Shown in pieces: positions 1 through 64,000 of a stretch of DNA of 64,000 nucleotides. Both the position numbers and the translations under genes were made by a program. The notes beneath the pieces were generated by a model that did no database searches, was not told where the DNA came from, and worked only from the letters and a program-made list of their open reading frames with translations. Every line of letters starts with the position of its first letter. Within the stretch, counting starts at the first letter, position 1. This DNA is from Gammaproteobacteria bacterium HGW-Gammaproteobacteria-2 (GTDB lineage Bacteria > Pseudomonadota > Gammaproteobacteria > Xanthomonadales > Xanthomonadaceae): positions 1-64,000 of the forward strand of contig PGZE01000031.1 of assembly GCA_002840015.1 (NCBI GenBank), in the 5' to 3' direction.

Positions 1-394
1 GCTGCTCGACCAGGGTCAGGCGGGCGACAACGCGGGTCTGCTGCTGCGCGGCACCAAGCGCGACGACGTGGAGCGTGGCCAGGTGCTGGCCAAGCCCGGT
101 TCGATCACCCCGCACACCGAGTTCGAGGCCGAGGTGTATGTGCTGTCGAAGGATGAAGGCGGCCGTCATACCCCGTTCTTCAAGGGTTACCGCCCGCAGT
201 TCTACTTCCGCACCACGGACGTGACCGGCGCGGTGACGCTGCCCGAGGGTGTCGAGATGGTGATGCCGGGCGACAACATCAAGATGGTGGTGGCGCTGAT
301 TGCGCCGATCGCGATGGACGAAGGTCTGCGTTTTGCGATCCGCGAAGGTGGCCGCACCGTCGGCGCCGGCGTGGTAGCCAAGGTCATCAAGTAA
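1..394 (+). CDS. tuf: Elongation factor Tu, C-terminal part (5' end outside window)
   Basis: EF-Tu is the GTPase that carries aminoacyl-tRNA to the ribosome. Only the last 130 or so codons are present, read in the frame starting at base 2. The visible part covers beta-barrel domains 2 and 3, with [16 protein letters not shown], the [21 protein letters not shown] segment and the normal ending [10 protein letters not shown]. The gene sits directly upstream of rpsJ, as in many gammaproteobacterial str-S10 regions. No internal gap is visible. The GTP-binding domain lies outside the window. Confidence 0.97.
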
Positions 395-406
395 GTTTTG
401 CTCACG

Positions 407-433
407 GAGGCTGGGGCGATTGATCCCAGCCTC
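407..433 (+). terminator. Hairpin in tuf-rpsJ spacer
   Basis: A perfect 9-bp stem (GAGGCTGGG / CCCAGCCTC) closes a 9-nt loop between tuf and rpsJ and is followed by a pyrimidine-rich stretch without a clean T-run. It may be a weak terminator after tuf or a leader structure for the S10 operon. Autogenous leader control of S10 by L4 is known in Escherichia coli, but the sequence here does not show whether that applies. Confidence 0.55.
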
Positions 434-468
434 GTCGCTCTTTCAACACGATTAACCAGGAATTTGCC

Positions 469-780
469 ATGGCGGACCAAAAGATTCGCATTCGGCTCAA
501 AGCTTTCGATCATCGTCTGATTGATCGTTCGGCCAGCGAGATCGTAGAGACAGCACGTCGTACCGGTGCCCAGGTACGCGGCCCGATCCCGTTGCCGACC
601 AAGATTGAGCGTTACACCATCCTGGTATCGCCGCACGTCGACAAAGATGCGCGCGACCAGTACGAGACCCGCACGCACAAGCGCGTGCTGGACATTGTCG
701 ACCCCAACGACAAAACCGTCGACGCGCTGATGAAGCTCGAGTTGGCGGCTGGCGTTGACGTCCAGATCAAGCTGTACTGA
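469..780 (+). CDS. rpsJ: 30S ribosomal protein S10
   Basis: S10 is a 103-residue protein of the 30S head and also the NusE antitermination factor. The sequence is full length and typical ([20 protein letters not shown] near the N-terminus, [20 protein letters not shown] in the middle). It is the first gene of the S10 operon, with rplC starting 10 bases after its stop. Confidence 0.98.
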
Positions 781-790
781 GGCTAGAACC

Positions 791-1429
791 ATGACTATCG
801 GTATCGTTGGCCGCAAATGCGGTATGAGCAGGGTGTTCACTGAGGATGGTCGGTCAATTCCGGTCACTCTTATCGAGGCATCCCCAAATCGAATCACCCA
901 AATCAAGACCGTTGAGGTCGATGGCTACAGCGCGTTGCAGGTAACTGCCGGCAGCAAGCGTGCAGCACTGATCAACAAACCGCTTGCGGGTCATTACGCC
1001 AAAGCGAAGGTCGAGGCTGGTCGTGGCTTGTGGGAGTTCCGTGTTGACCCCGCTGAAGTGACCAACCATACAGTTGGTGGCGAGTTGCGTGCCGATGCGT
1101 TCACGGTTGGACAGATCGTTGACGTGACCGGTACCACCAAGGGCAAAGGCTTTCAGGGCACGATCAAGCGCTGGAACTTCACCATGGGTGATGCCACCCA
1201 CGGTAACTCGTTGTCGCATCGCTCACCGGGCTCCATCGGTCAGCGGCAGACACCAGGTCGTGTGTTCCCGGGCAAAAAGATGTCGGGCCACATGGGCGCC
1301 GTGCAGCAAACCACCCAGGGTCTGGAAGTGGTCAAGGTAGACGTCGAACGCGGCCTGCTCGCGATCCGCGGCGCGGTTCCCGGTGCTCCGGGTGGCAACG
1401 TCATCGTGCGTCCCACGAGCAAGGGCTGA
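791..1429 (+). CDS. rplC: 50S ribosomal protein L3
   Basis: L3 is an early-assembly 50S protein that reaches toward the peptidyl transferase centre. The start at ATG 791 gives 212 residues beginning [16 protein letters not shown], the usual L3 N-terminus; upstream in-frame codons overlap rpsJ and are rejected. The conserved segment with [13 protein letters not shown] and [22 protein letters not shown] is present. The glutamine in GQRQTP is the residue methylated by PrmB in relatives. Confidence 0.97.
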
Positions 1430-1440
1430 GGAGAGTCGAG

Positions 1441-2043
1441 ATGGAACTTGCCGTAATTGGTAGCAGCCAGAAGCTGTCGGTGTCTGACGCGATCTTTGCT
1501 CGCGAGTTCAGCGAGCCACTGGTGCATCAGGTTGTAGTTGCGTACCGCAACGGTGGTCGTGCCGGCACCAAGGCGCAAAAGACGCGTTCCGAGGTGAATG
1601 GCACCACCAAGAAGTTCAAGAAGCAAAAGGGCGGTGGTGCGCGCCACGGCAGCTACAAGGCGCCGATCTTCGTTGGCGGTGGCGTTACTTTTGCTGCCAA
1701 GCCGCGCGATCATTCGGAGAAGGTCAACCGCAAGATGTATCGCGCAGCGATGGCCGCGATCCTTTCCGAGTTGAATCGTCTGGGCCGTTTGATGGTGGTC
1801 GAGAGCTTCGAGCTTGAAACACCACGCACACGTGACCTTGTTGCCAAATTGGCGGAACTGGGTGTAACCACTCCGCTGATTGTTACCGAGAGCGGTACCG
1901 AGGCGCTGTATCTGGCAGCGCGCAATTTGCCTTATGTCGAAGTGCGTGATGTCCAGGGCATGGATCCGGTGTCGCTGGTCGGCTCGGAATATGTCGTGAT
2001 TACCGCGGAAGCGGTCAAGAAAGTTGAGGAGTGGTTGGCATGA
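1441..2043 (+). CDS. rplD: 50S ribosomal protein L4
   Basis: L4 lines the 50S exit tunnel and in E. coli represses the S10 operon. The 200-residue product is full length and contains the tunnel-loop region with [23 protein letters not shown] and the [20 protein letters not shown] block. The stop overlaps the rplW start (ATGA at 2040-2043), so L4 and L23 are translationally coupled. Confidence 0.97.
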
Positions 2044-2294
2044 GCAGCGCGAAGATTCTCAGCGTGCTTCGCGCCCCGCGCGTGTCTGAAAAGACGGCCC
2101 GGTTGCAAGAAGCATCCAACCAGTAGGCCGCGGTAGAGCAGTTGTTCAACGTCAAGGTTGAGGCGGTCAATGTTCTTAACGTCAAGGGGAAGGTCAAGTC
2201 CTTCCGCTTCCGTGAAGGACGCCGCAACGACTGGCGCAAGGCATACGTTCGTTTGGCCGAAGGCCAGACGATCGACGTGATGGCCAAGGCCTGA
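2040..2294 (+). pseudogene. rplW: 50S ribosomal protein L23, broken by an internal deletion and TAG
   Basis: L23 surrounds the exit tunnel and docks trigger factor and SRP. The first 28 codons are typical ([20 protein letters not shown]...SNQ). An in-frame TAG follows at 2124-2126, and the frame continues normally from [18 protein letters not shown] to IDVMAKA. Against family members the segment resembling YVFEVxxDATKADVK is missing. The TAG is exactly what results if TA of the tyrosine codon is joined to G of the last lysine codon, a loss of about 42 nt. L23 is essential and no second copy is in the window, so a sequence error is more likely than true loss. Confidence 0.9.
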
Positions 2295-2305
2295 GGCAGA
2301 ATCCC

Positions 2306-3133
2306 ATGGCATTGATGACATTTAAACCCACATCTCCTGGCCGTCGCGCCATGGTGCGTGTGGTAACCCCGGATCTTCACAAGGGCCGCCCGCATGCGCC
2401 GCTTGTCGAGAGCAAATCCAACACCGGTGGCCGTAACCACCACGGTCGAATCACCACCCGGCATATCGGTGGCGGCCACAAGCAGAATTATCGTCTGATC
2501 GATTTCAAGCGCGACAAGGAAGGCATCCCGGCGCGCGTGGAACGTATCGAGTACGATCCCAATCGTACGGCGCATATTGCGCTGGTGTGCTATGCCGACG
2601 GCGAGCGACGTTACATCATCGCCCCCAAGGGCATGAAGGCGGGCGATCAAGTGATTGCGGGCAGTGATGCTCCAATCAAGACCGGCAACTCGCTGCCGCT
2701 GCGCAACATGCCGGTTGGATCGACCGTGCATTGCATCGAGATGCGCCCGGGCAAGGGTGCGCAGTTGGCACGTGCTGCTGGTGCCTCGGCGCAGTTGATC
2801 TCACGCGAGCAGGGTTACGCAACGATTCGTTTGCGTTCCGGTGAAATGCGCAAGGTGCCGATCGAATGCCGTGCAACCATCGGCGAGGTCAGCAACTCCG
2901 AGCACAACCTGGAGAAGCTGGGCAAGGCTGGTGCAAGCCGTTGGCGCGGCATCAAGCCGACCGTCCGTGGCGCAGCGATGAACCCGGTTGACCATCCGCA
3001 CGGTGGTGGTGAGGCACGTGCCGGCCAGGGTAACCCGCATCCGGTATCGCCTTGGGGCACTCCGGCCAAGGGTTACAAGACTCGCAAGAACAAGCGTACG
3101 ACGAAGTTCATCGTCCGCGATCGCAGGGGTTGA
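2306..3133 (+). CDS. rplB: 50S ribosomal protein L2
   Basis: L2 is a 275-residue 23S rRNA-binding protein needed for subunit association and peptidyl transfer. The conserved C-terminal [16 protein letters not shown] motif, with the histidine important for activity, is present along with the basic tail [17 protein letters not shown]. It begins 11 bases after the rplW stop and is full length. Confidence 0.98.
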
Positions 3134-3144
3134 TAGGTAAAGCC

Positions 3145-3420
3145 ATGTCCCGATCACTAAAGAAAGGCCCGTTCATCGACCACCACCTGGCAAAAAAGGT
3201 GGATGTCGCGGTAGCCGCAAATAACAAGCGTCCGATCAAGACCTGGTCGCGCCGCTCCATGATCCTGCCGGAAATGGTGGGTCTCACCCTCGCCATCCAC
3301 AATGGCCGTGCGCATGTGCCGATTCTCGTCAACGAGAACATGGTCGGCCACAAGCTCGGCGAGTTCGCTTTGACGCGCACCTTCAAAGGGCACGGCGGCG
3401 ACAAGAAGTCGGGCAAGTAA
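3145..3420 (+). CDS. rpsS: 30S ribosomal protein S19
   Basis: S19 is a 30S head protein contacting the A-site tRNA finger bridge. ATG 3145 is preceded by AGGTAA and gives 91 residues starting [15 protein letters not shown], the standard N-terminus. A longer reading from upstream overlaps rplB and is discarded. The ending [10 protein letters not shown] is typical. Confidence 0.97.
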
Positions 3421-3431
3421 GGAGTATGGCC

Positions 3432-3767
3432 ATGGAAGCGAAAGCCGTTCTGCGCACTGCGCGCATCTCGCCACAAAAAGCGCGTCTGGTTGCCGACCAG
3501 GTGCGTGGTTTACCAGCCGCTCGAGCGCTGGCACTGCTCAAGTACAGCGACAAAAAAGCCGCTCACCTGATTTACAAGGTGTTGTGGTCGGCGCTGGCAA
3601 ATGCGGAAAACAATGAAGGTGCTGACGCCGATGATCTCAAGGTCGCCAGCATTTTTGTCGATGAAGGTCCGGCATTGAAGCGGTTTGCTGCACGGGCAAA
3701 GGGCCGGGGCACCCGGATCATCAAGCGTACCAGCCACATTACCGTGGTCGTGGGCGCTGGCCACTAA
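3432..3767 (+). CDS. rplV: 50S ribosomal protein L22
   Basis: L22 lines the exit tunnel with a beta-hairpin. GGAG at 3421-3424 lies seven bases before ATG 3432 but only one base before the earlier ATG at 3426, so 3432 is chosen; the product has 111 residues. It reads [20 protein letters not shown] and contains the tunnel hairpin region [20 protein letters not shown]. Macrolide-resistance changes in other bacteria map to this hairpin; nothing unusual is seen here. Confidence 0.96.
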
Positions 3768-3776
3768 AATCAGACG

Positions 3777-4478
3777 ATGGGTCATAAAGTACATCCAACG
3801 GGAATCCGCCTCGGTATCTCCAAGGACTGGAACTCGAAGTGGTTTGCAGGCAAGCGCGATTTCGCCAACTATCTGGTTGCCGATCTGCGTGTACGTGCGA
3901 TGCTTCGCAAGAAGCTCGCCCAGGCCGGCATCTCCAAAATTGTCATTGAGCGCCCCGAGAAAAGCGCACGTGTCACCATTCATTCCGCCCGTCCGGGTGT
4001 GGTGATTGGCAAGCGCGGTGAGGATATCGAGAAGCTGCGCAAAGAAGTCTCACAGATCATGGGTGTGCCGGTGCATATCAATGTCTCTGAAGTGCGCAAG
4101 CCCGAGCTTGATGCGCAACTGGTAGCCGAGTCGATTGCACAGCAGCTTGAGCGCCGCATCATGTTCCGCCGCGCGATGAAGCGTGCGGTAGGTAACTCGA
4201 TGCGCCTGGGTGCGCTGGGTATCAAGGTCAACGTTGCCGGTCGTCTCAATGGTGCCGAAATTGCACGAAGTGAATGGTATCGCGAGGGTCGGGTACCGCT
4301 GCACACATTGCGTGCCGACATCGATTACGGGTTTGCCGAAGCGCACACCACCTACGGTGTCATTGGTATCAAAACATGGATTTACAAAGGCGAAGTGTTC
4401 GATTACTCCGCCATCGGGCAGGAAAAGCCTGATGACAAGCGATCCGAGCGCGCGCCGCGCCACGCGCCGGCCAAGTGA
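3777..4478 (+). CDS. rpsC: 30S ribosomal protein S3
   Basis: S3 is a 233-residue protein at the mRNA entry site with helicase activity. The N-terminal [14 protein letters not shown], the KH motif [16 protein letters not shown] and the C-terminal block [20 protein letters not shown] are all present. It is followed at 10 bases by rplP. Confidence 0.98.
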
Positions 4479-4488
4479 GGGATAAGTC

Positions 4489-4902
4489 ATGCTGCAACCC
4501 AAGCGTACCAAGTACCGTAAAGTACACAAAGGCCGTAATGAGGGCCTGAGCTGGAGCGGTTCGGCCGTCAGTTTTGGCGAATATGGTCTAAAGGCTGTAT
4601 CATATGGCCACCTGACCGCTCGTCAGATAGAAGCTGCGCGCCGTTCAATCAGTCGTCACGTCAAGCGTGGCGGCAAGTTGTGGATCCGGGTATTCCCGGA
4701 CAAGCCGGTTACCAAGAAGCCAATCGAAGTCCGCATGGGCTCCGGTAAGGGCAATGTGGAATATTGGGTTGCCCCGATCCAGCCTGGTCGTGTGCTGTAC
4801 GAGATGGAAGGTGTAACCGAAGAGGTTGCCCGTGAGGCGTTTCGCCTGGCGGCGGCCAAGCTTTCTGTTCAGACCACTTTTGTAACCCGTACGGTGCGCT
4901 GA
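4489..4902 (+). CDS. rplP: 50S ribosomal protein L16
   Basis: L16 is a 137-residue protein near the A site. The [19 protein letters not shown] start and the [23 protein letters not shown] core are typical. The arginine of the MGSGKG region corresponds to the position hydroxylated by YcfD in E. coli. The stop overlaps the rpmC start by one base. Confidence 0.98.
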
Positions 4903-5087
4903 TGAATATCAAGAATCTGCGTGACAAATCGGCAGCCGAGCTGAGCGATCATTTGCTTGACCTGCGCAAGGAACAGTTTGCGCTGCGCATGCAGAAGGCC
5001 ACCGGGCAGCTCGCCCAGTCCCATCAGATCAAGCGCGTCCGGCGCGAGATCGCACAAGCCACGATGCTGTTGGCCGACAAGAAGTAA
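4902..5087 (+). CDS. rpmC: 50S ribosomal protein L29
   Basis: L29 is a 61-residue helical protein at the tunnel exit next to L23. It reads [20 protein letters not shown] and ends LADKK. The start overlaps the rplP stop (TGATG), which indicates translational coupling. Confidence 0.97.
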
Positions 5088-5098
5088 GGGCGATTGCG

Positions 5099-5362
5099 AT
5101 GAGCGAAAATAGCCAAACGTTGCGTACGGTCGAAGGCCGTGTGATCAGCAACAAGATGGACAAAACAGTCACTGTGCTGGTGGAGCGGCAGATCAAGCAC
5201 GCGTTGTACGGCAAGTACTTGCGTCGTTCGACCAAGCTGCACGCGCATGACGAAAGTAATGTCTGCAAGGAAGGCGATCTGGTGCGCGTAGCCGAATGCC
5301 GCCCTTTGTCCAAGTCCAAGAACTGGCGTGTGGTTGAAGTTGTCACACGTGCGGCCGAGTGA
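5099..5362 (+). CDS. rpsQ: 30S ribosomal protein S17
   Basis: S17 is an 87-residue OB-fold protein binding the 5' domain of 16S rRNA. The signature [18 protein letters not shown] and the ending [15 protein letters not shown] are intact. It lies between rpmC and rplN in the spc-like order. Confidence 0.97.
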
Positions 5363-5381
5363 GTAGAGAGGAATCTGAGCC

Positions 5382-5709
5382 ATGATCCAGATGCAGAGCT
5401 ACCTTGAGGCCGCCGACAACAGTGGCGCCAAAGAGTTGATGTGCATCAAGGTGTTGGGCGGCTCCAAGCGCCGCTACGCCTATATCGGTGACATCATCAA
5501 GGTGACCGTTTTACGACGCCGTGGTTGTGCGTACCCGTAAGGGGGTGCGTCGTCCCGATGGCTCGTTGATCCGTTTTGATGGTAACGCGGCAGTGTTGCT
5601 GAACAACAAGCAAGAGCCGATCGGAACGCGTATTTTCGGGCCGGTAACCCGTGAGCTGCGTACCGAGAAGTTCATGAAGATTGTCTCGCTCGCGCCTGAA
5701 GTGCTTTGA
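5382..5709 (+). pseudogene. rplN: 50S ribosomal protein L14, frameshifted by an internal deletion
   Basis: L14 forms intersubunit bridges at the elongation-factor site. From ATG 5382 the frame encodes [20 protein letters not shown] through GDIIKVTV, then loses homology near 5509-5511. The rest ([20 protein letters not shown] to SLAPEVL, ending at 5709) is in another frame. Compared with E. coli L14, the block matching KEAIPRGKVKKGDV is missing. Reconstructing codons gives a loss of about 41 nt, which explains the shift. L14 is essential, so an assembly or consensus gap is suspected. The two halves are otherwise perfectly normal. Confidence 0.92.
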
Positions 5710-5728
5710 GCAGACCAGGAAAAGAACT

Positions 5729-6043
5729 ATGAACCGTATTCGCAAGGGCGACCAGGTGATCATCATCGCCGGTGCCGACAAGGGCAAGAAAGGTGAGGTG
5801 CTGCGTGTATTGGGCGAGAAAGTCATCGTCCAGAACGTGCGCATCATCAAGCGTCACACCAAGGCGAATCCGCAGGCGCAACAGCCCGGCGGAATCATCG
5901 AGCGTGAGGCGCCGATCCACGCTTCAAATGTAGCGCTGTACAACCCTGCCTCAGGCAAGGCTGAGCGCGTTGGCTTCAAGGTGCTTGAGGATGGACGCAA
6001 AGTGCGTGTGTTCCGCTCAAGTGGCGAGGCGATTGACGCCTAA
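5729..6043 (+). CDS. rplX: 50S ribosomal protein L24
   Basis: L24 is a 104-residue initiator of 50S assembly with a KOW motif. The start at ATG 5729 is preceded by AGGAAAAGA and gives [22 protein letters not shown], where the KOW segment is clear. The longer upstream reading runs through rplN and is rejected. Confidence 0.97.
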
Positions 6044-6104
6044 TTTGTATTCCGGCCCCGGATGGCCGGTCAGTTGATCAGGATGATCACAAGGAACGCG
6101 ACCC

Positions 6105-6644
6105 ATGAGCCGGTTTGAAACGATTTACAAAGAAGAAGTAATGCCAAAGCTGATTGAGCGTTTTGGCTACAAAAACCCAATGCAGGTGCCGCGCCTGACC
6201 AAAATCACCTTGAACATGGGTGTCGGCGAAGCGGTGGGCAACAAGAAAATCCTCGAAAATGCAGTGGCTGATCTGACCAAGATCGTCGGTCAACGTCCGA
6301 TCATCACCAAATCGCGGGTTTCGGTTGCCAGCTTCAAGATTCGCGACAACTGGCCGATCGGTTGCAAGGTCACCTTGCGCCGTGCGCAGATGTACGAATT
6401 CTTTGATCGCCTGATCAGCATCGCCCTGCCGCGCGTGCGCGACTTCCGTGGTGTTTCGGCTCGCTCGTTCGATGGTCGTGGCAACTTCAATATGGGTGTC
6501 AAGGAACAGATCATCTTCCCGGAGATCGACTTCGACCAGGTTGATGCGATGCGCGGCATGGACATTGCAATCACCACAACCGCCAAGACCGATGAGGAAG
6601 GGCGGGCGTTACTTGAAGCCTTCCGCTTCCCGTTCCGTAACTGA
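6105..6644 (+). CDS. rplE: 50S ribosomal protein L5
   Basis: L5 is a 179-residue central-protuberance protein that helps load 5S rRNA. Conserved blocks include [35 protein letters not shown] and [20 protein letters not shown]. The product is full length. It follows rplX after about 60 bases. Confidence 0.98.
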
Positions 6645-6660
6645 TCAAGGGCATTAGATT

Positions 6661-6966
6661 ATGGCAAAGACCTGCATGGTTAACCGCGAAGTCAAGCGCG
6701 CCAAATTGGTAGCCAAGTACGCAACCAAGCGTGCTGAGCTCAAGGCGATGATTTCCAGTGCACATACCCCGTACGAAGAGCGCGCAGAGGCGGTTGCCAA
6801 GCTGCAGAAGTTGCCGCGTGATTCAAGTTCTTCCCGGCAGCGTAACCGTTGCCAGCTCACTGGCCGCTCGCGTGGTGTTTACGCCAAGTTCGGTCTGGGT
6901 CGCAACAAGTTGCGTGAAGCAACCATGCGCGGCGATGTTCCCGGTTTGCGCAAGGCCAGTTGGTAA
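6661..6966 (+). CDS. rpsN: 30S ribosomal protein S14
   Basis: S14 is the 101-residue long form without the CxxC zinc motifs of the short form. It contains [24 protein letters not shown] near the C-terminus. The position between L5 and S8 is standard. Confidence 0.97.
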
Positions 6967-7015
6967 GCGCGTCGGATATCGGTGCTGAAACGATTCAACT
7001 ACAGGAATTCCTGAA

Positions 7016-7411
7016 ATGAGCATGACTGATCCTATTGCCGACATGCTGGTGCGCATCAAGAATGGCGCCGCAGTTGGTAAATCCTCCGTTACGATGCCGG
7101 CATCACGGGTTAAGCTCGCGATTGCTGAAGTGTTGAAATCCGAGGGCTATGTTTCCGATGCACGTGTATCGGGCGAAGGTGCCAAGAAGACGCTTGAAAT
7201 CGTCCTCAAGTATTACGAGGGCCGTCCGGTGATCGAGCGTTTGCAGCGCGTCTCGCGCTCCAGTCTTCGCCAATATCGCGGCAAGGACGACCTTCCCAAG
7301 ATCCTCAACGGACTGGGTACGGCAATCATTTCGACCTCCAAAGGCATCATGACCGATCGCCAGGCCCGCACTGCGGGTGTGGGCGGCGAAGTCATCTGTC
7401 TCGTTGCCTGA
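7016..7411 (+). CDS. rpsH: 30S ribosomal protein S8
   Basis: S8 is a 131-residue 16S rRNA-binding protein and in E. coli the repressor of the spc operon. It starts [17 protein letters not shown] and ends [13 protein letters not shown] with the STSKGIMTD motif. AGGA lies about nine bases before ATG 7016; the in-frame ATG at 7022 is an alternative start. Confidence 0.97.
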
Positions 7412-7426
7412 TCCGGGAGACAATGC

Positions 7427-7954
7427 ATGTCACGTGTAGCTAAAATGCCGATTGCCCTGCCGAAGGGTGTCGAGATTTCCATCGCTGCTGGTGCGATTAC
7501 GGTCAAGGGCCCCAAAGGCACTTTGTCGCAAGCGAGCATCGCCGGTGTCAATGTAAACCTTGAGAATGGTGAGCTGGCCATTTCGCCAGTCAACAACGAC
7601 AGTGATGCACTTGCTGGTACCATGCGCGCCTTGCTTGCCAATATGGTGCATGGCGTCAGCTCCGGTTTCGAGCGCAAGCTTGAGCTGGTCGGCGTTGGTT
7701 ATCGCGCCACCATGCAGGGCAAGGATCTTGGCCTCGCACTTGGGTTTTCGCATCCGATCGTGTTCAAGGTGCCGGAAGGCGTCAGCGTTGAGACGCCGAC
7801 ACAGACTGAAGTGTTGGTCAAGGGTTCTGACAAGCAGCTGGTGGGTCAGGTCGCGGCAAAGATTCGCGCATTCCGCAAGCCTGAGCCCTACAAGGGCAAG
7901 GGTGTGCGTTATGCCGGTGAGAAAATCAACATGAAGGAAGCCAAGAAGGCGTAA
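7427..7954 (+). CDS. rplF: 50S ribosomal protein L6
   Basis: L6 is a 175-residue two-domain protein near the sarcin-ricin loop. It contains [19 protein letters not shown] and the C-terminal signature [16 protein letters not shown]. It is preceded by GGGAGACA and full length. Confidence 0.98.
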
Positions 7955-8024
7955 TCGGTATCTCCTGGCGGCCAAGCTGGTCGCTCAGGGCATCACCAAC
8001 CCTTCAGCTTTCAAGGATAGGAAC

Positions 8025-8378
8025 ATGGACAAGAATATCGCTCGCCTGCGTCGTGCCAAAACCACCCGTTCACATATCCGCAAGCTCGGCGTGCCGCGTT
8101 TGTCGGTGCTGCGTACGGGGCAGCACATGTACGCACAGGTTTTCAGCGCTGATGGTTCGGTGGTGCTGGCCAGTGCATCCACCGTCGAGACGGCCGTTCG
8201 CGAAGGTCTTACCGGCCTCAAGAACGCCACTGCTGCTGCGCGCGTTGGCGCCGAAGTGGCAAGCCGCGCCCTCAAGGCAGGCATTGAAAAGGTCGCGTTT
8301 GATCGTTCAGGCTACCGCTACCACGGCCGAATCAAGGCTCTGGCTGAAGCTGCTCGTGAAGCGGGTCTCAAGTTTTAA
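8025..8378 (+). CDS. rplR: 50S ribosomal protein L18
   Basis: L18 is a 117-residue 5S rRNA-binding protein. It reads [20 protein letters not shown] and ends [26 protein letters not shown], the conserved C-terminus. It starts about 70 bases after rplF. Confidence 0.97.
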
Positions 8379-8455
8379 TTCACGTTGTTCGCAGCACGTT
8401 TCATAAACCACAACGATAAGCGGCCAATGTGCCGTAAGTATTTTGAGGAACATCG

Positions 8456-8962
8456 ATGAGTATTTCCGAACGTGACAATGGCGATGGCCTCGTCGAAAAG
8501 CTGGTCGCCGTCAATCGTGTGTCAAAAACCGTAAAGGGTGGCCGGCAGTTTACTTTTACCGCGCTGACCGTTGTCGGTGATGGTGCAGGCAAGGTCGGCT
8601 TTGGCTATGGCAAGGCGCGCGAAGTGCCGGTGGCCATCCAGAAGTCGATGGAATATGCCCGCAAGGCGATGATTACTGTCGAATTGAATCAAGGCACCTT
8701 GTGGCATCCAGTCAAGTCACGTCACGGTGCGGCGCAGGTGTACATGCAGCCGGCATCCGAAGGTACTGGCGTCATTGCCGGTGGCGCGATGCGTGCTGTG
8801 CTGGAAGCGGTCGGTGTAAAGAACGTGCTCGCCAAAGCGGTGGGTTCACGTAATCCCATCAACCTGGTGCGGGCAACGCTGCGTGGTTTGCAGTCGGTGC
8901 AATCGCCAGCTCGTGTAGCAGCAAAGCGCGGCAAGAGCGTGGAGGAAGTTCTCAATGGCTAA
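8456..8962 (+). CDS. rpsE: 30S ribosomal protein S5
   Basis: S5 is a 168-residue protein of the ribosomal accuracy centre. The double-stranded RNA-binding segment with [20 protein letters not shown] is typical and the [20 protein letters not shown] block is intact. The end overlaps the rpmD start by eight bases, indicating coupling. Confidence 0.97.
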
Positions 8963-9137
8963 TACGACAGTCAAGGTGCGTTTGGTCAAAGGCCTGCGCG
9001 GTTGCCAGAAGCGTCACCGTCTTTCGGTGAAGGGTCTGGGTTTGCGCAAGATCAATGATTTGCGTGAGCTGCAGGACACGCCCAGTGTGCGCGGTCTGAT
9101 CGCGCAGGTTCACTATCTCGTGCGCGTCGAGCTCTAA
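8955..9137 (+). CDS. rpmD: 50S ribosomal protein L30
   Basis: L30 is a 60-residue protein with the core [20 protein letters not shown]. It overlaps the 3' end of rpsE and precedes rplO, the normal spc order. Confidence 0.96.
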
Positions 9138-9165
9138 GCACACTACCGGATTTCAGGAGAACACC

Positions 9166-9600
9166 ATGCGTCTCAATTCAATCAAGCCGGCCGAAGGCTC
9201 TCGCAAGGCGCGTACCCGTGTCGGCCGTGGTATCGGCTCCGGTTTGGGCAAAACTTGCGGCCGCGGCCACAAGGGCTCGTTTGCCCGAGCTGGCAAAGGC
9301 AAGATCAAAGCCGGCTTCGAAGGTGGTCAGATGCCGATGTACAAGCGGTTGCCGAAGGTCGGCTTCCGCTCCAAGATCAAGGCCGAGCGTGCCGAGGTGC
9401 TGCTGTACAAACTCGAAGCGCTTGCCATCGAAGTGATCGATTTTGCCGTATTGCGTGAGGCCAAATTGGTGCCAGCTGGCGCCAAGCAAGTCAAGGTTGT
9501 CAAGAAGGGCGAAATCACCCGACGCATTGTGTTGCGTGGTATCGGCGCGACTGCCGGCGCCAAGGCTGCTATTGAAGCGGCCGGCGGCCAGGTGGAATAA
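9166..9600 (+). CDS. rplO: 50S ribosomal protein L15
   Basis: L15 is a 144-residue late-assembly protein. The glycine- and arginine-rich N-terminal region ([32 protein letters not shown]) and the [18 protein letters not shown] block are typical. An AGGAG ribosome binding site precedes ATG 9166, and secY starts three bases after the stop. Confidence 0.97.
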
Positions 9601-9603
9601 GCA

Positions 9604-10962
9604 GTGGCCCAGACCCCTTCCACTGCTGCGGGCTTGTTGAGTGGGCTCGGTAATTTAACCGAGCTTCGCCAGCGCTTGTTGTTCGTCGTTGGTGCGTTGA
9701 TCGTGTATCGCATCGGTACGTTCATTCCGGTGCCTGGTATCGATCCGGCGGCGATGGTGCGATTGATGGAGCAGCAACAAGGCACCATCATCGACATGTT
9801 CAACATGTTTTCCGGCGGCGCGTTATCGCGCTTGAGCCTGTTTGCATTGAACGTGATGCCGTACATCTCGGCGTCGATCATCATCCAGTTGTGCGCGCAG
9901 ATTTTTCCTAGCCTGCAGGCATTACGCAAGGAAGGCGAGAGTGGTCGTCGCAAGCTGACTCAGTGGACACGTTACTTCACCGTATTGCTGGCGATGGGTC
10001 AGGCTGCTGGTGTTGCTCTGGCGTTGCAGAGCCAAGGCGCCGGTGGTGGCATTCCCGTCGTTTACAACCCAGGCTTTGGCTTCGTGGCTACTGCGGTGGT
10101 CTCGTTGACGGCTGGCACCCTGTTTCTGATGTGGTTGGGTGAGCAGGTTACGGAACGCGGTGTAGGTAACGGCATTTCGTTGATTATTTTCGCGGGCATT
10201 GTCGCCGGCCTTCCCAGTGCCGTCATCGGCACTTTGCAGATGGTTGGCCGCGGTGAGATGAGCGCGATACTGGTGTTTTTCGTGTTCGCCCTGGTGCTTG
10301 GTGTCACCTATTTTGTGGTGTTTGTCGAGCGCGGTCAGCGCCGAATCACCGTGAATTATGCTCGTCGTCAAGGAGGGCGTCAGGCCTACATGAATCAGAG
10401 CTCGCACCTGCCGCTTAAGCTGAACATGTCGGGCGTAATCCCTGCCATTTTTGCCTCCAGCTTGATCATGTTTCCGGCAACTGCAGCTAGCTGGTTCAGC
10501 GATGCCAGCAGCAGCCTGTTGTTGCAACGTGTTTCACAAGCGCTGGCTCCGGGCGAAGCACTGCATATCGTGCTCTACGGTGCGCTGATAGCCGGGTTTG
10601 CTTTCTTCTACACGGCACTGGTTTTCAATTCGCAGGAAACTGCCGACAATCTCAAGAAGTCAGGTGCGCTGATTCCGGGCATCCGGCCTGGGCGGGCAAC
10701 CGCTGAGTATGTCGATGCGGTGCTGACCCGTTTGACCGCCGTAGGAGCGCTGTATCTGGTGGCGGTGTGCATCCTGCCTGAAATATTGCGTGCCGAGGCC
10801 AATGTTCCGTTTTACTTCGGTGGCACCTCGCTGCTGATTGTTGTTGTCGTGGTCATGGATTTCACTGCGCAGGTGCAGGCACATTTGATGTCGCACCAAT
10901 ACGAAGGCCTGTTGAAGAAGGCCAATTTGAAAGGCGGTTCCCGCGGCGGCTTCGCGCGCTGA
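9604..10962 (+). CDS. secY: Protein translocase subunit SecY
   Basis: SecY is the ten-helix channel of the Sec translocon in the inner membrane, partnered by SecE, SecG and SecA. The product has 452 residues with a GTG start. It contains [14 protein letters not shown] in the first helix, the plug region [20 protein letters not shown], and the C-terminal cytoplasmic loop motifs [15 protein letters not shown] and [22 protein letters not shown]. It is cotranscribed with the spc ribosomal genes. No rpmJ follows it here. Confidence 0.97.
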
Positions 10963-10970
10963 ACGCTGAC

Positions 10971-11071
10971 GAACCCTAGGGTTCGAAAGCAACGCCAGAG
11001 CACGGGCAAGTTCCCCGTGCCGGAGCAACCGGTGCCGGTTGGCACTGGGGGCTTCTATATAACCCGAAGCC
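10971..11071. other. Three inverted repeats between secY and rpsM
   Basis: The 161-base secY-rpsM spacer holds three stem-forming sequences. They are a perfect 14-bp palindrome GAACCCTAGGGTTC at 10971-10984, a GCACGGG/CCCGTGC stem around 10999-11020, and GGCTTC/GAAGCC at 11050-11055 and 11066-11071 flanking TATATAACCC. They could end the spc transcript, or form the leader of the alpha operon, which in E. coli is a pseudoknot target of S4. No rpmJ was found. Confidence 0.5.
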
Positions 11072-11123
11072 TTGTTATCATTGTCGATTCACTTGCGCTT
11101 TACTAAGTTTGGAGATTGCGTAG

Positions 11124-11480
11124 ATGGCGCGCATTGCCGGTGTCAACCTTCCCACCCAGAAGCATGTCTGGGTTGGGCTTCAGAGCATTTTCGGCATTGG
11201 CCGTACACGGTCAAAGCAGATTTGCACCTCCGCCGAGGTGGCTCCCGTTACCAAGATCCGTGACCTTAGCGAGCCGGAAGTCGAGCGCTTGCGCGCCGAA
11301 GTCGCGAAGTTCGTGGTCGAGGGTGACCTGCGCCGCGAGGTCGGTATGTCGATCAAGCGGCTGATGGATCTGGGCTGCTATCGCGGTCTGCGTCATCGCC
11401 GTGGTCTGCCGTTGCGTGGTCAGCGCACGCGTACCAACGCCCGTACCCGCAAGGGTCCGCGTCGTGCGATCAAAAAGTAA
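11124..11480 (+). CDS. rpsM: 30S ribosomal protein S13
   Basis: S13 is a 118-residue head protein contacting P-site tRNA and the 50S. It starts [20 protein letters not shown] and contains [31 protein letters not shown] precedes the start. It is the first gene of the alpha operon. Confidence 0.98.
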
Positions 11481-11490
11481 GGGATAGTCC

Positions 11491-11883
11491 ATGAGCAAGC
11501 CCGCAGCAGGCAAAACCAAGAAAAAGATCAAACGCGTTGTCACCGATGGCATTGCTCACGTGCAAGCGTCGTTCAACAACACGATCATCACCATCACCGA
11601 CCGACAAGGCAACGCGCTTTCCTGGGCGACCTCTGGCGGCGCCGGCTTCCGCGGTTCGCGCAAGTCAACACCGTTTGCCGCCCAGGTGGCAGCGGAAAAG
11701 GCAGGGCGTGTAGCGCTTGATTATGGTGTGAAGACACTTGAAGTGCGGATCAAAGGCCCCGGCCCCGGCCGTGAGTCGGCTGTCCGCTCGCTCAACAACG
11801 TCGGCTACAAGATCACCAACATCATCGATGTTACCCCCATCCCGCACAACGGCTGCCGGCCGCCCAAGAAGCGCCGCGTCTAA
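11491..11883 (+). CDS. rpsK: 30S ribosomal protein S11
   Basis: S11 is a 130-residue platform protein. The block [19 protein letters not shown] and the conserved ending [18 protein letters not shown] are present. It is followed at 14 bases by rpsD. Confidence 0.98.
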
Positions 11884-11897
11884 GGAGTTAGTTCATC

Positions 11898-12527
11898 ATG
11901 GCCCGCTACATCGGTCCCACCTGTAAACTTGCCCGCCGTGAAGGCGCGGATTTGTCTCTCAAGAGCCCGGCCCGTGCGGTTGACTCCAAGTGCAAGCTTG
12001 AGCAAAAGCCGGGCCAGCATGGCGCCACTGCGCGTCGTGGCAAGCTTTCCGATTACGCCAGCCAGCTGCGCGAAAAGCAGAAGGTCAAGCGCATATACGG
12101 TTTGCTGGAACGTCAGTTCCGCAATTACTACAAAAAGGCTGCGACCAAGCGTGGCAACACGGGTGACACCCTGTTGCAGTTGCTCGAATCGCGTCTGGAC
12201 AATGTTGTCTACCGCATGGGTTTTGCTGTTACCCGCGCCCAGGCCCGTCAATTGGTGTCGCACAAGGCACTGTTGCTGAACGGAAAGCCAGTCAATTTGC
12301 CGTCGTACCAGGTCAAGGTAGGTGACGAAATTGCGCTGACCGAACGTGCCCGTGCGCAACTGCGCGTGCAGGAAGCCTCTGCGCTCAGTTCACAAATGGA
12401 TCTTGTTCCGCACTGGATTGAAGTGGACGGCAAGAAGTTTACCGGCGTTTTCAAGTCGGTCCCCGAGCGTTCCGATCTGCCTTCGGACATCAATGAAGCG
12501 CTGATCGTCGAGCTGTACTCGAAGTAA
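11898..12527 (+). CDS. rpsD: 30S ribosomal protein S4
   Basis: S4 is a 209-residue primary 16S rRNA binder and in E. coli the repressor of the alpha operon. It contains the S4 RNA-binding domain ([40 protein letters not shown]) and the N-terminal [11 protein letters not shown]. Full length. Confidence 0.98.
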
Positions 12528-12546
12528 TCTAGGAGATTCGCTGACC

Positions 12547-13542
12547 ATGTCAGTTTCCGCCACCCAGGTGCTGCGTCCCAGCGGCATCGGTATCGAACGA
12601 ATTGCCTCCAATCGCGCCAGAGTCGTGATCGAACCCCTTGAACGCGGTTTCGGTCACACTTTGGGTAATGCATTGCGTCGCGTCCTGTTGTCCGCCATTC
12701 CGGGGTTTGCCATCACGGAAGTCGAGATTGACGGCGTGTTGCACGAATACACCACCGTTGAGGGCCTGCAGGAGGACGTGATTGATGTCCTGCTGAACCT
12801 CAAGGATGTGGCTATCCGTATGCACACCGTTGATCAGACCACGCTTGTGCTCTCCAAACAGGGGCCAGGTGTGGTAACTGCAGGCGACATCCGTACCGAC
12901 CATAATGTGGAAATCATCAACCCCGAGTTGGTGATCTGCAATTTGACCAAAGACATGGCATTGAACATGCGGGTCAAGATCGAGCGTGGTTACGGTTATC
13001 AGCCGAGCACCACCCGTAGGGCGCCTGATGAAGAAGCGCATGCGATCGGTCGGTTGTTGCTCGATGCATCGTTCTGCCCGGTACGTCGTGTGGCCTATTC
13101 GGTTGAAGCCGCTCGTGTCGAGCAGCGTACGGATCTGGACAAGCTGGTTCTCGATATCGAGACCAATGGCACGATCGATGCCGAGGAAGCCGTACGTACG
13201 GCGGCTGACATCCTTACCGATCAGCTTTCGGTGTTCGGTGATTTCACCCAACGTGATCGTGCGGGTGTTCAACCGGCGGTTTCCGGTGTGGATCCGGTGC
13301 TGCTGCGTCCGATCGATGATCTTGAGCTGACCGTGCGTTCGGCCAATTGTCTCAAGGCGGAAAATATCTATTACGTTGGTGATTTGATACAGCGCACGGA
13401 AGTGGAACTGTTGAAGACGCCGAACCTCGGCAAGAAATCGCTTACCGAGATCAAGGAAGTATTGGCCCAGCGCAGTTTGTCGCTTGGGATGAAGCTGGAA
13501 AACTGGCCGCCCGTCGGGTTGCAGCAGGGCATGCTTGGCTGA
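12547..13542 (+). CDS. rpoA: RNA polymerase subunit alpha
   Basis: The alpha subunit starts polymerase assembly and contacts regulators and UP elements. The product has 331 residues. The N-terminal domain has the [18 protein letters not shown] dimer signature, and the C-terminal domain has [20 protein letters not shown] and [19 protein letters not shown]. Both domains are complete. Confidence 0.98.
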
Positions 13543-13672
13543 GGTTTGCAGGCAAGTGCCGCCTGGCGGCGGCGCTCGTGCAGACCCGATTTGGGTCGGG
13601 TTGACCAGGCAACGTGTGGATGCGTGGCTGCGGTTGTCGCCCGCTACGAGATAACTTTAGGGAAGCAAGATC

Positions 13673-14056
13673 ATGCGTCACAGAAAATCCGGCCGCAAAC
13701 TCAACCGCACCAGTGCGCATCGTGATGCGATGTTCCGTAACATGGCTGCGTCCTTGATCAATCACGAATTGATCCGCACCACCCTGCCGAAGGCCAAAGA
13801 GCTGCGTCGTGTGGCCGAGCCGTTGATTACGCTCGCCAAAGTCGATGGCGTTGCCAATCGTCGCCTGGCATTTTCTCGTCTGCGCGACAAGCAGGCGGTT
13901 GGCAAGCTGTTCGTCGAAATTGGACCGCGCTATCAGGCGCGTCCCGGCGGCTACCTGCGTATCCTCAAGTGCGGTTTCCGCCCTGGCGACAATGCACCGA
14001 TGGCGTATGTCGAGCTGGTTGATCGGCCGCAGGCCGAGGCCGTCGCGGTCGAGTAA
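13673..14056 (+). CDS. rplQ: 50S ribosomal protein L17
   Basis: L17 is a 127-residue 50S protein with the [20 protein letters not shown] start. It closes the alpha operon. A spacer of 130 bases containing a GACCC/GGGTC stem separates it from rpoA. TTTAGGGAAGCAA precedes the start. Confidence 0.97.
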
Positions 14057-14081
14057 ACCTCGCCATGGCAGTGAACTGACC

Positions 14082-14104
14082 GAACCCGGCCTTGTGCCGG
14101 GTTC
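14082..14104 (+). terminator. Hairpin after rplQ, probable end of alpha operon
   Basis: GAACCCGGC and GCCGGGTTC form a perfect 9-bp stem with a five-base loop 25 bases after the rplQ stop, followed by a T-containing but not uniform tail (GTCGTTTCGG). It is the likely transcription end of the ribosomal operon. Confidence 0.7.
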
Positions 14105-14150
14105 GTCGTTTCGGGTTCGTCAGCAGCAGTGTAGGTGCGGACAAGAGACG

Positions 14151-14273
14151 CTCTCGCCAGACTCGCCAAGGAGCCAATCGGTCTCGCCGTGGACGCGATC
14201 GACGGTAACGGCAATGATCAGCCTGCCGATGCCGTCGGCCAGCCATTCCGTCGCTTGGCGTACTTGGCGAGAG
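14151..14273. repeat. Hairpin-ended repeat element, copy 1
   Basis: The arms at 14151-14170 (CTCTCGCCAGACTCGCCAAG) and 14254-14273 are inverted copies matching at 16 of 20 positions, about 123 bases end to end with a non-coding interior. The same CTCGCCAAG-type arm recurs at 16540-16730 on the other side of dsbB-DAHP synthase. The rest of the 440-base rplQ-dsbB gap holds a terminator and one further short repeat. The structure suggests a non-autonomous mobile element or a REP-like family; no transposase is present. Confidence 0.55.
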
Positions 14274-14383
14274 CCGTTGTGCGTGTGCCGAAAAATTGCC
14301 AGGGGATGGACCGCCACCGTCATCAATAACGCATGAATATCAGCCGCGTGGCAATCTATAAAACACCATAAAAACAAAAAGCT

Positions 14384-14412
14384 GGATTGATTCGCTGCGC
14401 TCGCAATGACGC
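14384..14412. repeat. Short interspersed repeat of the GTCATTGCGAGCGCAGCGAA type
   Basis: The segment reads CTGGATTGATTCGCTGCGCT followed by CGCAATGAC. Its reverse complement matches the GTCATTGCGAGC-GAAGCAATCC palindromic repeat that I recall as widely scattered in proteobacterial intergenic regions. Only one copy is visible here, so the identification rests on recall of the motif. Confidence 0.45.
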
Positions 14413-14496
14413 AGGATGTGACTTGTTCAAGGTTCCTTTGCCACAGTATTTCGTTGCTGTGCGATCATGCCACCGATAGCCAAGACGGAGTTCACA

Positions 14497-15003
14497 ATGC
14501 CTGCCAACCCCTTTGCCTGGAGCTTTCGCGCGCAGTTTGTGTTTGCCGCGCTTGCCTGTTCTTCGTTGCTTGCGTTCGCGCTGTACTCGCAGCGCAGCCT
14601 TTTACTCGATCCGTGTCCGCTGTGCATCCTGCAACGGGTAGTGTTCATGGCGCTTGCGGTGGCCTTTGCCATCGGTGCATTGCATGCGCCACGCTCGCGC
14701 AATGGGCGCAGGGTCTACGGCGTGGTTGCAGCGTTGCTCGCGGCAACCGGTGCGGCAATTGCCAGCCGTCACCTTTGGTTGCAATCTCTGCCCCCTGAGT
14801 TGGTGCCGGCTTGTGGCCCGGGTTTGAGCTACATGCTTGAGGTTTTTCCGCTCAGTGACGTGATCCGCGATGTGTTCACCGGCTCGGGCGAATGCGCCAA
14901 GGTGGATTGGCGTCTGCTGGGGTTGTCGATGCCGGGCTGGACTCTGATCTGGTACCTGTTTCTCGGTTTTGGTGCGCTCTGGGCGGGTTTTCGCCGCCGC
15001 TGA
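14497..15003 (+). CDS. dsbB: Disulfide bond formation protein DsbB
   Basis: DsbB is the inner-membrane oxidase that re-oxidises periplasmic DsbA and passes electrons to quinone. ATG 14497 has GGAG seven bases upstream and gives 168 residues with four membrane segments. The first periplasmic cysteine pair is in DPCPLCILQR. The second pair is in VPACGPGLSYML and TGSGECAKVDW. Both redox pairs are intact. No dsbA is in the window. It is followed directly by the DAHP synthase gene. Confidence 0.93.
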   Translation: MPANPFAWSFRAQFVFAALACSSLLAFALYSQRSLLLDPCPLCILQRVVFMALAVAFAIGALHAPRSRNGRRVYGVVAALLAATGAAIASRHLWLQSLPPELVPACGPGLSYMLEVFPLSDVIRDVFTGSGECAKVDWRLLGLSMPGWTLIWYLFLGFGALWAGFRRR

Positions 15004-15077
15004 TTGTGCCGCGTACTTGCGTCACCGGCGAGCTGTGGCATGATGCAATGATGCATCGCACAAAGATACCCGCCACC

Positions 15078-16472
15078 ATGAACTCTCAAGAACGCTCATT
15101 GCAACCGGTTTCACTTGCCAAGGATTGGTCGCCCGCAACGTGGCGTACCCGTGAAGGGCTGCAAATGCCGACCTATCCGGACGCCGATGCACTTGCCAAT
15201 ACATTGGCCGAACTGGGGCGCATGCCGCCGCTGGTTACCTCATGGGAGATTCTGTCGCTCAAGCAACAGATCGCTGACGCGCAGGAAGGGCGGCGCTTCC
15301 TGTTGCAGGGTGGTGATTGTGCCGAGAGTTTTGCCGATTGCGAATCCACCATCATTTCCAACCGGCTGAAAGTTCTGCTGCAGATGAGCCTGGTGTTGGT
15401 ACACGGTATGCGGCTGCCGGTGTTGCGGGTCGGCCGCTTCGCGGGCCAATACGCCAAGCCACGCTCGGCCGATAGCGAAACAATCGATGGTGTCACCTTG
15501 CCGACGTATCGCGGCGATTTCATCAATGCGCCGGAGTTCACCGAGGCGGCGCGTATTCCCGATCCGCGACGGATGATCCGTGGTCATGCGCGCTCGGCGA
15601 TGACCATGAACTTTGTGCGTTCGCTGATCGATGGCGGTTTCGCTGATTTGCATCACCCTGAATACTGGGATCTGGGTTGGGTTGGGCGCTCGCCGCTAGC
15701 CGGCGAGTATCAGCGGATGGTGGGTGCCATCGGCGATGCCGTTCGTTTCATGGAGACGCTTTCGGGCGCGTCGGTGCATAATCTCAAGCGCGTTGATTTT
15801 TATACCTCGCACGAGGCGCTGTTACTGCCTTACGAGGAGGCACTGACGCGCGAAGTGCCGCGCCAGTGGGGCTGGTTCAACATGTCCACCCATTACCCGT
15901 GGATCGGCATGCGCACGGCTGCGCTTGAGGGTGCTCACGTTGAATATTTGCGCGGGGTGCGCAATCCGATTGCTGTGAAGATCGGGCCATCAGTAACGCC
16001 GGAGCGTTTGATTCCGTTGATCGATGCTCTCAATCCCAATGACGAGCCGGGGCGATTGACCCTGATTCATCGCATGGGTGCAGCGCACATCGCCAAGGCA
16101 CTGCCACCGCTGCTGGAAGCCGTGCGTCGTGAAGGCCGACGGGTGCTGTGGGTGTCTGACCCGATGCACGGCAACACCGAGAGCACCAGCAATGGTTACA
16201 AGACGCGCCGCTTCGACAACATTCGCGCTGAAGTGGACCAGGCGTTTGATCTGCATGCGGCCGCCGGAACGCATCTGGGCGGCGTGCATCTGGAGTTGAC
16301 TGGCGAGGATGTCACCGAGTGCATGGGTGGTGCGCGCGAACTGAGCGAAATCGATCTCGAACGCGCCTACCGCACCTGCGTTGACCCACGTTTGAACTAC
16401 GAGCAGTCGCTGGAAATCGCGATGCTGATCGTGCGCAAGCATGCACAGATGAAAGCGCCCGCGCACGCCTGA
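15078..16472 (+). CDS. Class II 3-deoxy-7-phosphoheptulonate synthase (DAHP synthase)
   Basis: This enzyme condenses phosphoenolpyruvate and erythrose 4-phosphate, the first step of the shikimate pathway. From ATG 15078 the product has 464 residues. Class II markers include the LQGGDCAESF block, GRFAGQYAKPRS, the RGDFIN segment, NLKRVDFYTSHEALLLPYEE, DPMHGNT and GGVHLELTGEDVTECMGG. ATGs at 15048 and 15051 extend the N-terminus by about ten residues and are possible, because no strong ribosome binding site decides. Class II enzymes are the common form in Xanthomonadales and plants. Confidence 0.93.
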   Translation: MNSQERSLQPVSLAKDWSPATWRTREGLQMPTYPDADALANTLAELGRMPPLVTSWEILSLKQQIADAQEGRRFLLQGGDCAESFADCESTIISNRLKVLLQMSLVLVHGMRLPVLRVGRFAGQYAKPRSADSETIDGVTLPTYRGDFINAPEFTEAARIPDPRRMIRGHARSAMTMNFVRSLIDGGFADLHHPEYWDLGWVGRSPLAGEYQRMVGAIGDAVRFMETLSGASVHNLKRVDFYTSHEALLLPYEEALTREVPRQWGWFNMSTHYPWIGMRTAALEGAHVEYLRGVRNPIAVKIGPSVTPERLIPLIDALNPNDEPGRLTLIHRMGAAHIAKALPPLLEAVRREGRRVLWVSDPMHGNTESTSNGYKTRRFDNIRAEVDQAFDLHAAAGTHLGGVHLELTGEDVTECMGGARELSEIDLERAYRTCVDPRLNYEQSLEIAMLIVRKHAQMKAPAHA

Positions 16473-16539
16473 TCCGATGTCGGTTGGTGGCCACGAGTCC
16501 CGCTCAAGTCATTCCGGTGGTGCGGCACACAATCGGGTG

Positions 16540-16730
16540 TTCTCGCCAAGACGCCAAGCGCGCCAAGAGAGCAAAAGGATAAATTTGCAGGCGGGTCGTT
16601 GACGTTTCCGCATCAATCCATTGAGCGCGGCTCCGGCGTGTTGGAGATGGTGTATGCAGGGCTAACCGACGCGTCAATCGCCTTCAGCAAGCGGATGGTG
16701 TCCTTGGCGTTGTTGACGTCTTGGCGAGAG
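16540..16730. repeat. Hairpin-ended repeat element, copy 2
   Basis: The left arm at 16540-16570 contains CTCGCCAAGACGCCAAGCG and the right arm at 16702-16730 is its imperfect inverse (CCTTGGCGTTG...GTCTTGGCGAGAG). The element fills most of the 349-base gap between the DAHP synthase and dipeptidase genes. Arms resemble copy 1 at 14151-14273; the interiors do not obviously match. No coding capacity is seen. Confidence 0.5.
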
Positions 16731-16821
16731 CACTGCTTTCGCGGTACCTGCACGCACGGGCAAGCCGAGTTCGATTACGATGGGTGACGCCGTAACCTGC
16801 CGTCTGGCCTTGGAGATTCCT

Positions 16822-18033
16822 GTGCCCCGATTCTGCAAATTGATGCTGTTTTCCCTCCTTGTGATGCTGGCTGCAAATGCCGTAGCTGCGCCATCCCCAG
16901 CGCAGCAGGCGGAGCGTGCTGCCGCATTGGCACACCAGGTGCTGCTGGCCGATACCCATATCGACGCGCCGTATCGGCTTGAGGAGGATGGTTGGCGTGA
17001 TTTGAGTCTGGCCACGGCGGATCGTGATTTTGATTTGGTCAAGGCGCTTCGCGGCGGCCTCGATCTGGCTTTCATGTCGATTTATACGCCATCGGCGTTG
17101 GATGCCAGTGGCGGTAATCGGGCTGTGGCCGATCGCTTGATTGATTCGGTGGAAGCCATGGTTGGCCGCAATCCGGCGGGTTTTGTCATTGTACGAACCC
17201 CCGAAGAGGCCATCGCTGCAAAGGCGGGCGGCAAGCTGGCACTGGCGCTGGGCATGGAGAACGGCGCGGCAATTGGCGACAGCCTTGACGGGTTGCGTCA
17301 CTTCCATGCCCGTGGCGTGCGCTACATCACGCTGGCGCATGCCATGGCCAATCGCCTGGCCGATTCATCGTACGACGTGGAGCATCGCCGTGAAGGTGGT
17401 CTCAGCCCGTTTGGTGTGGAAGTGGTGACGGAAATGAATCGTTTGGGGGTAATGGTCGATGTCTCGCATCTGTCCGACGATGCAGTGCGCTCGGTGCTGG
17501 CAGCAAGCAAGGCGCCGGTGATCGCGTCGCATTCCTCGGCGCGGCATTTCACTCCAGGCTGGGAGCGCAACCTCAGCGATGCGTTGATCGACGCGATCGG
17601 TGTGAACGGTGGCGTCATCCAGGTCACCTTCGGCTCGGGCTTTGTCAGCAGTGCGGCCAATCAGTGGCAGGATGCACAGAAAGCCGCACGCAAAGCGGCC
17701 GGCATTGCCGATGCAGGCGCCGACGCCGATGCGTTCGATACCGCCTATCGCAGCGCGCATCCGTACCCCTACGCCACCGCAGCAACGGTTGCCGATCACA
17801 TCGATTACATTGCCAAGCGGATCGGCATCGATCATGTCGGGCTGGGCTCGGATTTTGATGGCGTTGGCGACTCGCTGCCCAGTAATCTCAAGGATGTGTC
17901 GCAATACCCCCATCTGATCGCCGAACTGATCAAACGCGGCTTCAGCGACGAACAGATCGCCAAGATCGCTGGCGGCAACCTGCTGCGGGTGTGGGCTGCG
18001 GTGGAACACTACGCGCAGACGCACCAGCCATGA
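16822..18033 (+). CDS. M19 family (renal-type) membrane dipeptidase, exported
   Basis: The protein is a zinc dipeptidase of peptidase family M19, predicted to cleave dipeptides in the periplasm. GGAG ahead of GTG 16822 supports this start and gives 403 residues with a signal peptide (MLFSLLVMLAANAVAAPSPA). The metal and active-site blocks are seen as LLADTHIDAPYR (HxD), MENGAAIG, VDVSHLSD, PVIASHSSARHF and GLGSDFDGVGD. An upstream ATG at 16780 only adds residues before the signal. The hydrolase gene that follows overlaps its stop. Confidence 0.9.
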   Translation: MPRFCKLMLFSLLVMLAANAVAAPSPAQQAERAAALAHQVLLADTHIDAPYRLEEDGWRDLSLATADRDFDLVKALRGGLDLAFMSIYTPSALDASGGNRAVADRLIDSVEAMVGRNPAGFVIVRTPEEAIAAKAGGKLALALGMENGAAIGDSLDGLRHFHARGVRYITLAHAMANRLADSSYDVEHRREGGLSPFGVEVVTEMNRLGVMVDVSHLSDDAVRSVLAASKAPVIASHSSARHFTPGWERNLSDALIDAIGVNGGVIQVTFGSGFVSSAANQWQDAQKAARKAAGIADAGADADAFDTAYRSAHPYPYATAATVADHIDYIAKRIGIDHVGLGSDFDGVGDSLPSNLKDVSQYPHLIAELIKRGFSDEQIAKIAGGNLLRVWAAVEHYAQTHQP

Positions 18034-18980
18034 TCGGGAAGGCCCGGCGACGCGCTTTGCAGGCTTTTCCGACGCGCTGGCGCATTGCCTTATTGCTGGT
18101 GTTATTTGCCGGTTGCGCCGTGGTCAGCGTCGAGCAAAATCCGGGCAACCAGGCCGATGCCTACCTCGCCGAGCACCATCGTGGTGATGCGCAGGTGCGG
18201 CATCAGCAATTTCATTCTGATGCAGCCACGCTGGCTTATGTCAGCGTGGGCGAGCCGGGCCGGCCAGCGGTGGTGTTTGTCCATGGCACACCGGGGCGCT
18301 GGAGCGACTTCGTTCATTTTCTCGCCGAGCCAGCATTGCAGAAGCAGGCGTATCTGGTGTCGCTCGACCGCCCTGGCTGGGGCGGGTCGAGCATGGCGCA
18401 GCAACCGCAGCGTATAACCTTGCGGCTGCAATCCAGCCTCATCGGCCCCTTCCTGCAAACGCTTGCCGAGCAAAGTAACGGTTGTGGCATCGTTTTGGTC
18501 GGGCATTCGTTGGGGGGCTCGCTGGTGGCGCGTCTGGCCATGGACTACCCGCAATGGGTGCGTGGACTGGTGATCATTGCCGGTTCGATCGACCCGGAAT
18601 TGGGCCGGCCACGCTGGTACAACACGCTGGCATCGCTGCCGCCGGTGCGCTGGCTGACACCCAAACCGTTGCGCAAGGCCAACACCGAGATCATGCCCTT
18701 GCACGATGACCTGCTGGCCATGGCGCCGGCCTGGGCGGACTTGGCTATTCCGGTGACGCTTATCCAGGGTCTTGGTGATCGACTGGTTTCACCACGCAAC
18801 GCGCAATACGCGCGCAAGGTGGTCACCGGGCAGCAGCTGAACGTGGTCGAAGTGCCCGAGCAGGGGCACTTCCTGATCTGGGATCAGCCGCACTGGGTAA
18901 ATGAGGCGATAGATACGACTTTGGCGCGCGTGCGTGGGGCGTGCAACGGCGCGCGGATTGCACAGCCGGCACCCAGGTAA
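18030..18980 (+). CDS. Alpha/beta hydrolase, probable lipoprotein
   Basis: The start at ATG 18030 overlaps the dipeptidase stop (ATGA), so the two genes are coupled. The 316-residue product has a lipobox (LFAGC, cysteine near residue 30), an oxyanion-hole HGTPG, the nucleophile elbow GHSLGG, an acid residue region LIQGLGDRLVSP and a catalytic histidine in EQGHFLIWD. It is therefore an active serine hydrolase of the alpha/beta fold anchored to a membrane. The substrate is not predictable. Confidence 0.85.
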   Translation: MIGKARRRALQAFPTRWRIALLLVLFAGCAVVSVEQNPGNQADAYLAEHHRGDAQVRHQQFHSDAATLAYVSVGEPGRPAVVFVHGTPGRWSDFVHFLAEPALQKQAYLVSLDRPGWGGSSMAQQPQRITLRLQSSLIGPFLQTLAEQSNGCGIVLVGHSLGGSLVARLAMDYPQWVRGLVIIAGSIDPELGRPRWYNTLASLPPVRWLTPKPLRKANTEIMPLHDDLLAMAPAWADLAIPVTLIQGLGDRLVSPRNAQYARKVVTGQQLNVVEVPEQGHFLIWDQPHWVNEAIDTTLARVRGACNGARIAQPAPR

Positions 18981-19021
18981 CCCCATGACGGCAGCGGCGC
19001 GCTGAACAAACGTACATCATC

Positions 19022-19948
19022 CTAAGCTGAGGTTTGAGCCGGACAGTTGCGTTCAGCTTGCTCGGGCCGCGCCAGGGCAAATGTAACGCCCGCGCGCTTG
19101 GCGCAATACATTGCCTGATCGGCCATTGCCAGCAAGGCGTCGAGCGTAGCCGTGTGCAGTGGAAAGATGACACCGCCGAAGGCCGCGCCAATCTGCAAGT
19201 TCAGGCCATCGAGATGCATGGTTTGCGTAATTGCGTCTGCCACCCGGTATGCATGGTGTTCCAACTGCATTGGCTCGCAGATGTCGTCGAGCAAAATCAC
19301 AAACTCATCGCCGCCCAGACGGGTGATCAGGTCAGCATTACGCACAGCAGCCTGCAAGCGTTGTGCAACGGTGCGCAGCACCTGGTCGCCAATGCGATGA
19401 CCATGACAATCGTTGAGTTGTTTGAATCGATTCAGGTCGAGAAACAACAGCGCGAAGGGATGTTGCTTGTCAATCAAGCGTTGCATTTGCCGCCCCAGAT
19501 AGAGCCGGTTGCCGACGCCAGTCAGTGGGTCCATCTCGGCACGCAGGTGCGCCTCGCTGAGATGATCGCGCATCTGTTTGGCGCAGCGCAGCACCGCGAG
19601 CGCATAACGCCTGTCTGCACAATCGAGCGACGAGATGGCAATACTGACCGGCGTTTCATGGCCATCGGCAGTCAGCGCATGCAGGATCGGGCGTTGCGTC
19701 ATCGGGCTAGGCACGGGGGTTGCAAAAAAATGATTGAAATGCGCGGCATGGGCGTGCCGGTAGCGCTCCGGCAACAGTGTGCTGAGCAATTGCCCAGTCA
19801 GTGCCGCAGGTGGATATCCAAGCAGGTTGCCGATTTCAGCGTTGGCGAAAACGATGCGCTGATCGCAATCAATCAGCAACACGGTATCAGGCAAAGCGTG
19901 CAATACCTTACCCAGTGCAATGGTATGTGTGTCAATCGAGTTTTTCAT
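19022..19948 (-). CDS. PAS-GGDEF diguanylate cyclase
   Basis: This is a predicted cytoplasmic c-di-GMP synthase of 308 residues. An N-terminal PAS domain (about residues 10-125, LPDTVLLIDCDQRIVFANAE) precedes a GGDEF domain. The active-site motif is RLGGDEFVILLDD, and RNAD five residues upstream is an inhibitory I-site (RxxD), so product feedback is likely. The start MKNSIDTH (19948) has GAGG just upstream; the longer reading to 20035 has no such site. The gene is divergent from gcvPB. Confidence 0.9.
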   Translation of the reverse strand: MKNSIDTHTIALGKVLHALPDTVLLIDCDQRIVFANAEIGNLLGYPPAALTGQLLSTLLPERYRHAHAAHFNHFFATPVPSPMTQRPILHALTADGHETPVSIAISSLDCADRRYALAVLRCAKQMRDHLSEAHLRAEMDPLTGVGNRLYLGRQMQRLIDKQHPFALLFLDLNRFKQLNDCHGHRIGDQVLRTVAQRLQAAVRNADLITRLGGDEFVILLDDICEPMQLEHHAYRVADAITQTMHLDGLNLQIGAAFGGVIFPLHTATLDALLAMADQAMYCAKRAGVTFALARPEQAERNCPAQTSA

Positions 19949-20031
19949 GGAGCCTCGGTCGTTGGCAGGAAAGCGACGAGGGCAGATCGAGCAGTCCACA
20001 TACACACGATCCCACTTCCATTGTACGCCAC

Positions 20032-20051
20032 TCAATACGCATGCGTATTGA
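20032..20051. promoter_or_regulatory. Perfect 20-bp palindrome in divergent spacer
   Basis: TCAATACGCATGCGTATTGA is its own reverse complement over all 20 bases. It lies in the 191-base spacer between the divergent GGDEF gene and gcvPB, about 90 bases from each start, a position suited to an operator. The remaining spacer shows nothing else certain. The bound factor is unknown. Confidence 0.55.
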
Positions 20052-20139
20052 ACAGATAATGGCAGGCTGTCAGCAGCGTTGTATCGGCGAATATGGCAAA
20101 ATCACGGGTTAACGCTACCGCGTCACTCGGACCCAATCC

Positions 20140-21600
20140 ATGTTGATCTTTGAGCAATCCCAAAACGGCCGCGCTGCAACCGCGCAGTTTCCCGCTGCGG
20201 TGGCGGTGCCTTCCGACTTGCCGGCGAGTGCCCTTCGCGACACGCCGATCGGCTTGCCCGAGGTTTCCGAGTTGCAGGTGGTGCGGCACTACACCAATCT
20301 GAGCCGCAAGAATTTCTCGATCGACACCAACTTTTATCCGTTGGGTTCGTGCACGATGAAATACAACCCGCGGGTGTGTCACTCGGTGGCGTTGTTGCCG
20401 GGTTTTGCCAATCGCCATCCCTACGCGCCAGAGTCGCTCAGTCAGGGTTTCCTGCAATGCATGTATGAATTGCAGGGCATTCTTGCCGAGGTCACCGGGA
20501 TGAAGGGCGGGGTGTCGCTGGCACCGATGGCCGGCGCCCAGGGTGAGTTTGCCGGGGTCGCGATGATCATGGCCTATCATCGCAGCCGCAACGATCTGGA
20601 GCGTACCGAGATTATCGTGCCGGATGCGGCGCATGGCACCAATCCGGCCACCGCCACCATGTGTGGTTGCACCGTGCGCGAAATCCCGACGCTCGACAAC
20701 GGCGATGTCGATATCGAAGCACTGAAGAAAGTGCTTGGTCCGAAGACTGCGGGCATCATGCTGACCAACCCCAGCACCATCGGTGTGTTCGAACGCCGCA
20801 TCGTTGAGATTGCGGGTCTGGTGCATGCCGCCGGTGGCCTGTTGTATTACGACGGTGCCAACCTCAACGCGATTCTGGGCAAGGTGCGCCCCGGCGACAT
20901 GGGCTTTGATGCGATCCACATGAACCTGCACAAGACCTTTTCCACCCCGCACGGTGGCGGTGGCCCGGGTGCTGGCGCGGTGGGGGTGAGCGAGCGTCTG
21001 CGGCCGTTTCTGCCAATCCCGTTGATCGACAAACGTGATGATGGCAGTTTTGGCCTGCTGCGCAAAAAAGATCGACCGCAGTCGATTGGCCGCCTGTCGA
21101 CGTTCGGCGGCAACTGGGGCGTGCTGATCCGTGCCTATGTGTATGCCCGTTTGTTGGGCCGTGCCGGCATGACGCGTGTCGCCGAGTACGCCACCCTCAA
21201 TGCCAATTATCTGGCCAAGCGTCTGGCCGAGAAAGGCTTCACCCTGGCGTATCCGCAGCGTCGCGCCAGCCACGAGTTCATCGTGACCGTGCAGCCACAA
21301 AAAAAGGCGAACGGCATCACCGCGCTGGATTTTTCCAAGGCACTACTCGATCACGACATCCACGCACCAACCAATTATTTTCCGTTGCTGGTGCCCGAGT
21401 GCCTGCTGATCGAGCCAACCGAGACCGAGAGCAAGGAAACCCTCGACACCTTCGTCGAGGTGATGGCGCAATTGTTGGTACAAGCGAACACTGACCCGGA
21501 GCGGATGAAAGGTGCGCCCTACACCACGCCGGTGCGCCGCCTGGATGATGTCAAGGCGGCCAAGGATCTCGATCTCGCCTTCAAGCCTGCGGTGGCCTGA
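20140..21600 (+). CDS. gcvPB: Glycine dehydrogenase (decarboxylating) subunit 2, P-protein beta
   Basis: The protein is the PLP-binding subunit of the split P-protein of the glycine cleavage system, which decarboxylates glycine onto the H-protein lipoyl arm. The 486 residues include [31 protein letters not shown] and the PLP lysine in [18 protein letters not shown] (Lys265). The partner gcvPA, and gcvT and gcvH, are not in the window. dgkA starts three bases after its stop. Confidence 0.95.
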
Positions 21601-21603
21601 GCA

Positions 21604-21993
21604 ATGGCAGACAACAAAGACTCAATGATGCCGCGTGGACCACGCGCGCAGTGGCAGGCAATGATCTGGTCATTTCAGGGGCTGCGTGCGGCGTGGCTGG
21701 TGGAATCGTCGTTCCGCACCGAAGTGGTCATGTTTCTGGTGCTGGCGCCGCTGGGCTGGTATCTGGGGCAGACCCCGGTCGAGCAGGTGTTGTTGATCGG
21801 CAGCCCGATGCTGGTGATGGCGGCTGAGTTGCTCAATTCCGCCATCGAGGCGCTGATTGATCGCTACGGCCCGGAACAGCACGAGCTGGCCGGGCGTGCC
21901 AAGGATATGGGCTCGGCTGCGGTATTCGTGCTGCTGGTCAATATGGCAATGTGCTGGGCGTTGATCGTCGGGCCGCAGTTGCTGGCGGTCTGA
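21604..21993 (+). CDS. dgkA: Diacylglycerol kinase
   Basis: DgkA is a small trimeric inner-membrane kinase that recycles diacylglycerol to phosphatidic acid. The product has 129 residues with three membrane helices. The signature ELLNSAIEALIDRYGPEQHELAGRAKDMGSAAV, with catalytic glutamate and ENS-like metal residues, is intact. It is tightly packed behind gcvPB. Confidence 0.95.
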   Translation: MADNKDSMMPRGPRAQWQAMIWSFQGLRAAWLVESSFRTEVVMFLVLAPLGWYLGQTPVEQVLLIGSPMLVMAAELLNSAIEALIDRYGPEQHELAGRAKDMGSAAVFVLLVNMAMCWALIVGPQLLAV

Positions 21994-22009
21994 GCGCTCA
22001 GCCCGCGCA

Positions 22010-22738
22010 ATGGACTTACTGCTCAGCTCAGAACTCTGGATGGCGCTGCTGGCCTTGACCACGCTGGAGATTGTGCTGGGCGTGGACAACCTGGTGTTCA
22101 TCTCGATTGCGGTCAGCCGCCTTGCGCCAGAGCAGCGGCCGCGCGCACGCCGGCTTGGGCTGGGCTTTGCCTGCATCACCCGGATATTGCTGTTGTTGTC
22201 GCTGGCCTATCTGGCGCGCATGGACACACCCTTGTTCGTGCTGCTGGACAACGCCATCTCGGTACGCGATCTGGTGTTGATCGCTGGCGGTTTGTTCCTG
22301 CTGGTCAAAGGTACGCTGGAAATCCACGATTCGGTGGAGGGGCGCGGCGAGGACGAGGACATCGACACACGGCCATCGGCCGTGTTTGCCTGGGTGATCG
22401 TACAGATCGCGGTAATCGACATCGTGTTTTCACTCGACTCGGTGATCACCGCAGTCGGCATGGTCAATTACGTTCCGGTGATGGTGGCGGCAATAGTGAT
22501 TGCGGTGGCGGTGATGATTTTTGCGTCCAACCCGGTCGGCAATTTCATCGACGCCCACCCGTCACTGAAAATACTGGCGCTGGCGTTCTTGATATTGGTC
22601 GGTATGGCGTTGATTGCCGATGGTCTGGATTACCATATTCCACGTGGTTACCTGTATTTTGCGATGGCGTTTTCCGGCGTGGTCGAAGCGCTCAACATCG
22701 CCGCCGGCGCCCGTCGCCGAGCCCGCTCCGACACCTGA
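22010..22738 (+). CDS. TerC-family integral membrane protein
   Basis: The 242-residue polytopic protein has the TerC-family features LEIVLGVDNLVFISI in the first helix and VIDIVFSLDSVITAVGMV in the middle, with paired acidic residues inside membrane segments. Family members (TerC/Alx/YkoY) are linked to manganese homeostasis or tellurite resistance. Which role applies cannot be read from sequence. It begins 16 bases after dgkA. Confidence 0.88.
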   Translation: MDLLLSSELWMALLALTTLEIVLGVDNLVFISIAVSRLAPEQRPRARRLGLGFACITRILLLLSLAYLARMDTPLFVLLDNAISVRDLVLIAGGLFLLVKGTLEIHDSVEGRGEDEDIDTRPSAVFAWVIVQIAVIDIVFSLDSVITAVGMVNYVPVMVAAIVIAVAVMIFASNPVGNFIDAHPSLKILALAFLILVGMALIADGLDYHIPRGYLYFAMAFSGVVEALNIAAGARRRARSDT

Positions 22739-22744
22739 AAATAA

Positions 22745-23653
22745 TCAGTGCTCGCGATTGACCGCGTAGCGTGCCAGCCCACGCAATGCGGCCAGCGCTT
22801 GCGTTTCCGGCAGGCCCGACAGCGCCTGTTCCGCCGAACGTGCGTAATCGCTGGCACGACCAAGGCTGTAGGCAATGCTGCCCGATTGCTCGATTGCCAG
22901 CAGCAACTCGGGCAGGGCATCCACGTCGCCTTGTTCAATGATGGCGCGCAATCGCGCCCGGCTGCCGGCATCGGCATGGGCGATGGCGTGGATTACCGGC
23001 AAGGTGGCCTTGCCTTCGGCCAGATCATCGCCGAGGTTCTTGCCGAGCGCTTGCGCATCGGCGGTGTAATCGAGCACGTCATCAGCAATCTGGAATGCCA
23101 GTCCCAAGTGCATGCCGTAATCGGCCATGGCCTCCTGGGTGGCGATATCGGCGCCGGCCACTAGCGCGCCCAGACGGGTGGCGGCAGCGAACAGGATCGC
23201 GGTTTTGCGCTCAATCACGCGTTGGTATGCGGCTTCATCGACATCCGGGTTATTGACGTGCAGCAGTTGCAACACTTCGCCCTCGGCGATGGCGTTGGTG
23301 GTGTCGGCCAGCACCTGCATCACCGCCATGCGTTGCAGCCCCACCATCATCTGGAAACTGCGCGAATACAGAAAATCGCCGACCAACACGCTGGCGGCGT
23401 TGCCCCATAACGCGTTGGCGGTCTTGCGGCCACGACGCAGATGGCCCTGATAGCCCAATGCTTTTGCCGCCAACAGCACCAGCATCGGGCGCAGGCGTTT
23501 GCCGCCGGCACCGATGATGTGTTCACCGATCTGGTTGATCAGCACCACGTCGGACGCCAACTGCTGCCGTATCAGCGTGTTCACCGCTGCCATGTCGGCA
23601 GCGCACAGGCGTTGCGCGTCAGGCAGGCTCAAGACGGGGGTTGTGGCTGGCAT
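22745..23653 (-). CDS. ispB: Octaprenyl-diphosphate synthase-like protein lacking the first Asp-rich motif
   Basis: IspB makes the C40-type side chain of ubiquinone from FPP and IPP. The start MPATTPVLSLP (23653) gives 302 residues, against about 325-330 in relatives. GGKRLRPMLVLLAAKALGYQGH is joined directly to LRRGRKTANALWGNAAS. Against E. coli IspB, about 27 residues including LLHDDVVDESD, the first Mg-binding DDxxD motif, are missing near 23440. The second motif (QIADDVLDYTAD) remains. As written the enzyme should be inactive although the frame is open. An assembly gap of about 81 nt is suspected. Confidence 0.9.
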   Translation of the reverse strand: MPATTPVLSLPDAQRLCAADMAAVNTLIRQQLASDVVLINQIGEHIIGAGGKRLRPMLVLLAAKALGYQGHLRRGRKTANALWGNAASVLVGDFLYSRSFQMMVGLQRMAVMQVLADTTNAIAEGEVLQLLHVNNPDVDEAAYQRVIERKTAILFAAATRLGALVAGADIATQEAMADYGMHLGLAFQIADDVLDYTADAQALGKNLGDDLAEGKATLPVIHAIAHADAGSRARLRAIIEQGDVDALPELLLAIEQSGSIAYSLGRASDYARSAEQALSGLPETQALAALRGLARYAVNREH

Positions 23654-23792
23654 GGGGTATCTGCATTGAAACGAACGCTGGATTATACCCGCTGGCTTGT
23701 TCAGCGGACGGCGCTCGCCCTTGGTTTCGGGCACCGAAAAACGTGTGCCGACCCATGCCGGTCGGCCGTTGTCATGTCCGTAACGATGGAAT

Positions 23793-24431
23793 TCACAATG
23801 CGAGCGTTGTCACCAGCATCAGTGCGCCAGACACCGACAGCATCAGCCCGCCGGCACGCATCAGCGCGGGTGAACGGGTGCCGGCCAGGTGGGTCAATGT
23901 GTAGCCAGCAAGCGCGCCGGTACCCAGCAGAGCGCTGGTGGTCAGCATCAGGCCAAGGCCATAGAGCAGTCCCGACGCATTGGCCGGCATCTCGCTACCG
24001 TGCGCTTGGCCATGGAATACCGCAAACAGCACGACCAGCGCCCACACGATTACCTGCGGAGCGGGCTTGCTGCGCGTCAATAGCAGCCCGGTGCCGAGTA
24101 CCGACAGTCCGATCCCGGCCTCGATCAGTGTCGGGGCGAAGCGCAACGCGGTAACCAGAGTGCTCAGCGTCATCACCGTGACAAAGCTCGCCGGTATCGC
24201 CCAGCGTGCGCGATCGTTCAGCAGCCACGCCAGCAATCCCACGCCCAGCGCCACCAGCAGATGATCGGGCCCGGTCAGCGGATGCAGCAAGCCGTGCAGC
24301 AGTCCGGCGGCGTCGCCGCTACCCGGATGCGCCCATGCCGGGATCGGGAACAGCACCAGCAGTAACGGTAATGTCATCGGGCGTGATGTATGCGTGCCCG
24401 AATGGTCTGGAATGCGCTCAAGGGATGTCAT
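23793..24431 (-). CDS. hupE: HupE/UreJ-type membrane protein, probable nickel permease
   Basis: HupE proteins are nickel permeases found in hydrogenase and urease loci. GGAGG before ATG 24431 fixes the start and gives 212 residues. There is a signal-like N-terminus ending PAWAHPG, then the family signature HGLLHPLTGPDHLLVALGVG with its His/Asp residues, and a second motif FAVFHGQAHGSEMP. About six membrane helices follow. It is downstream of the cytochrome c gene on the same strand and shares the FNR-type promoter region, so nickel import is tied to hydrogenase expression. Confidence 0.85.
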   Translation of the reverse strand: MTSLERIPDHSGTHTSRPMTLPLLLVLFPIPAWAHPGSGDAAGLLHGLLHPLTGPDHLLVALGVGLLAWLLNDRARWAIPASFVTVMTLSTLVTALRFAPTLIEAGIGLSVLGTGLLLTRSKPAPQVIVWALVVLFAVFHGQAHGSEMPANASGLLYGLGLMLTTSALLGTGALAGYTLTHLAGTRSPALMRAGGLMLSVSGALMLVTTLAL

Positions 24432-24465
24432 GGTGCCTCCGCTGGATGGGTTGAGGTGAAACCGC

Positions 24466-24909
24466 TCAGTGTGCCGACAACGATTGCAAGGCCGTGATGA
24501 TCTGCTTGCGTTGCTCCGGGTCGCGAACCCGGGACAGGGTTTTGCTGGTGCCGGGCAGATACGCTTCGGGATCGGCGAGATAGGCGTCGATCGCGTCCGT
24601 GGTCCAGCTGCCGGTTTGCTGCGACAGCGCCAACGAATAGCCGAACCAGTGCGCGCGCGCCTTGCGTGCGCCGACGATGCCCCACAGCGACGGTGCGGAG
24701 CGCTCCGGGCCATCGGCGCTGATCCGGTGGCAGACCACGCATTGCTCGAGAGCCTCATGTTCGGAGGGAATCAGGGTGTTGAAGCGACCGCTATCGGTGC
24801 TCCGCACATCGCCGCGATCGGGCATGGCGTCACTGCCTGCCGCCCACGCGACCGCGACTACGATCACCGCGCATGCCACCAACGCCAGCAAATACGACGA
24901 ACTGCGCAA
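24466..24909 (-). CDS. Small class I cytochrome c, membrane-anchored or exported
   Basis: TTG 24909 has AAGGAG seven bases upstream and is preferred over the far upstream codon at 24993. The product has 147 residues with an N-terminal hydrophobic segment (SSYLLALVACAVIVVAVAWA). A single heme motif CVVCH is followed by PSLWGIVG and a distal methionine is not obvious. The tail YLPGTSKTLSRVRDPEQRKQIITAL is typical of cytochrome c550-like domains. In operon with hupE and next to the hydrogenase locus, it may carry electrons from H2 oxidation, which is inference. Confidence 0.8.
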   Translation of the reverse strand: MRSSSYLLALVACAVIVVAVAWAAGSDAMPDRGDVRSTDSGRFNTLIPSEHEALEQCVVCHRISADGPERSAPSLWGIVGARKARAHWFGYSLALSQQTGSWTTDAIDAYLADPEAYLPGTSKTLSRVRDPEQRKQIITALQSLSAH

Positions 24910-24986
24910 TGGAAGTCTCCTTCGCGAATCAACGGCCGACGTACCGGCAATGCCGTCATTGATGCCCGTGTCATACCAAGGTCGCA

Positions 24987-25000
24987 ATGACAATCGTCAA
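24987..25000 (-). promoter_or_regulatory. FNR-type box upstream of cytochrome c-hupE
   Basis: ATGACAATCGTCAA, which reads TTGACGATTGTCAT toward the cytochrome c gene, lies 78 bases before the TTG start. The identical 14-mer, in the same orientation relative to its target, occurs 60 bases before hybO. TTGAC-N4-GTCAT is one base off the FNR half-site TTGAT on one side. Confidence 0.7.
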
Positions 25001-25014
25001 AAAAAGTCGCGGGG

Positions 25015-25028
25015 TTGATTCAAATCAA
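25015..25028 (+). promoter_or_regulatory. Perfect FNR box upstream of the fnr-like gene
   Basis: TTGATTCAAATCAA is an exact TTGAT-N4-ATCAA FNR/Anr site. It is centred about 75 bases before the regulator start at 25096 and suggests autoregulation. It also lies in the divergent promoter region of the cytochrome c operon. Confidence 0.82.
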
Positions 25029-25095
25029 AGTGTTCGCTTGTGCCAGGGCCACTATGGGCAGGTCGCGGGCCAGCGGCCGCGAACGGGAACGGTCG

Positions 25096-25857
25096 ATGCA
25101 AACGATCACATCGTGCAATTCCTGCAACAGTGCAGGATGCCGGAGCTGCCGCCCCGGGCCACTGGGTGACTGGTCGCATCTGGATGCCGATCATGCTCGC
25201 GTCCTCGGTGCTCTGATCAGCGAGCAGTTCCATGCACGCGGCGATACAGTATTTCGCACCGGCGCCAGCAGCGGCGGTATCTACTGCATTGCCGAGGGCA
25301 TCGTCGGCCTGCGCCTGCTGCATGAAAACGGCACCAGCGTGCTGGTCGACATCGCCTATCCCGGTGATCTGATCGGCACCCGTGCATTCCTGCGCAATGG
25401 TCGGCATCGGACCACGGCCGAAGCCTTGAGTGAAGTCCGCCTGTGCCGGATTCCGGGCAGCGAGGCGCGGTGTCTGATGCACGATCACCCGGCGCTGCAC
25501 CAGCGCCTGGTGCGGGTGTGTCTGGATTCGCTGGATGCCTCGCAGGAAGCGATGGTGCAGGCGGCGGCGCTGCCCAATCGTGACCGGCTGTTTCATCTGT
25601 TGAGCCGATTGCTTGGGCATTGCGGCGCCACCGACAGTGCGGGCCGCGTGCAAGCGCAGTTGCCGATATCGCGCGAAGACATCGCCGGCATGCTCGGTGT
25701 GCGTCAGGAGACCCTTTCGCGCTTGCTCAAGCGGCTCAAGCAGGAAGGCGTGATCGATATTTCCGGTCGCCAATGCCAGTTGTTGTCGCTGCGACCCCTG
25801 AAGCCCGCACCGCCGATCGCCGATCGCTCGCATCCGTTGGCTCTTCGGCGAATTTGA
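25096..25857 (+). CDS. FNR-like Crp-family regulator
   Basis: The protein has 253 residues from ATG 25096. Four cysteines lie at the N-terminus (C7, C10, C15, C18 in TSCNSCNSAGCRSC), as in [4Fe-4S] oxygen sensors. A cyclic-nucleotide-type beta-barrel follows (about residues 25-145). The C-terminal winged helix has PISREDIAGMLGVRQETLSRLLKRL. The E-T-L-S-R recognition helix is the FNR-type E-x-x-S-R that reads TTGAT. FNR's fourth ligand lies in the barrel, whereas all four clustered cysteines are N-terminal here, so the cluster geometry may differ. It is encoded between the cytochrome c/hupE operon and the hydrogenase operon. Confidence 0.88.
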   Translation: MQTITSCNSCNSAGCRSCRPGPLGDWSHLDADHARVLGALISEQFHARGDTVFRTGASSGGIYCIAEGIVGLRLLHENGTSVLVDIAYPGDLIGTRAFLRNGRHRTTAEALSEVRLCRIPGSEARCLMHDHPALHQRLVRVCLDSLDASQEAMVQAAALPNRDRLFHLLSRLLGHCGATDSAGRVQAQLPISREDIAGMLGVRQETLSRLLKRLKQEGVIDISGRQCQLLSLRPLKPAPPIADRSHPLALRRI

Positions 25858-25867
25858 CGATTGTCAT
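25854..25867 (+). promoter_or_regulatory. FNR-type box upstream of hybO
   Basis: TTGACGATTGTCAT overlaps the stop codon of the regulator gene and is centred about 67 bases before the hybO start. With one more base it forms a perfect 15-bp inverted repeat with 24987-25001. It is the probable activator site of the hydrogenase operon. Confidence 0.72.
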
Positions 25868-25927
25868 GGCGTCGCTGCAATCACTATCGTCTGATGGCCA
25901 CGCACTGCACAGCACGGAGCGGGCGCG

Positions 25928-27112
25928 ATGATCACCGAAGCAAGGCAACAGGCTGTCTTCGATGCCACTCTCGGCGTCGATGCGGATCAGCCGATCACTC
26001 GGCTGGGCGGCATGAGCCGCCGCGAGATGATGAAATTCTGCGCTGGCGTGGCCGCCACCATGGGCCTGAGTCAGGTTGCCGGCGTGCGCATGGCGCTGGC
26101 CGCCGAGAATCCGAAGCGGCCACCGGTGATCTGGCTGCACGGCCAGGAGTGCACCGGCTGCACCGAATCGCTGTTGCGCGCGTACCACCCGACTCTGGAA
26201 ACGCTGCTGCTCGATGTGATCTCGCTCGACTACCACGACACCTTGTGCGTCGGCGCCGGCAAACAGGCGCTCGATTACAAGCACAAGATCATGAACGAAT
26301 ACCGCGGCAAGTACATTCTGGTCACCGAGGGTGGTACGCCGATGGCCGACGGTGGCATCTATTGCAAGGTTGGCGGAAAGACTCAGGTTGAACTGGTGCG
26401 CGAGGCGGCCGAAGGGGCGGCCGCGATCATCGCCATCGGATCGTGTGCCGCCTGGGGCGGCGTGCAGTCGGCCACTCCCAATCCGACTGGCGCCGTTGGC
26501 ACCCACGAGGTGATCCCGGGCAAGACGGTAATCAACGTACCCGGCTGTCCGCCCAATCCGTACAACTTCCTCTCGACTGTGTTGCACATCCTGACCTTCG
26601 GCGAACCGCCGGCGCTGGATGAGTTGAACCGGCCGAAGTTTGCGTATGGCCGCATCATCCACGAGAACTGCGAGCGCCGGCCGCACTTCGATGCCGGACG
26701 CTTTGCGCTGGAGTTTGGCGACGCCGGTCATCGTCAGGGATTCTGTCTGTACAAGATCGGCTGCAAAGGCCCGGAGACCCACGCCAACTGCCCGGCGATC
26801 GGCTTTGGCGATGTCGGTGAGGGCAACTGGCCGGTGGGCATCGGCGCACCGTGCTTTGGTTGCACCGAGAAAGGCGTCGGCTTCACCAAGCCCATTCACT
26901 CACTCGCCACCCTCAAGGCGCAGACTCCACCGTCGTTGTACCCGTCGATCGACGGCGCGCGTGGCGGCGGCGCCAGCCCCGGCGCCGCCGCCCTGGTCGG
27001 TGGCGTGGTCGGCGTGGCATTGGGTGCTGGCGCGGTATTCGTCAAACGCATGGCCGAGGAACGCGACCGCGACAATGCCGCGACCAAAGCCGAACCCGAG
27101 CGGGAGGGCTGA
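25928..27112 (+). CDS. hybO: [NiFe] hydrogenase small subunit, Hyb type (group 1c)
   Basis: The small subunit carries three iron-sulfur clusters from the NiFe site to the membrane partners. It has 394 residues with a Tat signal (MSRREMMKF, Arg31-Arg32). The proximal-cluster motif is ECTGCTES (C75, C78), the ordinary four-cysteine form, not the CTCCSE of oxygen-tolerant enzymes. Long blocks match my recall of E. coli HybO: IAIGSCAAWGGV, GCPPNPYNFLSTV, CERRPHFDAGRFA, GAPCFGCTEKGVGF. A C-terminal hydrophobic anchor (about residues 355-375) precedes a charged tail. It heads an operon of fifteen tightly packed genes. Confidence 0.96.
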   Translation: MITEARQQAVFDATLGVDADQPITRLGGMSRREMMKFCAGVAATMGLSQVAGVRMALAAENPKRPPVIWLHGQECTGCTESLLRAYHPTLETLLLDVISLDYHDTLCVGAGKQALDYKHKIMNEYRGKYILVTEGGTPMADGGIYCKVGGKTQVELVREAAEGAAAIIAIGSCAAWGGVQSATPNPTGAVGTHEVIPGKTVINVPGCPPNPYNFLSTVLHILTFGEPPALDELNRPKFAYGRIIHENCERRPHFDAGRFALEFGDAGHRQGFCLYKIGCKGPETHANCPAIGFGDVGEGNWPVGIGAPCFGCTEKGVGFTKPIHSLATLKAQTPPSLYPSIDGARGGGASPGAAALVGGVVGVALGAGAVFVKRMAEERDRDNAATKAEPEREG

Positions 27113-27115
27113 GGC

Positions 27116-28126
27116 ATGCTCACCCGCCGACAGTTCCTGGTGGGCGCCGGATCCGGCGCTGGCGCGGCCGCCAGCCTCGCCAGTGCGCCCGCTCAGGCGC
27201 TGGCACGCGAGCCGCAGCCGCTGTCCGCCGAGGCAGTGGGCATTCTTTATGACTCCACCCTGTGCATCGGCTGTCAGGCCTGTGTGTCGGCCTGCCGCGT
27301 CGCCAACGACGTGCAGATTGCGCATGTGCCGGCGCCGCTCGCCGACTGGAACGCGGCCAACACCTGGGCACTGGCCGAGGATCTCGATGGCGAAACGCTG
27401 AACGTCATCAAGGTGTATCGCAACGGCAGCGCGGCGGTGAAGGATCGCGACAGCGACGGTTTCGCCTTCATGAAGCGGCATTGTCTGCACTGCGTCGATC
27501 CGAGTTGCGTTTCGGTGTGCCCGGTGCAGGCGATGACCAAGGACCCGGTGACCGGCATCGTCGGCTACAACCCGGATGCCTGCATCGGCTGCCGCTACTG
27601 CTCATACGCGTGTCCGTACGGCGTGCCGCAGTTCGATCTCAATCGCGCCTTCGGCCAGATCAACAAGTGCGAGATGTGCCGCCACCTGCAGGCCAAGGGC
27701 GAGATCCCCGCCTGTTGCGATGTCTGCCCGACCGGGGCCTCGCTGTTCGGGCCGGTGGCGTTGTTGCAGGCCGAGGCTGATCGGCGTCTGGCCGCCGAAC
27801 CGGGGACAGCGTTGCGTTTCTCACGCGGCGATATCCGTGATGATCGCCCGGATCACGAGGCAGCGACAGCGCATTACGTCAAACACGTCTACGGCAAGAC
27901 CGAAGTCGGCGGCACCCAGGTGCGGTATCTGTCGGGCGTGGCGTTCGCCAGGCTCGGTTTACCGACGCTGGACGATTTCGCGCCGGTGCGTTTTGTCGAG
28001 GGCTTGCAGCACCGCCTTTACAACTACCTGCTGGCGCCGCTGGTGGTGCTGTTCGGGTTGGCCTGGGTGGTTCGACGCAACAAGCCGCGCATCGATGCCG
28101 GTGACGAATCGACGGAGGAGAACTGA
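27116..28126 (+). CDS. hybA: Hydrogenase 2-type iron-sulfur protein HybA
   Basis: HybA links the periplasmic hydrogenase dimer to the membrane subunit HybB. The 336 residues begin with a Tat signal (MLTRRQFLVGAG). Four ferredoxin-type cysteine groups follow, including CIGCQACVSAC, CLHCVDPSCVSVCP, CIGCRYCSYACPYG and CEMCRHLQAKGEIPACCDVCP, enough for four [4Fe-4S] clusters. A C-terminal membrane anchor (LYNYLLAPLVVLFGLAWVV) is present. The start lies three bases after the hybO stop. Confidence 0.94.
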   Translation: MLTRRQFLVGAGSGAGAAASLASAPAQALAREPQPLSAEAVGILYDSTLCIGCQACVSACRVANDVQIAHVPAPLADWNAANTWALAEDLDGETLNVIKVYRNGSAAVKDRDSDGFAFMKRHCLHCVDPSCVSVCPVQAMTKDPVTGIVGYNPDACIGCRYCSYACPYGVPQFDLNRAFGQINKCEMCRHLQAKGEIPACCDVCPTGASLFGPVALLQAEADRRLAAEPGTALRFSRGDIRDDRPDHEAATAHYVKHVYGKTEVGGTQVRYLSGVAFARLGLPTLDDFAPVRFVEGLQHRLYNYLLAPLVVLFGLAWVVRRNKPRIDAGDESTEEN

Positions 28127-28127
28127 G

Positions 28128-29285
28128 ATGTCTGGCCATCCGGACCGACTGCGCGGCAGCGCATTGTTCTCGCCGTTCACCCTGGTGCTTGGCCTGCTGG
28201 TGCTGATCGGTGGTTTCTTTTTGCTCAAGCGCTTCATTTTTGGCCTCGGCGCGGTCACCCATCTCAGTGCCGGCTATCCCTGGGGGATCTGGGTCACCTG
28301 GGATCTGATCATCGGCAGCGCGCTGGGTTGCGGCGGTTTTGCGATGGCGATCCTGATCTATGCCTTCAACCGTGGTCAGTACCATCCATTGATGCGCCCG
28401 GCGTTGTTGAGCAGCCTTTTTGGCTACCTGCTCGCCGGCGCGGCAGCGGTGTTCGACATGGGTCGCTGGTGGCAGTTCTACAACCTGCTGCTGCCATGGC
28501 ACTGGAACTTCAACTCGGTGATGCTGGAAACCGGCCTGTGCGTATCGGCGTACACCCTGTTGCTGATGGTTGAGTTCGCACCGACCGTGCTGGAGCGCTT
28601 CGGGGTGGAAACCTGGCGGCGGCGTCTGGAGCGGGTGATGTGGTTCATCATCGCGCTTGGCATCCTGTTGCCGCTGATGCACCAGTCCTCGCTCGGCTCG
28701 ATCCTGCTGGTGCTCGGCCACAAACTCTCGCCGCTGTACAACACACCGTGGTTGCCGCTGTTGTTCGTGAGCTCGGCGCTGACCATGGGTTACGGGCTGG
28801 TCATCGTCGAGGCGACTGTGGTTTCGCGCAGTTTCCGGCGGGCCTCCGAGCATGCGTTGCTGTCGCAGCTATCGAAAGTGGTGGGCTGGCTGCTGGCTGG
28901 ATGGTTGGCGTTTCGCTGGGGCGATCTGCTGTGGCGCGGCGCACTGGGCGATGCGTTGGCGATGACTGGTCTGGCCTGGTCGTTCTGGGTCGAAAACACG
29001 TTCGCCGCGTTTGCCGTGTATGCCTTCCTCACACCCAAGGCGCGTCGCGATGAAGTGATGACCTTCCTGGGTGGGGTGGCGTTGATGCTGTTTGGATTCA
29101 TGTATCGCATCGATGCCTACCTGGTCGCCTACACGCCGGCCGTCGATGGCTATCAATACTTCCCGTCGGCGCCGGAGTTTTTGGTGACCCTGGGCGTCAC
29201 CGCGCTGGAGATTCTGTTGTACCTCACCTTCATCAAATTGTTCCCGGTGCTGCACTCGCCAACACCGCGACTCACGCGCGCCTGA
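28128..29285 (+). CDS. hybB: Hydrogenase membrane subunit HybB (NrfD family)
   Basis: HybB is the polytopic NrfD-family partner that passes electrons to the quinone pool. The product has 385 residues and about ten membrane helices. Recognisable segments are YPWGIWVTWDLIIGSALGCGG and MHQSSLGSILLVLGHKLSPL. ATG 28128 follows the hybA stop by one base and has GGAGGAG upstream. A longer upstream reading in the same frame is a shadow of hybA. Confidence 0.93.
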   Translation: MSGHPDRLRGSALFSPFTLVLGLLVLIGGFFLLKRFIFGLGAVTHLSAGYPWGIWVTWDLIIGSALGCGGFAMAILIYAFNRGQYHPLMRPALLSSLFGYLLAGAAAVFDMGRWWQFYNLLLPWHWNFNSVMLETGLCVSAYTLLLMVEFAPTVLERFGVETWRRRLERVMWFIIALGILLPLMHQSSLGSILLVLGHKLSPLYNTPWLPLLFVSSALTMGYGLVIVEATVVSRSFRRASEHALLSQLSKVVGWLLAGWLAFRWGDLLWRGALGDALAMTGLAWSFWVENTFAAFAVYAFLTPKARRDEVMTFLGGVALMLFGFMYRIDAYLVAYTPAVDGYQYFPSAPEFLVTLGVTALEILLYLTFIKLFPVLHSPTPRLTRA

Positions 29286-29298
29286 ATCGGAGAGCCAC

Positions 29299-31005
29299 AT
29301 GACTCGTGTAGTGATCGATCCCATCACCCGCATCGAGGGGCATTTGCGCGTCGATGTCGAGGTTGACCGCGGTCGCGTGACCAAAGCATGGTCCTCCGGC
29401 CAGATGTGGCGCGGCATCGAACTGATCCTGAAAGGCCGCGATCCACGCGATGCGTGGGTGTTCGCACAGCGCATCTGCGGCGTGTGTACCACCGTTCACG
29501 CAGTCGCCTCGGTGCGTGCCGTGGAGAACGCCCTGCAATTGCCGGTGCCGTTGAATGCGCAGTACATTCGCAACCTGATCATCACCGCGCATGGTATCCA
29601 CGATCATCTGGTCCACTTCTACCAACTTGCCGCGCTCGACTGGGTCGATATCGTTTCCTCGCTCAAGGGCGACCCGAGCGGCGCCTCGGCGCTGGCGCAA
29701 TCGCTGTCCGAGTACAAAGGCAATTCGATACAGCAAATGCAGGCGGCACGCGATCGGCTGACCAACTTTGTCGGCAGTGGCCAGCTCGGTGTTTATGCGT
29801 CCGGCTATTGGGGCCATCCGGCGATGAAGCTGCCGCCCGATGCCAACCTGATGGCCGCGGCGCATTACCTGCAGGCGCTGGAAGTGCAACGCACCGCCAA
29901 CAAGATCGTCGCCATCCTCGGCGGCAAGACCCCGCACATCCAGAATCTGGCCGTTGGTGGCGTCGCCAATCCGATCAACCCCGACAGCCAGTCGACGCTG
30001 ACCCTGGAGCGGTTGTACGCGGTGAAGGCGTTGATCGACGAACTCGGCGACTTCGTGCACAACGCGATGATGGCCGACGTGGCCGCGGTCGGCGCGCTGT
30101 ATGCGGAATGGACCGGTTACGGCAAGGGCATCACCAACTATCTGTCGGTGCCCGACTTGCCGCTGGACACGATGGGCACGACGTTCGAGTTGCCCGGCGG
30201 CTACATTCCGGATGGCGACCTCGGCAAGTTCCGCGCGATCGGCGACTATCAGGACGCGTTTTTCCGCGACGGCGTGAAGGAGGAAATCGGTCACGCCTGG
30301 TATCAGTATCAGGGCAACGACGCCGCGCTGCATCCGTGGGATGGGCAGACCGAGCCACACTACACCGAGTTTCAGGACGACGGCAAATACTCGTGGATCA
30401 AGGCGCCGACCTTCCATGGCGAGCGCATGCAGGTCGGCCCGCTGGCCAATGTGCTGGCGATGGCAGCGGCCGGCCACGACTCGACCACCCGCCATCTCAA
30501 CAAGTTGATCGATCTGGCCAGCACCGTCGCCGGCACCCGTATTCCGATCAGCGCGCTGCATTCGACCATCGGCCGGATCGCTGCGCGCGCAGTGCGTTGC
30601 GCGGTGTTGCACGACAGCCTGGTCAATCAGTGGAGCCTGTTGATGGCGAACATAGCCAAACGCGATTTCGATACCTGGAACCGACCGGTGTTTCCGAAGG
30701 GCGAGATCCGCGGCTTCGGCTTCCATGAAGCACCGCGCGGCGTGCTCTCGCACTGGGTGGTGATCGAGGACGGCAAGATCAAGAACTATCAGGCGGTGGT
30801 GCCTTCGACCTGGAATGCTGGTCCACGCGATGATCAGGGTCGCCCGGGACCGTACGAGGCAGCGTTGCTCGACAACCCGGTGGCCGACGCCGAGTTGCCG
30901 CTGGAAGTGCTGCGCACGATCCACAGCTTCGATCCGTGCATCGCCTGCGCGATCCACATGACCGATCCGCAGCAGCGGCCCATCGTCCAGGTCAAGGCAT
31001 TTTGA
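29299..31005 (+). CDS. hybC: [NiFe] hydrogenase large subunit HybC
   Basis: The large subunit holds the Ni-Fe(CN)2CO site for H2 oxidation. It has 568 residues. The N-terminal L1 motif RICGVCTTVHA supplies C60 and C63. The C-terminal L2 motif DPCIACAIH supplies C547 and C550. Cleavage after His553 would remove the last 15 residues (MTDPQQRPIVQVKAF), as HybD does in E. coli, so the protein is made as a precursor. It has no Tat signal and should be exported with HybO. Confidence 0.97.
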   Translation: MTRVVIDPITRIEGHLRVDVEVDRGRVTKAWSSGQMWRGIELILKGRDPRDAWVFAQRICGVCTTVHAVASVRAVENALQLPVPLNAQYIRNLIITAHGIHDHLVHFYQLAALDWVDIVSSLKGDPSGASALAQSLSEYKGNSIQQMQAARDRLTNFVGSGQLGVYASGYWGHPAMKLPPDANLMAAAHYLQALEVQRTANKIVAILGGKTPHIQNLAVGGVANPINPDSQSTLTLERLYAVKALIDELGDFVHNAMMADVAAVGALYAEWTGYGKGITNYLSVPDLPLDTMGTTFELPGGYIPDGDLGKFRAIGDYQDAFFRDGVKEEIGHAWYQYQGNDAALHPWDGQTEPHYTEFQDDGKYSWIKAPTFHGERMQVGPLANVLAMAAAGHDSTTRHLNKLIDLASTVAGTRIPISALHSTIGRIAARAVRCAVLHDSLVNQWSLLMANIAKRDFDTWNRPVFPKGEIRGFGFHEAPRGVLSHWVVIEDGKIKNYQAVVPSTWNAGPRDDQGRPGPYEAALLDNPVADAELPLEVLRTIHSFDPCIACAIHMTDPQQRPIVQVKAF

Positions 31006-31007
31006 GC

Positions 31008-31499
31008 GTGAACATTCTGGTGCTTGGCATCGGCAACATCCTGCTCGAGGACGAAGGCATCGGCGTGCATGTGGTCGAGCGGTTGCAGGCGCGCTATGAC
31101 TTGCCGGAGAACGTCGTCGCACTCGACGGCGGCACCTCGGGCATGACCCTGCTCGACGATCTGGCGGCGTGCGAGCACCTGCTGGTGGTCGACTGCGGCC
31201 GACTCGATTTGCCGCCCGGTTCCGTGCGCGAATTTGTTGGCGACGCGGTGCCGGCATTTTTCCAGCAACGCATCTCGCCGCATCAGATCGGCCTGTCCGA
31301 CCTGCTGGCTGCCGCCGCATTGATCGATGTGTTGCCGGCCGGACTGTCGCTGATCGCGATCGAGCCCGAGAGCATCGAGCTGGGCACCGCGATGACGGCG
31401 ACCGGTGAGCGCGCCTGTGAGGCCGCGCTCGAACGCGTGTGCGAACGCCTGGCACAGTTGGGCGCGCCGGCGTTGCCGCGCCACCGTCAGGTGGCCTGA
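31008..31499 (+). CDS. hybD: Hydrogenase maturation endopeptidase
   Basis: This nickel-dependent protease removes the C-terminal extension of HybC after metal insertion. GTG 31008, two bases past the hybC stop, gives 163 residues beginning VNILVLGIGNILLEDEGIGV. Conserved Glu and Asp (LEDEGIG, VVDCGRLD) and the histidine in RISPHQIGLSDLL are the nickel-sensing residues of the family. Confidence 0.93.
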   Translation: MNILVLGIGNILLEDEGIGVHVVERLQARYDLPENVVALDGGTSGMTLLDDLAACEHLLVVDCGRLDLPPGSVREFVGDAVPAFFQQRISPHQIGLSDLLAAAALIDVLPAGLSLIAIEPESIELGTAMTATGERACEAALERVCERLAQLGAPALPRHRQVA

Positions 31500-31747
31500 T
31501 GTGTTTCGCCGCGCCAGCGCGTGTGGTTGAGGTCGCACCTGGGTTTGCGATGATCGAGCGTGGAGCCGAGCGGCTGCCGATCCTGCTGCATCTGCTCGAT
31601 GAGCCGGTTGCGGTCGGCGATTGGCTGGCGGTGCAGGCACAGCGCTTTGCGGTGGCGCGTTTGAGCGCCGGGGAAGCGGCTGAATTGCTCGATCTGTACC
31701 AACGCATCGAGCACCAGTTGGGCGATCACGAGAGGGTAACGGCATGA
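31499..31747 (+). CDS. HypC/HybG-family maturation chaperone, copy 1
   Basis: This 82-residue protein starts MCFAAPARVVEV, with the essential Cys2 of the HypC family that carries the Fe(CN)2CO intermediate. It lies between hybD and hybE, the position of a system-specific chaperone (HybG or HupF). A second, different hypC is at 36951. The start overlaps the hybD stop. Confidence 0.88.
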   Translation: MCFAAPARVVEVAPGFAMIERGAERLPILLHLLDEPVAVGDWLAVQAQRFAVARLSAGEAAELLDLYQRIEHQLGDHERVTA

Positions 31748-32220
31748 ACGCACATCAGGCAGACCTGCGGATATCCAGCCTCGCCATACGCTTTGCCCAG
31801 ATCGGCGATGAGCAGATGCGCGATCTACCGTTCTACAACCCGAATCTCGCGGTCGAGGCCTGGGATTTTTCCGAGTTCGACGACGCCGACCTGATCGGGG
31901 TGCTGATCACGCCATGGTTCATGAATCTGGTGCTGCTGCCACTGGAGCATGAGCCGATCGACAACAATCGTTATGGCGCATCACGGATGCTGGTGCTGGC
32001 CGGTGGCGAGCGTCGGTTTCTGTATGGCGGCGATCCGGCGGTGGGCGCCTTCTGGGCGCATTCGCTGCACTCGCCAATGCAGAAGTTCAGCTCGCAGGCG
32101 CACGCGCGCACTCAAGCGCGGCTGCTTCTGGCACAGGCCCTGACCCGCGACGAGCGCGCGCCATCGGCTTTGTGCAACCCCGGCCGACGCGCGTTGTTCG
32201 CACGGACATCGGACTTGTAA
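31744..32220 (+). CDS. hybE: [NiFe] hydrogenase assembly chaperone HybE
   Basis: HybE-family proteins (also HupJ/HoxT) help assemble or proofread the cofactor-bearing subunits before Tat export. The 158-residue product contains FYNPNLAVEAWDF, GVLITPWFMNLVLLP and the ERRFLYGGDPAVGAFWAHSLHSPM region typical of the family. The rubredoxin domain fused or adjacent in some systems is absent here. It overlaps the preceding hypC-like gene by four bases. Confidence 0.88.
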   Translation: MNAHQADLRISSLAIRFAQIGDEQMRDLPFYNPNLAVEAWDFSEFDDADLIGVLITPWFMNLVLLPLEHEPIDNNRYGASRMLVLAGGERRFLYGGDPAVGAFWAHSLHSPMQKFSSQAHARTQARLLLAQALTRDERAPSALCNPGRRALFARTSDL

Positions 32221-32321
32221 CGGCGCGCACGCGCGGATTACGGATCGTCGGCTGTTTTGATCTGGATCATGCCGGCTGCGGCCGGAGTGTGGCCTGATGG
32301 CACTCACGCTGCCAGCGGCGG

Positions 32322-33494
32322 GTGCCCGATATGGACGACACGCTCAGAACGGTTGCTTCGTTTGACGATGTCAACGAGGGCATCGAGCTGCGCTTGCGTC
32401 TGCGGATTGCGGCAGGGCGGGTTGCCGCACTGGAAATCAGCAATGCCCGACCCGCCGCCTTGCTGGCGGTTCTGCGTGGCCGCCGTGCCGACGAGGTGCC
32501 AGCGCTGGTGCAGCGGCTGTTTCCGATCTGCGGCAACGCGCATGCACTGGCCTGCGCAGGCGCCATCGCGGCAGCGCGGGGTGATGACCGCCATCGCCAC
32601 GCCGAACAACAACGCGATCTGCTGTGGGCCGAACTGGCGGTGGCGCATGGCTGGCGCTGCCTGATCGACTGGCCGGCAGCGCTCGGGCGGCCGCCGCAGT
32701 TGGCAGAGCTGCGCGAGTTGATGGACAGCGCCGGGCGCTTGCGTGCGCTGGCGCAAACGCTACCACCGGCCAACGCGGACGCGCGCACGCGAGCCCGCAA
32801 CGATCTGGCCAACGCGCTGGCTCAGGCGGTGTTTGGCGACAACACACCGCGCGCCCTGCACGCGGCAGCGCTGTGCGCGTGGGTCGGCACTCAGGCGAGC
32901 CCGCTGCACGAACTGCTGGATGTCATCCAGGGCTCACCGTTGGCCAGTCTGCGCCAGCCCGATGTGACGCTTCTGTCCACGCCCACAGCCAGCTGGTTTG
33001 CCGCCCGGCTGTCGGCCAATCCCGATTTCGGCCGCCACCCCAGCGCCGACGGCATGGCCGCCGAGGTCGGTGCCTATGCCCGCTGCAGCAGCGCCGAACG
33101 TGCGCTGTTCGATGCCTCCGGGCCGCTCGCTGCGCGCCTGCTGGCGATGCTGGCATCGGCGGCGGCGTTGGTCACCCGCTTGCGCGAGGCGGCCCAGGGG
33201 CTGCTGCCCGCCGTGGTGGTCGACGCGTGCTCGCCCTTGCCGGCCAGCGGCTGCGCAGTAGTCGATACGGTGCGTGGGCCATTGGCGTACTGGGTGCGGC
33301 TTGAAGCCGATCGCATCGCCGATCTGCGCTCGCTGGCGCCGACCGAATGGATGCTGCACCCGCGCGGGGTGTTGTACCAGTGGTTGCCTGGCTTGCCTGC
33401 CGAAGCTGCGCAACACGCCGCACGGCTGGCACTGGCCGCGGTCGATCCGTGCGCGGTGACCGCTATCGCGCTGGAGGGCATGGCCGATGCATGA
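32322..33494 (+). CDS. HupK/HoxV-like hydrogenase cofactor scaffold
   Basis: The 390-residue protein resembles a degenerate large subunit. An L1-like motif FPICGNAHALAC (C70, H74) and an L2-like end VDPCAVTAIALEG (C377) each keep one cysteine of the usual pair. That pattern fits HupK/HoxV scaffolds proposed to hold the iron part of the cofactor. The middle is alanine- and leucine-rich with no other motif. GTG 32322 or ATG 32331 may be the start. A 101-base gap before it is the largest within the operon. It overlaps hypA by eight bases. Confidence 0.75.
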   Translation: MPDMDDTLRTVASFDDVNEGIELRLRLRIAAGRVAALEISNARPAALLAVLRGRRADEVPALVQRLFPICGNAHALACAGAIAAARGDDRHRHAEQQRDLLWAELAVAHGWRCLIDWPAALGRPPQLAELRELMDSAGRLRALAQTLPPANADARTRARNDLANALAQAVFGDNTPRALHAAALCAWVGTQASPLHELLDVIQGSPLASLRQPDVTLLSTPTASWFAARLSANPDFGRHPSADGMAAEVGAYARCSSAERALFDASGPLAARLLAMLASAAALVTRLREAAQGLLPAVVVDACSPLPASGCAVVDTVRGPLAYWVRLEADRIADLRSLAPTEWMLHPRGVLYQWLPGLPAEAAQHAARLALAAVDPCAVTAIALEGMADA

Positions 33495-33828
33495 GCTGTC
33501 GCTGTGCCTGTCGATGATCGATCTGGTTGCCGAGCGCGTGCGCGCCGAGGGTGCGCATCGCGTACTGCGGATCGGCGTGGATGTTGGTGCACTCGGCCAC
33601 GTCGAGCCGCAGGCGCTGGCGTTTTGTTTCGAGAGTGCCGCGCGCCAGACCGCAGTCGAAGGCGCACGGCTGGAAATTCGGGTCGTGCCGGGGCGGGCGT
33701 TCTGCTTTGATTGCGGTGAAGGAGTGATGATCCGGCAACGCGGCGATGCCTGCCCGCGTTGTGGCGGTGGCGCGCTGCGGATCGAGGATGGCGAACAACT
33801 GCGGGTTACCGAGATGGAGATTGTCTGA
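33487..33828 (+). CDS. hypA: Hydrogenase nickel incorporation protein HypA
   Basis: HypA delivers nickel to the large-subunit precursor with HypB. The 113 residues start MHELSLC, where His2 binds nickel. The zinc site is formed by CFDC and CPRC in the C-terminal half. It is translationally coupled to hypB (TGATG). Confidence 0.95.
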
Positions 33829-34718
33829 TGTGTAAGATATGCGGATGCGAGAACGGCCAATTACGGATCGAGGGTGCGCTGTCGCCGGCGCACCCGCATG
33901 CCCACGATCACGTTCACCAACACGACCACGACCACGATCACGATCATCAGCACGCGCACGCACATAGCCATGCGCATGATCACCAGCACAGCGGCGACGG
34001 CGCGCTGCATTTCGGCAACGGCGCCGCCGGTGCCAGCGTGCCCGGTCAATCGCAGGCGCGGCTGGTACGGATCGAGCAGGACATCCTCGCCCGCAACGAT
34101 GCCATCGCCGCCGACAACCGGCGCGTGTTTGCCGCCGCCGGCGTGCTGGCATTGAACCTGATGTCCAGCCCGGGTGCCGGCAAGACCAGCTTGCTGGTGG
34201 CGACATTGGCGCTGCTGGGCGAGATGCGTGCGGCGGTGATCGAGGGCGATCAGGAAACCTCGGCCGATGCCGAACGCATCCGTGCCAGCGGGGTGCCAGC
34301 AATCCAGGTCAACACCGGCAAGGGCTGCCATCTCGATGCGCAGATGGTGGCGCAGGCGGCCCTGCACCTGGGCTTGCCCGAGCGTGGCCTGTTGTTTATC
34401 GAGAATGTCGGCAACCTGGTGTGCCCGGCCGGATTCGATCTGGGCGAAGCGCACAAGGTGGTGATCTGCTCGGTGACCGAAGGCGAGGACAAGCCGCTCA
34501 AGTATCCGGGCATGTTCGCCGCCGCCGATCTGTTGCTGGTATCGAAGATCGACCTGCTGCCGCATCTGGACTTCAATGTTGATCAACTGATCGCCAATGC
34601 GCGACGGATCAACCCCGGGATCGCGGTGCTGCGCGTATCGGCGCGTAGTGGCGAGGGCATGCAGCGCTGGCTGGGCTGGCTGCGCTCGGCGCTGGCGCTG
34701 CGACAGGCGGCGGAATAG
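33828..34718 (+). CDS. hypB: Hydrogenase maturation GTPase HypB with histidine-rich nickel store
   Basis: HypB is a SIMIBI-class GTPase that drives nickel insertion. The 296-residue product starts MCKICGC, the N-terminal CxxCGC nickel site. A histidine/aspartate-rich stretch lies at about residues 20-54 ([20 protein letters not shown]). The P-loop SSPGAGKTS is near residue 115, with [14 protein letters not shown] and [13 protein letters not shown] downstream. The store resembles that of rhizobial HypB and implies nickel sequestration as well as delivery. Confidence 0.96.
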
Positions 34719-34722
34719 CACG

Positions 34723-36951
34723 ATGGCAAGCGCTGCCACACGCGTGCGTGCGCGGGTCCGGGGCCGGGTGCAGGGCGTCGGCTTCCGCCCGTTCGTGTGG
34801 AAGCTGGCGCACCAGCACGGGCTGGGTGGCTGGGTGCTGAACGATGCCGACGGCGTGCTGCTGGAAGTGGAGGGCAGCGATTGCGATGCCTTCATCGCCG
34901 CGCTGCGCACGCAGGCGCCGCCGCTGTCGCGCATCGACTCGCTCAGCGTGCAGTCGCTCGCCTGCATCGGCAGCGTGGACTTCGAGATTGCCGCCAGCCG
35001 TGGCGGCGAGCACGCCAGCGCCACGGTTCCCGCCGATGTCGCGGTATGCGACGAGTGCCTGCACGAAATGTTCGATCCGGCCGACCGCCGCTACCGCTAC
35101 CCGTTCATCAATTGCACCCAATGCGGCCCGCGTTTCACCATCACCGCCGGGCTGCCCTACGACCGCCCGCAAACCGCGATGGCGGGGTTTGCCTTGTGCC
35201 CGGATTGCGCGCGCGAATACGCTGACCCGGCTGATCGTCGCTATCACGCGCAACCGGTCGCGTGCCCGGCTTGTGGTCCGACGCTCGATACCGACCCGGC
35301 GCAGATCGTTGCCGGCCTCGCACGCGGCGAGATTCTCGCGATCAAGGGGCTCGGCGGATTTCATCTGGCCTGCGATGCGCGCAATGCCGACACGGTTGCC
35401 CGCCTGCGCCGGCGTAAGGGCCGTGATCGCAAGCCGTTCGCGGTGATGGCATTGAACGCGGCCTCGGCACGCGCAGTGGCCGAAATATCGGAGGAAGAAC
35501 ACAGCCTGCTCGGCTCGCGGGCACGGCCGGTGGTGTTGCTGCGCTCGCGCGGGGTGTTGCCCGAGGCGGTGTCCGGTGGCCTGCCGAGCCTGGGCCTGAT
35601 GCTGGCTTATGCGCCGCTGCATCATCTGATTTTCCACGAGGCCGCCGGGCGGCCGGCGGGCACCGATTGGCTGCAAGCGCCGCATGACCTGATCCTGGTG
35701 ATGACCTCGGCCAACCCGGCCGGTGAACCGCTGGTGATCGGTGACGATGAAGCCCGCGCGCGGCTGCACAGCATCGCCGATGCCATCGTCGGCCATGATC
35801 GGCCGATCCTGACCCGTTGCGACGATTCGGTGCTGCGGGTGGTGGCCGGCGCGCCGGTATTCCTGCGCCGCTCGCGTGGTTATGTGCCCGATGGCATCCG
35901 TCTGGCCGAGGCCGGACCGCCGGTGCTGGCCCTGGGGGCCTTGCTCAAGTGCTGTACCTGCCTGCTGCGCGAGGATGAGGCGGTGCTCTCGCAGCATGTT
36001 GGCGATATCGAGTCCAGTGCCAGTTACGATTTTCTTGGCGAGAGTGTCGCCCACCTGCAGCGCCTGCTGCGGGTCGCGCCGCAGGCGATCGCCTGCGACC
36101 GGCATCCGGACTATCCCAGCAGCCGCTATGCGCGCGAGTCCGGGTTGCCGGTGATCGCGGTGCAGCATCATCACGCGCATCTGGCGGCGGTGGCCGCCGA
36201 GTACGGCATTACCGGTTCACTCACCGGTTTGATTCTCGACGGCTTCGGTCTCGGCGATGATGGCAGCCTGTGGGGCGGCGAGCTACTGCGCATGCACGGT
36301 AGCGCCTGTGCGCGGATCGGCCACCTCGCGCCACTGGCCTTGCCCGGCGGCGATGCCGCCGCGCGTGCACCGTGGCGGATGGCGGTAGCGGTGCTGCATG
36401 CGCTGGGTCGCGGCGATGAAATCGTTACGCGCTTCGCGCATGCCGATGCGGCGGGCATCGCACACCTGTTGCAGCGACAACTGAACACGCCGTTGACCAG
36501 CGCCTGCGGCCGTTTGTTCGATGCCGCCGCCGGCCTGCTCGGCGTGCGTGCCTTCAACACCTTCGAGGGTGAAGCGGCGATGGCGCTGGAAGCGCTGTGC
36601 AGGTGCCCGCGGGTGCTCGCTGGCGGTTGGCGATTGCGCGCTGGCGTGCTCGATTTTTCGCCGTTGCTCGATGCACTGATCGATCGCGATCCGGCCGATG
36701 GTGCCGATCTGTTCCACGGCACCCTGGCAGCCGGGCTGGCGGAGCTGGCACTGAGCGGCCTCAATGGCGAGCGGCAATTGGCAATTGCTGGCGGCTGTGC
36801 GGTCAACCGGCCGTTGCTGCACATGTTGCGCGCGCTGTTGGCGCGCCAAGGCGTCGACCTGCTGATTCCACGGCAGGCACCGCCCGGTGATGGCGGCCTG
36901 GCGCTGGGCCAGGCGCTGGTCGCCCGCCGCGTCATCCAGGAGCAAGGCTGA
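34723..36951 (+). CDS. hypF: Carbamoyltransferase HypF
   Basis: HypF turns carbamoyl phosphate into the thiocarbamate on HypE that becomes the cyanide ligands. From ATG 34723 it has 742 residues. In order these are an acylphosphatase domain (GRVQGVGFRPFVW), two zinc fingers (C109/C112/C131/C134 and C159/C162/C181/C184), a YrdC-like domain (AIKGLGGFHLACDA, RKGRDRKPFAVM) and a Kae1-like domain with VQHHHAHLAAV and GGCAVNRPL. All expected catalytic blocks are present. Confidence 0.96.
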   Translation: MASAATRVRARVRGRVQGVGFRPFVWKLAHQHGLGGWVLNDADGVLLEVEGSDCDAFIAALRTQAPPLSRIDSLSVQSLACIGSVDFEIAASRGGEHASATVPADVAVCDECLHEMFDPADRRYRYPFINCTQCGPRFTITAGLPYDRPQTAMAGFALCPDCAREYADPADRRYHAQPVACPACGPTLDTDPAQIVAGLARGEILAIKGLGGFHLACDARNADTVARLRRRKGRDRKPFAVMALNAASARAVAEISEEEHSLLGSRARPVVLLRSRGVLPEAVSGGLPSLGLMLAYAPLHHLIFHEAAGRPAGTDWLQAPHDLILVMTSANPAGEPLVIGDDEARARLHSIADAIVGHDRPILTRCDDSVLRVVAGAPVFLRRSRGYVPDGIRLAEAGPPVLALGALLKCCTCLLREDEAVLSQHVGDIESSASYDFLGESVAHLQRLLRVAPQAIACDRHPDYPSSRYARESGLPVIAVQHHHAHLAAVAAEYGITGSLTGLILDGFGLGDDGSLWGGELLRMHGSACARIGHLAPLALPGGDAAARAPWRMAVAVLHALGRGDEIVTRFAHADAAGIAHLLQRQLNTPLTSACGRLFDAAAGLLGVRAFNTFEGEAAMALEALCRCPRVLAGGWRLRAGVLDFSPLLDALIDRDPADGADLFHGTLAAGLAELALSGLNGERQLAIAGGCAVNRPLLHMLRALLARQGVDLLIPRQAPPGDGGLALGQALVARRVIQEQG

Positions 36952-37169
36952 TGTGCCACGCCGTGCCCGCGCAGGTGGTGGAAGTGCTCGATGCCGACAA
37001 CGCGCGGATCGAGATCGGCGGCGTGCGTCGGGTGGTTTCGACCGCACTGGTCGGCACGCTTGCGGTCGGTGATTTTGTGGTGGTGCATGTCGGCTTCGCG
37101 CTGGGCCGGCTCGATGCCGCCGAAGCCGAGGCGACGCTGGCCTTGCTCGCCGCCGAGGCGCGGGCATGA
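36951..37169 (+). CDS. hypC: HypC maturation chaperone, copy 2
   Basis: The 72-residue protein begins MCHAVPAQVVEV with the essential Cys2 and carries the GDFVVVHVGFALGRLD core. It is coupled to hypF and hypD by one- and four-base overlaps, the canonical hypC position. It differs clearly from copy 1 at 31499, so the two may serve different complexes (HypD versus large subunit). Confidence 0.94.
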   Translation: MCHAVPAQVVEVLDADNARIEIGGVRRVVSTALVGTLAVGDFVVVHVGFALGRLDAAEAEATLALLAAEARA

Positions 37170-38299
37170 GGTACATCGACGCCTTCCGCGATGGCGATAC
37201 CGGGCGCGGCCTGGCGGCGCGCATCGCCGCCGAGGTGAACCCGGCGCGCAGCTACCGGCTGATGGAGTTCTGCGGTGGCCACACCCACGCCATCTTCCGC
37301 TACGGCGTGCAGGATCTGCTGCCGGCCAACGTGATCATGGTGCATGGGCCGGGTTGTCCGGTCTGCGTGTTGCCGGTTGGCCGTCTCGACATGGCGATCG
37401 AGCTGGCGCTGCGGCCCGGGGTCATTTTGTGCAGTTACGGCGACATGCTGCGCATTCCCGGTTCGCGCAAGCGCAGCCTGCTGCGTGCCCGTGCCGAGGG
37501 TGCCGATGTGCGGATGATTTCCTCGAGCATGGACGCATTGGCGCTGGCCGAGGCGCATCCGGATCGTGAGGTCGTGTTCCTCGCCATCGGTTTTGAAACC
37601 ACCACCCCGCCGACCGCCGCCGCGCTGCGTGTGGCACGTGCGCGCGGCATCGGCAACTTCAGCATCCTGTGCAATCACGTGCTCACCCCAGCGGCGATCA
37701 GCAACATTCTGCAGGCGCCGGCATTGCGTGCTATCGATGCGGTGCAGATCGATGGCTTTCTCGGGCCGGCGCACGTGTCGGTGGTGATCGGCAGCCAGCC
37801 TTACGAATACTTCGCCGAGGAGTTCGCGCGGCCGGTGGTGATCTCGGGCTTCGAGCCGCTCGATGTGATGCAATCGATCCTGATGCTGATCCGGCAGATC
37901 AACCAGGGCCGTGCCGAAGTCGAAAACCAGTACCAGCGTGCGGTCAGCCGCCACGGCAATGCCACCGCCAAGGCGATGGTGGCAGAGGTGTTCGAACTGC
38001 GCCGCAGCTTTGAGTGGCGCGGCCTGGGCACGGTGCCCTACAGCGCCCTCAAGCTGCGCGCAGCCTATGCCGATTTCGACGCCGAGCAGCGCTTCGGCAT
38101 CGAATACCGGCCGATGCCGGAGAACAAGGCCTGTGCCTGCCCGCGCATCCTGCGCGGCGCCGCACGGCCGACTGATTGCGTGCTGTTCGGCAAGCAGTGC
38201 ACGCCGCAGACGCCGCTGGGTTCGTGCATGGTTTCCGACGAGGGCGCCTGCGCGGCGTACTACAAATACGGGCGCCATCGCGCCGAGGCAAGGCCATGA
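37166..38299 (+). CDS. hypD: Hydrogenase iron-cofactor assembly protein HypD
   Basis: HypD is the [4Fe-4S] scaffold on which Fe(CN)2CO is built together with HypC. The 377 residues contain MEFCGGHTHAIFRYG, HGPGCPVCVLP, GFETTTPPTA and the C-terminal cluster cysteines (CACPRILRG, CVLFGKQCTPQTPLGSCM). All key cysteines are present. Confidence 0.96.
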   Translation: MRYIDAFRDGDTGRGLAARIAAEVNPARSYRLMEFCGGHTHAIFRYGVQDLLPANVIMVHGPGCPVCVLPVGRLDMAIELALRPGVILCSYGDMLRIPGSRKRSLLRARAEGADVRMISSSMDALALAEAHPDREVVFLAIGFETTTPPTAAALRVARARGIGNFSILCNHVLTPAAISNILQAPALRAIDAVQIDGFLGPAHVSVVIGSQPYEYFAEEFARPVVISGFEPLDVMQSILMLIRQINQGRAEVENQYQRAVSRHGNATAKAMVAEVFELRRSFEWRGLGTVPYSALKLRAAYADFDAEQRFGIEYRPMPENKACACPRILRGAARPTDCVLFGKQCTPQTPLGSCMVSDEGACAAYYKYGRHRAEARP

Positions 38300-39321
38300 G
38301 AGACAGCGTGAACTACGGCGCGGTGATCCAGATGAGCCACGGTGCCGGCGGCCGCGACATGGCCGAACTGATCGAGCGCATGTTCGTCACCGCCTTCGCC
38401 AACCCGCACCTGAGCGGGCGCGAGGATCAGGCGGTACTTGATCTTCCGGCCGGGCGTCTGGCGATGTCCACCGACAGTTACGTGGTGTCGCCGCTGTTCT
38501 TCCCCGGCGGCGATATCGGCAGCCTGGCGATCAACGGCACCATCAACGACGTGGCGATGGCGGGTGCGCAGCCGCTGGCGATCAGCCTGGGTCTGATCAT
38601 CGAGGAAGGTTTTGCGCTGAGCGATCTGGCGCGGGTGATCGATTCGATGGCGCAGGCGGCGCGTGCTGCCGGCGTGCCGATCGTCACCGGCGACACCAAG
38701 GTGGTGGAGAAGGGCAAGGGCGATGGCTTGTTCGTCAACACCACCGGCATCGGCCAGGTGCGCGCGGGCGTGCAGATCTCGGCGACCGCGGTGCGCCCGG
38801 GCGATGTGGTGCTGGTCAGCGGCTATCTCGGTGATCACGGGGTGGCGGTGATGGCCGAGCGCGGCGGCTTTGATTTTCAGACCACGATCCACTCGGACTG
38901 CGCAGCGCTGCATGGCCTGGTCGCGGCCCTGCTCGATGCGGTGCCCGAGGTGCGCATGTTGCGTGATCCGACCCGTGGCGGCCTGGCTGCCGTGCTCAAC
39001 GAGATCGCGCTCGCCAGTGCGGTCGGCTTTCGTATCCGCGAGCGCGATCTGCCGATCCGTGCGGAGGTGGCCGGCGCCTGCGAGCTGCTCGGGCTTGATC
39101 CGCTATATGTCGCCAACGAGGGCAAGCTGGTGGCGATGGTGCCGCCGCAATCGGCAGCGGCTGCGCTGGCCGCACTGCGCGCGCATCCGCTCGGGCGCGA
39201 TGCCGCGATCATCGGCGTAGCGCGCGCCGACGCGCACCACTTCGTCGAAATGCAGACCGCGTTCGGTGGCGTGCGCATGGTCGATTGGATCGCCGGCGAG
39301 CAACTGCCGCGCATCTGCTGA
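38296..39321 (+). CDS. hypE: Hydrogenase maturation protein HypE
   Basis: HypE dehydrates its C-terminal thiocarboxamide to the thiocyanate that donates cyanide. The ATG at 38296 overlaps the hypD stop and gives 341 residues; upstream in-frame codons lie within hypD. It has MSHGAGGRDM, GTINDVAMAGAQPLA and VTGDTKVVEKGKGD, and ends PRIC with the essential terminal cysteine. Confidence 0.96.
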   Translation: MRDSVNYGAVIQMSHGAGGRDMAELIERMFVTAFANPHLSGREDQAVLDLPAGRLAMSTDSYVVSPLFFPGGDIGSLAINGTINDVAMAGAQPLAISLGLIIEEGFALSDLARVIDSMAQAARAAGVPIVTGDTKVVEKGKGDGLFVNTTGIGQVRAGVQISATAVRPGDVVLVSGYLGDHGVAVMAERGGFDFQTTIHSDCAALHGLVAALLDAVPEVRMLRDPTRGGLAAVLNEIALASAVGFRIRERDLPIRAEVAGACELLGLDPLYVANEGKLVAMVPPQSAAAALAALRAHPLGRDAAIIGVARADAHHFVEMQTAFGGVRMVDWIAGEQLPRIC

Positions 39322-39324
39322 GCC

Positions 39325-41001
39325 ATGCGCATCCTGCTGCTCACCCACGCCTTCAACAGCCTCAGCCAGCGCCTGTGGTTGAGTCTGTCGGCGGCTGGTC
39401 ACGAGCTGTCGGTGGAGTTCGACATCAACGATGCGGCGACGCGGCAGGCACTGGCACTGTGGCAGCCCGAGGTGGTGATTGCGCCGTATTTGAAACGCGC
39501 GATTGCGGAAGAGGTCTGGCGCACCACGCCGTGCCTGATCGTGCATCCGGGGCCGTTGGGTGATCGTGGCTGCTCGGCGCTGGATTGGGCGATCCAGCAC
39601 GGCCGCACGCGCTGGGGGGTTACGGTGTTGCAGGCGGTGGCCGAACTCGATGCCGGGCCGGTGTGGGCGCATCGCGAGTTCCCCTTGCGCGCCGCCAGCA
39701 AGTCGAGCGTCTATCGCCGCGAACTGACCGAAGCGGCAGTCGCCGCCGTCGGTGATGCACTGGCGCGGATGCAGCGCGGCGACGGTCCGTTGCTGGGCGC
39801 CAATTGCGGCGATGAAGGCGAAAAGCCGGCGATGCGCCAGCGCGATCGCCGCATCGATTGGCAACGCGACGATACGCAAACGGTGCTGGCGAAAATCCAT
39901 GCCGCCGACGGCCAGCCCGGTGTGCGCGACCGCTACCACGACGCGACGGTGTGGCTGCACGACGCCGCGCCCGCGCCGGGCCTGGTCGGCAACGCCGGCG
40001 ACTGGCTCGGGCACGACGGCGCAAGCCTGGCCCGCGCCACCCACGACGGCGCGCTGTGGATCGGTCACCTGCAAATCATCGATGCCGAGATCGATCGCGC
40101 GATCAAACTGCCAGCGGTGGCTGCCGTGCGCCAGCTCGGTCTGCCGCTACCCCCTGCCATTGCCGGCGAAGGCGCGCCGAACCGGATCGACTTTCAGATC
40201 GAGGATGGCGTTGGCGTACTGCGCTTCCCAGTGCTCAATGGCGCCTTGTCGGTGTCGCGCTGCCAGGCATTGCTGGCCGCGATCACCGCGGCTGCGCGCA
40301 GCCCGGTGCCGGCCATCGTCCTGCTCGGCGGCCCCGAGTTCTGGTGCAATGGCATGGACCTGGCCAGCATCGAGGCCGACCCCAGCCCGGCCGAAGCCTC
40401 GCTTGCCAACATCGAGGCGATCGACGAGGTCTGCCGCGCGTTGATCGAGTTGACCGGCAAGTGGGTGATTGCGGCGGTGTGCGGCAATGCCGGTGCCGGC
40501 GGCGTGTTTATGGCCTTGGCGGCCGACGAAGTGCTGGTGCGCGCGGGCGTGGTGCTCAATCCGCATTACCGCAATATGGGCAATCTGTACGGTTCGGAAT
40601 ACTGGACCTGGCTATTGCCAAGACGGCTCGGCGATGACGGCGCACGCGCATTGATGGCGACGCGACTGCCGCTGGATGCCGCCGATGCGGTGCAGCGCGG
40701 ATTGTTCGATGCGGTATTGCCCGGCGATCCGGACGCGTTCGCCGCGGCGGCCATCGGCCATGCGCGTGCGCGCATCGACGGCGCCGATTTCAGTGAGCGC
40801 TTGCAGGCCAAGGCGGCTGCGCGCGCCAGCGATGAGGCGAGCAAGCCGCTGGCCGCCTATCGCGAAGCGGAGCTGGCGCGGATGCGCGAAAACTTCTTCG
40901 GCTTCGACACCAGTTATCACATCGCCCGCTTCGATTTCATCACCCGCACCGCACATTCGCGCACACCGCTGTATCTGGCACGGCATCGGCAATCGCGCTG
41001 A
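39325..41001 (+). CDS. hoxX: HoxX/HypX hydrogenase maturation protein
   Basis: HoxX makes the CO ligand of the NiFe site from formyl-tetrahydrofolate in air. The 558 residues have an N-terminal formyltransferase-like domain (about 1-270, with CLIVHPGPLGDRGCSALDWA) and a C-terminal enoyl-CoA hydratase-like domain (LLGGPEFWCNGMDLASIE, GNAGAGGVFMALAADEVL). It ends the hyp gene string. HoxX is typical of aerobic hydrogen oxidisers, and its pairing with a group 1c enzyme is discussed under findings. Confidence 0.93.
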   Translation: MRILLLTHAFNSLSQRLWLSLSAAGHELSVEFDINDAATRQALALWQPEVVIAPYLKRAIAEEVWRTTPCLIVHPGPLGDRGCSALDWAIQHGRTRWGVTVLQAVAELDAGPVWAHREFPLRAASKSSVYRRELTEAAVAAVGDALARMQRGDGPLLGANCGDEGEKPAMRQRDRRIDWQRDDTQTVLAKIHAADGQPGVRDRYHDATVWLHDAAPAPGLVGNAGDWLGHDGASLARATHDGALWIGHLQIIDAEIDRAIKLPAVAAVRQLGLPLPPAIAGEGAPNRIDFQIEDGVGVLRFPVLNGALSVSRCQALLAAITAAARSPVPAIVLLGGPEFWCNGMDLASIEADPSPAEASLANIEAIDEVCRALIELTGKWVIAAVCGNAGAGGVFMALAADEVLVRAGVVLNPHYRNMGNLYGSEYWTWLLPRRLGDDGARALMATRLPLDAADAVQRGLFDAVLPGDPDAFAAAAIGHARARIDGADFSERLQAKAAARASDEASKPLAAYREAELARMRENFFGFDTSYHIARFDFITRTAHSRTPLYLARHRQSR

Positions 41002-41026
41002 GCCCGCCAGCGCCGCCGGGGTTCGA

Positions 41027-42292
41027 TTACAACAAGTGACGCACGTTGGGCAGGTATTTTTCCAGCGAGCCGGTGTTGACCACGACCACGCGCTCGCCGG
41101 ATGTGAGCAGGCCACGATCGAGCAATTGCGGCAGCGCCGCCAGACAAGCCGCGCCCTCCGGGCTGATCCACCAGCGCGTGTCGCGCCATACCCGGCTCAG
41201 CTCGGCGGCGGTGTCCGCTTCGCTCACTGCAACCGCGGCGCCGCCGCTGTCGCGGATGATCTGCAACACACGGAAGTGGCCGACGCCGCCGGGCACGTTG
41301 AGGCCGCAGGCCAACGTCACGCCGGCGGTGACTACGCTGGTGTCGTCGGCGCCGGAGGTAAAGGCATTGACCAGTGGTTGGGTTACTTCGCTTTGCACGC
41401 AGATCATGCGTGGCCGCTGGCTGCCGATCAGGCCCAGTGCTTGCAGTTCGGCCCAGGCTTTCCACATGCCGAGCACGCCGGTACCGCCACCGGTTGGATA
41501 GATCACCACATCGGGCAGTGCCCAGCGGCTTTCATCCGAATCCCACGGCCGCGCAAGCGGTTCGGCCAGTTCCAGGCCGAGTGTCTTCTTGCCTTCGATG
41601 CGCCAGCCCGGTTCCTGAAACGTGGCCACCGAAAAGTAGCCCTGTGGCACGTACTTTTCCTTGAGCAGGGCGCCGGCTTCGCGGATGGTGGGGCCGATTA
41701 GTTCGAGCTTGACCTGCACCGGATGGCGGAAGGCCGCCGCTGCGACATTGCCCAGAATCGGCAACGGCGTATCGTCGGGCATGGCCACGGCGATTTGCAG
41801 GTCACCGGCCAGCGCGTAGCGGGTCAGCGAATCGCCGGCATTGCCCTGGGTGGGCACCGCCAACTGGTTGAGGCCAAGCCGGCGCGCCTGCGCCACCACC
41901 ATCGCCATGCCGCGATCCTTGAAGCTTTGCGTCGGGTTGGCGCCGTAACCCGGATGCGCCCGGCCCTCTTCTTTCACTGCCAGCGCCAAGCCGGCGGCCT
42001 TTGCAACCGGATGCTGGCGGTAATCGAGTAGCGGCGTGTGGCCTTCGCCCAGTGGCACCAGATGGCGGGCGTCGGACGGGTTGTTGGCGTCCAGCGCCAG
42101 CAGCGCACCGAAGCGCCACATGTCCGGCCGTTGCGGTGTGTACCACTGCTGCTCGGGCTGCTCCGCGCGCAGGCGCTGCAGGTCGAGCACCATTTCAACC
42201 GGCCGGCCATCGCTGGGGTCGAGGTTCATCGGTACATCAGCGGGGTATTCAATGCCGGAGGCGATGCCGCGCAGGTGACTGAGGTAGGACAT
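41027..42292 (-). CDS. Threonine synthase-like PLP-dependent enzyme
   Basis: The 421-residue fold-type II PLP protein contains the lysine motif NPTQSFKDRGMAMV and the phosphate-binding YPTGGGTGVLGMW loop. Such proteins are annotated as threonine synthase, which converts O-phosphohomoserine to threonine. The HLVPLGEGHTPLL segment supports the threonine-synthase group. The gene is convergent with hoxX and is not near thrA or thrB, so a different amino-acid lyase role cannot be excluded. Confidence 0.75.
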   Translation of the reverse strand: MSYLSHLRGIASGIEYPADVPMNLDPSDGRPVEMVLDLQRLRAEQPEQQWYTPQRPDMWRFGALLALDANNPSDARHLVPLGEGHTPLLDYRQHPVAKAAGLALAVKEEGRAHPGYGANPTQSFKDRGMAMVVAQARRLGLNQLAVPTQGNAGDSLTRYALAGDLQIAVAMPDDTPLPILGNVAAAAFRHPVQVKLELIGPTIREAGALLKEKYVPQGYFSVATFQEPGWRIEGKKTLGLELAEPLARPWDSDESRWALPDVVIYPTGGGTGVLGMWKAWAELQALGLIGSQRPRMICVQSEVTQPLVNAFTSGADDTSVVTAGVTLACGLNVPGGVGHFRVLQIIRDSGGAAVAVSEADTAAELSRVWRDTRWWISPEGAACLAALPQLLDRGLLTSGERVVVVNTGSLEKYLPNVRHLL

Positions 42293-42327
42293 GATTTTTC
42301 TCGCTGAAGGGGGGTGAACGCAGATCG

Positions 42328-42786
42328 TTACAAATGCTCAGCGGCAATCGCTTGCTGGCGCATCAATTTCTCAATGATACGATCCAGCGCCGCGCGCTCA
42401 TCGGCGTCCAGGCAGGCTAGCAGTTCCGCCTCGTAGGCTTCGGCGCGCGGCACCACCTCATCATAGATGGCATGGCCGGCCGCGCTGAGGGTGAGTACCG
42501 ATTTGCGCCGGTCGCTGCCGTGGGTTTCGCGCTGCACCCGGCCATGATGCAGCAGGTTGCTCAGCGCCCGGCTGATTGCCACCTTGTCGATGGCGGTGCG
42601 CTCGGCGACCTCGTTGCTCGACAAGCCGGGGAAGCGCGCCAATACCACCATTACCCGCCATTCGGTAATCGACAGCGCGAACCGGCTGGCGTAGGCGCGC
42701 GAAATCGACGCGCTGATGCGATTGGATAGCAGCGACAAGCGGTATGGCAGGAACCGCTCAAGCTTCAATGCAGCCTCAGAATGCAT
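42328..42786 (-). CDS. MarR-family regulator, probable repressor of hppD
   Basis: ATG 42786 preceded by AAGGCGAAGAC gives 152 residues; the longer reading needs a TTG. The winged-helix core is SITEWRVMVVLARFPGLSSN followed by SDRRKSVLTLSAAG in the wing. It is divergent from hppD and shares a 71-base spacer with a clean palindrome, so it probably controls tyrosine catabolism in response to an aromatic ligand. This is an inference from position. Confidence 0.85.
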   Translation of the reverse strand: MHSEAALKLERFLPYRLSLLSNRISASISRAYASRFALSITEWRVMVVLARFPGLSSNEVAERTAIDKVAISRALSNLLHHGRVQRETHGSDRRKSVLTLSAAGHAIYDEVVPRAEAYEAELLACLDADERAALDRIIEKLMRQQAIAAEHL

Positions 42787-42804
42787 GTCTTCGCCTTGCA
42801 ATTG

Positions 42805-42818
42805 GTTTCAGATGAAAC
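42805..42818. promoter_or_regulatory. Palindrome between marR and hppD, candidate MarR operator
   Basis: GTTTCA-GA-TGAAAC is a perfect 6+6 inverted repeat with a two-base centre. It lies 19 bases outside the marR start and 39 bases before hppD. The location suits repression of both genes. Confidence 0.6.
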
Positions 42819-42857
42819 TATAACGGTGGCCTGATCGGCCATACGAGGAATCGCGCG

Positions 42858-43908
42858 ATGAACGCACAACCCAATCTTGGCATAACCCCGGGCTGCTTCG
42901 AAAACCCGATGGGCATCGATGGCTTCGAGTTCGTCGAGTTTGCTGCCCCGGCCGGGCGCGAGGGCGAGCTGTACGCCTTGTTCGAGCGCATGGGTTTCAC
43001 CGCTGTCATGCGCCATCGCCGCCGCGCCATCACCTTGTTCCGGCAAGGTGGCGTTAATTTTCTGGTCAATGCCGAGCCCGATTCGTTTGCGGCCGATTTT
43101 GCCGCCAAACACGGCCCGAGTGCCTGCGGTTTTGCGGTGCGTTTTCGCGAGCCAGCCAACGCGGTGCAGGCGCAGGTGCTGGCGCGTGGCGGCGAGCGGA
43201 TCACGGGCGAGGCCAGCAAGGCGGTGCAGCGGCCGGTGGTCGCCGGCATCGGCGGCGCCATGCTGTATCTGGTCGACAACTATGGCGACGGCGGTGATGT
43301 CTATGCCGACTTCGAACCATTGCCCGGTGTGGACAGCCATCCGCGGGGCTATGGCCTGACCTTCATCGACCACCTGACCCACAACCTGTACCACGGCAAC
43401 ATGGAAAAGTGGGCCGACTACTACGAGAAGTTGTTCAACTTCCGCGAGATCCGCTACTTCGACATCAAGGGCGTCAAGACCGGGCTGGTGTCCAAGGCGA
43501 TGACCGCACCCGATGGCATCGTGCGCATTCCGCTCAACGAATCGAGCGATCCCAAATCGCAGATCAACGAGTACTTGAACGAATACCACGGCCTACGCCA
43601 CGGTCGAGGCCATGCGTGCGCACGGGGTGGCGTTTCTCGACACCCCGGACACCTATTTTTCGGTGGTCGATCAGCGCATCCCCAACCACGGCGAAGACCT
43701 GCCGCGCTTGCGTCGCAACAAGATCCTGATCGACGCCGACCCGGAAACCAAACAGCGCAAGCTGTTGCAGATATTCACCCAGAACTGCATCGGCCCGATC
43801 TTTTTCGAGATCATCCAGCGCAAGGGCAACGAAGGCTTCGGCGAAGGCAACTTCCAGGCTTTGTTCGAGAGTATTGAACGCGACCAGATCAAGCGCGGGG
43901 TGCTTTGA
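42858..43908 (+). pseudogene. hppD: 4-hydroxyphenylpyruvate dioxygenase, frameshifted by an internal deletion
   Basis: HPPD converts 4-hydroxyphenylpyruvate to homogentisate in tyrosine breakdown. Codons 1-245 read normally from MNAQPNLG through FIDHLTHNLYHGNM (first iron histidine) to NEYLNEYHG. After about 43592 homology continues in another frame (YATVEAMRAHGVAFLDTPDT) to the stop at 43908, including the iron glutamate in FFEIIQRKG. The block resembling EGIQHIALATDDI, with the second iron histidine, is missing; about 38 nt are lost. As written the product would be truncated and inactive. Confidence 0.92.
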
Positions 43909-43915
43909 GGGCAAC

Positions 43916-43953
43916 GCAGCCCGGTGTTGAGGCGTTTGCCTCGGCCGGGCTGC
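43916..43953 (+). terminator. Hairpin after hppD
   Basis: GCAGCCCGG and CCGGGCTGC form a 9-bp GC-rich stem around a 20-base loop just after the hppD stop. No T-run follows, so terminator function is tentative. The remaining 180 bases to the convergent tolC-like gene show nothing else. Confidence 0.45.
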
Positions 43954-44139
43954 AACGCTCTGTACGCGATCTTGTGGAAGCCTGCGCCGAGCTCAGTCCG
44001 GTGCAAGCGTCGCCGCTCACCAGCATGCGTGCTCAGGCAGTGCAGGTTCGTGTAGCGGGCGCTTGCCCTGGATCCACCGTGCAAGCAGGGCCAAGCTGTG
44101 GCCCGCGTGTACGGCGCGCTGCAAACCGGAACTACAAAA

Positions 44140-45552
44140 TTACGGGTTCGCTGGTGTTTCAACGCCCAGTGCCGCTTCGGCGTCAGCAATCAGAAAGGCA
44201 TTGACTGCTTTCACGTCACTGACTTCGATTGTGCCCGCCGCTTGCTCCAGGCGCAGGCTGTTGACCAGAAAGTTGTGGCGAGCGCGCGCCAGTTCGGTTT
44301 GCGCGGCATACAACTGCTGCTGGCCGACCAGCACGTCAACGATGGTGCGGGTGCCGACTTCGTAGCCGGCTTCGGTGGCATCCAGGGCGCTGCGGGCCGA
44401 GGTCAATGCCTGCTGGCGGGCGTCGATTTCGGAAATGCCGCTGAGCAGGTCACGCAGGGCATTGCGGGTTTGCCGCGTTATCGCGCGGCGTTCCTGTTCG
44501 GCCTGGTCGCGCACCGCATCACGGGTGTGGATCGCCTGGCGTACGCGTGATTGGGTGGCGAAGCCGGAGAACAGCGGAACCCGCAACTGCAAGCCCCAGC
44601 TTGCGTCATTGCCTTGGCTCGATGTTGGCAGCGTTTGTCCACTGGTTACGATTTGGCCGTATGAGGTGCTGTCCGAGTAGGAAATGGTTGCGCTCAGTGT
44701 GGGCAGATGGCCGGCACGAGCGGTGGCAATGTCACGTTCACTTGCTTCCAGCGCCAGCAGCCGCGAGCGCAGGGTCGGGTTCTGATCCAGCGCTGTGCGC
44801 ACCCAATGTTCAGGCTGCAAGTCGTCAGGCAGGTGTGGCTGGAAGTTCGCCGCCAGACCCTTGAGGTTGACCAGCGGCTTGCCGGTGACCTCGGTCAGGG
44901 TTTCGCCGGCGTTGTCGTAGGCGTTTTGCGCGGCGATGGTGGCGGCACGCGCGGTGTCGTAGCGCGACTGCGCTTCATGCACATCGGTGATCGGCGCCAG
45001 GCCCACTTCAAGGCGTTTTTCGGCCTGGTCGAGCTGGCGCTTGACCGCGAGTTCTTCGGCCTTGGCCGAGACCAGGGTCTGGATTGCGGTCAATACCGCA
45101 AAATAACTGTCGGATACGCGCACTGACAGATTATCGAGCGCAGCATCGTAGTCTGCCTGCGATTGCTCCGAGCGCGAACGGCTGGCGCGCAGCGCGGTGT
45201 AGTTGCTGTAGTCGAACAACGATTGGCTGACGGCGACCTGCCAGTTGCGTGAGCGCGAGTCGATGTTGCTCACGCTGTTCGAGGTGATGGTTGGGTTGAT
45301 CGAGATCACCCGCAACGAGCGGTTGTCGGCATTGGTGTCGTTGAAGTTGCCGGTGGCGTCGATCTGCGGCAACAGGCTTGCCCGGGCCTGCACGATGCCT
45401 TCGCGTTGACCGAATGCGCGCGCTTCGGCGGCAGCCAGTTGCGGGTCGCTCTGGCGGGCCAGTTCGTAGGCTTGCATCAGGTCTGCAGCGTTGGCAACGC
45501 CGGGCAGTGCCAAGGCAAGGGCCAGGCTCAGGGTAGTGATTCGCAGCGACAT
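44140..45552 (-). CDS. tolC: TolC-family outer-membrane channel protein
   Basis: The 470-residue protein is a TolC/OEP-type outer-membrane channel used by type I secretion and efflux pumps. It has a signal peptide (LSLALALALPGVANA), two OEP repeats with long helical segments, and the typical blocks SQSLFDYSNYTALRAS and EVGTRTIVDVLVGQQQLY. AAGGAAA precedes the ATG. It is downstream of the pcm-like gene on the same strand. It could serve the RND pump encoded 1.6 kb away, which lacks its own channel gene. Confidence 0.92.
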   Translation of the reverse strand: MSLRITTLSLALALALPGVANAADLMQAYELARQSDPQLAAAEARAFGQREGIVQARASLLPQIDATGNFNDTNADNRSLRVISINPTITSNSVSNIDSRSRNWQVAVSQSLFDYSNYTALRASRSRSEQSQADYDAALDNLSVRVSDSYFAVLTAIQTLVSAKAEELAVKRQLDQAEKRLEVGLAPITDVHEAQSRYDTARAATIAAQNAYDNAGETLTEVTGKPLVNLKGLAANFQPHLPDDLQPEHWVRTALDQNPTLRSRLLALEASERDIATARAGHLPTLSATISYSDSTSYGQIVTSGQTLPTSSQGNDASWGLQLRVPLFSGFATQSRVRQAIHTRDAVRDQAEQERRAITRQTRNALRDLLSGISEIDARQQALTSARSALDATEAGYEVGTRTIVDVLVGQQQLYAAQTELARARHNFLVNSLRLEQAAGTIEVSDVKAVNAFLIADAEAALGVETPANP

Positions 45553-45575
45553 GGGGTTTCCTTGGGTTGATCGGT

Positions 45576-46229
45576 TTACAGGGCAAATCGCGCAACCGGC
45601 GACAGGCCGGCAAGATAGGGCAGTTGCGTTTCAAACAGGCTCAGTTCTTCGATACGGCCTTCATGATTCAGCCAACGCACCGCCTCTTGCGCCGGAGCCA
45701 GGCCGCGCACCGCGAACAGACGACCGCCCGGGCGCAGCCAGTTGAAAACGCGTTCGGGCAGGTCGACCACGGCGCCGGTAAAGCACACCGCATCAAACTG
45801 TCGGCCGGGCTCGAACCGGGTGACATCGGCTTGCTGCACGTTGATGTTGGCGTATTCGCCGCCGACAAAGCGTGAACGTGCGCGCTCGACGAAGTCGGCA
45901 TGAATATCGATGCTGACCACCGCGCACGCGAGATGGCCAAGGCAGGCGGTGATGAAGCCCGAACCGGTGCCGATTTCCAGCACACTGTCTTCCGGCGCCA
46001 GGTCCAGCGCCTGCAACATGCGCCCTTCCAGCGTGGGCTTCATCATCGACTCGCCATGTTCCAGTGGCAGCGCCATGTCGGCGAAGGCGAGCTTGCGATG
46101 ACGCATCGGCACGAAGTCCTCGCGCTTTACCTTGCTCATGGCGTCAAGTACGCGCGGATCGAGCACCTCATAAGGACGCACCTGCTGTTCGACCATGGCG
46201 AAACGGGCCTGCTCGAAATCAATGACCAT
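45576..46229 (-). CDS. Protein-L-isoaspartate O-methyltransferase-like protein
   Basis: The 217-residue SAM-dependent methyltransferase belongs to the Pcm family that repairs isoaspartyl residues. Motif I reads VLEIGTGSGFITACL, and the N-terminal MVEQQVRPYEVLDPRVL and REDFVP segments are typical of the Xanthomonadales paralogue encoded beside tolC. ATG 46229 is chosen because the protein family starts there; no strong ribosome binding site is visible. Confidence 0.85.
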   Translation of the reverse strand: MVIDFEQARFAMVEQQVRPYEVLDPRVLDAMSKVKREDFVPMRHRKLAFADMALPLEHGESMMKPTLEGRMLQALDLAPEDSVLEIGTGSGFITACLGHLACAVVSIDIHADFVERARSRFVGGEYANINVQQADVTRFEPGRQFDAVCFTGAVVDLPERVFNWLRPGGRLFAVRGLAPAQEAVRWLNHEGRIEELSLFETQLPYLAGLSPVARFAL

Positions 46230-46388
46230 GATGTGTCGATCCCTGCTGTGAAAAGGTGCCAATTTTAACCCGGATACGGTCGTGAACGCCGCGAAACCTG
46301 ATGCGTGAAGCAATTGCACACGGGACGGTCAAGGTATTGGCTGCGGCCAAGGATCGCCTTAATTGCCCGTCAACCCGAGTGCCGGTGG

Positions 46389-47108
46389 TCATGATGACCT
46401 TTGGCGAGCGCGTTTGCGCACCGGGGGCTGTGGGGTTTCGACTGGCTCGTGGGCACGCACGAACAGGTCGACCACGCTGCGGATATGCGCGGCGGTCGCC
46501 TCGCCCTGCGGCAGCGCAGCGCAGCCAATCAGTGCGCACATATGCGCCAGGCCCTTGACCAATACGAAGAAATGCTCGGCTGAGGTGCGCGGTTCGGGAA
46601 CGTTGAGTTTGCCGGCGCGGTGCGCCTTGCGCAGCAGTTGTTCCAGCGCGTCGATGGTGCGCTTGGGGCCGGCATCAAAAAATATCTGCGCCAGATTGTC
46701 GCTGGCCGGCGCGCGCGCCGCCATGGTGCGGTACATCTCCATCGCATCGGGGCTGCATGCCAATGCATGGAAGCGCTCGGCAATGGTGGTGAGTACCGCT
46801 GCAATGGGCACCGATGCCGTGGGCATGGCGAACGCCCGGCTTGGCAGTTGCTCTTCGCAGCGGGCTTTCACCGCCGCAGCAAACAGCGTGTTTTTGTCCT
46901 TGAAGTGGCTGTAAACCGTCAGCTTGGAGACGCCTGCTTCAGCCGCGATGGCATCCATAGAGATGCGATCGTAACCGTAGCGTGGAAACAGGCTCTTGGC
47001 GGCTTCCAGGATTGCTTTGCGCTTGGCCAGGTCCTTGGGCCGGCCAGGGCCGGGCACGGCATTGCGCGCTGCGCGGGCGCCGACCTTGCGTGGCTTGTTT
47101 TCACTCAT
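46389..47108 (-). CDS. TetR-family transcriptional repressor
   Basis: The 239-residue regulator has a TetR helix-turn-helix (about residues 25-72, with YDRISMDAIAAEAGVSKLTVYSHFKDKNTLFAA) and a C-terminal ligand domain. It is divergent from the RND membrane-fusion gene, with a near-palindrome in the 89-base spacer, so it is the likely repressor of the pump. Confidence 0.9.
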   Translation of the reverse strand: MSENKPRKVGARAARNAVPGPGRPKDLAKRKAILEAAKSLFPRYGYDRISMDAIAAEAGVSKLTVYSHFKDKNTLFAAAVKARCEEQLPSRAFAMPTASVPIAAVLTTIAERFHALACSPDAMEMYRTMAARAPASDNLAQIFFDAGPKRTIDALEQLLRKAHRAGKLNVPEPRTSAEHFFVLVKGLAHMCALIGCAALPQGEATAAHIRSVVDLFVRAHEPVETPQPPVRKRARQRSS

Positions 47109-47136
47109 GAGCGAACATTCTGGACTGATGGGTACA

Positions 47137-47157
47137 GGAAACTATACTATACGTTCC
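47137..47157. promoter_or_regulatory. Candidate TetR operator overlapping efflux promoter
   Basis: A 21-base imperfect palindrome (outer GGAA/TTCC, inner TATA/TATA, eight of ten positions paired) lies between tetR and the efflux genes. It contains TATACT, a possible -10 element reading toward the pump. Confidence 0.6.
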
Positions 47158-47197
47158 AGTTCACATATTAACCTGCTCGCGATTTTGAGGTAAGGCC

Positions 47198-48304
47198 ATG
47201 TCCAATGCAGTCACCCGATACGTTCTCAACGGCACGCTGTTGCTGCTACTGACGGCTTGCAGTGGGGTTGCGCAAGAAGTAGAGCAGGTACGCCCGGCGC
47301 TGGTGGTGCAGCCACAAACGGGCGAGGGCGCAATTGTTGCCTATGCCGGCGAAGTGCGCGCCCGTTACGAGCCGGCACTGGGTTTTCGCATCGGCGGAAA
47401 AATCATTGCGCGTGCAGTGGATGTCGGTGATCGGGTCGCTGCTGGGGCACTGCTGGCCGAACTTGACCCGGATGACGTGCGCTTGCAGGCACAGGCTGCA
47501 CAGGCGCAATGGCGCGCAGCGCAGGCTGACCTGGAGCTGGCCCGCGCCGAGCGTGAGCGCGCCGCCGCATTGATCGAGCGCAAGCTGGTCAGCGCATCGG
47601 TTTACGACAGCCGCGACGCCGCATGGCGAGCCGCGCAAGCCAAGGCGCGGCAAGCTAAAGCGCAGTGGGATGTTGCCAGCAATCAGGCTGGATACAGCAA
47701 GCTGTACGCGCCAGAGGCCGGTGTTATCGCGGCTCGCCACGCCGAAGCCGGGCAGGTGGTGGCCGCAGGGCAAGCCGTGTTCACGCTGGCAGTGGATGGT
47801 GAGCGCGAGATCGCCATCGACATCCCTGAGCAGCGTATCGCGCAGTTCAAGATGGGGCAGAAAGTGACAGTGGCATTGTGGGCGCAATCGGGTAGCCGGT
47901 TCCCCGGTCATATTCGCGAGTTGTCACCAGCGGCTGATCCGCAGACCCGCACCTATGCCGCGCGGGTAACGCTTGACGCGGGCACGGCACTGGCCGAGTT
48001 GGGGCAAACCGCGCGCGTCTACACCGCCGGCACCGATGCCGCTCGGCAATTGATGTTGCCGCTGTCGGCTGTCAGCGCCGAGGATGGTGTCGCGTTTGCC
48101 TGGGTGGTGGACCCGGCGACCGCGCGCCTGCAACGCCGGCCGCTGGTGTTGGGCGCTTATCAGGAGGATCGGGTGCCGGTCATCTCCGGGTTGCGCGGTG
48201 AAGAATGGGTAGTGGCCGGAGGGGTGCATTTGTTGCGCGAAGGCCAACGGGTGGCCCCGGTAGACCGCGACAACCGCGCGGTAATCCTCGTCCAAACCCC
48301 CTGA
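47198..48304 (+). CDS. RND efflux periplasmic adaptor (membrane fusion) lipoprotein
   Basis: The 368-residue adaptor links the RND pump to an outer-membrane channel. It has a lipobox (LLLLTACSG), a biotinyl-lipoyl-like hairpin (ARAVDVGDRVAAGALLAELDP) with an alpha-helical hairpin, and beta-barrel and membrane-proximal domains. GAGGTAAGGCC precedes the ATG. It forms an operon with the pump gene seven bases downstream. Confidence 0.93.
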   Translation: MSNAVTRYVLNGTLLLLLTACSGVAQEVEQVRPALVVQPQTGEGAIVAYAGEVRARYEPALGFRIGGKIIARAVDVGDRVAAGALLAELDPDDVRLQAQAAQAQWRAAQADLELARAERERAAALIERKLVSASVYDSRDAAWRAAQAKARQAKAQWDVASNQAGYSKLYAPEAGVIAARHAEAGQVVAAGQAVFTLAVDGEREIAIDIPEQRIAQFKMGQKVTVALWAQSGSRFPGHIRELSPAADPQTRTYAARVTLDAGTALAELGQTARVYTAGTDAARQLMLPLSAVSAEDGVAFAWVVDPATARLQRRPLVLGAYQEDRVPVISGLRGEEWVVAGGVHLLREGQRVAPVDRDNRAVILVQTP

Positions 48305-48311
48305 GGCCACC

Positions 48312-51300
48312 ATGAGCCAATTCAATCTATCCGCATGGGCGCTGCATAACCGCGGCCTGGTGTTGTACGCCATGGTGCTGCTGAGTATTGCCGGCATTAT
48401 GTCCTACACCCGCCTGGGGCAATCCGAAGATCCGCCGTTCACCTTCAAGGCCATGGTGATTCGCACCGTGTGGCCCGGTGCCACGGCCGAAGAAGTGGCG
48501 CGGCAAGTCAGCGACCGCATTGAAAAAAAACTGATGGAAACCGGCGAGTATCAGTGGATACGCTCTTACTCGCGGCCGGGGGAATCACAGATCACGTTCA
48601 TGGCGCGTGATTCGCTGCGCTCCGAGCACCTGCCTGAATTGTGGTATCAGGTGCGCAAGAAAACCGGCGATATCCGCAATCAGTTGCCGTCCGGCATCAT
48701 CGGCCCGTTTTTCAACGATGAGTTCGGCGATACCTTCGGCAACATCTATGCGTTGACGGGCAAAGGGTTTGATTACGCCACCCTCAAGGACTATGCCGAC
48801 CGCCTGCAGATTGAATTGCAGCGGGTGCCGGATGTGGCCAAGGTTGAACTGGTTGGCCTGCAAGACGAAAAAATCTGGATCGAGCTGAGCAATATCAAGC
48901 TGGCTACGCTGGGGGTGTCACTCAATCAAGTGCAGCAGGCACTTGAGACGCAAAACGCGGTGGTTGCCGCCGGTTTTTTTGAAACGCCCAGTGAGCGCAT
49001 TCCGCTGCGTATCTCCGGTCGTTTTCGCTCGGTTGCCGAAATCCGCGACTTTCCGATCCGCGTCGATGACCGCACGTTTCGCATTGGCGATGTAGCCGAT
49101 GTTCGCCGTGGTTTCAACGATCCCCCGGCACCGCGCATGCGATTTCTCGGCGAGGATGCCATCGGTATCGCGGTATCGATGAAAAGCGGCGGCGACATCC
49201 TGCGGCTGGGCAAGGCACTGGAAAACACTTTCGCCCGCGTGCAGGCGACCTTGCCGATCGGCATGGATCTGGCCAAGGTGTCCGATCAGCCACAGGCGGT
49301 TCGGCAGTCGGTGGGCGAGTTCGTGCGCGTGCTGGCCGAGGCGGTGCTGATCGTGCTGGTGGTGAGTTTTTTCTCGCTTGGTGTGCGCACCGGCCTGGTG
49401 GTTGGGCTGTCAATACCGCTGGTGCTGTCGATGACGTTTGCGGCGATGTATCTGCTCGATATTGGCCTGCACAAAATCTCGTTGGGTGCGCTGGTGGTCG
49501 CGCTTGGTTTGCTGGTTGATGACGCCATCATCGCGGTGGAAATGATGGCGGTGAAAATCGAGCAGGGATTTGATCGCCTCAGTGCTGCCAGCTTCACCTG
49601 GACATCCACGGCCTTCCCGATGTTGACCGGCACATTGGTCACTGCCGTTGGCTTTTTGCCAATCGCCACTGCCCAGTCAGGTACCGGTGAATACACCCGC
49701 GCGATTTTTCAGGTAGTGACATTGGCGCTGTTGTTGTCTTGGATAGCGGCGGTAGTGTTTGTGCCGTATCTGGGCGACAAGTTGCTGCCTGCGCACAAGT
49801 CGGCAGCAGACGCCGACACTTCGTCATTCGTGCCCGCGCATGGCAAGGCACACGATCCTTACGACACCCGCTTTTATCGCCGATTCCGTGGCTGGGTGGC
49901 GTGGTGTTTGCATCATCGCTGGCTGGTCATTTCAGTTACTGTTGCAGCGTTCATGCTGTCACTGGTGATGTTCCGGTTTGTACCGCAGCAGTTTTTTCCG
50001 GCTTCAGCGCGGCTGGAGTTGATGGTTGACCTCAAATTGGCCGAAGGCGCGTCGCTGCTTGCCACCGACGCCGAAGTGAAGAAGCTCGAAGCCTTGCTCG
50101 CCAAGCGCGAGGACATCGACAACTATGTGGCCTACGTTGGTACCGGTTCGCCGCGCTTCTATCTGCCGCTGGATCAGCAACTGCCGGCCGCCAGCTTTGC
50201 GCAGGTGGTAGTGCTCACCCGCGACATCAAGGCGCGCGAGGTGGTGCGCAGCTGGTTGATTGAAACGCTGCCAATCACCTTTCCGCAATTGCAGGCGCGG
50301 GTGTCGCGTCTGGAAAACGGCCCGCCGGTCGGCTATCCGATCCAGTTGCGGGTTTCGGGCGAGCATATCGACACCATTCGCCGCTTTGCCCACGAACTGG
50401 CCGATCAGGTGCGCAAGAACCCGCATGTGGTCAACGTCAATCTCGATTGGGCCGAGCCGAGCAAGGTGGTGCGCCTGCATATCGATCAGGAACGCGCACG
50501 CGCCATCGGCATCGATTCCTCGCAACTGGCGCAGTTTCTGCAAAGCTCGCTGTCGGGCTTGCACATCAGCCAGTTCCGCGAAGACAACGAGCTGATCGAG
50601 ATTCTGCTGCGCGGGCCGGATTCCGAGCGCGCCGGTTTGGGCATGCTCGATAGCCTCACCGTGCCCGTGGCGAACGGCAAGTCGGTACCGATGGCGCAGA
50701 TCGCCACCCTGGAATACGGCTTCGAGGAGGGTATCATCTGGCATCGCGACCGCCTGCCCACCGTCACCGTGCGCGGCGACATCTACGGCGATCAGGTGCC
50801 GGCCACGGTGGTTGCGCAACTGCAACCGGCGCTGGAAAAACTGCGCGCCAAATTGCCGCCAGGCTACCTGCTGGAAGTGGGCGGTACGGTGGAAGACTCT
50901 ACCCGTGGCCAGCGTTCAGTTGCTGCCGGCATGCCTTTGTTGCTGGTGCTGGTGCTGAGCCTGCTGATGATTCAGCTCAAGAGTTTTCCGCGAGTGTTGA
51001 TGGTGGTGCTCACCGCGCCGCTCGGCCTGATTGGCGTGGTGCTGTTCCTGCTCGTGTTCCGGGTGCCGTTTGGCTTTGTCGCCATGCTCGGCACCATCGC
51101 GCTGTCGGGCATGATCATGCGCAACTCGGTGATTCTGGTCGATCAGATCGAGCGCGACATCCATGATGGCAGCAGCCAATGGCAGGCCATTCTCGATGCC
51201 ACCGTGCGCCGCTTCCGGCCGATCGTGCTGACCGCGATGACCGCCGTGCTGGCGATGATCCCGCTGTCGCGCAGCGTATTCTTCGGGCCGATGGCGGTGG

Positions 51301-51419
51301 CCATCATGGGTGGCCTGATCGTGGCCACGGTGCTCACCCTGCTGTTTTTGCCAGCGTTGTATGCCGCGTGGTTCCGGGTGCGCGAGAGCGTGCCGGAAAG
51401 GACGCGCTCAAGGTCATGA
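48312..51419 (+). CDS. RND efflux transporter, inner-membrane pump
   Basis: The 1035-residue protein is a full-length HAE-1-like/AcrB-superfamily pump with twelve membrane helices and two large periplasmic loops. The proton-relay region GALVVALGLLVDDAIIAVE is intact, and the C-terminal half carries MIMRNSVILVDQIE. No outer-membrane gene follows. The substrate cannot be predicted. The closest type is the single-adaptor pumps under TetR control. Confidence 0.94.
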   Translation: MSQFNLSAWALHNRGLVLYAMVLLSIAGIMSYTRLGQSEDPPFTFKAMVIRTVWPGATAEEVARQVSDRIEKKLMETGEYQWIRSYSRPGESQITFMARDSLRSEHLPELWYQVRKKTGDIRNQLPSGIIGPFFNDEFGDTFGNIYALTGKGFDYATLKDYADRLQIELQRVPDVAKVELVGLQDEKIWIELSNIKLATLGVSLNQVQQALETQNAVVAAGFFETPSERIPLRISGRFRSVAEIRDFPIRVDDRTFRIGDVADVRRGFNDPPAPRMRFLGEDAIGIAVSMKSGGDILRLGKALENTFARVQATLPIGMDLAKVSDQPQAVRQSVGEFVRVLAEAVLIVLVVSFFSLGVRTGLVVGLSIPLVLSMTFAAMYLLDIGLHKISLGALVVALGLLVDDAIIAVEMMAVKIEQGFDRLSAASFTWTSTAFPMLTGTLVTAVGFLPIATAQSGTGEYTRAIFQVVTLALLLSWIAAVVFVPYLGDKLLPAHKSAADADTSSFVPAHGKAHDPYDTRFYRRFRGWVAWCLHHRWLVISVTVAAFMLSLVMFRFVPQQFFPASARLELMVDLKLAEGASLLATDAEVKKLEALLAKREDIDNYVAYVGTGSPRFYLPLDQQLPAASFAQVVVLTRDIKAREVVRSWLIETLPITFPQLQARVSRLENGPPVGYPIQLRVSGEHIDTIRRFAHELADQVRKNPHVVNVNLDWAEPSKVVRLHIDQERARAIGIDSSQLAQFLQSSLSGLHISQFREDNELIEILLRGPDSERAGLGMLDSLTVPVANGKSVPMAQIATLEYGFEEGIIWHRDRLPTVTVRGDIYGDQVPATVVAQLQPALEKLRAKLPPGYLLEVGGTVEDSTRGQRSVAAGMPLLLVLVLSLLMIQLKSFPRVLMVVLTAPLGLIGVVLFLLVFRVPFGFVAMLGTIALSGMIMRNSVILVDQIERDIHDGSSQWQAILDATVRRFRPIVLTAMTAVLAMIPLSRSVFFGPMAVAIMGGLIVATVLTLLFLPALYAAWFRVRESVPERTRSRS

Positions 51420-51506
51420 CCGTTGGCTCGTTGGACTTGTCCGCAGCACTCACTGCTGCTGTGGATTGTTCCGGCACGTTGAGGTAACCGCCGTTGTGAC
51501 AAGCCG

Positions 51507-51536
51507 ATTCGTTCGCTGTGAATTCGTTCGCTGTGA
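51507..51536. repeat. Tandem duplication of a 15-bp unit
   Basis: ATTCGTTCGCTGTGA occurs twice head to tail with no gap in the 177-base spacer between the RND gene and the AbrB-like gene, 60 bases before the latter. It may be iterons for the AbrB/PIN pair or a slippage duplication. Nothing else is seen in the spacer. Confidence 0.6.
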
Positions 51537-51596
51537 ATTTGACAGCGGCGACCGTGATGCGTAGTCTTACCTAGGTCTTACTTTGACGACGCGGCC

Positions 51597-51860
51597 ATGG
51601 AAACCACCAAGCTGTCCAGCAAGGGCCAGGTGATCATCCCCAAGGCCTTTCGCACCCGCAATCACTGGGAAGCCGGCCTTGAACTGCAGGTGATCGCCAC
51701 CGGCGACGGCATTCTGCTCAAGCCCAAGGCGCCCTTCGAGGTGGCCGCGCTGGCCGATGTTGCCGGCCTTCTCAAGGGCCGGATCAAACCGATGACCGGC
51801 GCGCAAATCGCGCAGGCGCTGCAACACGACGTGCGCAGGAAATGGCGTGACAGCCGTTGA
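51597..51860 (+). CDS. AbrB/MazE-type antitoxin-like DNA-binding protein
   Basis: The 87-residue protein starts METTKLSSKGQVIIPKAFR, a SpoVT-AbrB swapped-hairpin domain. The C-terminal part with LKGRIKPMTGAQIAQAL would wrap the toxin. It overlaps the PIN gene by 14 bases, forming a VapBC-like antitoxin-toxin pair. Confidence 0.85.
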   Translation: METTKLSSKGQVIIPKAFRTRNHWEAGLELQVIATGDGILLKPKAPFEVAALADVAGLLKGRIKPMTGAQIAQALQHDVRRKWRDSR

Positions 51861-52236
51861 TACCAACGTGCTGGTGCGTCTGCTGACCGGCGACCACCCC
51901 GCCCAATACAAGGCCAGCCACGCCCTGTTCGCCGCCGAGCCGGTGTTCATTCCCGATACCGTGATTCTGGAAACCGAGTGTGTGCTGCGTGCCGCCTACC
52001 AGTTGGAGCCCGCCGCCGTCTGCGAAGCCCTGCGCCGGGTGTGCGGACTGGCCAACGTCACCCTCGCCAACGCCCCGATGATCGCGCAAGTGATCGCTTG
52101 GCACGAGGCCGGCCTCGATTTCGCCGACGCCTTCCACCTCGCCTTGAGCAAGGATCAGGATGCCCTCAAGACCTTCGACGCAGACTTCATTCGGCGCGGC
52201 AAGGCATTGAGCGACTGCCGCGTCGAGAAGCCCTGA
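51847..52236 (+). CDS. PIN-domain toxin (VapC-like)
   Basis: The 129-residue PIN-domain protein starts at GTG 51847 inside the antitoxin gene. Acidic active-site residues are seen in AVDTNVLVR (Asp), ILETECVL (Glu) and GLDFADAFHLAL (Asp). VapC proteins are ribonucleases, often cutting tRNA or rRNA; the target is unknown here. Confidence 0.87.
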   Translation: MTAVDTNVLVRLLTGDHPAQYKASHALFAAEPVFIPDTVILETECVLRAAYQLEPAAVCEALRRVCGLANVTLANAPMIAQVIAWHEAGLDFADAFHLALSKDQDALKTFDADFIRRGKALSDCRVEKP

Positions 52237-52323
52237 GGCGATTACCCGAACCCCCGGTGCGCGACGCGCGACTGCATCCCGTTTCGCCAATCGGTCGATC
52301 TGCAAGCCGAACCCCGGGTTGAC

Positions 52324-52737
52324 TCACCGTGCTCGCGAAGCGAACCTGCGGCGACGCGTGAATGTTCCCAGCGCCACGCCAACCAGCCAAGGCAACGCCA
52401 GGAACAGGTTGCCCGCGAAGAACCATGAGAAGAAAAACCCGTCAAACTGCGGCAGGCCGCCACTGGCAAACCAACCGATGGCGACGATATAGAGCAGCTC
52501 CGCGATCAACAGGGCAACGATCAGTTCACGCACGCGATGGGCACGCCAGCGCGAAAGGTAGAAGGCCGCCGCGACGAGCAGTATCGCCATGAATATGGCT
52601 GCCGGGCGCAGGTCGCGCCCCGACGATCCGACCAGAGCGGAAAGTGCCATCGCTGCAAGCAGGCAAGCGATGATACTTGCCAGCGCCGTTGCCACGCGCA
52701 GCATGCTACGTGCGCCCGTCGGATTGGGGGCCGCCAT
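52324..52737 (-). CDS. Small polytopic membrane protein, function unknown
   Basis: The 137-residue product has four hydrophobic segments (about residues 12-32, 45-62, 72-92, 105-125) and a basic tail (TRRRRFASRAR). I do not recognise a family. There is no strong ribosome binding site at ATG 52737; Met12 is an alternative start. It lies alone between the PIN toxin and a broken YqaE-like gene. Confidence 0.6.
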   Translation of the reverse strand: MAAPNPTGARSMLRVATALASIIACLLAAMALSALVGSSGRDLRPAAIFMAILLVAAAFYLSRWRAHRVRELIVALLIAELLYIVAIGWFASGGLPQFDGFFFSWFFAGNLFLALPWLVGVALGTFTRRRRFASRAR

Positions 52738-52813
52738 CAGGCCGGGCGTCTGCGGGAAAGTCGGCGGGGCGCCACACCAGCGCGCCCCGTCAAGTCACCA
52801 CGGATAACCATGA

Positions 52814-52974
52814 CTACGCGCGCGATCCGCCCAGCGCTTTTTCGATTTTCTTGTCCGTCGTGTACTGGCTGAGTGCGTAGACGGACCACAGCGCTGCTGG
52901 AATCCAGCCGATGATGGTGATTTGCAAAAGCAGACAGATCAACCCGGCGAATGGATCGCCAACAACAAACGCAT
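52814..52974 (-). pseudogene. YqaE/Pmp3-family membrane protein, frameshifted by an internal deletion
   Basis: AAGGAG precedes ATG 52974, which starts MRLLLAI as in this family, but the frame then stops at once (HSPG-stop). In another frame the rest of a normal protein follows: PFAGLICLLLQITIIGWIPA and WSVYALSQYTTDKKIEKALG to the stop at 52814. Relatives carry about twelve residues (like LLPWLQFFTIGR) between the two parts. The loss is about 37 nt, near 52953-52957. The open reading starting at 53107 is an accidental frame. Confidence 0.8.
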
Positions 52975-53119
52975 CTTCTGCTCCTTGGTAGTCGATGCCA
53001 TCATCAAAACGATAGAAGCTTATAACAACCGCAGCAGCATCATTCATGTCCGGTCGCCATCGGCCCAGCCGCAGGCGCGTGTCACGTGGACGCCGCACTC
53101 GAACCATGCACGATGTGGC

Positions 53120-53746
53120 TCATGACGATGCGCCTTCGAGCGACGCCTTCAGCCGGGTCAGTGCCTCGCCCCACGCCGCGCGCAGGCCATCGGTCTCGGC
53201 GCGTGTTTGCAGGCGGTCATGGGAAACCTTCACCGTTGTCTTGGCGCCACTCGCCTGAAATGCGACTTCGACCGGCGTGTCCGGCGCCGCGTCGATCTGC
53301 TCCCAGATCATCACGATTTTTTTGCCCGGATTGATCTTGCGGATGCGCGCACGATTGCCGTCGGCATTGTCGAGGCTGCCGCCTTCGACAAAACTCAGCG
53401 TATGCCCAGAGCCGAGCCAGCGGTCGAGTGCGGCGGCGCTGGCGAATGCAGCAAAGCACGTTTCCGCAGTTGCCTTGATCGCCTTGGTTGAGCAGATCAT
53501 GTACCCCTTGGGTCTGCCGTCCTTCTCGCAGCGACCATGTGCGGCTTCATAACCCACATTGATGGTTGCTGCCCACCACGGAGCGACATGATGCGAGTCG
53601 TGCAGCAGGCTGCCGATTGCACGCCGTCCCTGTTCCGGGCCGCCGCTGGCATCGAGTAATGCGTACCACTCGCTCAGTGTGCGGCCCGTGGCCGCTTTGG
53701 CGGTGGCGTCGTCAAGCGGATAGTCCGCGCGCAAGCTGATTTTCAT
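53120..53746 (-). CDS. DUF4287 plus AHSA1/SRPBCC domain protein
   Basis: The 208-residue product has an N-terminal DUF4287-like part (about residues 12-75, TGRTLSEWYALLDASGGPEQ through SHHVAPWWAATINVGYE). A C-terminal SRPBCC/AHSA1-like part (about 80-200) follows, containing KKIVMIWEQIDAAPDTPVEV. Such proteins bind small hydrophobic ligands or act as Hsp90-activator homologues; no specific role can be given. It is followed by a DUF1761 gene on the same strand upstream. Confidence 0.75.
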   Translation of the reverse strand: MKISLRADYPLDDATAKAATGRTLSEWYALLDASGGPEQGRRAIGSLLHDSHHVAPWWAATINVGYEAAHGRCEKDGRPKGYMICSTKAIKATAETCFAAFASAAALDRWLGSGHTLSFVEGGSLDNADGNRARIRKINPGKKIVMIWEQIDAAPDTPVEVAFQASGAKTTVKVSHDRLQTRAETDGLRAAWGEALTRLKASLEGASS

Positions 53747-53759
53747 CGTGACCCCCTGC

Positions 53760-54173
53760 TCAAGCTGCGCCGGGCACTGGCCATAGTGCGAGGATCAAAC
53801 CGATCACGGTGAACTGCAACGTGTGATATCCGGCATTGATCGCGAACAGCTTGAGTGATTTGCGCTCAAACAAATAATTGATGCCAAAGCTTCCCGACAC
53901 CCAGAACAAACCCGCCGCAGCACCTGCGCCCAAGCCGAGCGCCAACGGTGGGCGCGGCCCGAGAAACAGGGCGAACACCCATGCCGCCAGCAAGCTGAGC
54001 ACGAAACTCAGGCCGAAGATCAGGGCCATGTTGCCGCCCGCCAGACGCTCATCGGTGAGGCCGGTCTCGCGTTGCCACGCCTTGCCAAACAGCAGTGGTG
54101 AATACCACAGGCCGCCCAATACGAAGCTGGCCAATGCCGCACACAGTACGGCCCATACATTGAATTCCGGCAT
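53760..54173 (-). CDS. DUF1761 membrane protein
   Basis: This 137-residue protein with four hydrophobic segments contains ALASFVLGGLWYSPLLFGKAW near the N-terminus and ERKSLKLFAINAGYHTLQFT near the C-terminus, both typical of DUF1761. GGGGAGAGCAAC precedes the ATG. It is probably cotranscribed with the AHSA1-like gene that follows it at 13 bases. Function is unknown. Confidence 0.8.
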   Translation of the reverse strand: MPEFNVWAVLCAALASFVLGGLWYSPLLFGKAWQRETGLTDERLAGGNMALIFGLSFVLSLLAAWVFALFLGPRPPLALGLGAGAAAGLFWVSGSFGINYLFERKSLKLFAINAGYHTLQFTVIGLILALWPVPGAA

Positions 54174-54250
54174 GTTGCTCTCCCCATTGCGGTGATTGTT
54201 TGCAGCGATAAAGTGTCGCCGGATCGTGTCCGATATGTATTGGAAAAATG

Positions 54251-55123
54251 TTACCGCACAACGAGGCTATTGCTGTCAGGCATGTCGCGTTGCAGGAAAT
54301 CCTCAGGCGAATAGCCGGAAAAAACACGAAAGTCGCGGATCAGGTGCGACTGGTCGTAGTACCCGCAGTGCGCCGCCAGTTCGGCCCAGGGCACGCGCTG
54401 ATGCCGCGGTAGCAATTCCAGGGCGCGCTGGAATCGCAGAATGCGCGCCATCGACTTCGCGCCGATCCCTACTTCCACGGCGAACCGCTCGGCGAAGTGT
54501 TTGCGGCTCACGCCCGCTTCGGCGACCAGCGATGCAATTGCGACTTGTCCCGCGCTCGCCGCAATGCGCTGCAGGGCGTTGCAAACCCAGGTGCTCGGGC
54601 GATAGCGTTCATCCAGACGCGAAAGCAGCCATGCTTCAACCAAGTCGAAGCGGGTCCCGGCATCGGAGGTTTCCAACAGGCGCTGACGCAAACCCTGCAC
54701 GCTGTCGCCGAGCAACGCGCTGAGCGGTAACACCCGCTCGGCGCACTCGCTGGCATCGGCATGCAACCACGGCCGTACCCCACTGGCACGAAACGCGACA
54801 CCCAGCAAAACGCTGCCGTGCGGCGCCTCGGTGTCGATCGGCGATTGCTGCGGGCCGCAGTACCAGATGTCGTCAAACGCGATCCGCCGTTCCGGCGGGC
54901 CCGGTTCGATCAGGTATTGGCGCGGCCCGAGATTGATCAGCAAAAAACAATTGCTCGACGGCAGGATGCGATCGCGCTGATAGCGCACCTGTCCCGCGCC
55001 AAACCACAAGGTCGAAACGTGCGCCGCCAGCGCCGGACAGGGCGTGCATGACGCAACCGACCATGTGCCCAGCGCGTCGTCGTGCCGATGAACGCTCACC
55101 CGCGATGATTGGCTACCATCCAC
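54251..55123 (-). CDS. AraC-family transcriptional regulator
   Basis: GGGGAG six bases before GTG 55123 supports this start and 290 residues. The C-terminal AraC domain has two helix-turn-helix units (IASLVAEAGVSRKHFAERFA and AAHCGYYDQSHLIRDFRVF) and ends GYSPEDFLQ. The N-terminal domain resembles DUF6597-type sensor regions. The regulated gene is unknown; the upstream DUF1761/AHSA1-like pair on the same strand is a candidate. Confidence 0.85.
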   Translation of the reverse strand: MDGSQSSRVSVHRHDDALGTWSVASCTPCPALAAHVSTLWFGAGQVRYQRDRILPSSNCFLLINLGPRQYLIEPGPPERRIAFDDIWYCGPQQSPIDTEAPHGSVLLGVAFRASGVRPWLHADASECAERVLPLSALLGDSVQGLRQRLLETSDAGTRFDLVEAWLLSRLDERYRPSTWVCNALQRIAASAGQVAIASLVAEAGVSRKHFAERFAVEVGIGAKSMARILRFQRALELLPRHQRVPWAELAAHCGYYDQSHLIRDFRVFSGYSPEDFLQRDMPDSNSLVVR

Positions 55124-55250
55124 GCGTTGCTCCCCAGACACGCCGTGGCAATGAGCTTACCTCAGCGAAAATCCGAGGGCAGCAAAAATCGTGCTCGTGC
55201 TCGCGTCGCGCATGCGAAAAATGCAATTGTGCGAGTTTGACCCGCCAACT

Positions 55251-55637
55251 TCAGACCGCACTTTCGCGAAGCTGGAAGATATTGCCCTCGGGGTCGTATG
55301 CGTTACGAACGACGAATTCATGGCCTTGCCACTGCTCTGGAAGGACCTGCCCACCCAAAGCGTGAGCCGACTCCGCCGCGATAGCAAGACTGGGCACGGT
55401 GCAGAAAAACTTGATCGCGGCGGGATCGCGAAGCTGCGGTGGGGTTGCGATCACAACCCGCGATGCAAGATGCGGAGGCATAGCGTGGACGATGAGCTGT
55501 AAATCCGGTGAGCGGAGCACGATCATCTGAACGGTGCGATGCGCGGCAGTCATGCCGAGAACAGACTGATAGAAGCCCGAAAGACGATCAAGGTCCTTGG
55601 CGTAGACGAAGATGCCTGCACGCGATGGTGATGACAC
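55251..55637 (-). CDS. VOC-family (glyoxalase-like) protein
   Basis: GTG 55637 with CCAGGAG upstream gives 128 residues. The fold motifs are AGIFVYAKDLDRLSGFYQSVLGM and NAYDPEGNIFQLRESAV, with a glutamine-rich centre. VOC proteins include glyoxalases and resistance proteins; the metal ligands are not complete enough to assign activity. Confidence 0.8.
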   Translation of the reverse strand: MSSPSRAGIFVYAKDLDRLSGFYQSVLGMTAAHRTVQMIVLRSPDLQLIVHAMPPHLASRVVIATPPQLRDPAAIKFFCTVPSLAIAAESAHALGGQVLPEQWQGHEFVVRNAYDPEGNIFQLRESAV

Positions 55638-55811
55638 GACGACTCCTGGTTGTGAGGTGAGCTTGCGACGATGGTTATTGTGCGGCTCGCGATCATTCTT
55701 CGTTGGCCACGACACCAGCAATCGCGCGAACATGGTGCGCTGTCAATCGTGCTGGCGAACACTGGTCGCCCAAGTTTTGCTCCATCAGGAATCAGAAAGT
55801 GGGGGCGTCGC

Positions 55812-56216
55812 TCACGTGCCGACACCTTGGTAAAAGCCGCGCTCCGAAAGGAGACGGTCGTCCTGTAAGTCTAAATAGACAACCGTGCCACCAGTCGAAT
55901 AGTTGGTGTGAGTAACCTTGTGATCGTCGATGTTGAAAGGACGCGCGAGCGTTTTCAAAGATGCGCAATCGATGATCCACGGCCAAGACCGACCCCAGAT
56001 TTCAACGCTCTCCCGCTGGTTGTCCCTGCGAGCCCTCTAGAAGAGCATGCTGAATTGAATTTGGGGTTCGTTCTGCCGCAAATCCTTGACCAACTTTGCG
56101 AGCAGGATCGTGTCGCCACGTTGAAGCAACTTTGGCTTGCCTAGAAGCGCATGCTTCGAAGTTCTGAGTACACCAATCAGATGCTCCGCACTTGTCTTAA
56201 AGATGACGGTGGCCAT
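55812..56216 (-). pseudogene. Unrecognised ~134-codon gene interrupted by an in-frame TAG
   Basis: The frame starts MATVIFKTSAEHLIGVLRTS at 56216 and proceeds to FSMLF, then meets TAG at 56037-56039. The same frame stays open beyond it for 74 codons with protein-like content (ESVEIWGRSWPWIIDC, LARPFNIDDHKV) to a TGA at 55812. No bases need to be added, so a single K or Q codon to TAG change explains the break. The N-terminal style recalls small EVE-like or helicase-adjacent hypothetical proteins, but I cannot name a family. Confidence 0.6.
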
Positions 56217-56400
56217 AAAAGCCCTTATGCACGCTACACCAGATTCAGCCCCGCATCCGGGGCGTTGCACCGCATCGTCTGCCTCAGTTGGCTCTAGGTC
56301 AAGCCGATTCCGTTTGCTGCAACAACCACCTGGATGAAGGCGCCACGACCAATCAGAACGCCGCAACATGCAGTATCGCGATGGTGAGGACGCAAAACGT

Positions 56401-56424
56401 TACGCCCCCGGAACCGGGGGCGTA
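56401..56424 (-). terminator. Intrinsic terminator of the amidohydrolase operon
   Basis: TACGCCCCCGG and CCGGGGGCGTA form a perfect 11-bp stem with a two-base loop. On the minus strand it is followed by AACGTTTT, 38 bases after the stop of the last amidohydrolase gene. A second stem (GCCCCG/CGGGGC) lies at 56250-56265. The rest of this 246-base gap shows nothing. Confidence 0.75.
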
Positions 56425-56462
56425 GCGGGTTCGTGACGACTGCGGCAATCCATCTGGCCAAG

Positions 56463-57743
56463 TTATGGATACGCCCTCGGCAATGGCCCGGCGGCGCGCA
56501 GGTAGCGGTCGCGCAGCAGGGTCTGCCGCGATTGCATCGGCATCGCCTTGCCGCCGAGCCAGATCTGGCGGGCGGTGCTGCTCACGTCCAGCGGGTCGCT
56601 GGACCACAGTACCAGGTCGGCGAGTTTGCCGACTTCGATGCTGCCGATGCGATCACTCACGCCGAGTGCTTTCGCCGGCACTGCGGTGAGGCCGGCGAGG
56701 CCGGCTTCCCATGGCAGGCCGTTGGCTACTGCATTCCCGGCGAGCTGGCGAATCTTGCGTGCGTTGTGCGAGGCATCGCCGCCCTGGCTGAAACCGACAG
56801 CAACGCCGGCGGCATTCAGGCGGGCTGCGTTTTCCAGCGTGGCGCCGAGGCTGTCGAAGCTGTCGGGCAGGTTTTCCAGGCCATCGATCAATACCGGCAC
56901 CCTGGCGGCGGCCAGTTGCCTGGCCACCACCCAGCCTTCGGCGGCACCGACCAGCACGATGTTGAGTTTCTCGCGCTGGGCAATGTCAATCACGCGCAGG
57001 ATGTCGGCGGCGCGGTCAACGCCGATCAGCACCCGGCCATGGCCGAGATAACCGGCCAGCGTGCTGCGCCCGATCGGGGTGAGCAGGGTGTTGGCGCTGC
57101 CAACCGGTGCGGCGCTGCGGGCTTCGGCGATGGCTTGCGCCAGCAGCATGTATTCACCGGCGCGCGAGTTGCCGCCGAGCGGCGCGAGGTTGCCACCGAG
57201 ATTGACGAATAGCGCGCGTTGCCCGGTGAAAGCGTCGAAGCTGCCGTCGAGCCGCACCAAGCCGCCCTGGCCTGCGATGATCGAGCCGCCGGGCATGCTG
57301 CCGGCGACAAGCTGGGTGAAACTCAGGCCGCCCATGCGTGCCACCGGCAACAGGCTGGAGCGTGGGTTGTAGGCCAGCGTGACATCGAACTCGGGCCGCA
57401 TCTGCGCGGTTTGCGGCGGGATGGCGCCGAACGCCAGCGCGCTGTCGTTGGTGCTCGGTTCGGCGGAAACCTCCTCGATGCCGATGCCGGTGATGCCGGC
57501 GAACAGGCCCGGCGTCAATGGCGCGCCGTTGGCGTCGAAGAGGGTGGCACCCGCTGGCGTTGCAAGCTGCTTGCCGATGGCGCGGATGATGCCGCCTTGC
57601 ACCAGCACATCGGTTTGCTTCAGGGTGCCGGCAGGGCCGGCGGTGTGGACGGTGGCGTTGCGGATCAGCACATCTTGTGCCGTGGCAACAGCACTGGCGG
57701 CGAGCAGGGTGAAGGCGAAGACGCTGTGCGCGATGCGGTTCAT
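56463..57743 (-). CDS. Exported amidohydrolase-like protein
   Basis: The 426-residue protein has a signal peptide (AFTLLAASAVATAQ) and an amidohydrolase-superfamily frame (DVLIRNATVHT at the start; GSIEVGKLADLVLWSSDPLD and RQIWLGGKAMPM at the end). The usual metal-binding HxH after PGL is replaced (LTPGLFAGITGIG), so catalysis through the standard binuclear site is doubtful. Its start overlaps the stop of the companion gene (ATGA), so the two are coupled. Confidence 0.82.
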   Translation of the reverse strand: MNRIAHSVFAFTLLAASAVATAQDVLIRNATVHTAGPAGTLKQTDVLVQGGIIRAIGKQLATPAGATLFDANGAPLTPGLFAGITGIGIEEVSAEPSTNDSALAFGAIPPQTAQMRPEFDVTLAYNPRSSLLPVARMGGLSFTQLVAGSMPGGSIIAGQGGLVRLDGSFDAFTGQRALFVNLGGNLAPLGGNSRAGEYMLLAQAIAEARSAAPVGSANTLLTPIGRSTLAGYLGHGRVLIGVDRAADILRVIDIAQREKLNIVLVGAAEGWVVARQLAAARVPVLIDGLENLPDSFDSLGATLENAARLNAAGVAVGFSQGGDASHNARKIRQLAGNAVANGLPWEAGLAGLTAVPAKALGVSDRIGSIEVGKLADLVLWSSDPLDVSSTARQIWLGGKAMPMQSRQTLLRDRYLRAAGPLPRAYP

Positions 57744-59125
57744 GGTGATGTCTCCAGCCCAAGCATGAAATCTGAAACGGGGTGCCTGCTCGCATCGTTG
57801 TGGTCGTAGAGCAGGGCACCGTCGATGAACACCTTGTCCGCCTTGGCGTAGACGCTGAACGGGTTGCCGTTCCACACCACCACATCGCCCATCTTGCCGG
57901 CTTCCAGGGTGCCGGTGCGATCGAGCACGCCGAGCGCACGCGCGGCATTTTCGGTGAGCCAGCGGATCGCGCGTTCCGGTGCGATCGCGATACCGGCACG
58001 TTGCGCACTACCGATGACTTTTGCTGCCTCCTGGTTCAGGCGTTGAATTCCCTCTGCCGAATCCGAATGCACGATGGCGCAGCCGCCTTCGGGCCGGTCA
58101 ACCAGGGCAATGTTTTCTTCGATGCCGTCGAATGCTTCCATCTTGAAGCCCCACCAGTCGGCCCACAGCGCACCGCAGATGTGTTCGCTCGCCAACACGT
58201 CGGCCAGTTTGTAGGCTTCCACGCCGTGATGAAACGCCGCGATCTTGAAGCCGAACTCGTTGGCCAGATCGATCATGTTGGCCATTTCGTCGGCGCGATA
58301 GCAGTGGATGTGAACCTGGATTTCGCCATTGAGTGCGCCGGCAAGGGTTTCCAGGCGCAGGTCGCGCTTCGGTGCTTTGGCCGGATCGGCCTTTTTATCC
58401 TTGCCGGCCTTGGCCACGGCCTTGTCGTAGTCGGCCCACTGCTGGATGTAGTCACGTGCCTCAATGAACGCAGCGCGATAACCGGCCATATTGCCCATGC
58501 GTGTCATCGGCGCCTGCATGCGGGTGCCATAGACGCGCTTGGGGTTTTCGCCGCAGGCCATCTTCAGGCCATGTGGGGCAGCAGGAAACTTCATCGCCTG
58601 CATCGTGGTGGCCGGCACATTTTTCAGCGTTACCCCGCGACCGCCAATCAGGTTGGCCGAGCCGGGCAGTATCTGCATGCTGGTGATACCACCGGCAAGC
58701 GCTTTGGCAAAGCCGGGGTCCTGCGGCCATACGCCATGCTCGGCCCACACTTGCGCGGTGACCGGTGCAGTCATTTCATTGCCATCAGAATGGGCATTGA
58801 CGCCGGGGCTGGCGTAGACGCCAAGGTGCGAGTGTACGTCGATCAGCCCGGGGGTTACCCACTTGCCGCTGGCATCTATTTCAATAGTGTCAGCCGGTGC
58901 CTGCAAATTGCTGCCAACCGCTTGCACCTTGCCATCACGCAGCAGCACATCGGCATCGTCCAGACGCCCGCCATTGCCAATCAGCACCGTAGCATGGCGC
59001 AGCACGGTGGCAGCGGATGCGATGGGTTGATAGGTGCTGGGGAAGGGCTCGGTGGGAGCCGCAGCGGCGCATATCGGCAGGCACAGCCAGGCGCTGCTCA
59101 GCACGCTATAAATGGCAAAACGCAT
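57740..59125 (-). CDS. Exported amidohydrolase
   Basis: GGAG before ATG 59125 gives 461 residues with a signal peptide (SVLSSAWLCLPICAAAAP). The metal site motif is VTPGLIDVHSHLGVY (HxH), with further histidines in IQVHIHCYRADEMAN and FKIAAFHHGVEAYKLAD and an aspartate in AIVHSDSAEGI. It resembles exported imidazolonepropionase-like or dipeptidase-like enzymes. It pairs with the downstream HxH-less paralogue, possibly as a heteromer. Confidence 0.87.
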   Translation of the reverse strand: MRFAIYSVLSSAWLCLPICAAAAPTEPFPSTYQPIASAATVLRHATVLIGNGGRLDDADVLLRDGKVQAVGSNLQAPADTIEIDASGKWVTPGLIDVHSHLGVYASPGVNAHSDGNEMTAPVTAQVWAEHGVWPQDPGFAKALAGGITSMQILPGSANLIGGRGVTLKNVPATTMQAMKFPAAPHGLKMACGENPKRVYGTRMQAPMTRMGNMAGYRAAFIEARDYIQQWADYDKAVAKAGKDKKADPAKAPKRDLRLETLAGALNGEIQVHIHCYRADEMANMIDLANEFGFKIAAFHHGVEAYKLADVLASEHICGALWADWWGFKMEAFDGIEENIALVDRPEGGCAIVHSDSAEGIQRLNQEAAKVIGSAQRAGIAIAPERAIRWLTENAARALGVLDRTGTLEAGKMGDVVVWNGNPFSVYAKADKVFIDGALLYDHNDASRHPVSDFMLGLETSP

Positions 59126-59222
59126 GGTGTTCTCCACGAGGCGAAATGCCGAAGGTATCGACTTGTGGGTGCGATGCCAAGCTGCGGCGCATTACAATGC
59201 TGGCAAACGACGAGAGAAAAGC

Positions 59223-59993
59223 ATGAAAACAAAACAGGAAATCGTGACCAATTGGCTGCCGCGTTACACCGGCGTGGCGGTAGAAGAGTTTGGCAATCAT
59301 GTGTTGTTGACCAACTTTGGCGGCTACCTCGACATGTTCTGCAAGCTCACGGGAGCCGAGTTGCAAGGCGCGGATCGACCAATGCCCAGTGCCACCCACG
59401 ATGGCATCACCATGATCAACTTCGGCATGGGCAGCGCCAACGCGGCGACGGTGATGGATCTGCTCACTGCCTATGAACCCAAGGCGGTGTTGTTTCTCGG
59501 CAAATGCGGCGGCCTCAAGCGCAAAAACCAACTCGGCGATCTGATCCTGCCGATTGCCGCGATTCGCGGCGAAGGTACGTCAACCGATTATCTGTTGCCG
59601 GAAGTGCCGGCGTTACCGGCGTTTGCGTTGCAGCGCGGTGTTTCCACCATGATCCGCGACCTCGGCCACGATTACTGGACCGGTACGGTGTACACCACCA
59701 ACCGCCGCGTATGGGAACACGATGAAGACTTCAAGGATTACCTGCGCAAGCTGCGCTGCATGGCAATCGACATGGAAACCGCTACGATATTTTCGGTCGG
59801 CTTTGCCAACTCCATCCCTTCGGGCGCACTGCTACTGGTGTCGGATCAGCCGATGATCCCGGAAGGGGTGAAAACCGAAGCCTCCGACCGCAAGGTCAGC
59901 GATGGCTTTGTGGAAGCGCACATCACCATCGGTATCGAGGCACTCAAGCTGGTTCGCCGCCACGGCAAAAGCGTGAAGCACTTGCAGTTCTGA
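59223..59993 (+). CDS. AMP nucleosidase (short form)
   Basis: The 256-residue phosphorylase-superfamily protein matches short AMP nucleosidases that split AMP to adenine and ribose 5-phosphate. Motifs are INFGMGSANAATVMDLL, AVLFLGKCGGLKRK, and the C-terminal IDMETATIFSVGFAN and LLLVSDQPMIPEGVK. A nucleoside phosphorylase role is the alternative. It is divergent from the amidohydrolases. Confidence 0.85.
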   Translation: MKTKQEIVTNWLPRYTGVAVEEFGNHVLLTNFGGYLDMFCKLTGAELQGADRPMPSATHDGITMINFGMGSANAATVMDLLTAYEPKAVLFLGKCGGLKRKNQLGDLILPIAAIRGEGTSTDYLLPEVPALPAFALQRGVSTMIRDLGHDYWTGTVYTTNRRVWEHDEDFKDYLRKLRCMAIDMETATIFSVGFANSIPSGALLLVSDQPMIPEGVKTEASDRKVSDGFVEAHITIGIEALKLVRRHGKSVKHLQF

Positions 59994-60009
59994 GTGGCGC
60001 CGCAGCACC

Positions 60010-60207
60010 CGTGGGGGCGCGCCCCAGATCAAGTCTGGGGCAGGCTCTGCGCGCATAGTTTCTTGCGGCATGGTTCGCCGGAGGGCCGGCTCCCACAGAA
60101 GCGCTGGTCCGCACCGCGGGCCACACGGTGGCTCCTGCAGGGGCGTTCACCGCTTTCGTGGGAGCGCGCCCGCGCGCGAAGCTTCTCGCGGCATGGTTCG
60201 CCGGTGG
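60010..60207. repeat. REP-like palindromic repeats, two copies
   Basis: Two related units fill the 273-base gap after AMP nucleosidase. The first has inverted ends GTGGGGGCGCGCCCC (from 60011) and GGGCCGGCTCCCAC (to 60096). The second begins GTGGGAGCGCGCCC at 60159. Both contain GCGGCATGGTTCGCCGG (60066-60082 and 60190-60206). They resemble the GTGGGAGCG repeats common in Xanthomonadales intergenic regions. Confidence 0.65.
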
Positions 60208-60266
60208 TCGAAAGCGCCGCTTTCCTTCGCTACGATTGATCGATTGCAACCGGCTGCCAGCGGCGA

Positions 60267-60581
60267 TTACCAGATGAAGCTCAATGCGATCAGATCGCCT
60301 TTGCCGTCGGCAATGCGGACTTTGCACTGCACCGTCTGCCTGGCCTCGTCGGTCATGCCGGGGCTGATGGTGATCGGCGCGGATAGCATCAACAGGCCAT
60401 TTTCGGCGACGTTGACGCTCGCGCGCAATGCGTCCTTGTCGATAGTGAATTTCTTGTCATTGAACTTCTCTGCAACCCCGTCGGTGCAGGTCTTCACTGC
60501 AAGTGATGCATCGTCGGTTGCGGCACAGCCAAGCATGAGCATTGTCACCAAAACTGCCACTGACGCCGTAGGCCATTTCAT
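60267..60581 (-). CDS. Small lipoprotein, function unknown
   Basis: GGAGG before ATG 60581 gives 104 residues with a lipobox LMLGC. The mature part (DDASLAVKTCTDGVAEKFND ... LIALSFIW) has two more cysteines and no recognised domain. It is flanked on both sides by REP-like repeats. Confidence 0.7.
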   Translation of the reverse strand: MKWPTASVAVLVTMLMLGCAATDDASLAVKTCTDGVAEKFNDKKFTIDKDALRASVNVAENGLLMLSAPITISPGMTDEARQTVQCKVRIADGKGDLIALSFIW

Positions 60582-60744
60582 GGCGCACCTCCATTGACGT
60601 TGAAGCCCCTCCGAGCAGCCGCAAGCGACCGTCGACCGCAACTGGCATGTGGCAAGTGCCGCATACCAAGGCGTACGTTAGCGTATTTGCTCCAATTGCG
60701 CCAATTGCTGTGCCCGTGTGTGCTGTGCCCCGTGGATCGCATCA

Positions 60745-60784
60745 GGCTCCCACAAAAAAAGTGCTGATTTGCCCCTGTGGGAGC
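60745..60784. repeat. REP-like palindrome, third copy
   Basis: GCTCCCACA (60746-60754) and TGTGGGAGC (60776-60784) are perfect inverted repeats around 21 bases including an A7 run. It belongs to the same GTGGGAGCG family as 60010-60207. The 302-base gap from 60582 to 60883 shows nothing else. Confidence 0.65.
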
Positions 60785-60883
60785 GCACCCTGTGCGCGAC
60801 CAAAAGACCTCAGCGGGGGCGGCTAAAACCGGGCAGCGAATGTGCAGCCCGCTGGCGCATTTGGCGTGCGGTGAATGGTGGCA

Positions 60884-61525
60884 TCAGCGTAAAAACGGCG
60901 CGACCTGCTCGGCCCACAGCGCGTAGCCGGCGGTATTCAGGTGCAATCCGTCGGGTCCGAATAATTCGCTGCGCGCATTGCCATACCTGTCGAGCATCGG
61001 CGTGAAAACGTCGATGTACGCGATGCCATCTTCGCTCTCGGCGAATCGCCGTATCCGCATGTTGGCGTCGCGTGCAGCAGCCATCAGGTGCGCACGCGCG
61101 GGGCTGGGCTTGATCGCAATGAACGCGATGGCGAGCTTCGGGAGGCTGACGAAGTCGGCGGCTACCTGCGCCGGCAGCAATCCTTCGGCAAGATCGTTGT
61201 CGCCAGCGTAAATCACAACCTGACGCGGTCGATAGCGCAACACGAGGAGGTCGGCCAAACGCTCGGCATCGGCAAGCTGCGAGCCACCAAATCCGCGGTT
61301 GAGAATGCCCGGGTTCGAGAAGACATGGTCCAGATTCGGCCACAGGCGGATGGATGAACTGCCGACGAAGACGATAGGCGCATTCGGCGGCGTTGTGGCC
61401 TGATCATCGGCGATGAAACGATTGAGCTCCGCTTGCCATGGGTCTACCTGAGCGCTCACCGGCTGCAGGGCCGCCGACAGTAGCAGCGTCAATGCCAGCA
61501 ATGCCCGGTGCGTCAACGACGCCAT
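60884..61525 (-). CDS. SGNH/GDSL-family hydrolase, exported
   Basis: The 213-residue protein from ATG 61525 has a signal peptide (LLALTLLLSAALQPVSAQ). SGNH blocks are VFVGSSSIRLWPNL (Ser), GFGGSQLAD (Gly), YAGDNDLAEG (Asn) and DGLHLNTAGYALWA (Asp/His), so it is likely an active esterase. It lies 28 bases downstream of the LacI regulator gene, same strand, consistent with a carbohydrate-esterase role in the same sugar locus. Confidence 0.88.
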   Translation of the reverse strand: MASLTHRALLALTLLLSAALQPVSAQVDPWQAELNRFIADDQATTPPNAPIVFVGSSSIRLWPNLDHVFSNPGILNRGFGGSQLADAERLADLLVLRYRPRQVVIYAGDNDLAEGLLPAQVAADFVSLPKLAIAFIAIKPSPARAHLMAAARDANMRIRRFAESEDGIAYIDVFTPMLDRYGNARSELFGPDGLHLNTAGYALWAEQVAPFLR

Positions 61526-61553
61526 TTTTGCCGAACCTCCGTGCGGGCGGCAA

Positions 61554-62642
61554 TCAAGCACGGCGAATGGCCGCAGCGCTTCGCTTCCCAGCCAAAGGAG
61601 CTGCTGTTGTGTCACGTTTGACAAGCGGTGCATCAAATATATGCAGCTGTGCCTTGGGCACTTTCGTAGCTGTGCCGTTGTCCTTGATCGCGTCCAGCAA
61701 CATCAACGTTGCCTGCTTGCTCATGTGCGATATCGGCTGATGCACGGTTGTCATGGCCGGCCAAACCTCCCGCGATACCGGTGTGTCGTCGAAGCCGACA
61801 ATCGACAATTGCCGGGGAATTTCCACTCCGCGTTCATGTGCAACCTGGAGCACGCCGGCGGCCATTTCGTCGTTACTGGCAAAAATCGCGGTGGGCATTG
61901 CAGACATGTCGACAAAATACTCACCCGCCGAGCGGCCCGATTCGAAAGTAAACCGGCCATCGGCAACCAGTTTCGATTCCAGCGGGATACCGCCACGCTC
62001 CAAGCCATCGCAATAGCCTTGATAGCGCGCCATGCTGGCGCCGTGCATCGGGTCGCCCATCACAAACCCGATCCGCCGGTGCCCCAGTTCAAGCAGGTAT
62101 TCGACCACCCGTGTTGCGGCGTGGCGTTCATTGATGGCGACACCGAGGCCGGGTCTGCCGTCCATCGGCGAAAGCCTTACAAAGGGCAGACCCATGTCTT
62201 CCAGCGCCGTCAGCAACGCCGGAACATCGCCTACCGGCGGGATCAGGATCAAGCCATCGACGCGCGATTGCCGCGCAAAGTCGGTGGCGCTGCGCACCAA
62301 GTCGGGTTCGTCCGGTGAGCACAGGTGCATTGCCAGGCCGTATCCCGACTCGCGGCAGGCTTCAAGCAGGCCCGATAGCACGTGGAACAAATAGTTCGGA
62401 CTTGGATTGTTGTAGACCAGCCCAACCATGTGCGAGCGGCGTCCAGCAAGGCCACGTGCGGACAGGTTGGGCAGGTAATCCAGCGCTTTGACGGCATTCA
62501 ACACCCGCTGCTGGGTTGCAGCACGCACGTTTGGCTCGCGATTGAGCACGCGCGACACCGTCTTGATCGATACGCCGGCCAAGTCGGCTACCTGATCAAT
62601 CGTGGCTTCGCCTTTTGCCCGCTTGCTTTTTTTGACTGTCAC
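61554..62642 (-). CDS. LacI-family transcriptional regulator
   Basis: GAGGAAACGAC before GTG 62642 fixes the start of a 362-residue regulator. The N-terminal LacI helix-turn-helix is ATIDQVADLAGVSIKTVSRVLN, and the C-terminal sugar-binding domain ends AQLHIFDAPLVKRDTT. It is divergent from the TonB receptor gene and upstream of the SGNH hydrolase. Two operator-like sites in the divergent spacer suggest it controls itself and the receptor. Confidence 0.93.
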   Translation of the reverse strand: MTVKKSKRAKGEATIDQVADLAGVSIKTVSRVLNREPNVRAATQQRVLNAVKALDYLPNLSARGLAGRRSHMVGLVYNNPSPNYLFHVLSGLLEACRESGYGLAMHLCSPDEPDLVRSATDFARQSRVDGLILIPPVGDVPALLTALEDMGLPFVRLSPMDGRPGLGVAINERHAATRVVEYLLELGHRRIGFVMGDPMHGASMARYQGYCDGLERGGIPLESKLVADGRFTFESGRSAGEYFVDMSAMPTAIFASNDEMAAGVLQVAHERGVEIPRQLSIVGFDDTPVSREVWPAMTTVHQPISHMSKQATLMLLDAIKDNGTATKVPKAQLHIFDAPLVKRDTTAAPLAGKRSAAAIRRA

Positions 62643-62800
62643 GTCGTTTCCTCATGTTCACGCCAACGGCCCGTTATCGCCGTTTCCCGCGATCCGCGCT
62701 GATCCTGTGGGTCAACGCGTCGAACCTTTGCGCATGCGCCGAAACGCACAGTTGCTGGCGGCCTGTTTCGGCACTGCAAGGCGCCTGATGGTAGTCGTTT

Positions 62801-62818
62801 ATTGACAGCGTTGTAAAC
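62801..62818. promoter_or_regulatory. Candidate LacI operator, lacI-proximal
   Basis: ATTGACAGCGTTGTAAAC resembles the AATGACARCGYTGTCATT-type operator that I recall for NagR/NagQ LacI regulators, matching 14 of 18 positions. It lies about 160 bases before the lacI start in the 582-base divergent spacer. Confidence 0.45.
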
Positions 62819-62840
62819 ATTACTGTCCATGATCTGCCGG

Positions 62841-62871
62841 AAAGCCGTTGGATAGCACGTCGGCTTTTTTT
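62841..62871 (+). terminator. Terminator-like hairpin inside the divergent spacer
   Basis: AAAGCCG and CGGCTTT form a 7-bp stem with a 13-base loop followed by a T7 run, the structure of a rho-independent terminator on the plus strand. No gene precedes it, so it may end a small RNA or a leader transcript. The rest of the spacer shows an AT-rich stretch at 62889-62925. Confidence 0.55.
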
Positions 62872-63020
62872 GTGCTGCGCAGCAAAAAATGTGTATTAAG
62901 ATACTGATATAAAACGGCAAAATAAAGCGCGCGCGACCCCATCGGCGGGCGCCGTACGCTACATGTTGGTGTGTGACGCTCGCAACGAGCGGCGTAAACT
63001 GGGCAAATATTGCTTTGTCT

Positions 63021-63038
63021 ATTGTCAGCGCTGTCATT
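63021..63038. promoter_or_regulatory. Candidate LacI operator, TonB-receptor side
   Basis: ATTGTCAGCGCTGTCATT matches 16 of 18 positions of the same recalled consensus. It overlaps a possible promoter (TTGTCA, 16 bases, TAAGGT) reading toward the TonB receptor about 190 bases downstream. Confidence 0.55.
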
Positions 63039-63224
63039 TTGCGCTAAGGTCAATCCGCGCTCATTTCCACGCCTGCACTGGTTGGCAGTCGAAACTTGGA
63101 TTGGGGCTTGATGTTAGGGCAAATACAGAACGCTCGTCCGGCTACCGGAGCCGTCGGGAGGGTGAGCAACGGGATCGTTCGTTTCCGCTGCAATCGGCTC
63201 TGAAATACCCTTTGGGAGGGGATC

Positions 63225-64000
63225 GTGGCAAACATAGAGAAATCACGTGGCCGCATTGTGACGGCCGAGCAGGTTGAGTTGCGCAGGAGTTGTCTTTCGG
63301 TGGCTTGCGCGATTGCGCTGTACGCGGGTGGTGCCGGCGCACAGGAGTCATCAGTTGCACTGACGTCTGGTGCGGCAGCAGTGGCTGCCGGTGCGCAGAC
63401 CATTGGCGCGGCGCAGGATGAGGCCGATGATACTGCGCAACTGGATGCGGTGGGCAAGAAAGCCAAATCCAAAGCGAGGAAAGATGATCGCGACGCAAAC
63501 GCGACTACCTTGGATGAAGTTCGTGTTACCGGTATCCGCCATTCGGTTGCCAAGTCGCTGGAGCTCAAGCGCGAGTCCAACTCCATCGTCGAAGTGATCT
63601 CCGCTGAAGACATCGGCAAATTGCCCGATACCAGCATTGCCGAATCGCTGGCGCGGGTGCCCGGTCTGGCGGCGCAGCGCACCGATGGCCGTGCGCAGCA
63701 GATCGCGATTCGCGGCCTGTCGCCCGATTTCGCCGGCACCTTGCTCAATGGCCGTGAACAGACCAGCGCCGGCGACAACCGCGGCGTCGAATTCGATCAA
63801 TACCCATCGGAATTGATCAACGGCGTGACCATCTACAAGACACCCGATGCGCTGCTGATCGGTCAGGGGCTTTCGGGTACGGTGGATCTGCACACCATTT
63901 CTCCGCTGGCGGTTGGCGAGCGGCGTGTGGTGGTCAACGCGCGCGGCGAGAATACCTCGTTCGGCAAGCTCAACGACGGCTCGGATTCCACTGGATTCCG
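63225..64000 (+). CDS. TonB-dependent receptor, N-terminal part (3' end outside window)
   Basis: GGGAGGGGATC before GTG 63225 starts a frame open to the window end (258 codons). An atypical long leader (AIALYAGGAGAQESS, then an alanine- and lysine-rich linker to about residue 95) precedes the TonB box-like TLDEVRVTGIRHSVAKSLEL and plug domain. The plug blocks SNSIVEVISAEDIGKLPDTS, ESLARVPGLAAQR, GRAQQIAIRGLSPDF and EFDQYPSELINGVTIYKTPD are typical of carbohydrate-type receptors of Xanthomonadales and Caulobacter. With the LacI regulator it predicts uptake of a sugar or oligosaccharide. Confidence 0.9.
   Translation, partial: MANIEKSRGRIVTAEQVELRRSCLSVACAIALYAGGAGAQESSVALTSGAAAVAAGAQTIGAAQDEADDTAQLDAVGKKAKSKARKDDRDANATTLDEVRVTGIRHSVAKSLELKRESNSIVEVISAEDIGKLPDTSIAESLARVPGLAAQRTDGRAQQIAIRGLSPDFAGTLLNGREQTSAGDNRGVEFDQYPSELINGVTIYKTPDALLIGQGLSGTVDLHTISPLAVGERRVVVNARGENTSFGKLNDGSDSTGF

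Follow-up and report, generated by a model that had tools for sequence, protein, structure and literature searches.

A Crp/Fnr-family regulator linked to FNR-like boxes and hydrogenase-2 type genes

The 64-kb stretch of DNA analysed here (the window) carries a Crp/Fnr-family regulator gene between a cytochrome c-hupE gene pair and a hydrogenase-2 type (hyb) operon, and the regulator is probably a direct activator of hyb. This assignment is based on the conservation of a box upstream of hybO, the spacing of this box to the promoter, its co-occurrence with the regulator, the rarity of canonical FNR in the genomes concerned and a residue-box swap in one homolog. From the observed anatomy of the locus and its conservation, linkage, co-occurrence and promoter spacing, we infer binding, activation and signal. 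We consider it fairly likely that a Crp/Fnr dimer reads TTGAYNATYRTCAW boxes and activates hyb as a class II activator, with low oxygen or a redox signal as the most likely cue.

According to this model, the regulator dimer would bind a box facing hybO (box C) and bring about class II activation of the [NiFe]-hydrogenase operon, whereas from a second box (box A) it would act in the same way on the cytochrome c-hupE genes. A third box (box B) would serve the control of the regulator gene, either through autoregulation or through a canonical FNR. The signal would most likely be low oxygen or the redox state of the cell, perceived via a conserved CxxC and the equivalent of Cys122 of FNR, as an Fe-S cluster or as thiols. 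If the model is true, H2 oxidation in these bacteria has an oxygen- or redox-type switch of its own rather than a global one alone, and the promoter footprint is clear enough for target prediction. A search of the open-access literature, in which most papers were judged from the search listings, found no paper on the regulator or on hybO boxes of such form.

The locus and its boxes

On the reverse strand, hupE (23793..24431, PF04955) and the gene of a single-haem c-type cytochrome with a CxxCH motif (24466..24909, start codon 24909-24907) are found, the latter with a weak match to cytochrome c-550 (37 bits versus a cut-off of 240). The forward strand encodes the hydrogenase-2 type small subunit HybO (25928..27112, ATG at 25928), followed by hybA (27116..28126) and hybB (28128..29285), both above their model cut-offs, the large subunit gene hybC (29299..31005, model match), the maturation protease gene hybD (31005..31499, start approximate), a hypC/hybG-like gene (31499..31747; 42.4 bits, just below the cut-off of 48), hybE (31744..32220, model match) and hypA (33487..33828). 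Further hyp genes follow, of which hypB, hypF and hypD are named by reading only. The best model matches of hybO, hybA, hybB and hybC identify a [NiFe] hydrogenase of the hydrogenase-2 (Hyb) type. The small subunit scores above the general hydA cut-off, and the equivalogs HybO (539.8 of 659) and HybC (833.7 of 969) score below theirs.

The regulator (P0001, 253 aa) is encoded on the forward strand at 25096..25857. Its start is most likely the ATG at 25096 and not the TTG at 25015 given in the list of open reading frames, because this TTG lies inside box B and homologs align from 25096. PF00027, PF13545 and PF00325 are all above their cut-offs, which places the protein in the Crp/Fnr superfamily, and its predicted structure resembles those of CRP and FNR (best match 4byy, 3.6e-18; Aliivibrio fischeri FNR 8qto, 7.5e-17). 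The protein displays a CxxC-x4-CxxC arrangement at its N-terminus (C7, C10, C15 and C18), a further cysteine at C117 and a recognition helix with RQETLSR (ETLSR at 205-209). Residues 1-22 of the structure model have a pLDDT < 50, and the model is uninformative on the N-terminal cysteines.

Box A (TTGACGATTGTCAT, 24987..25000, reverse strand) faces the cytochrome c gene, with its centre 84.5 bp from the start codon. Box B (TTGATTCAAATCAA, 25015..25028, forward strand) lies upstream of the regulator gene and corresponds to the canonical FNR consensus. Box C (again TTGACGATTGTCAT, 25854..25867, forward strand) faces hybO with its centre 67.5 bp from the ATG, and overlaps the stop codon of the regulator gene (25855-25857). 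Boxes A and C, extended by one base, form a perfect 15-bp inverted repeat (24987-25001 / 25853-25867). The preliminary description had reported the same sequence in front of both neighbouring operons, the perfect repeat around the regulator gene and a perfect FNR box before it, and all three are present at these positions.

The length of the repeat is weak evidence by itself, since at least one exact 15-bp inverted repeat within 1 kb was obtained in 11 of 60 simulated windows. The first-order Markov expectation is 0.27 such repeats per window, and the window holds two. We therefore rejected repeat length as proof of function, as it is near chance for 64 kb. The other repeat (13990-14004 / 14668-14682) is most likely a chance occurrence. 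Despite these simulations and the second repeat, we regard it as very improbable that the repeats around the regulator gene are due to chance or are merely inherited, functionless sequence, as the boxes are conserved across diverged flanks and a fixed spacing to the -10 element in another order (see below) largely refutes chance. The position and conservation of the boxes, unlike the repeat length, are hard to attribute to chance.

Exact copies of TTGACGATTGTCAT occur only twice in the whole genome (3.31 Mb, 110 contigs), as boxes A and C, and a genome scan with TTGAYNNNNRTCAW returned 89 strand rows, two of which contain TTGACGATTGTCAT, both at the locus. With up to three mismatches, the 14-mer has eight matches in the window versus 4.3 expected, a number reached by 6 of 100 shuffles. 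A further full box at 5436 lies, by reading, inside a ribosomal protein gene. A box with one mismatch, TTGATCTGGATCAT at 32257-32270, lies in the gap that separates hybE from the next hyb/hyp gene and possibly marks an internal promoter; the scanned stretch of genome G059 (see below) holds no counterpart to it.

Conservation of the boxes and linkage to the regulator

The second genome of the same genus that carries the locus (G765) has boxes A, B and C unchanged (42/42 bases) and the same 28-bp spacing from box A to box B, while the flanks are identical at 135/158 and 53/60 positions. Of the four genomes in the genus, two carry the regulator together with hyb and two carry neither, and hybO was found in none of the 32 other genomes of the family that were searched. 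This distribution suggests that the cluster may have arrived as one unit.

Six genomes of the window's own order encode HybO at 59-86% identity, without a regulator homolog closer than 27%. All six have an FNR-like box (at most one mismatch) within 330 bp of hybO, so hyb can bear FNR-like boxes without the regulator. In G059 (77% complete), the genes for cytochrome c and HybO are directly adjacent and divergent, and a box one base off box A has the same distance to the cytochrome start as in the window, 84.5 bp (distances by reading). More distant hybO loci (42-49% identity) have a box in 2 of 23 cases. Regulator homologs are rare in the wider searches: with the window genome counted, they were detected in 1/398 genomes of the order, 3/369 of the class and 2/398 of the phylum. 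One phylum match (G1171) encodes a distant homolog with the CxxC and an EW motif (L164), and no hyb gene was recognised within the 15 kb fetched around it.

The regulator is common in one other order, that of G465 (presumably Competibacterales), where 20 of 40 genomes encode a homolog (E ≤ 1e-30 to the G465 homolog), 31-35% identical to P0001 over the 16 rows aligned. Within 1.5 kb of the homolog, a cytochrome c gene is found in 19 of these 20 genomes and hupE in the twentieth; hybO is equally close in 12. In the remaining regulator genomes hybO lies on a different contig or at a distance, and it was not found in G790. When hybO was counted at ≥ 63% identity, 19 genomes have both genes, one only the regulator, three only hybO and 17 neither (Fisher p 4e-7, uncorrected for kinship).

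From the 22 hybO loci with ≥ 63% identity in this order, G814, G804 and G806 were excluded because too little upstream sequence was available. A perfect box is present 46-73 bp upstream of hybO in 18 of the 19 usable promoters, all 18 in genomes with the regulator; the exception, G781, has no box at hybO and no regulator was found. The excluded G804 has such a box directly after the regulator gene, at the contig end. These boxes follow TTGAY-N-AT-Y-RTCAA. Across the 18 loci (69,422 positions) there are 19 perfect boxes, of which 18 are the hybO boxes. The boxes used for the footprint were chosen by a pattern without a requirement for the central AT, and central A and T are nonetheless invariant in 18/18, versus an average of 53% for the commonest base in flanking columns. 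The 18 hybO promoters are not 18 independent events, because the genomes are related.

Aligned without gaps, the promoters display an A-tract, the box and then a -10-like TANNTT at a fixed distance. Offset 21 gives the best -10 score (mean 3.39 of 6), and this constant distance positions the box centre near -40.5. By analogy, TCTGAT at 25890..25895 on the forward strand (4/6) is a possible -10 element in the window, which would place box C at -41.5; G765 has TTTGAT here.

The stretches between cytochrome c gene and regulator in the other order give a different result, with a perfect box in 0/20 and a box with one mismatch in 2/20. In these alignments, boxes A and B thus belong to this genus (box A also to G059), without conservation in the other order. 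The compact regulon that the preliminary description had put forward is hence retained in part: across orders, the box before hybO keeps its class II spacing and accompanies the regulator, while the two boxes before the regulator gene are not conserved in this way. Most of the cytochrome c/regulator stretches of the other order (L067-L093) share an AT-rich dyad, TGAACTATAGTTCA or near, with ATTATAG shortly beyond. This dyad lies near the cytochrome c start, where the window genome has its FNR boxes.

Candidate readers of the boxes

The window genome also encodes two canonical FNRs (C-x2-C-x5-C and the Cys122 equivalent), and FNR-like boxes occur at other promoters, including TTGACCATGATCAA at ccoN. 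Reading of the same boxes by both kinds of protein is therefore possible in this genome. In consequence, the boxes of the window genome may not form a regulon of this regulator alone. The boxes could instead be ordinary FNR sites read by a canonical FNR, with the regulator having other targets or only modulating. Box B is indeed a plain FNR consensus, and the regulator-free hyb operons of the window's own order bear FNR-like boxes as well. We consider this unlikely, as the other order presents the opposite picture: every usable hybO promoter from a regulator genome (18/18) has the box, yet among the 20 regulator genomes a canonical FNR was detected, with one query, only in G805. G781, in turn, encodes a canonical FNR and hybO, and neither regulator nor box was found there. 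Furthermore, the spacer N-AT-Y is present in 18/18 boxes accompanied by the regulator and in the boxes of the window, but in only one of eight boxes from the six regulator-free genomes of the own order.

Canonical FNR was found in 8 of the 40 genomes of the other order with one query at E ≤ 1e-15, a search that could miss other FNR-family proteins, and the mutual exclusion of regulator and canonical FNR is weak (Fisher p 0.044). A spacer unique to the regulator was also considered. This idea is weakened by the central AT in the window genome at a c-type cytochrome promoter (TATC) and at ccoN (CATG). Two FNR-like boxes of the window genome (on L137 and L094) lie 41 bp before ccoN and 73 bp before a CxxCH-protein gene. 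Direct activation of hyb by the regulator remains the reading that we prefer.

Cysteines, signal and relation to known regulators

Cysteine conservation was counted in a 19-row alignment of regulator homologs. C15 and C18 (CxxC) are present in 18/19 rows and C117, the Cys122 equivalent, in 19/19. C10 occurs in two rows, both from this genus, and C7 in those two and L073. The second CxxC is thus restricted to this genus, a third N-terminal cysteine after the conserved CxxC occurs in L067 and L068, and an equivalent of FNR Cys29 is absent in most rows. E205, S208 and R209 are invariant (19/19). The regulator had been described as having four N-terminal cysteines and an E-x-x-S-R helix; it has both, of which the helix is conserved and the set of four cysteines is not.

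Sensing of oxygen or redox state by the regulator is plausible, since CxxC and C117 are conserved and the FNR of Acidithiobacillus ferrooxidans works with Cys20, Cys23 and Cys122 only, driving an FNR-responsive E. coli promoter (PMC6659574). The regulator might also act at the boxes in response to a non-oxygen signal, for example NO or thiol redox state. Its variable N-terminal cysteines would fit such a role, as would the precedent of HcpR, which belongs to the FNR family, controls nitrogen-oxide genes and reads TTGACnnnnGTCAA (PMC1274295), but the near-invariant CxxC and Cys122 equivalent and the functional three-cysteine FNR argue against it, and we give it a minor, though real, chance. Among the neighbouring genes named here, none was recognised as a nitrogen-oxide gene. 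If the model is true, the three-cysteine homologs would offer natural material on the ligand needs of FNR-type sensors.

The regulator departs from canonical FNR by lacking the spacing of Cys29 in Cys20-x2-Cys23-x5-Cys29, in place of which it has a second CxxC, and by scoring below the NCBIfam cut-offs for Fnr (64.5 of 228 bits) and FnrL (80.2 of 300 bits). The tree places it, provisionally and with moderate support, among the homologs of the other order together with L062 (80/92), apart from the canonical FNRs (90/85), with both forks drawn open and a long-branch warning. FnrT of Thiocapsa roseopersicina is an example of FNR-type control of a hydrogenase, and fnrN of Rhizobium leguminosarum is not known to be a dedicated hybO neighbour. 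E. coli FNR shares with the regulator the family, the ExxSR helix, CxxC and Cys122 equivalent, a TTGA-N6-TCAA box and class II spacing (of its directly activated promoters, 23 have a known start and 19 of these carry the site at -41.5 ± 4; PMC3688515); the regulator differs in mostly lacking a Cys29 equivalent, in the fixed central AT of its box and in its linkage to hydrogenase genes. A. ferrooxidans FNR resembles most other-order homologs in having only three of the four cluster cysteines, but is described as a master regulator, and the available part of the text makes no link to hydrogenase (PMC6659574). HcpR1 has the TTGACnnnnGTCAA box, a non-Arg residue before the contact Glu and often an adjoining target gene, yet its targets are hcp and related genes instead of hydrogenase, and the spacer is N4 (PMC1274295). 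Under low oxygen, Rhizobium leguminosarum FnrN likewise acts through an FNR-type promoter on genes for hydrogenase accessory proteins, but it controls hypBFCDEX, whereas hupSL is NifA-dependent (PMC3534401).

In one homolog (G607, 34% identity), the residue preceding the contact Glu is Arg instead of Gln204 (RRESISR); the gene of this homolog precedes an Fe-S/NrfD-type operon. A perfect TGTGATCTAAATCACA is found 110 bp upstream of the next ATG, and TATGATTTAGATCACA approximately 70 bp before the regulator start (start by reading). Comparative genomics has connected Arg at the CRP R180 position with a G as the third box base (PMC1274295). The G607 boxes appear to agree with this rule, as a single case without replicates, and such a residue-box swap would provide a clean specificity test. 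More tentatively, and with more doubt than confidence, the homologs may represent a distinct FNR-like lineage with reduced or altered cysteines, tied to H2 oxidation, with its own spacer-fixed TTGAYNATYRTCAW box, replacing canonical FNR in one order and including a naturally occurring exchange of the contact residue along with the box (Gln/His with TTGAY, Arg with TGTGA). The CRP-like boxes of G607 form an inverted pair around the homolog (L065, reverse strand; 3395 and 4293), which is the layout of the window with another motif.
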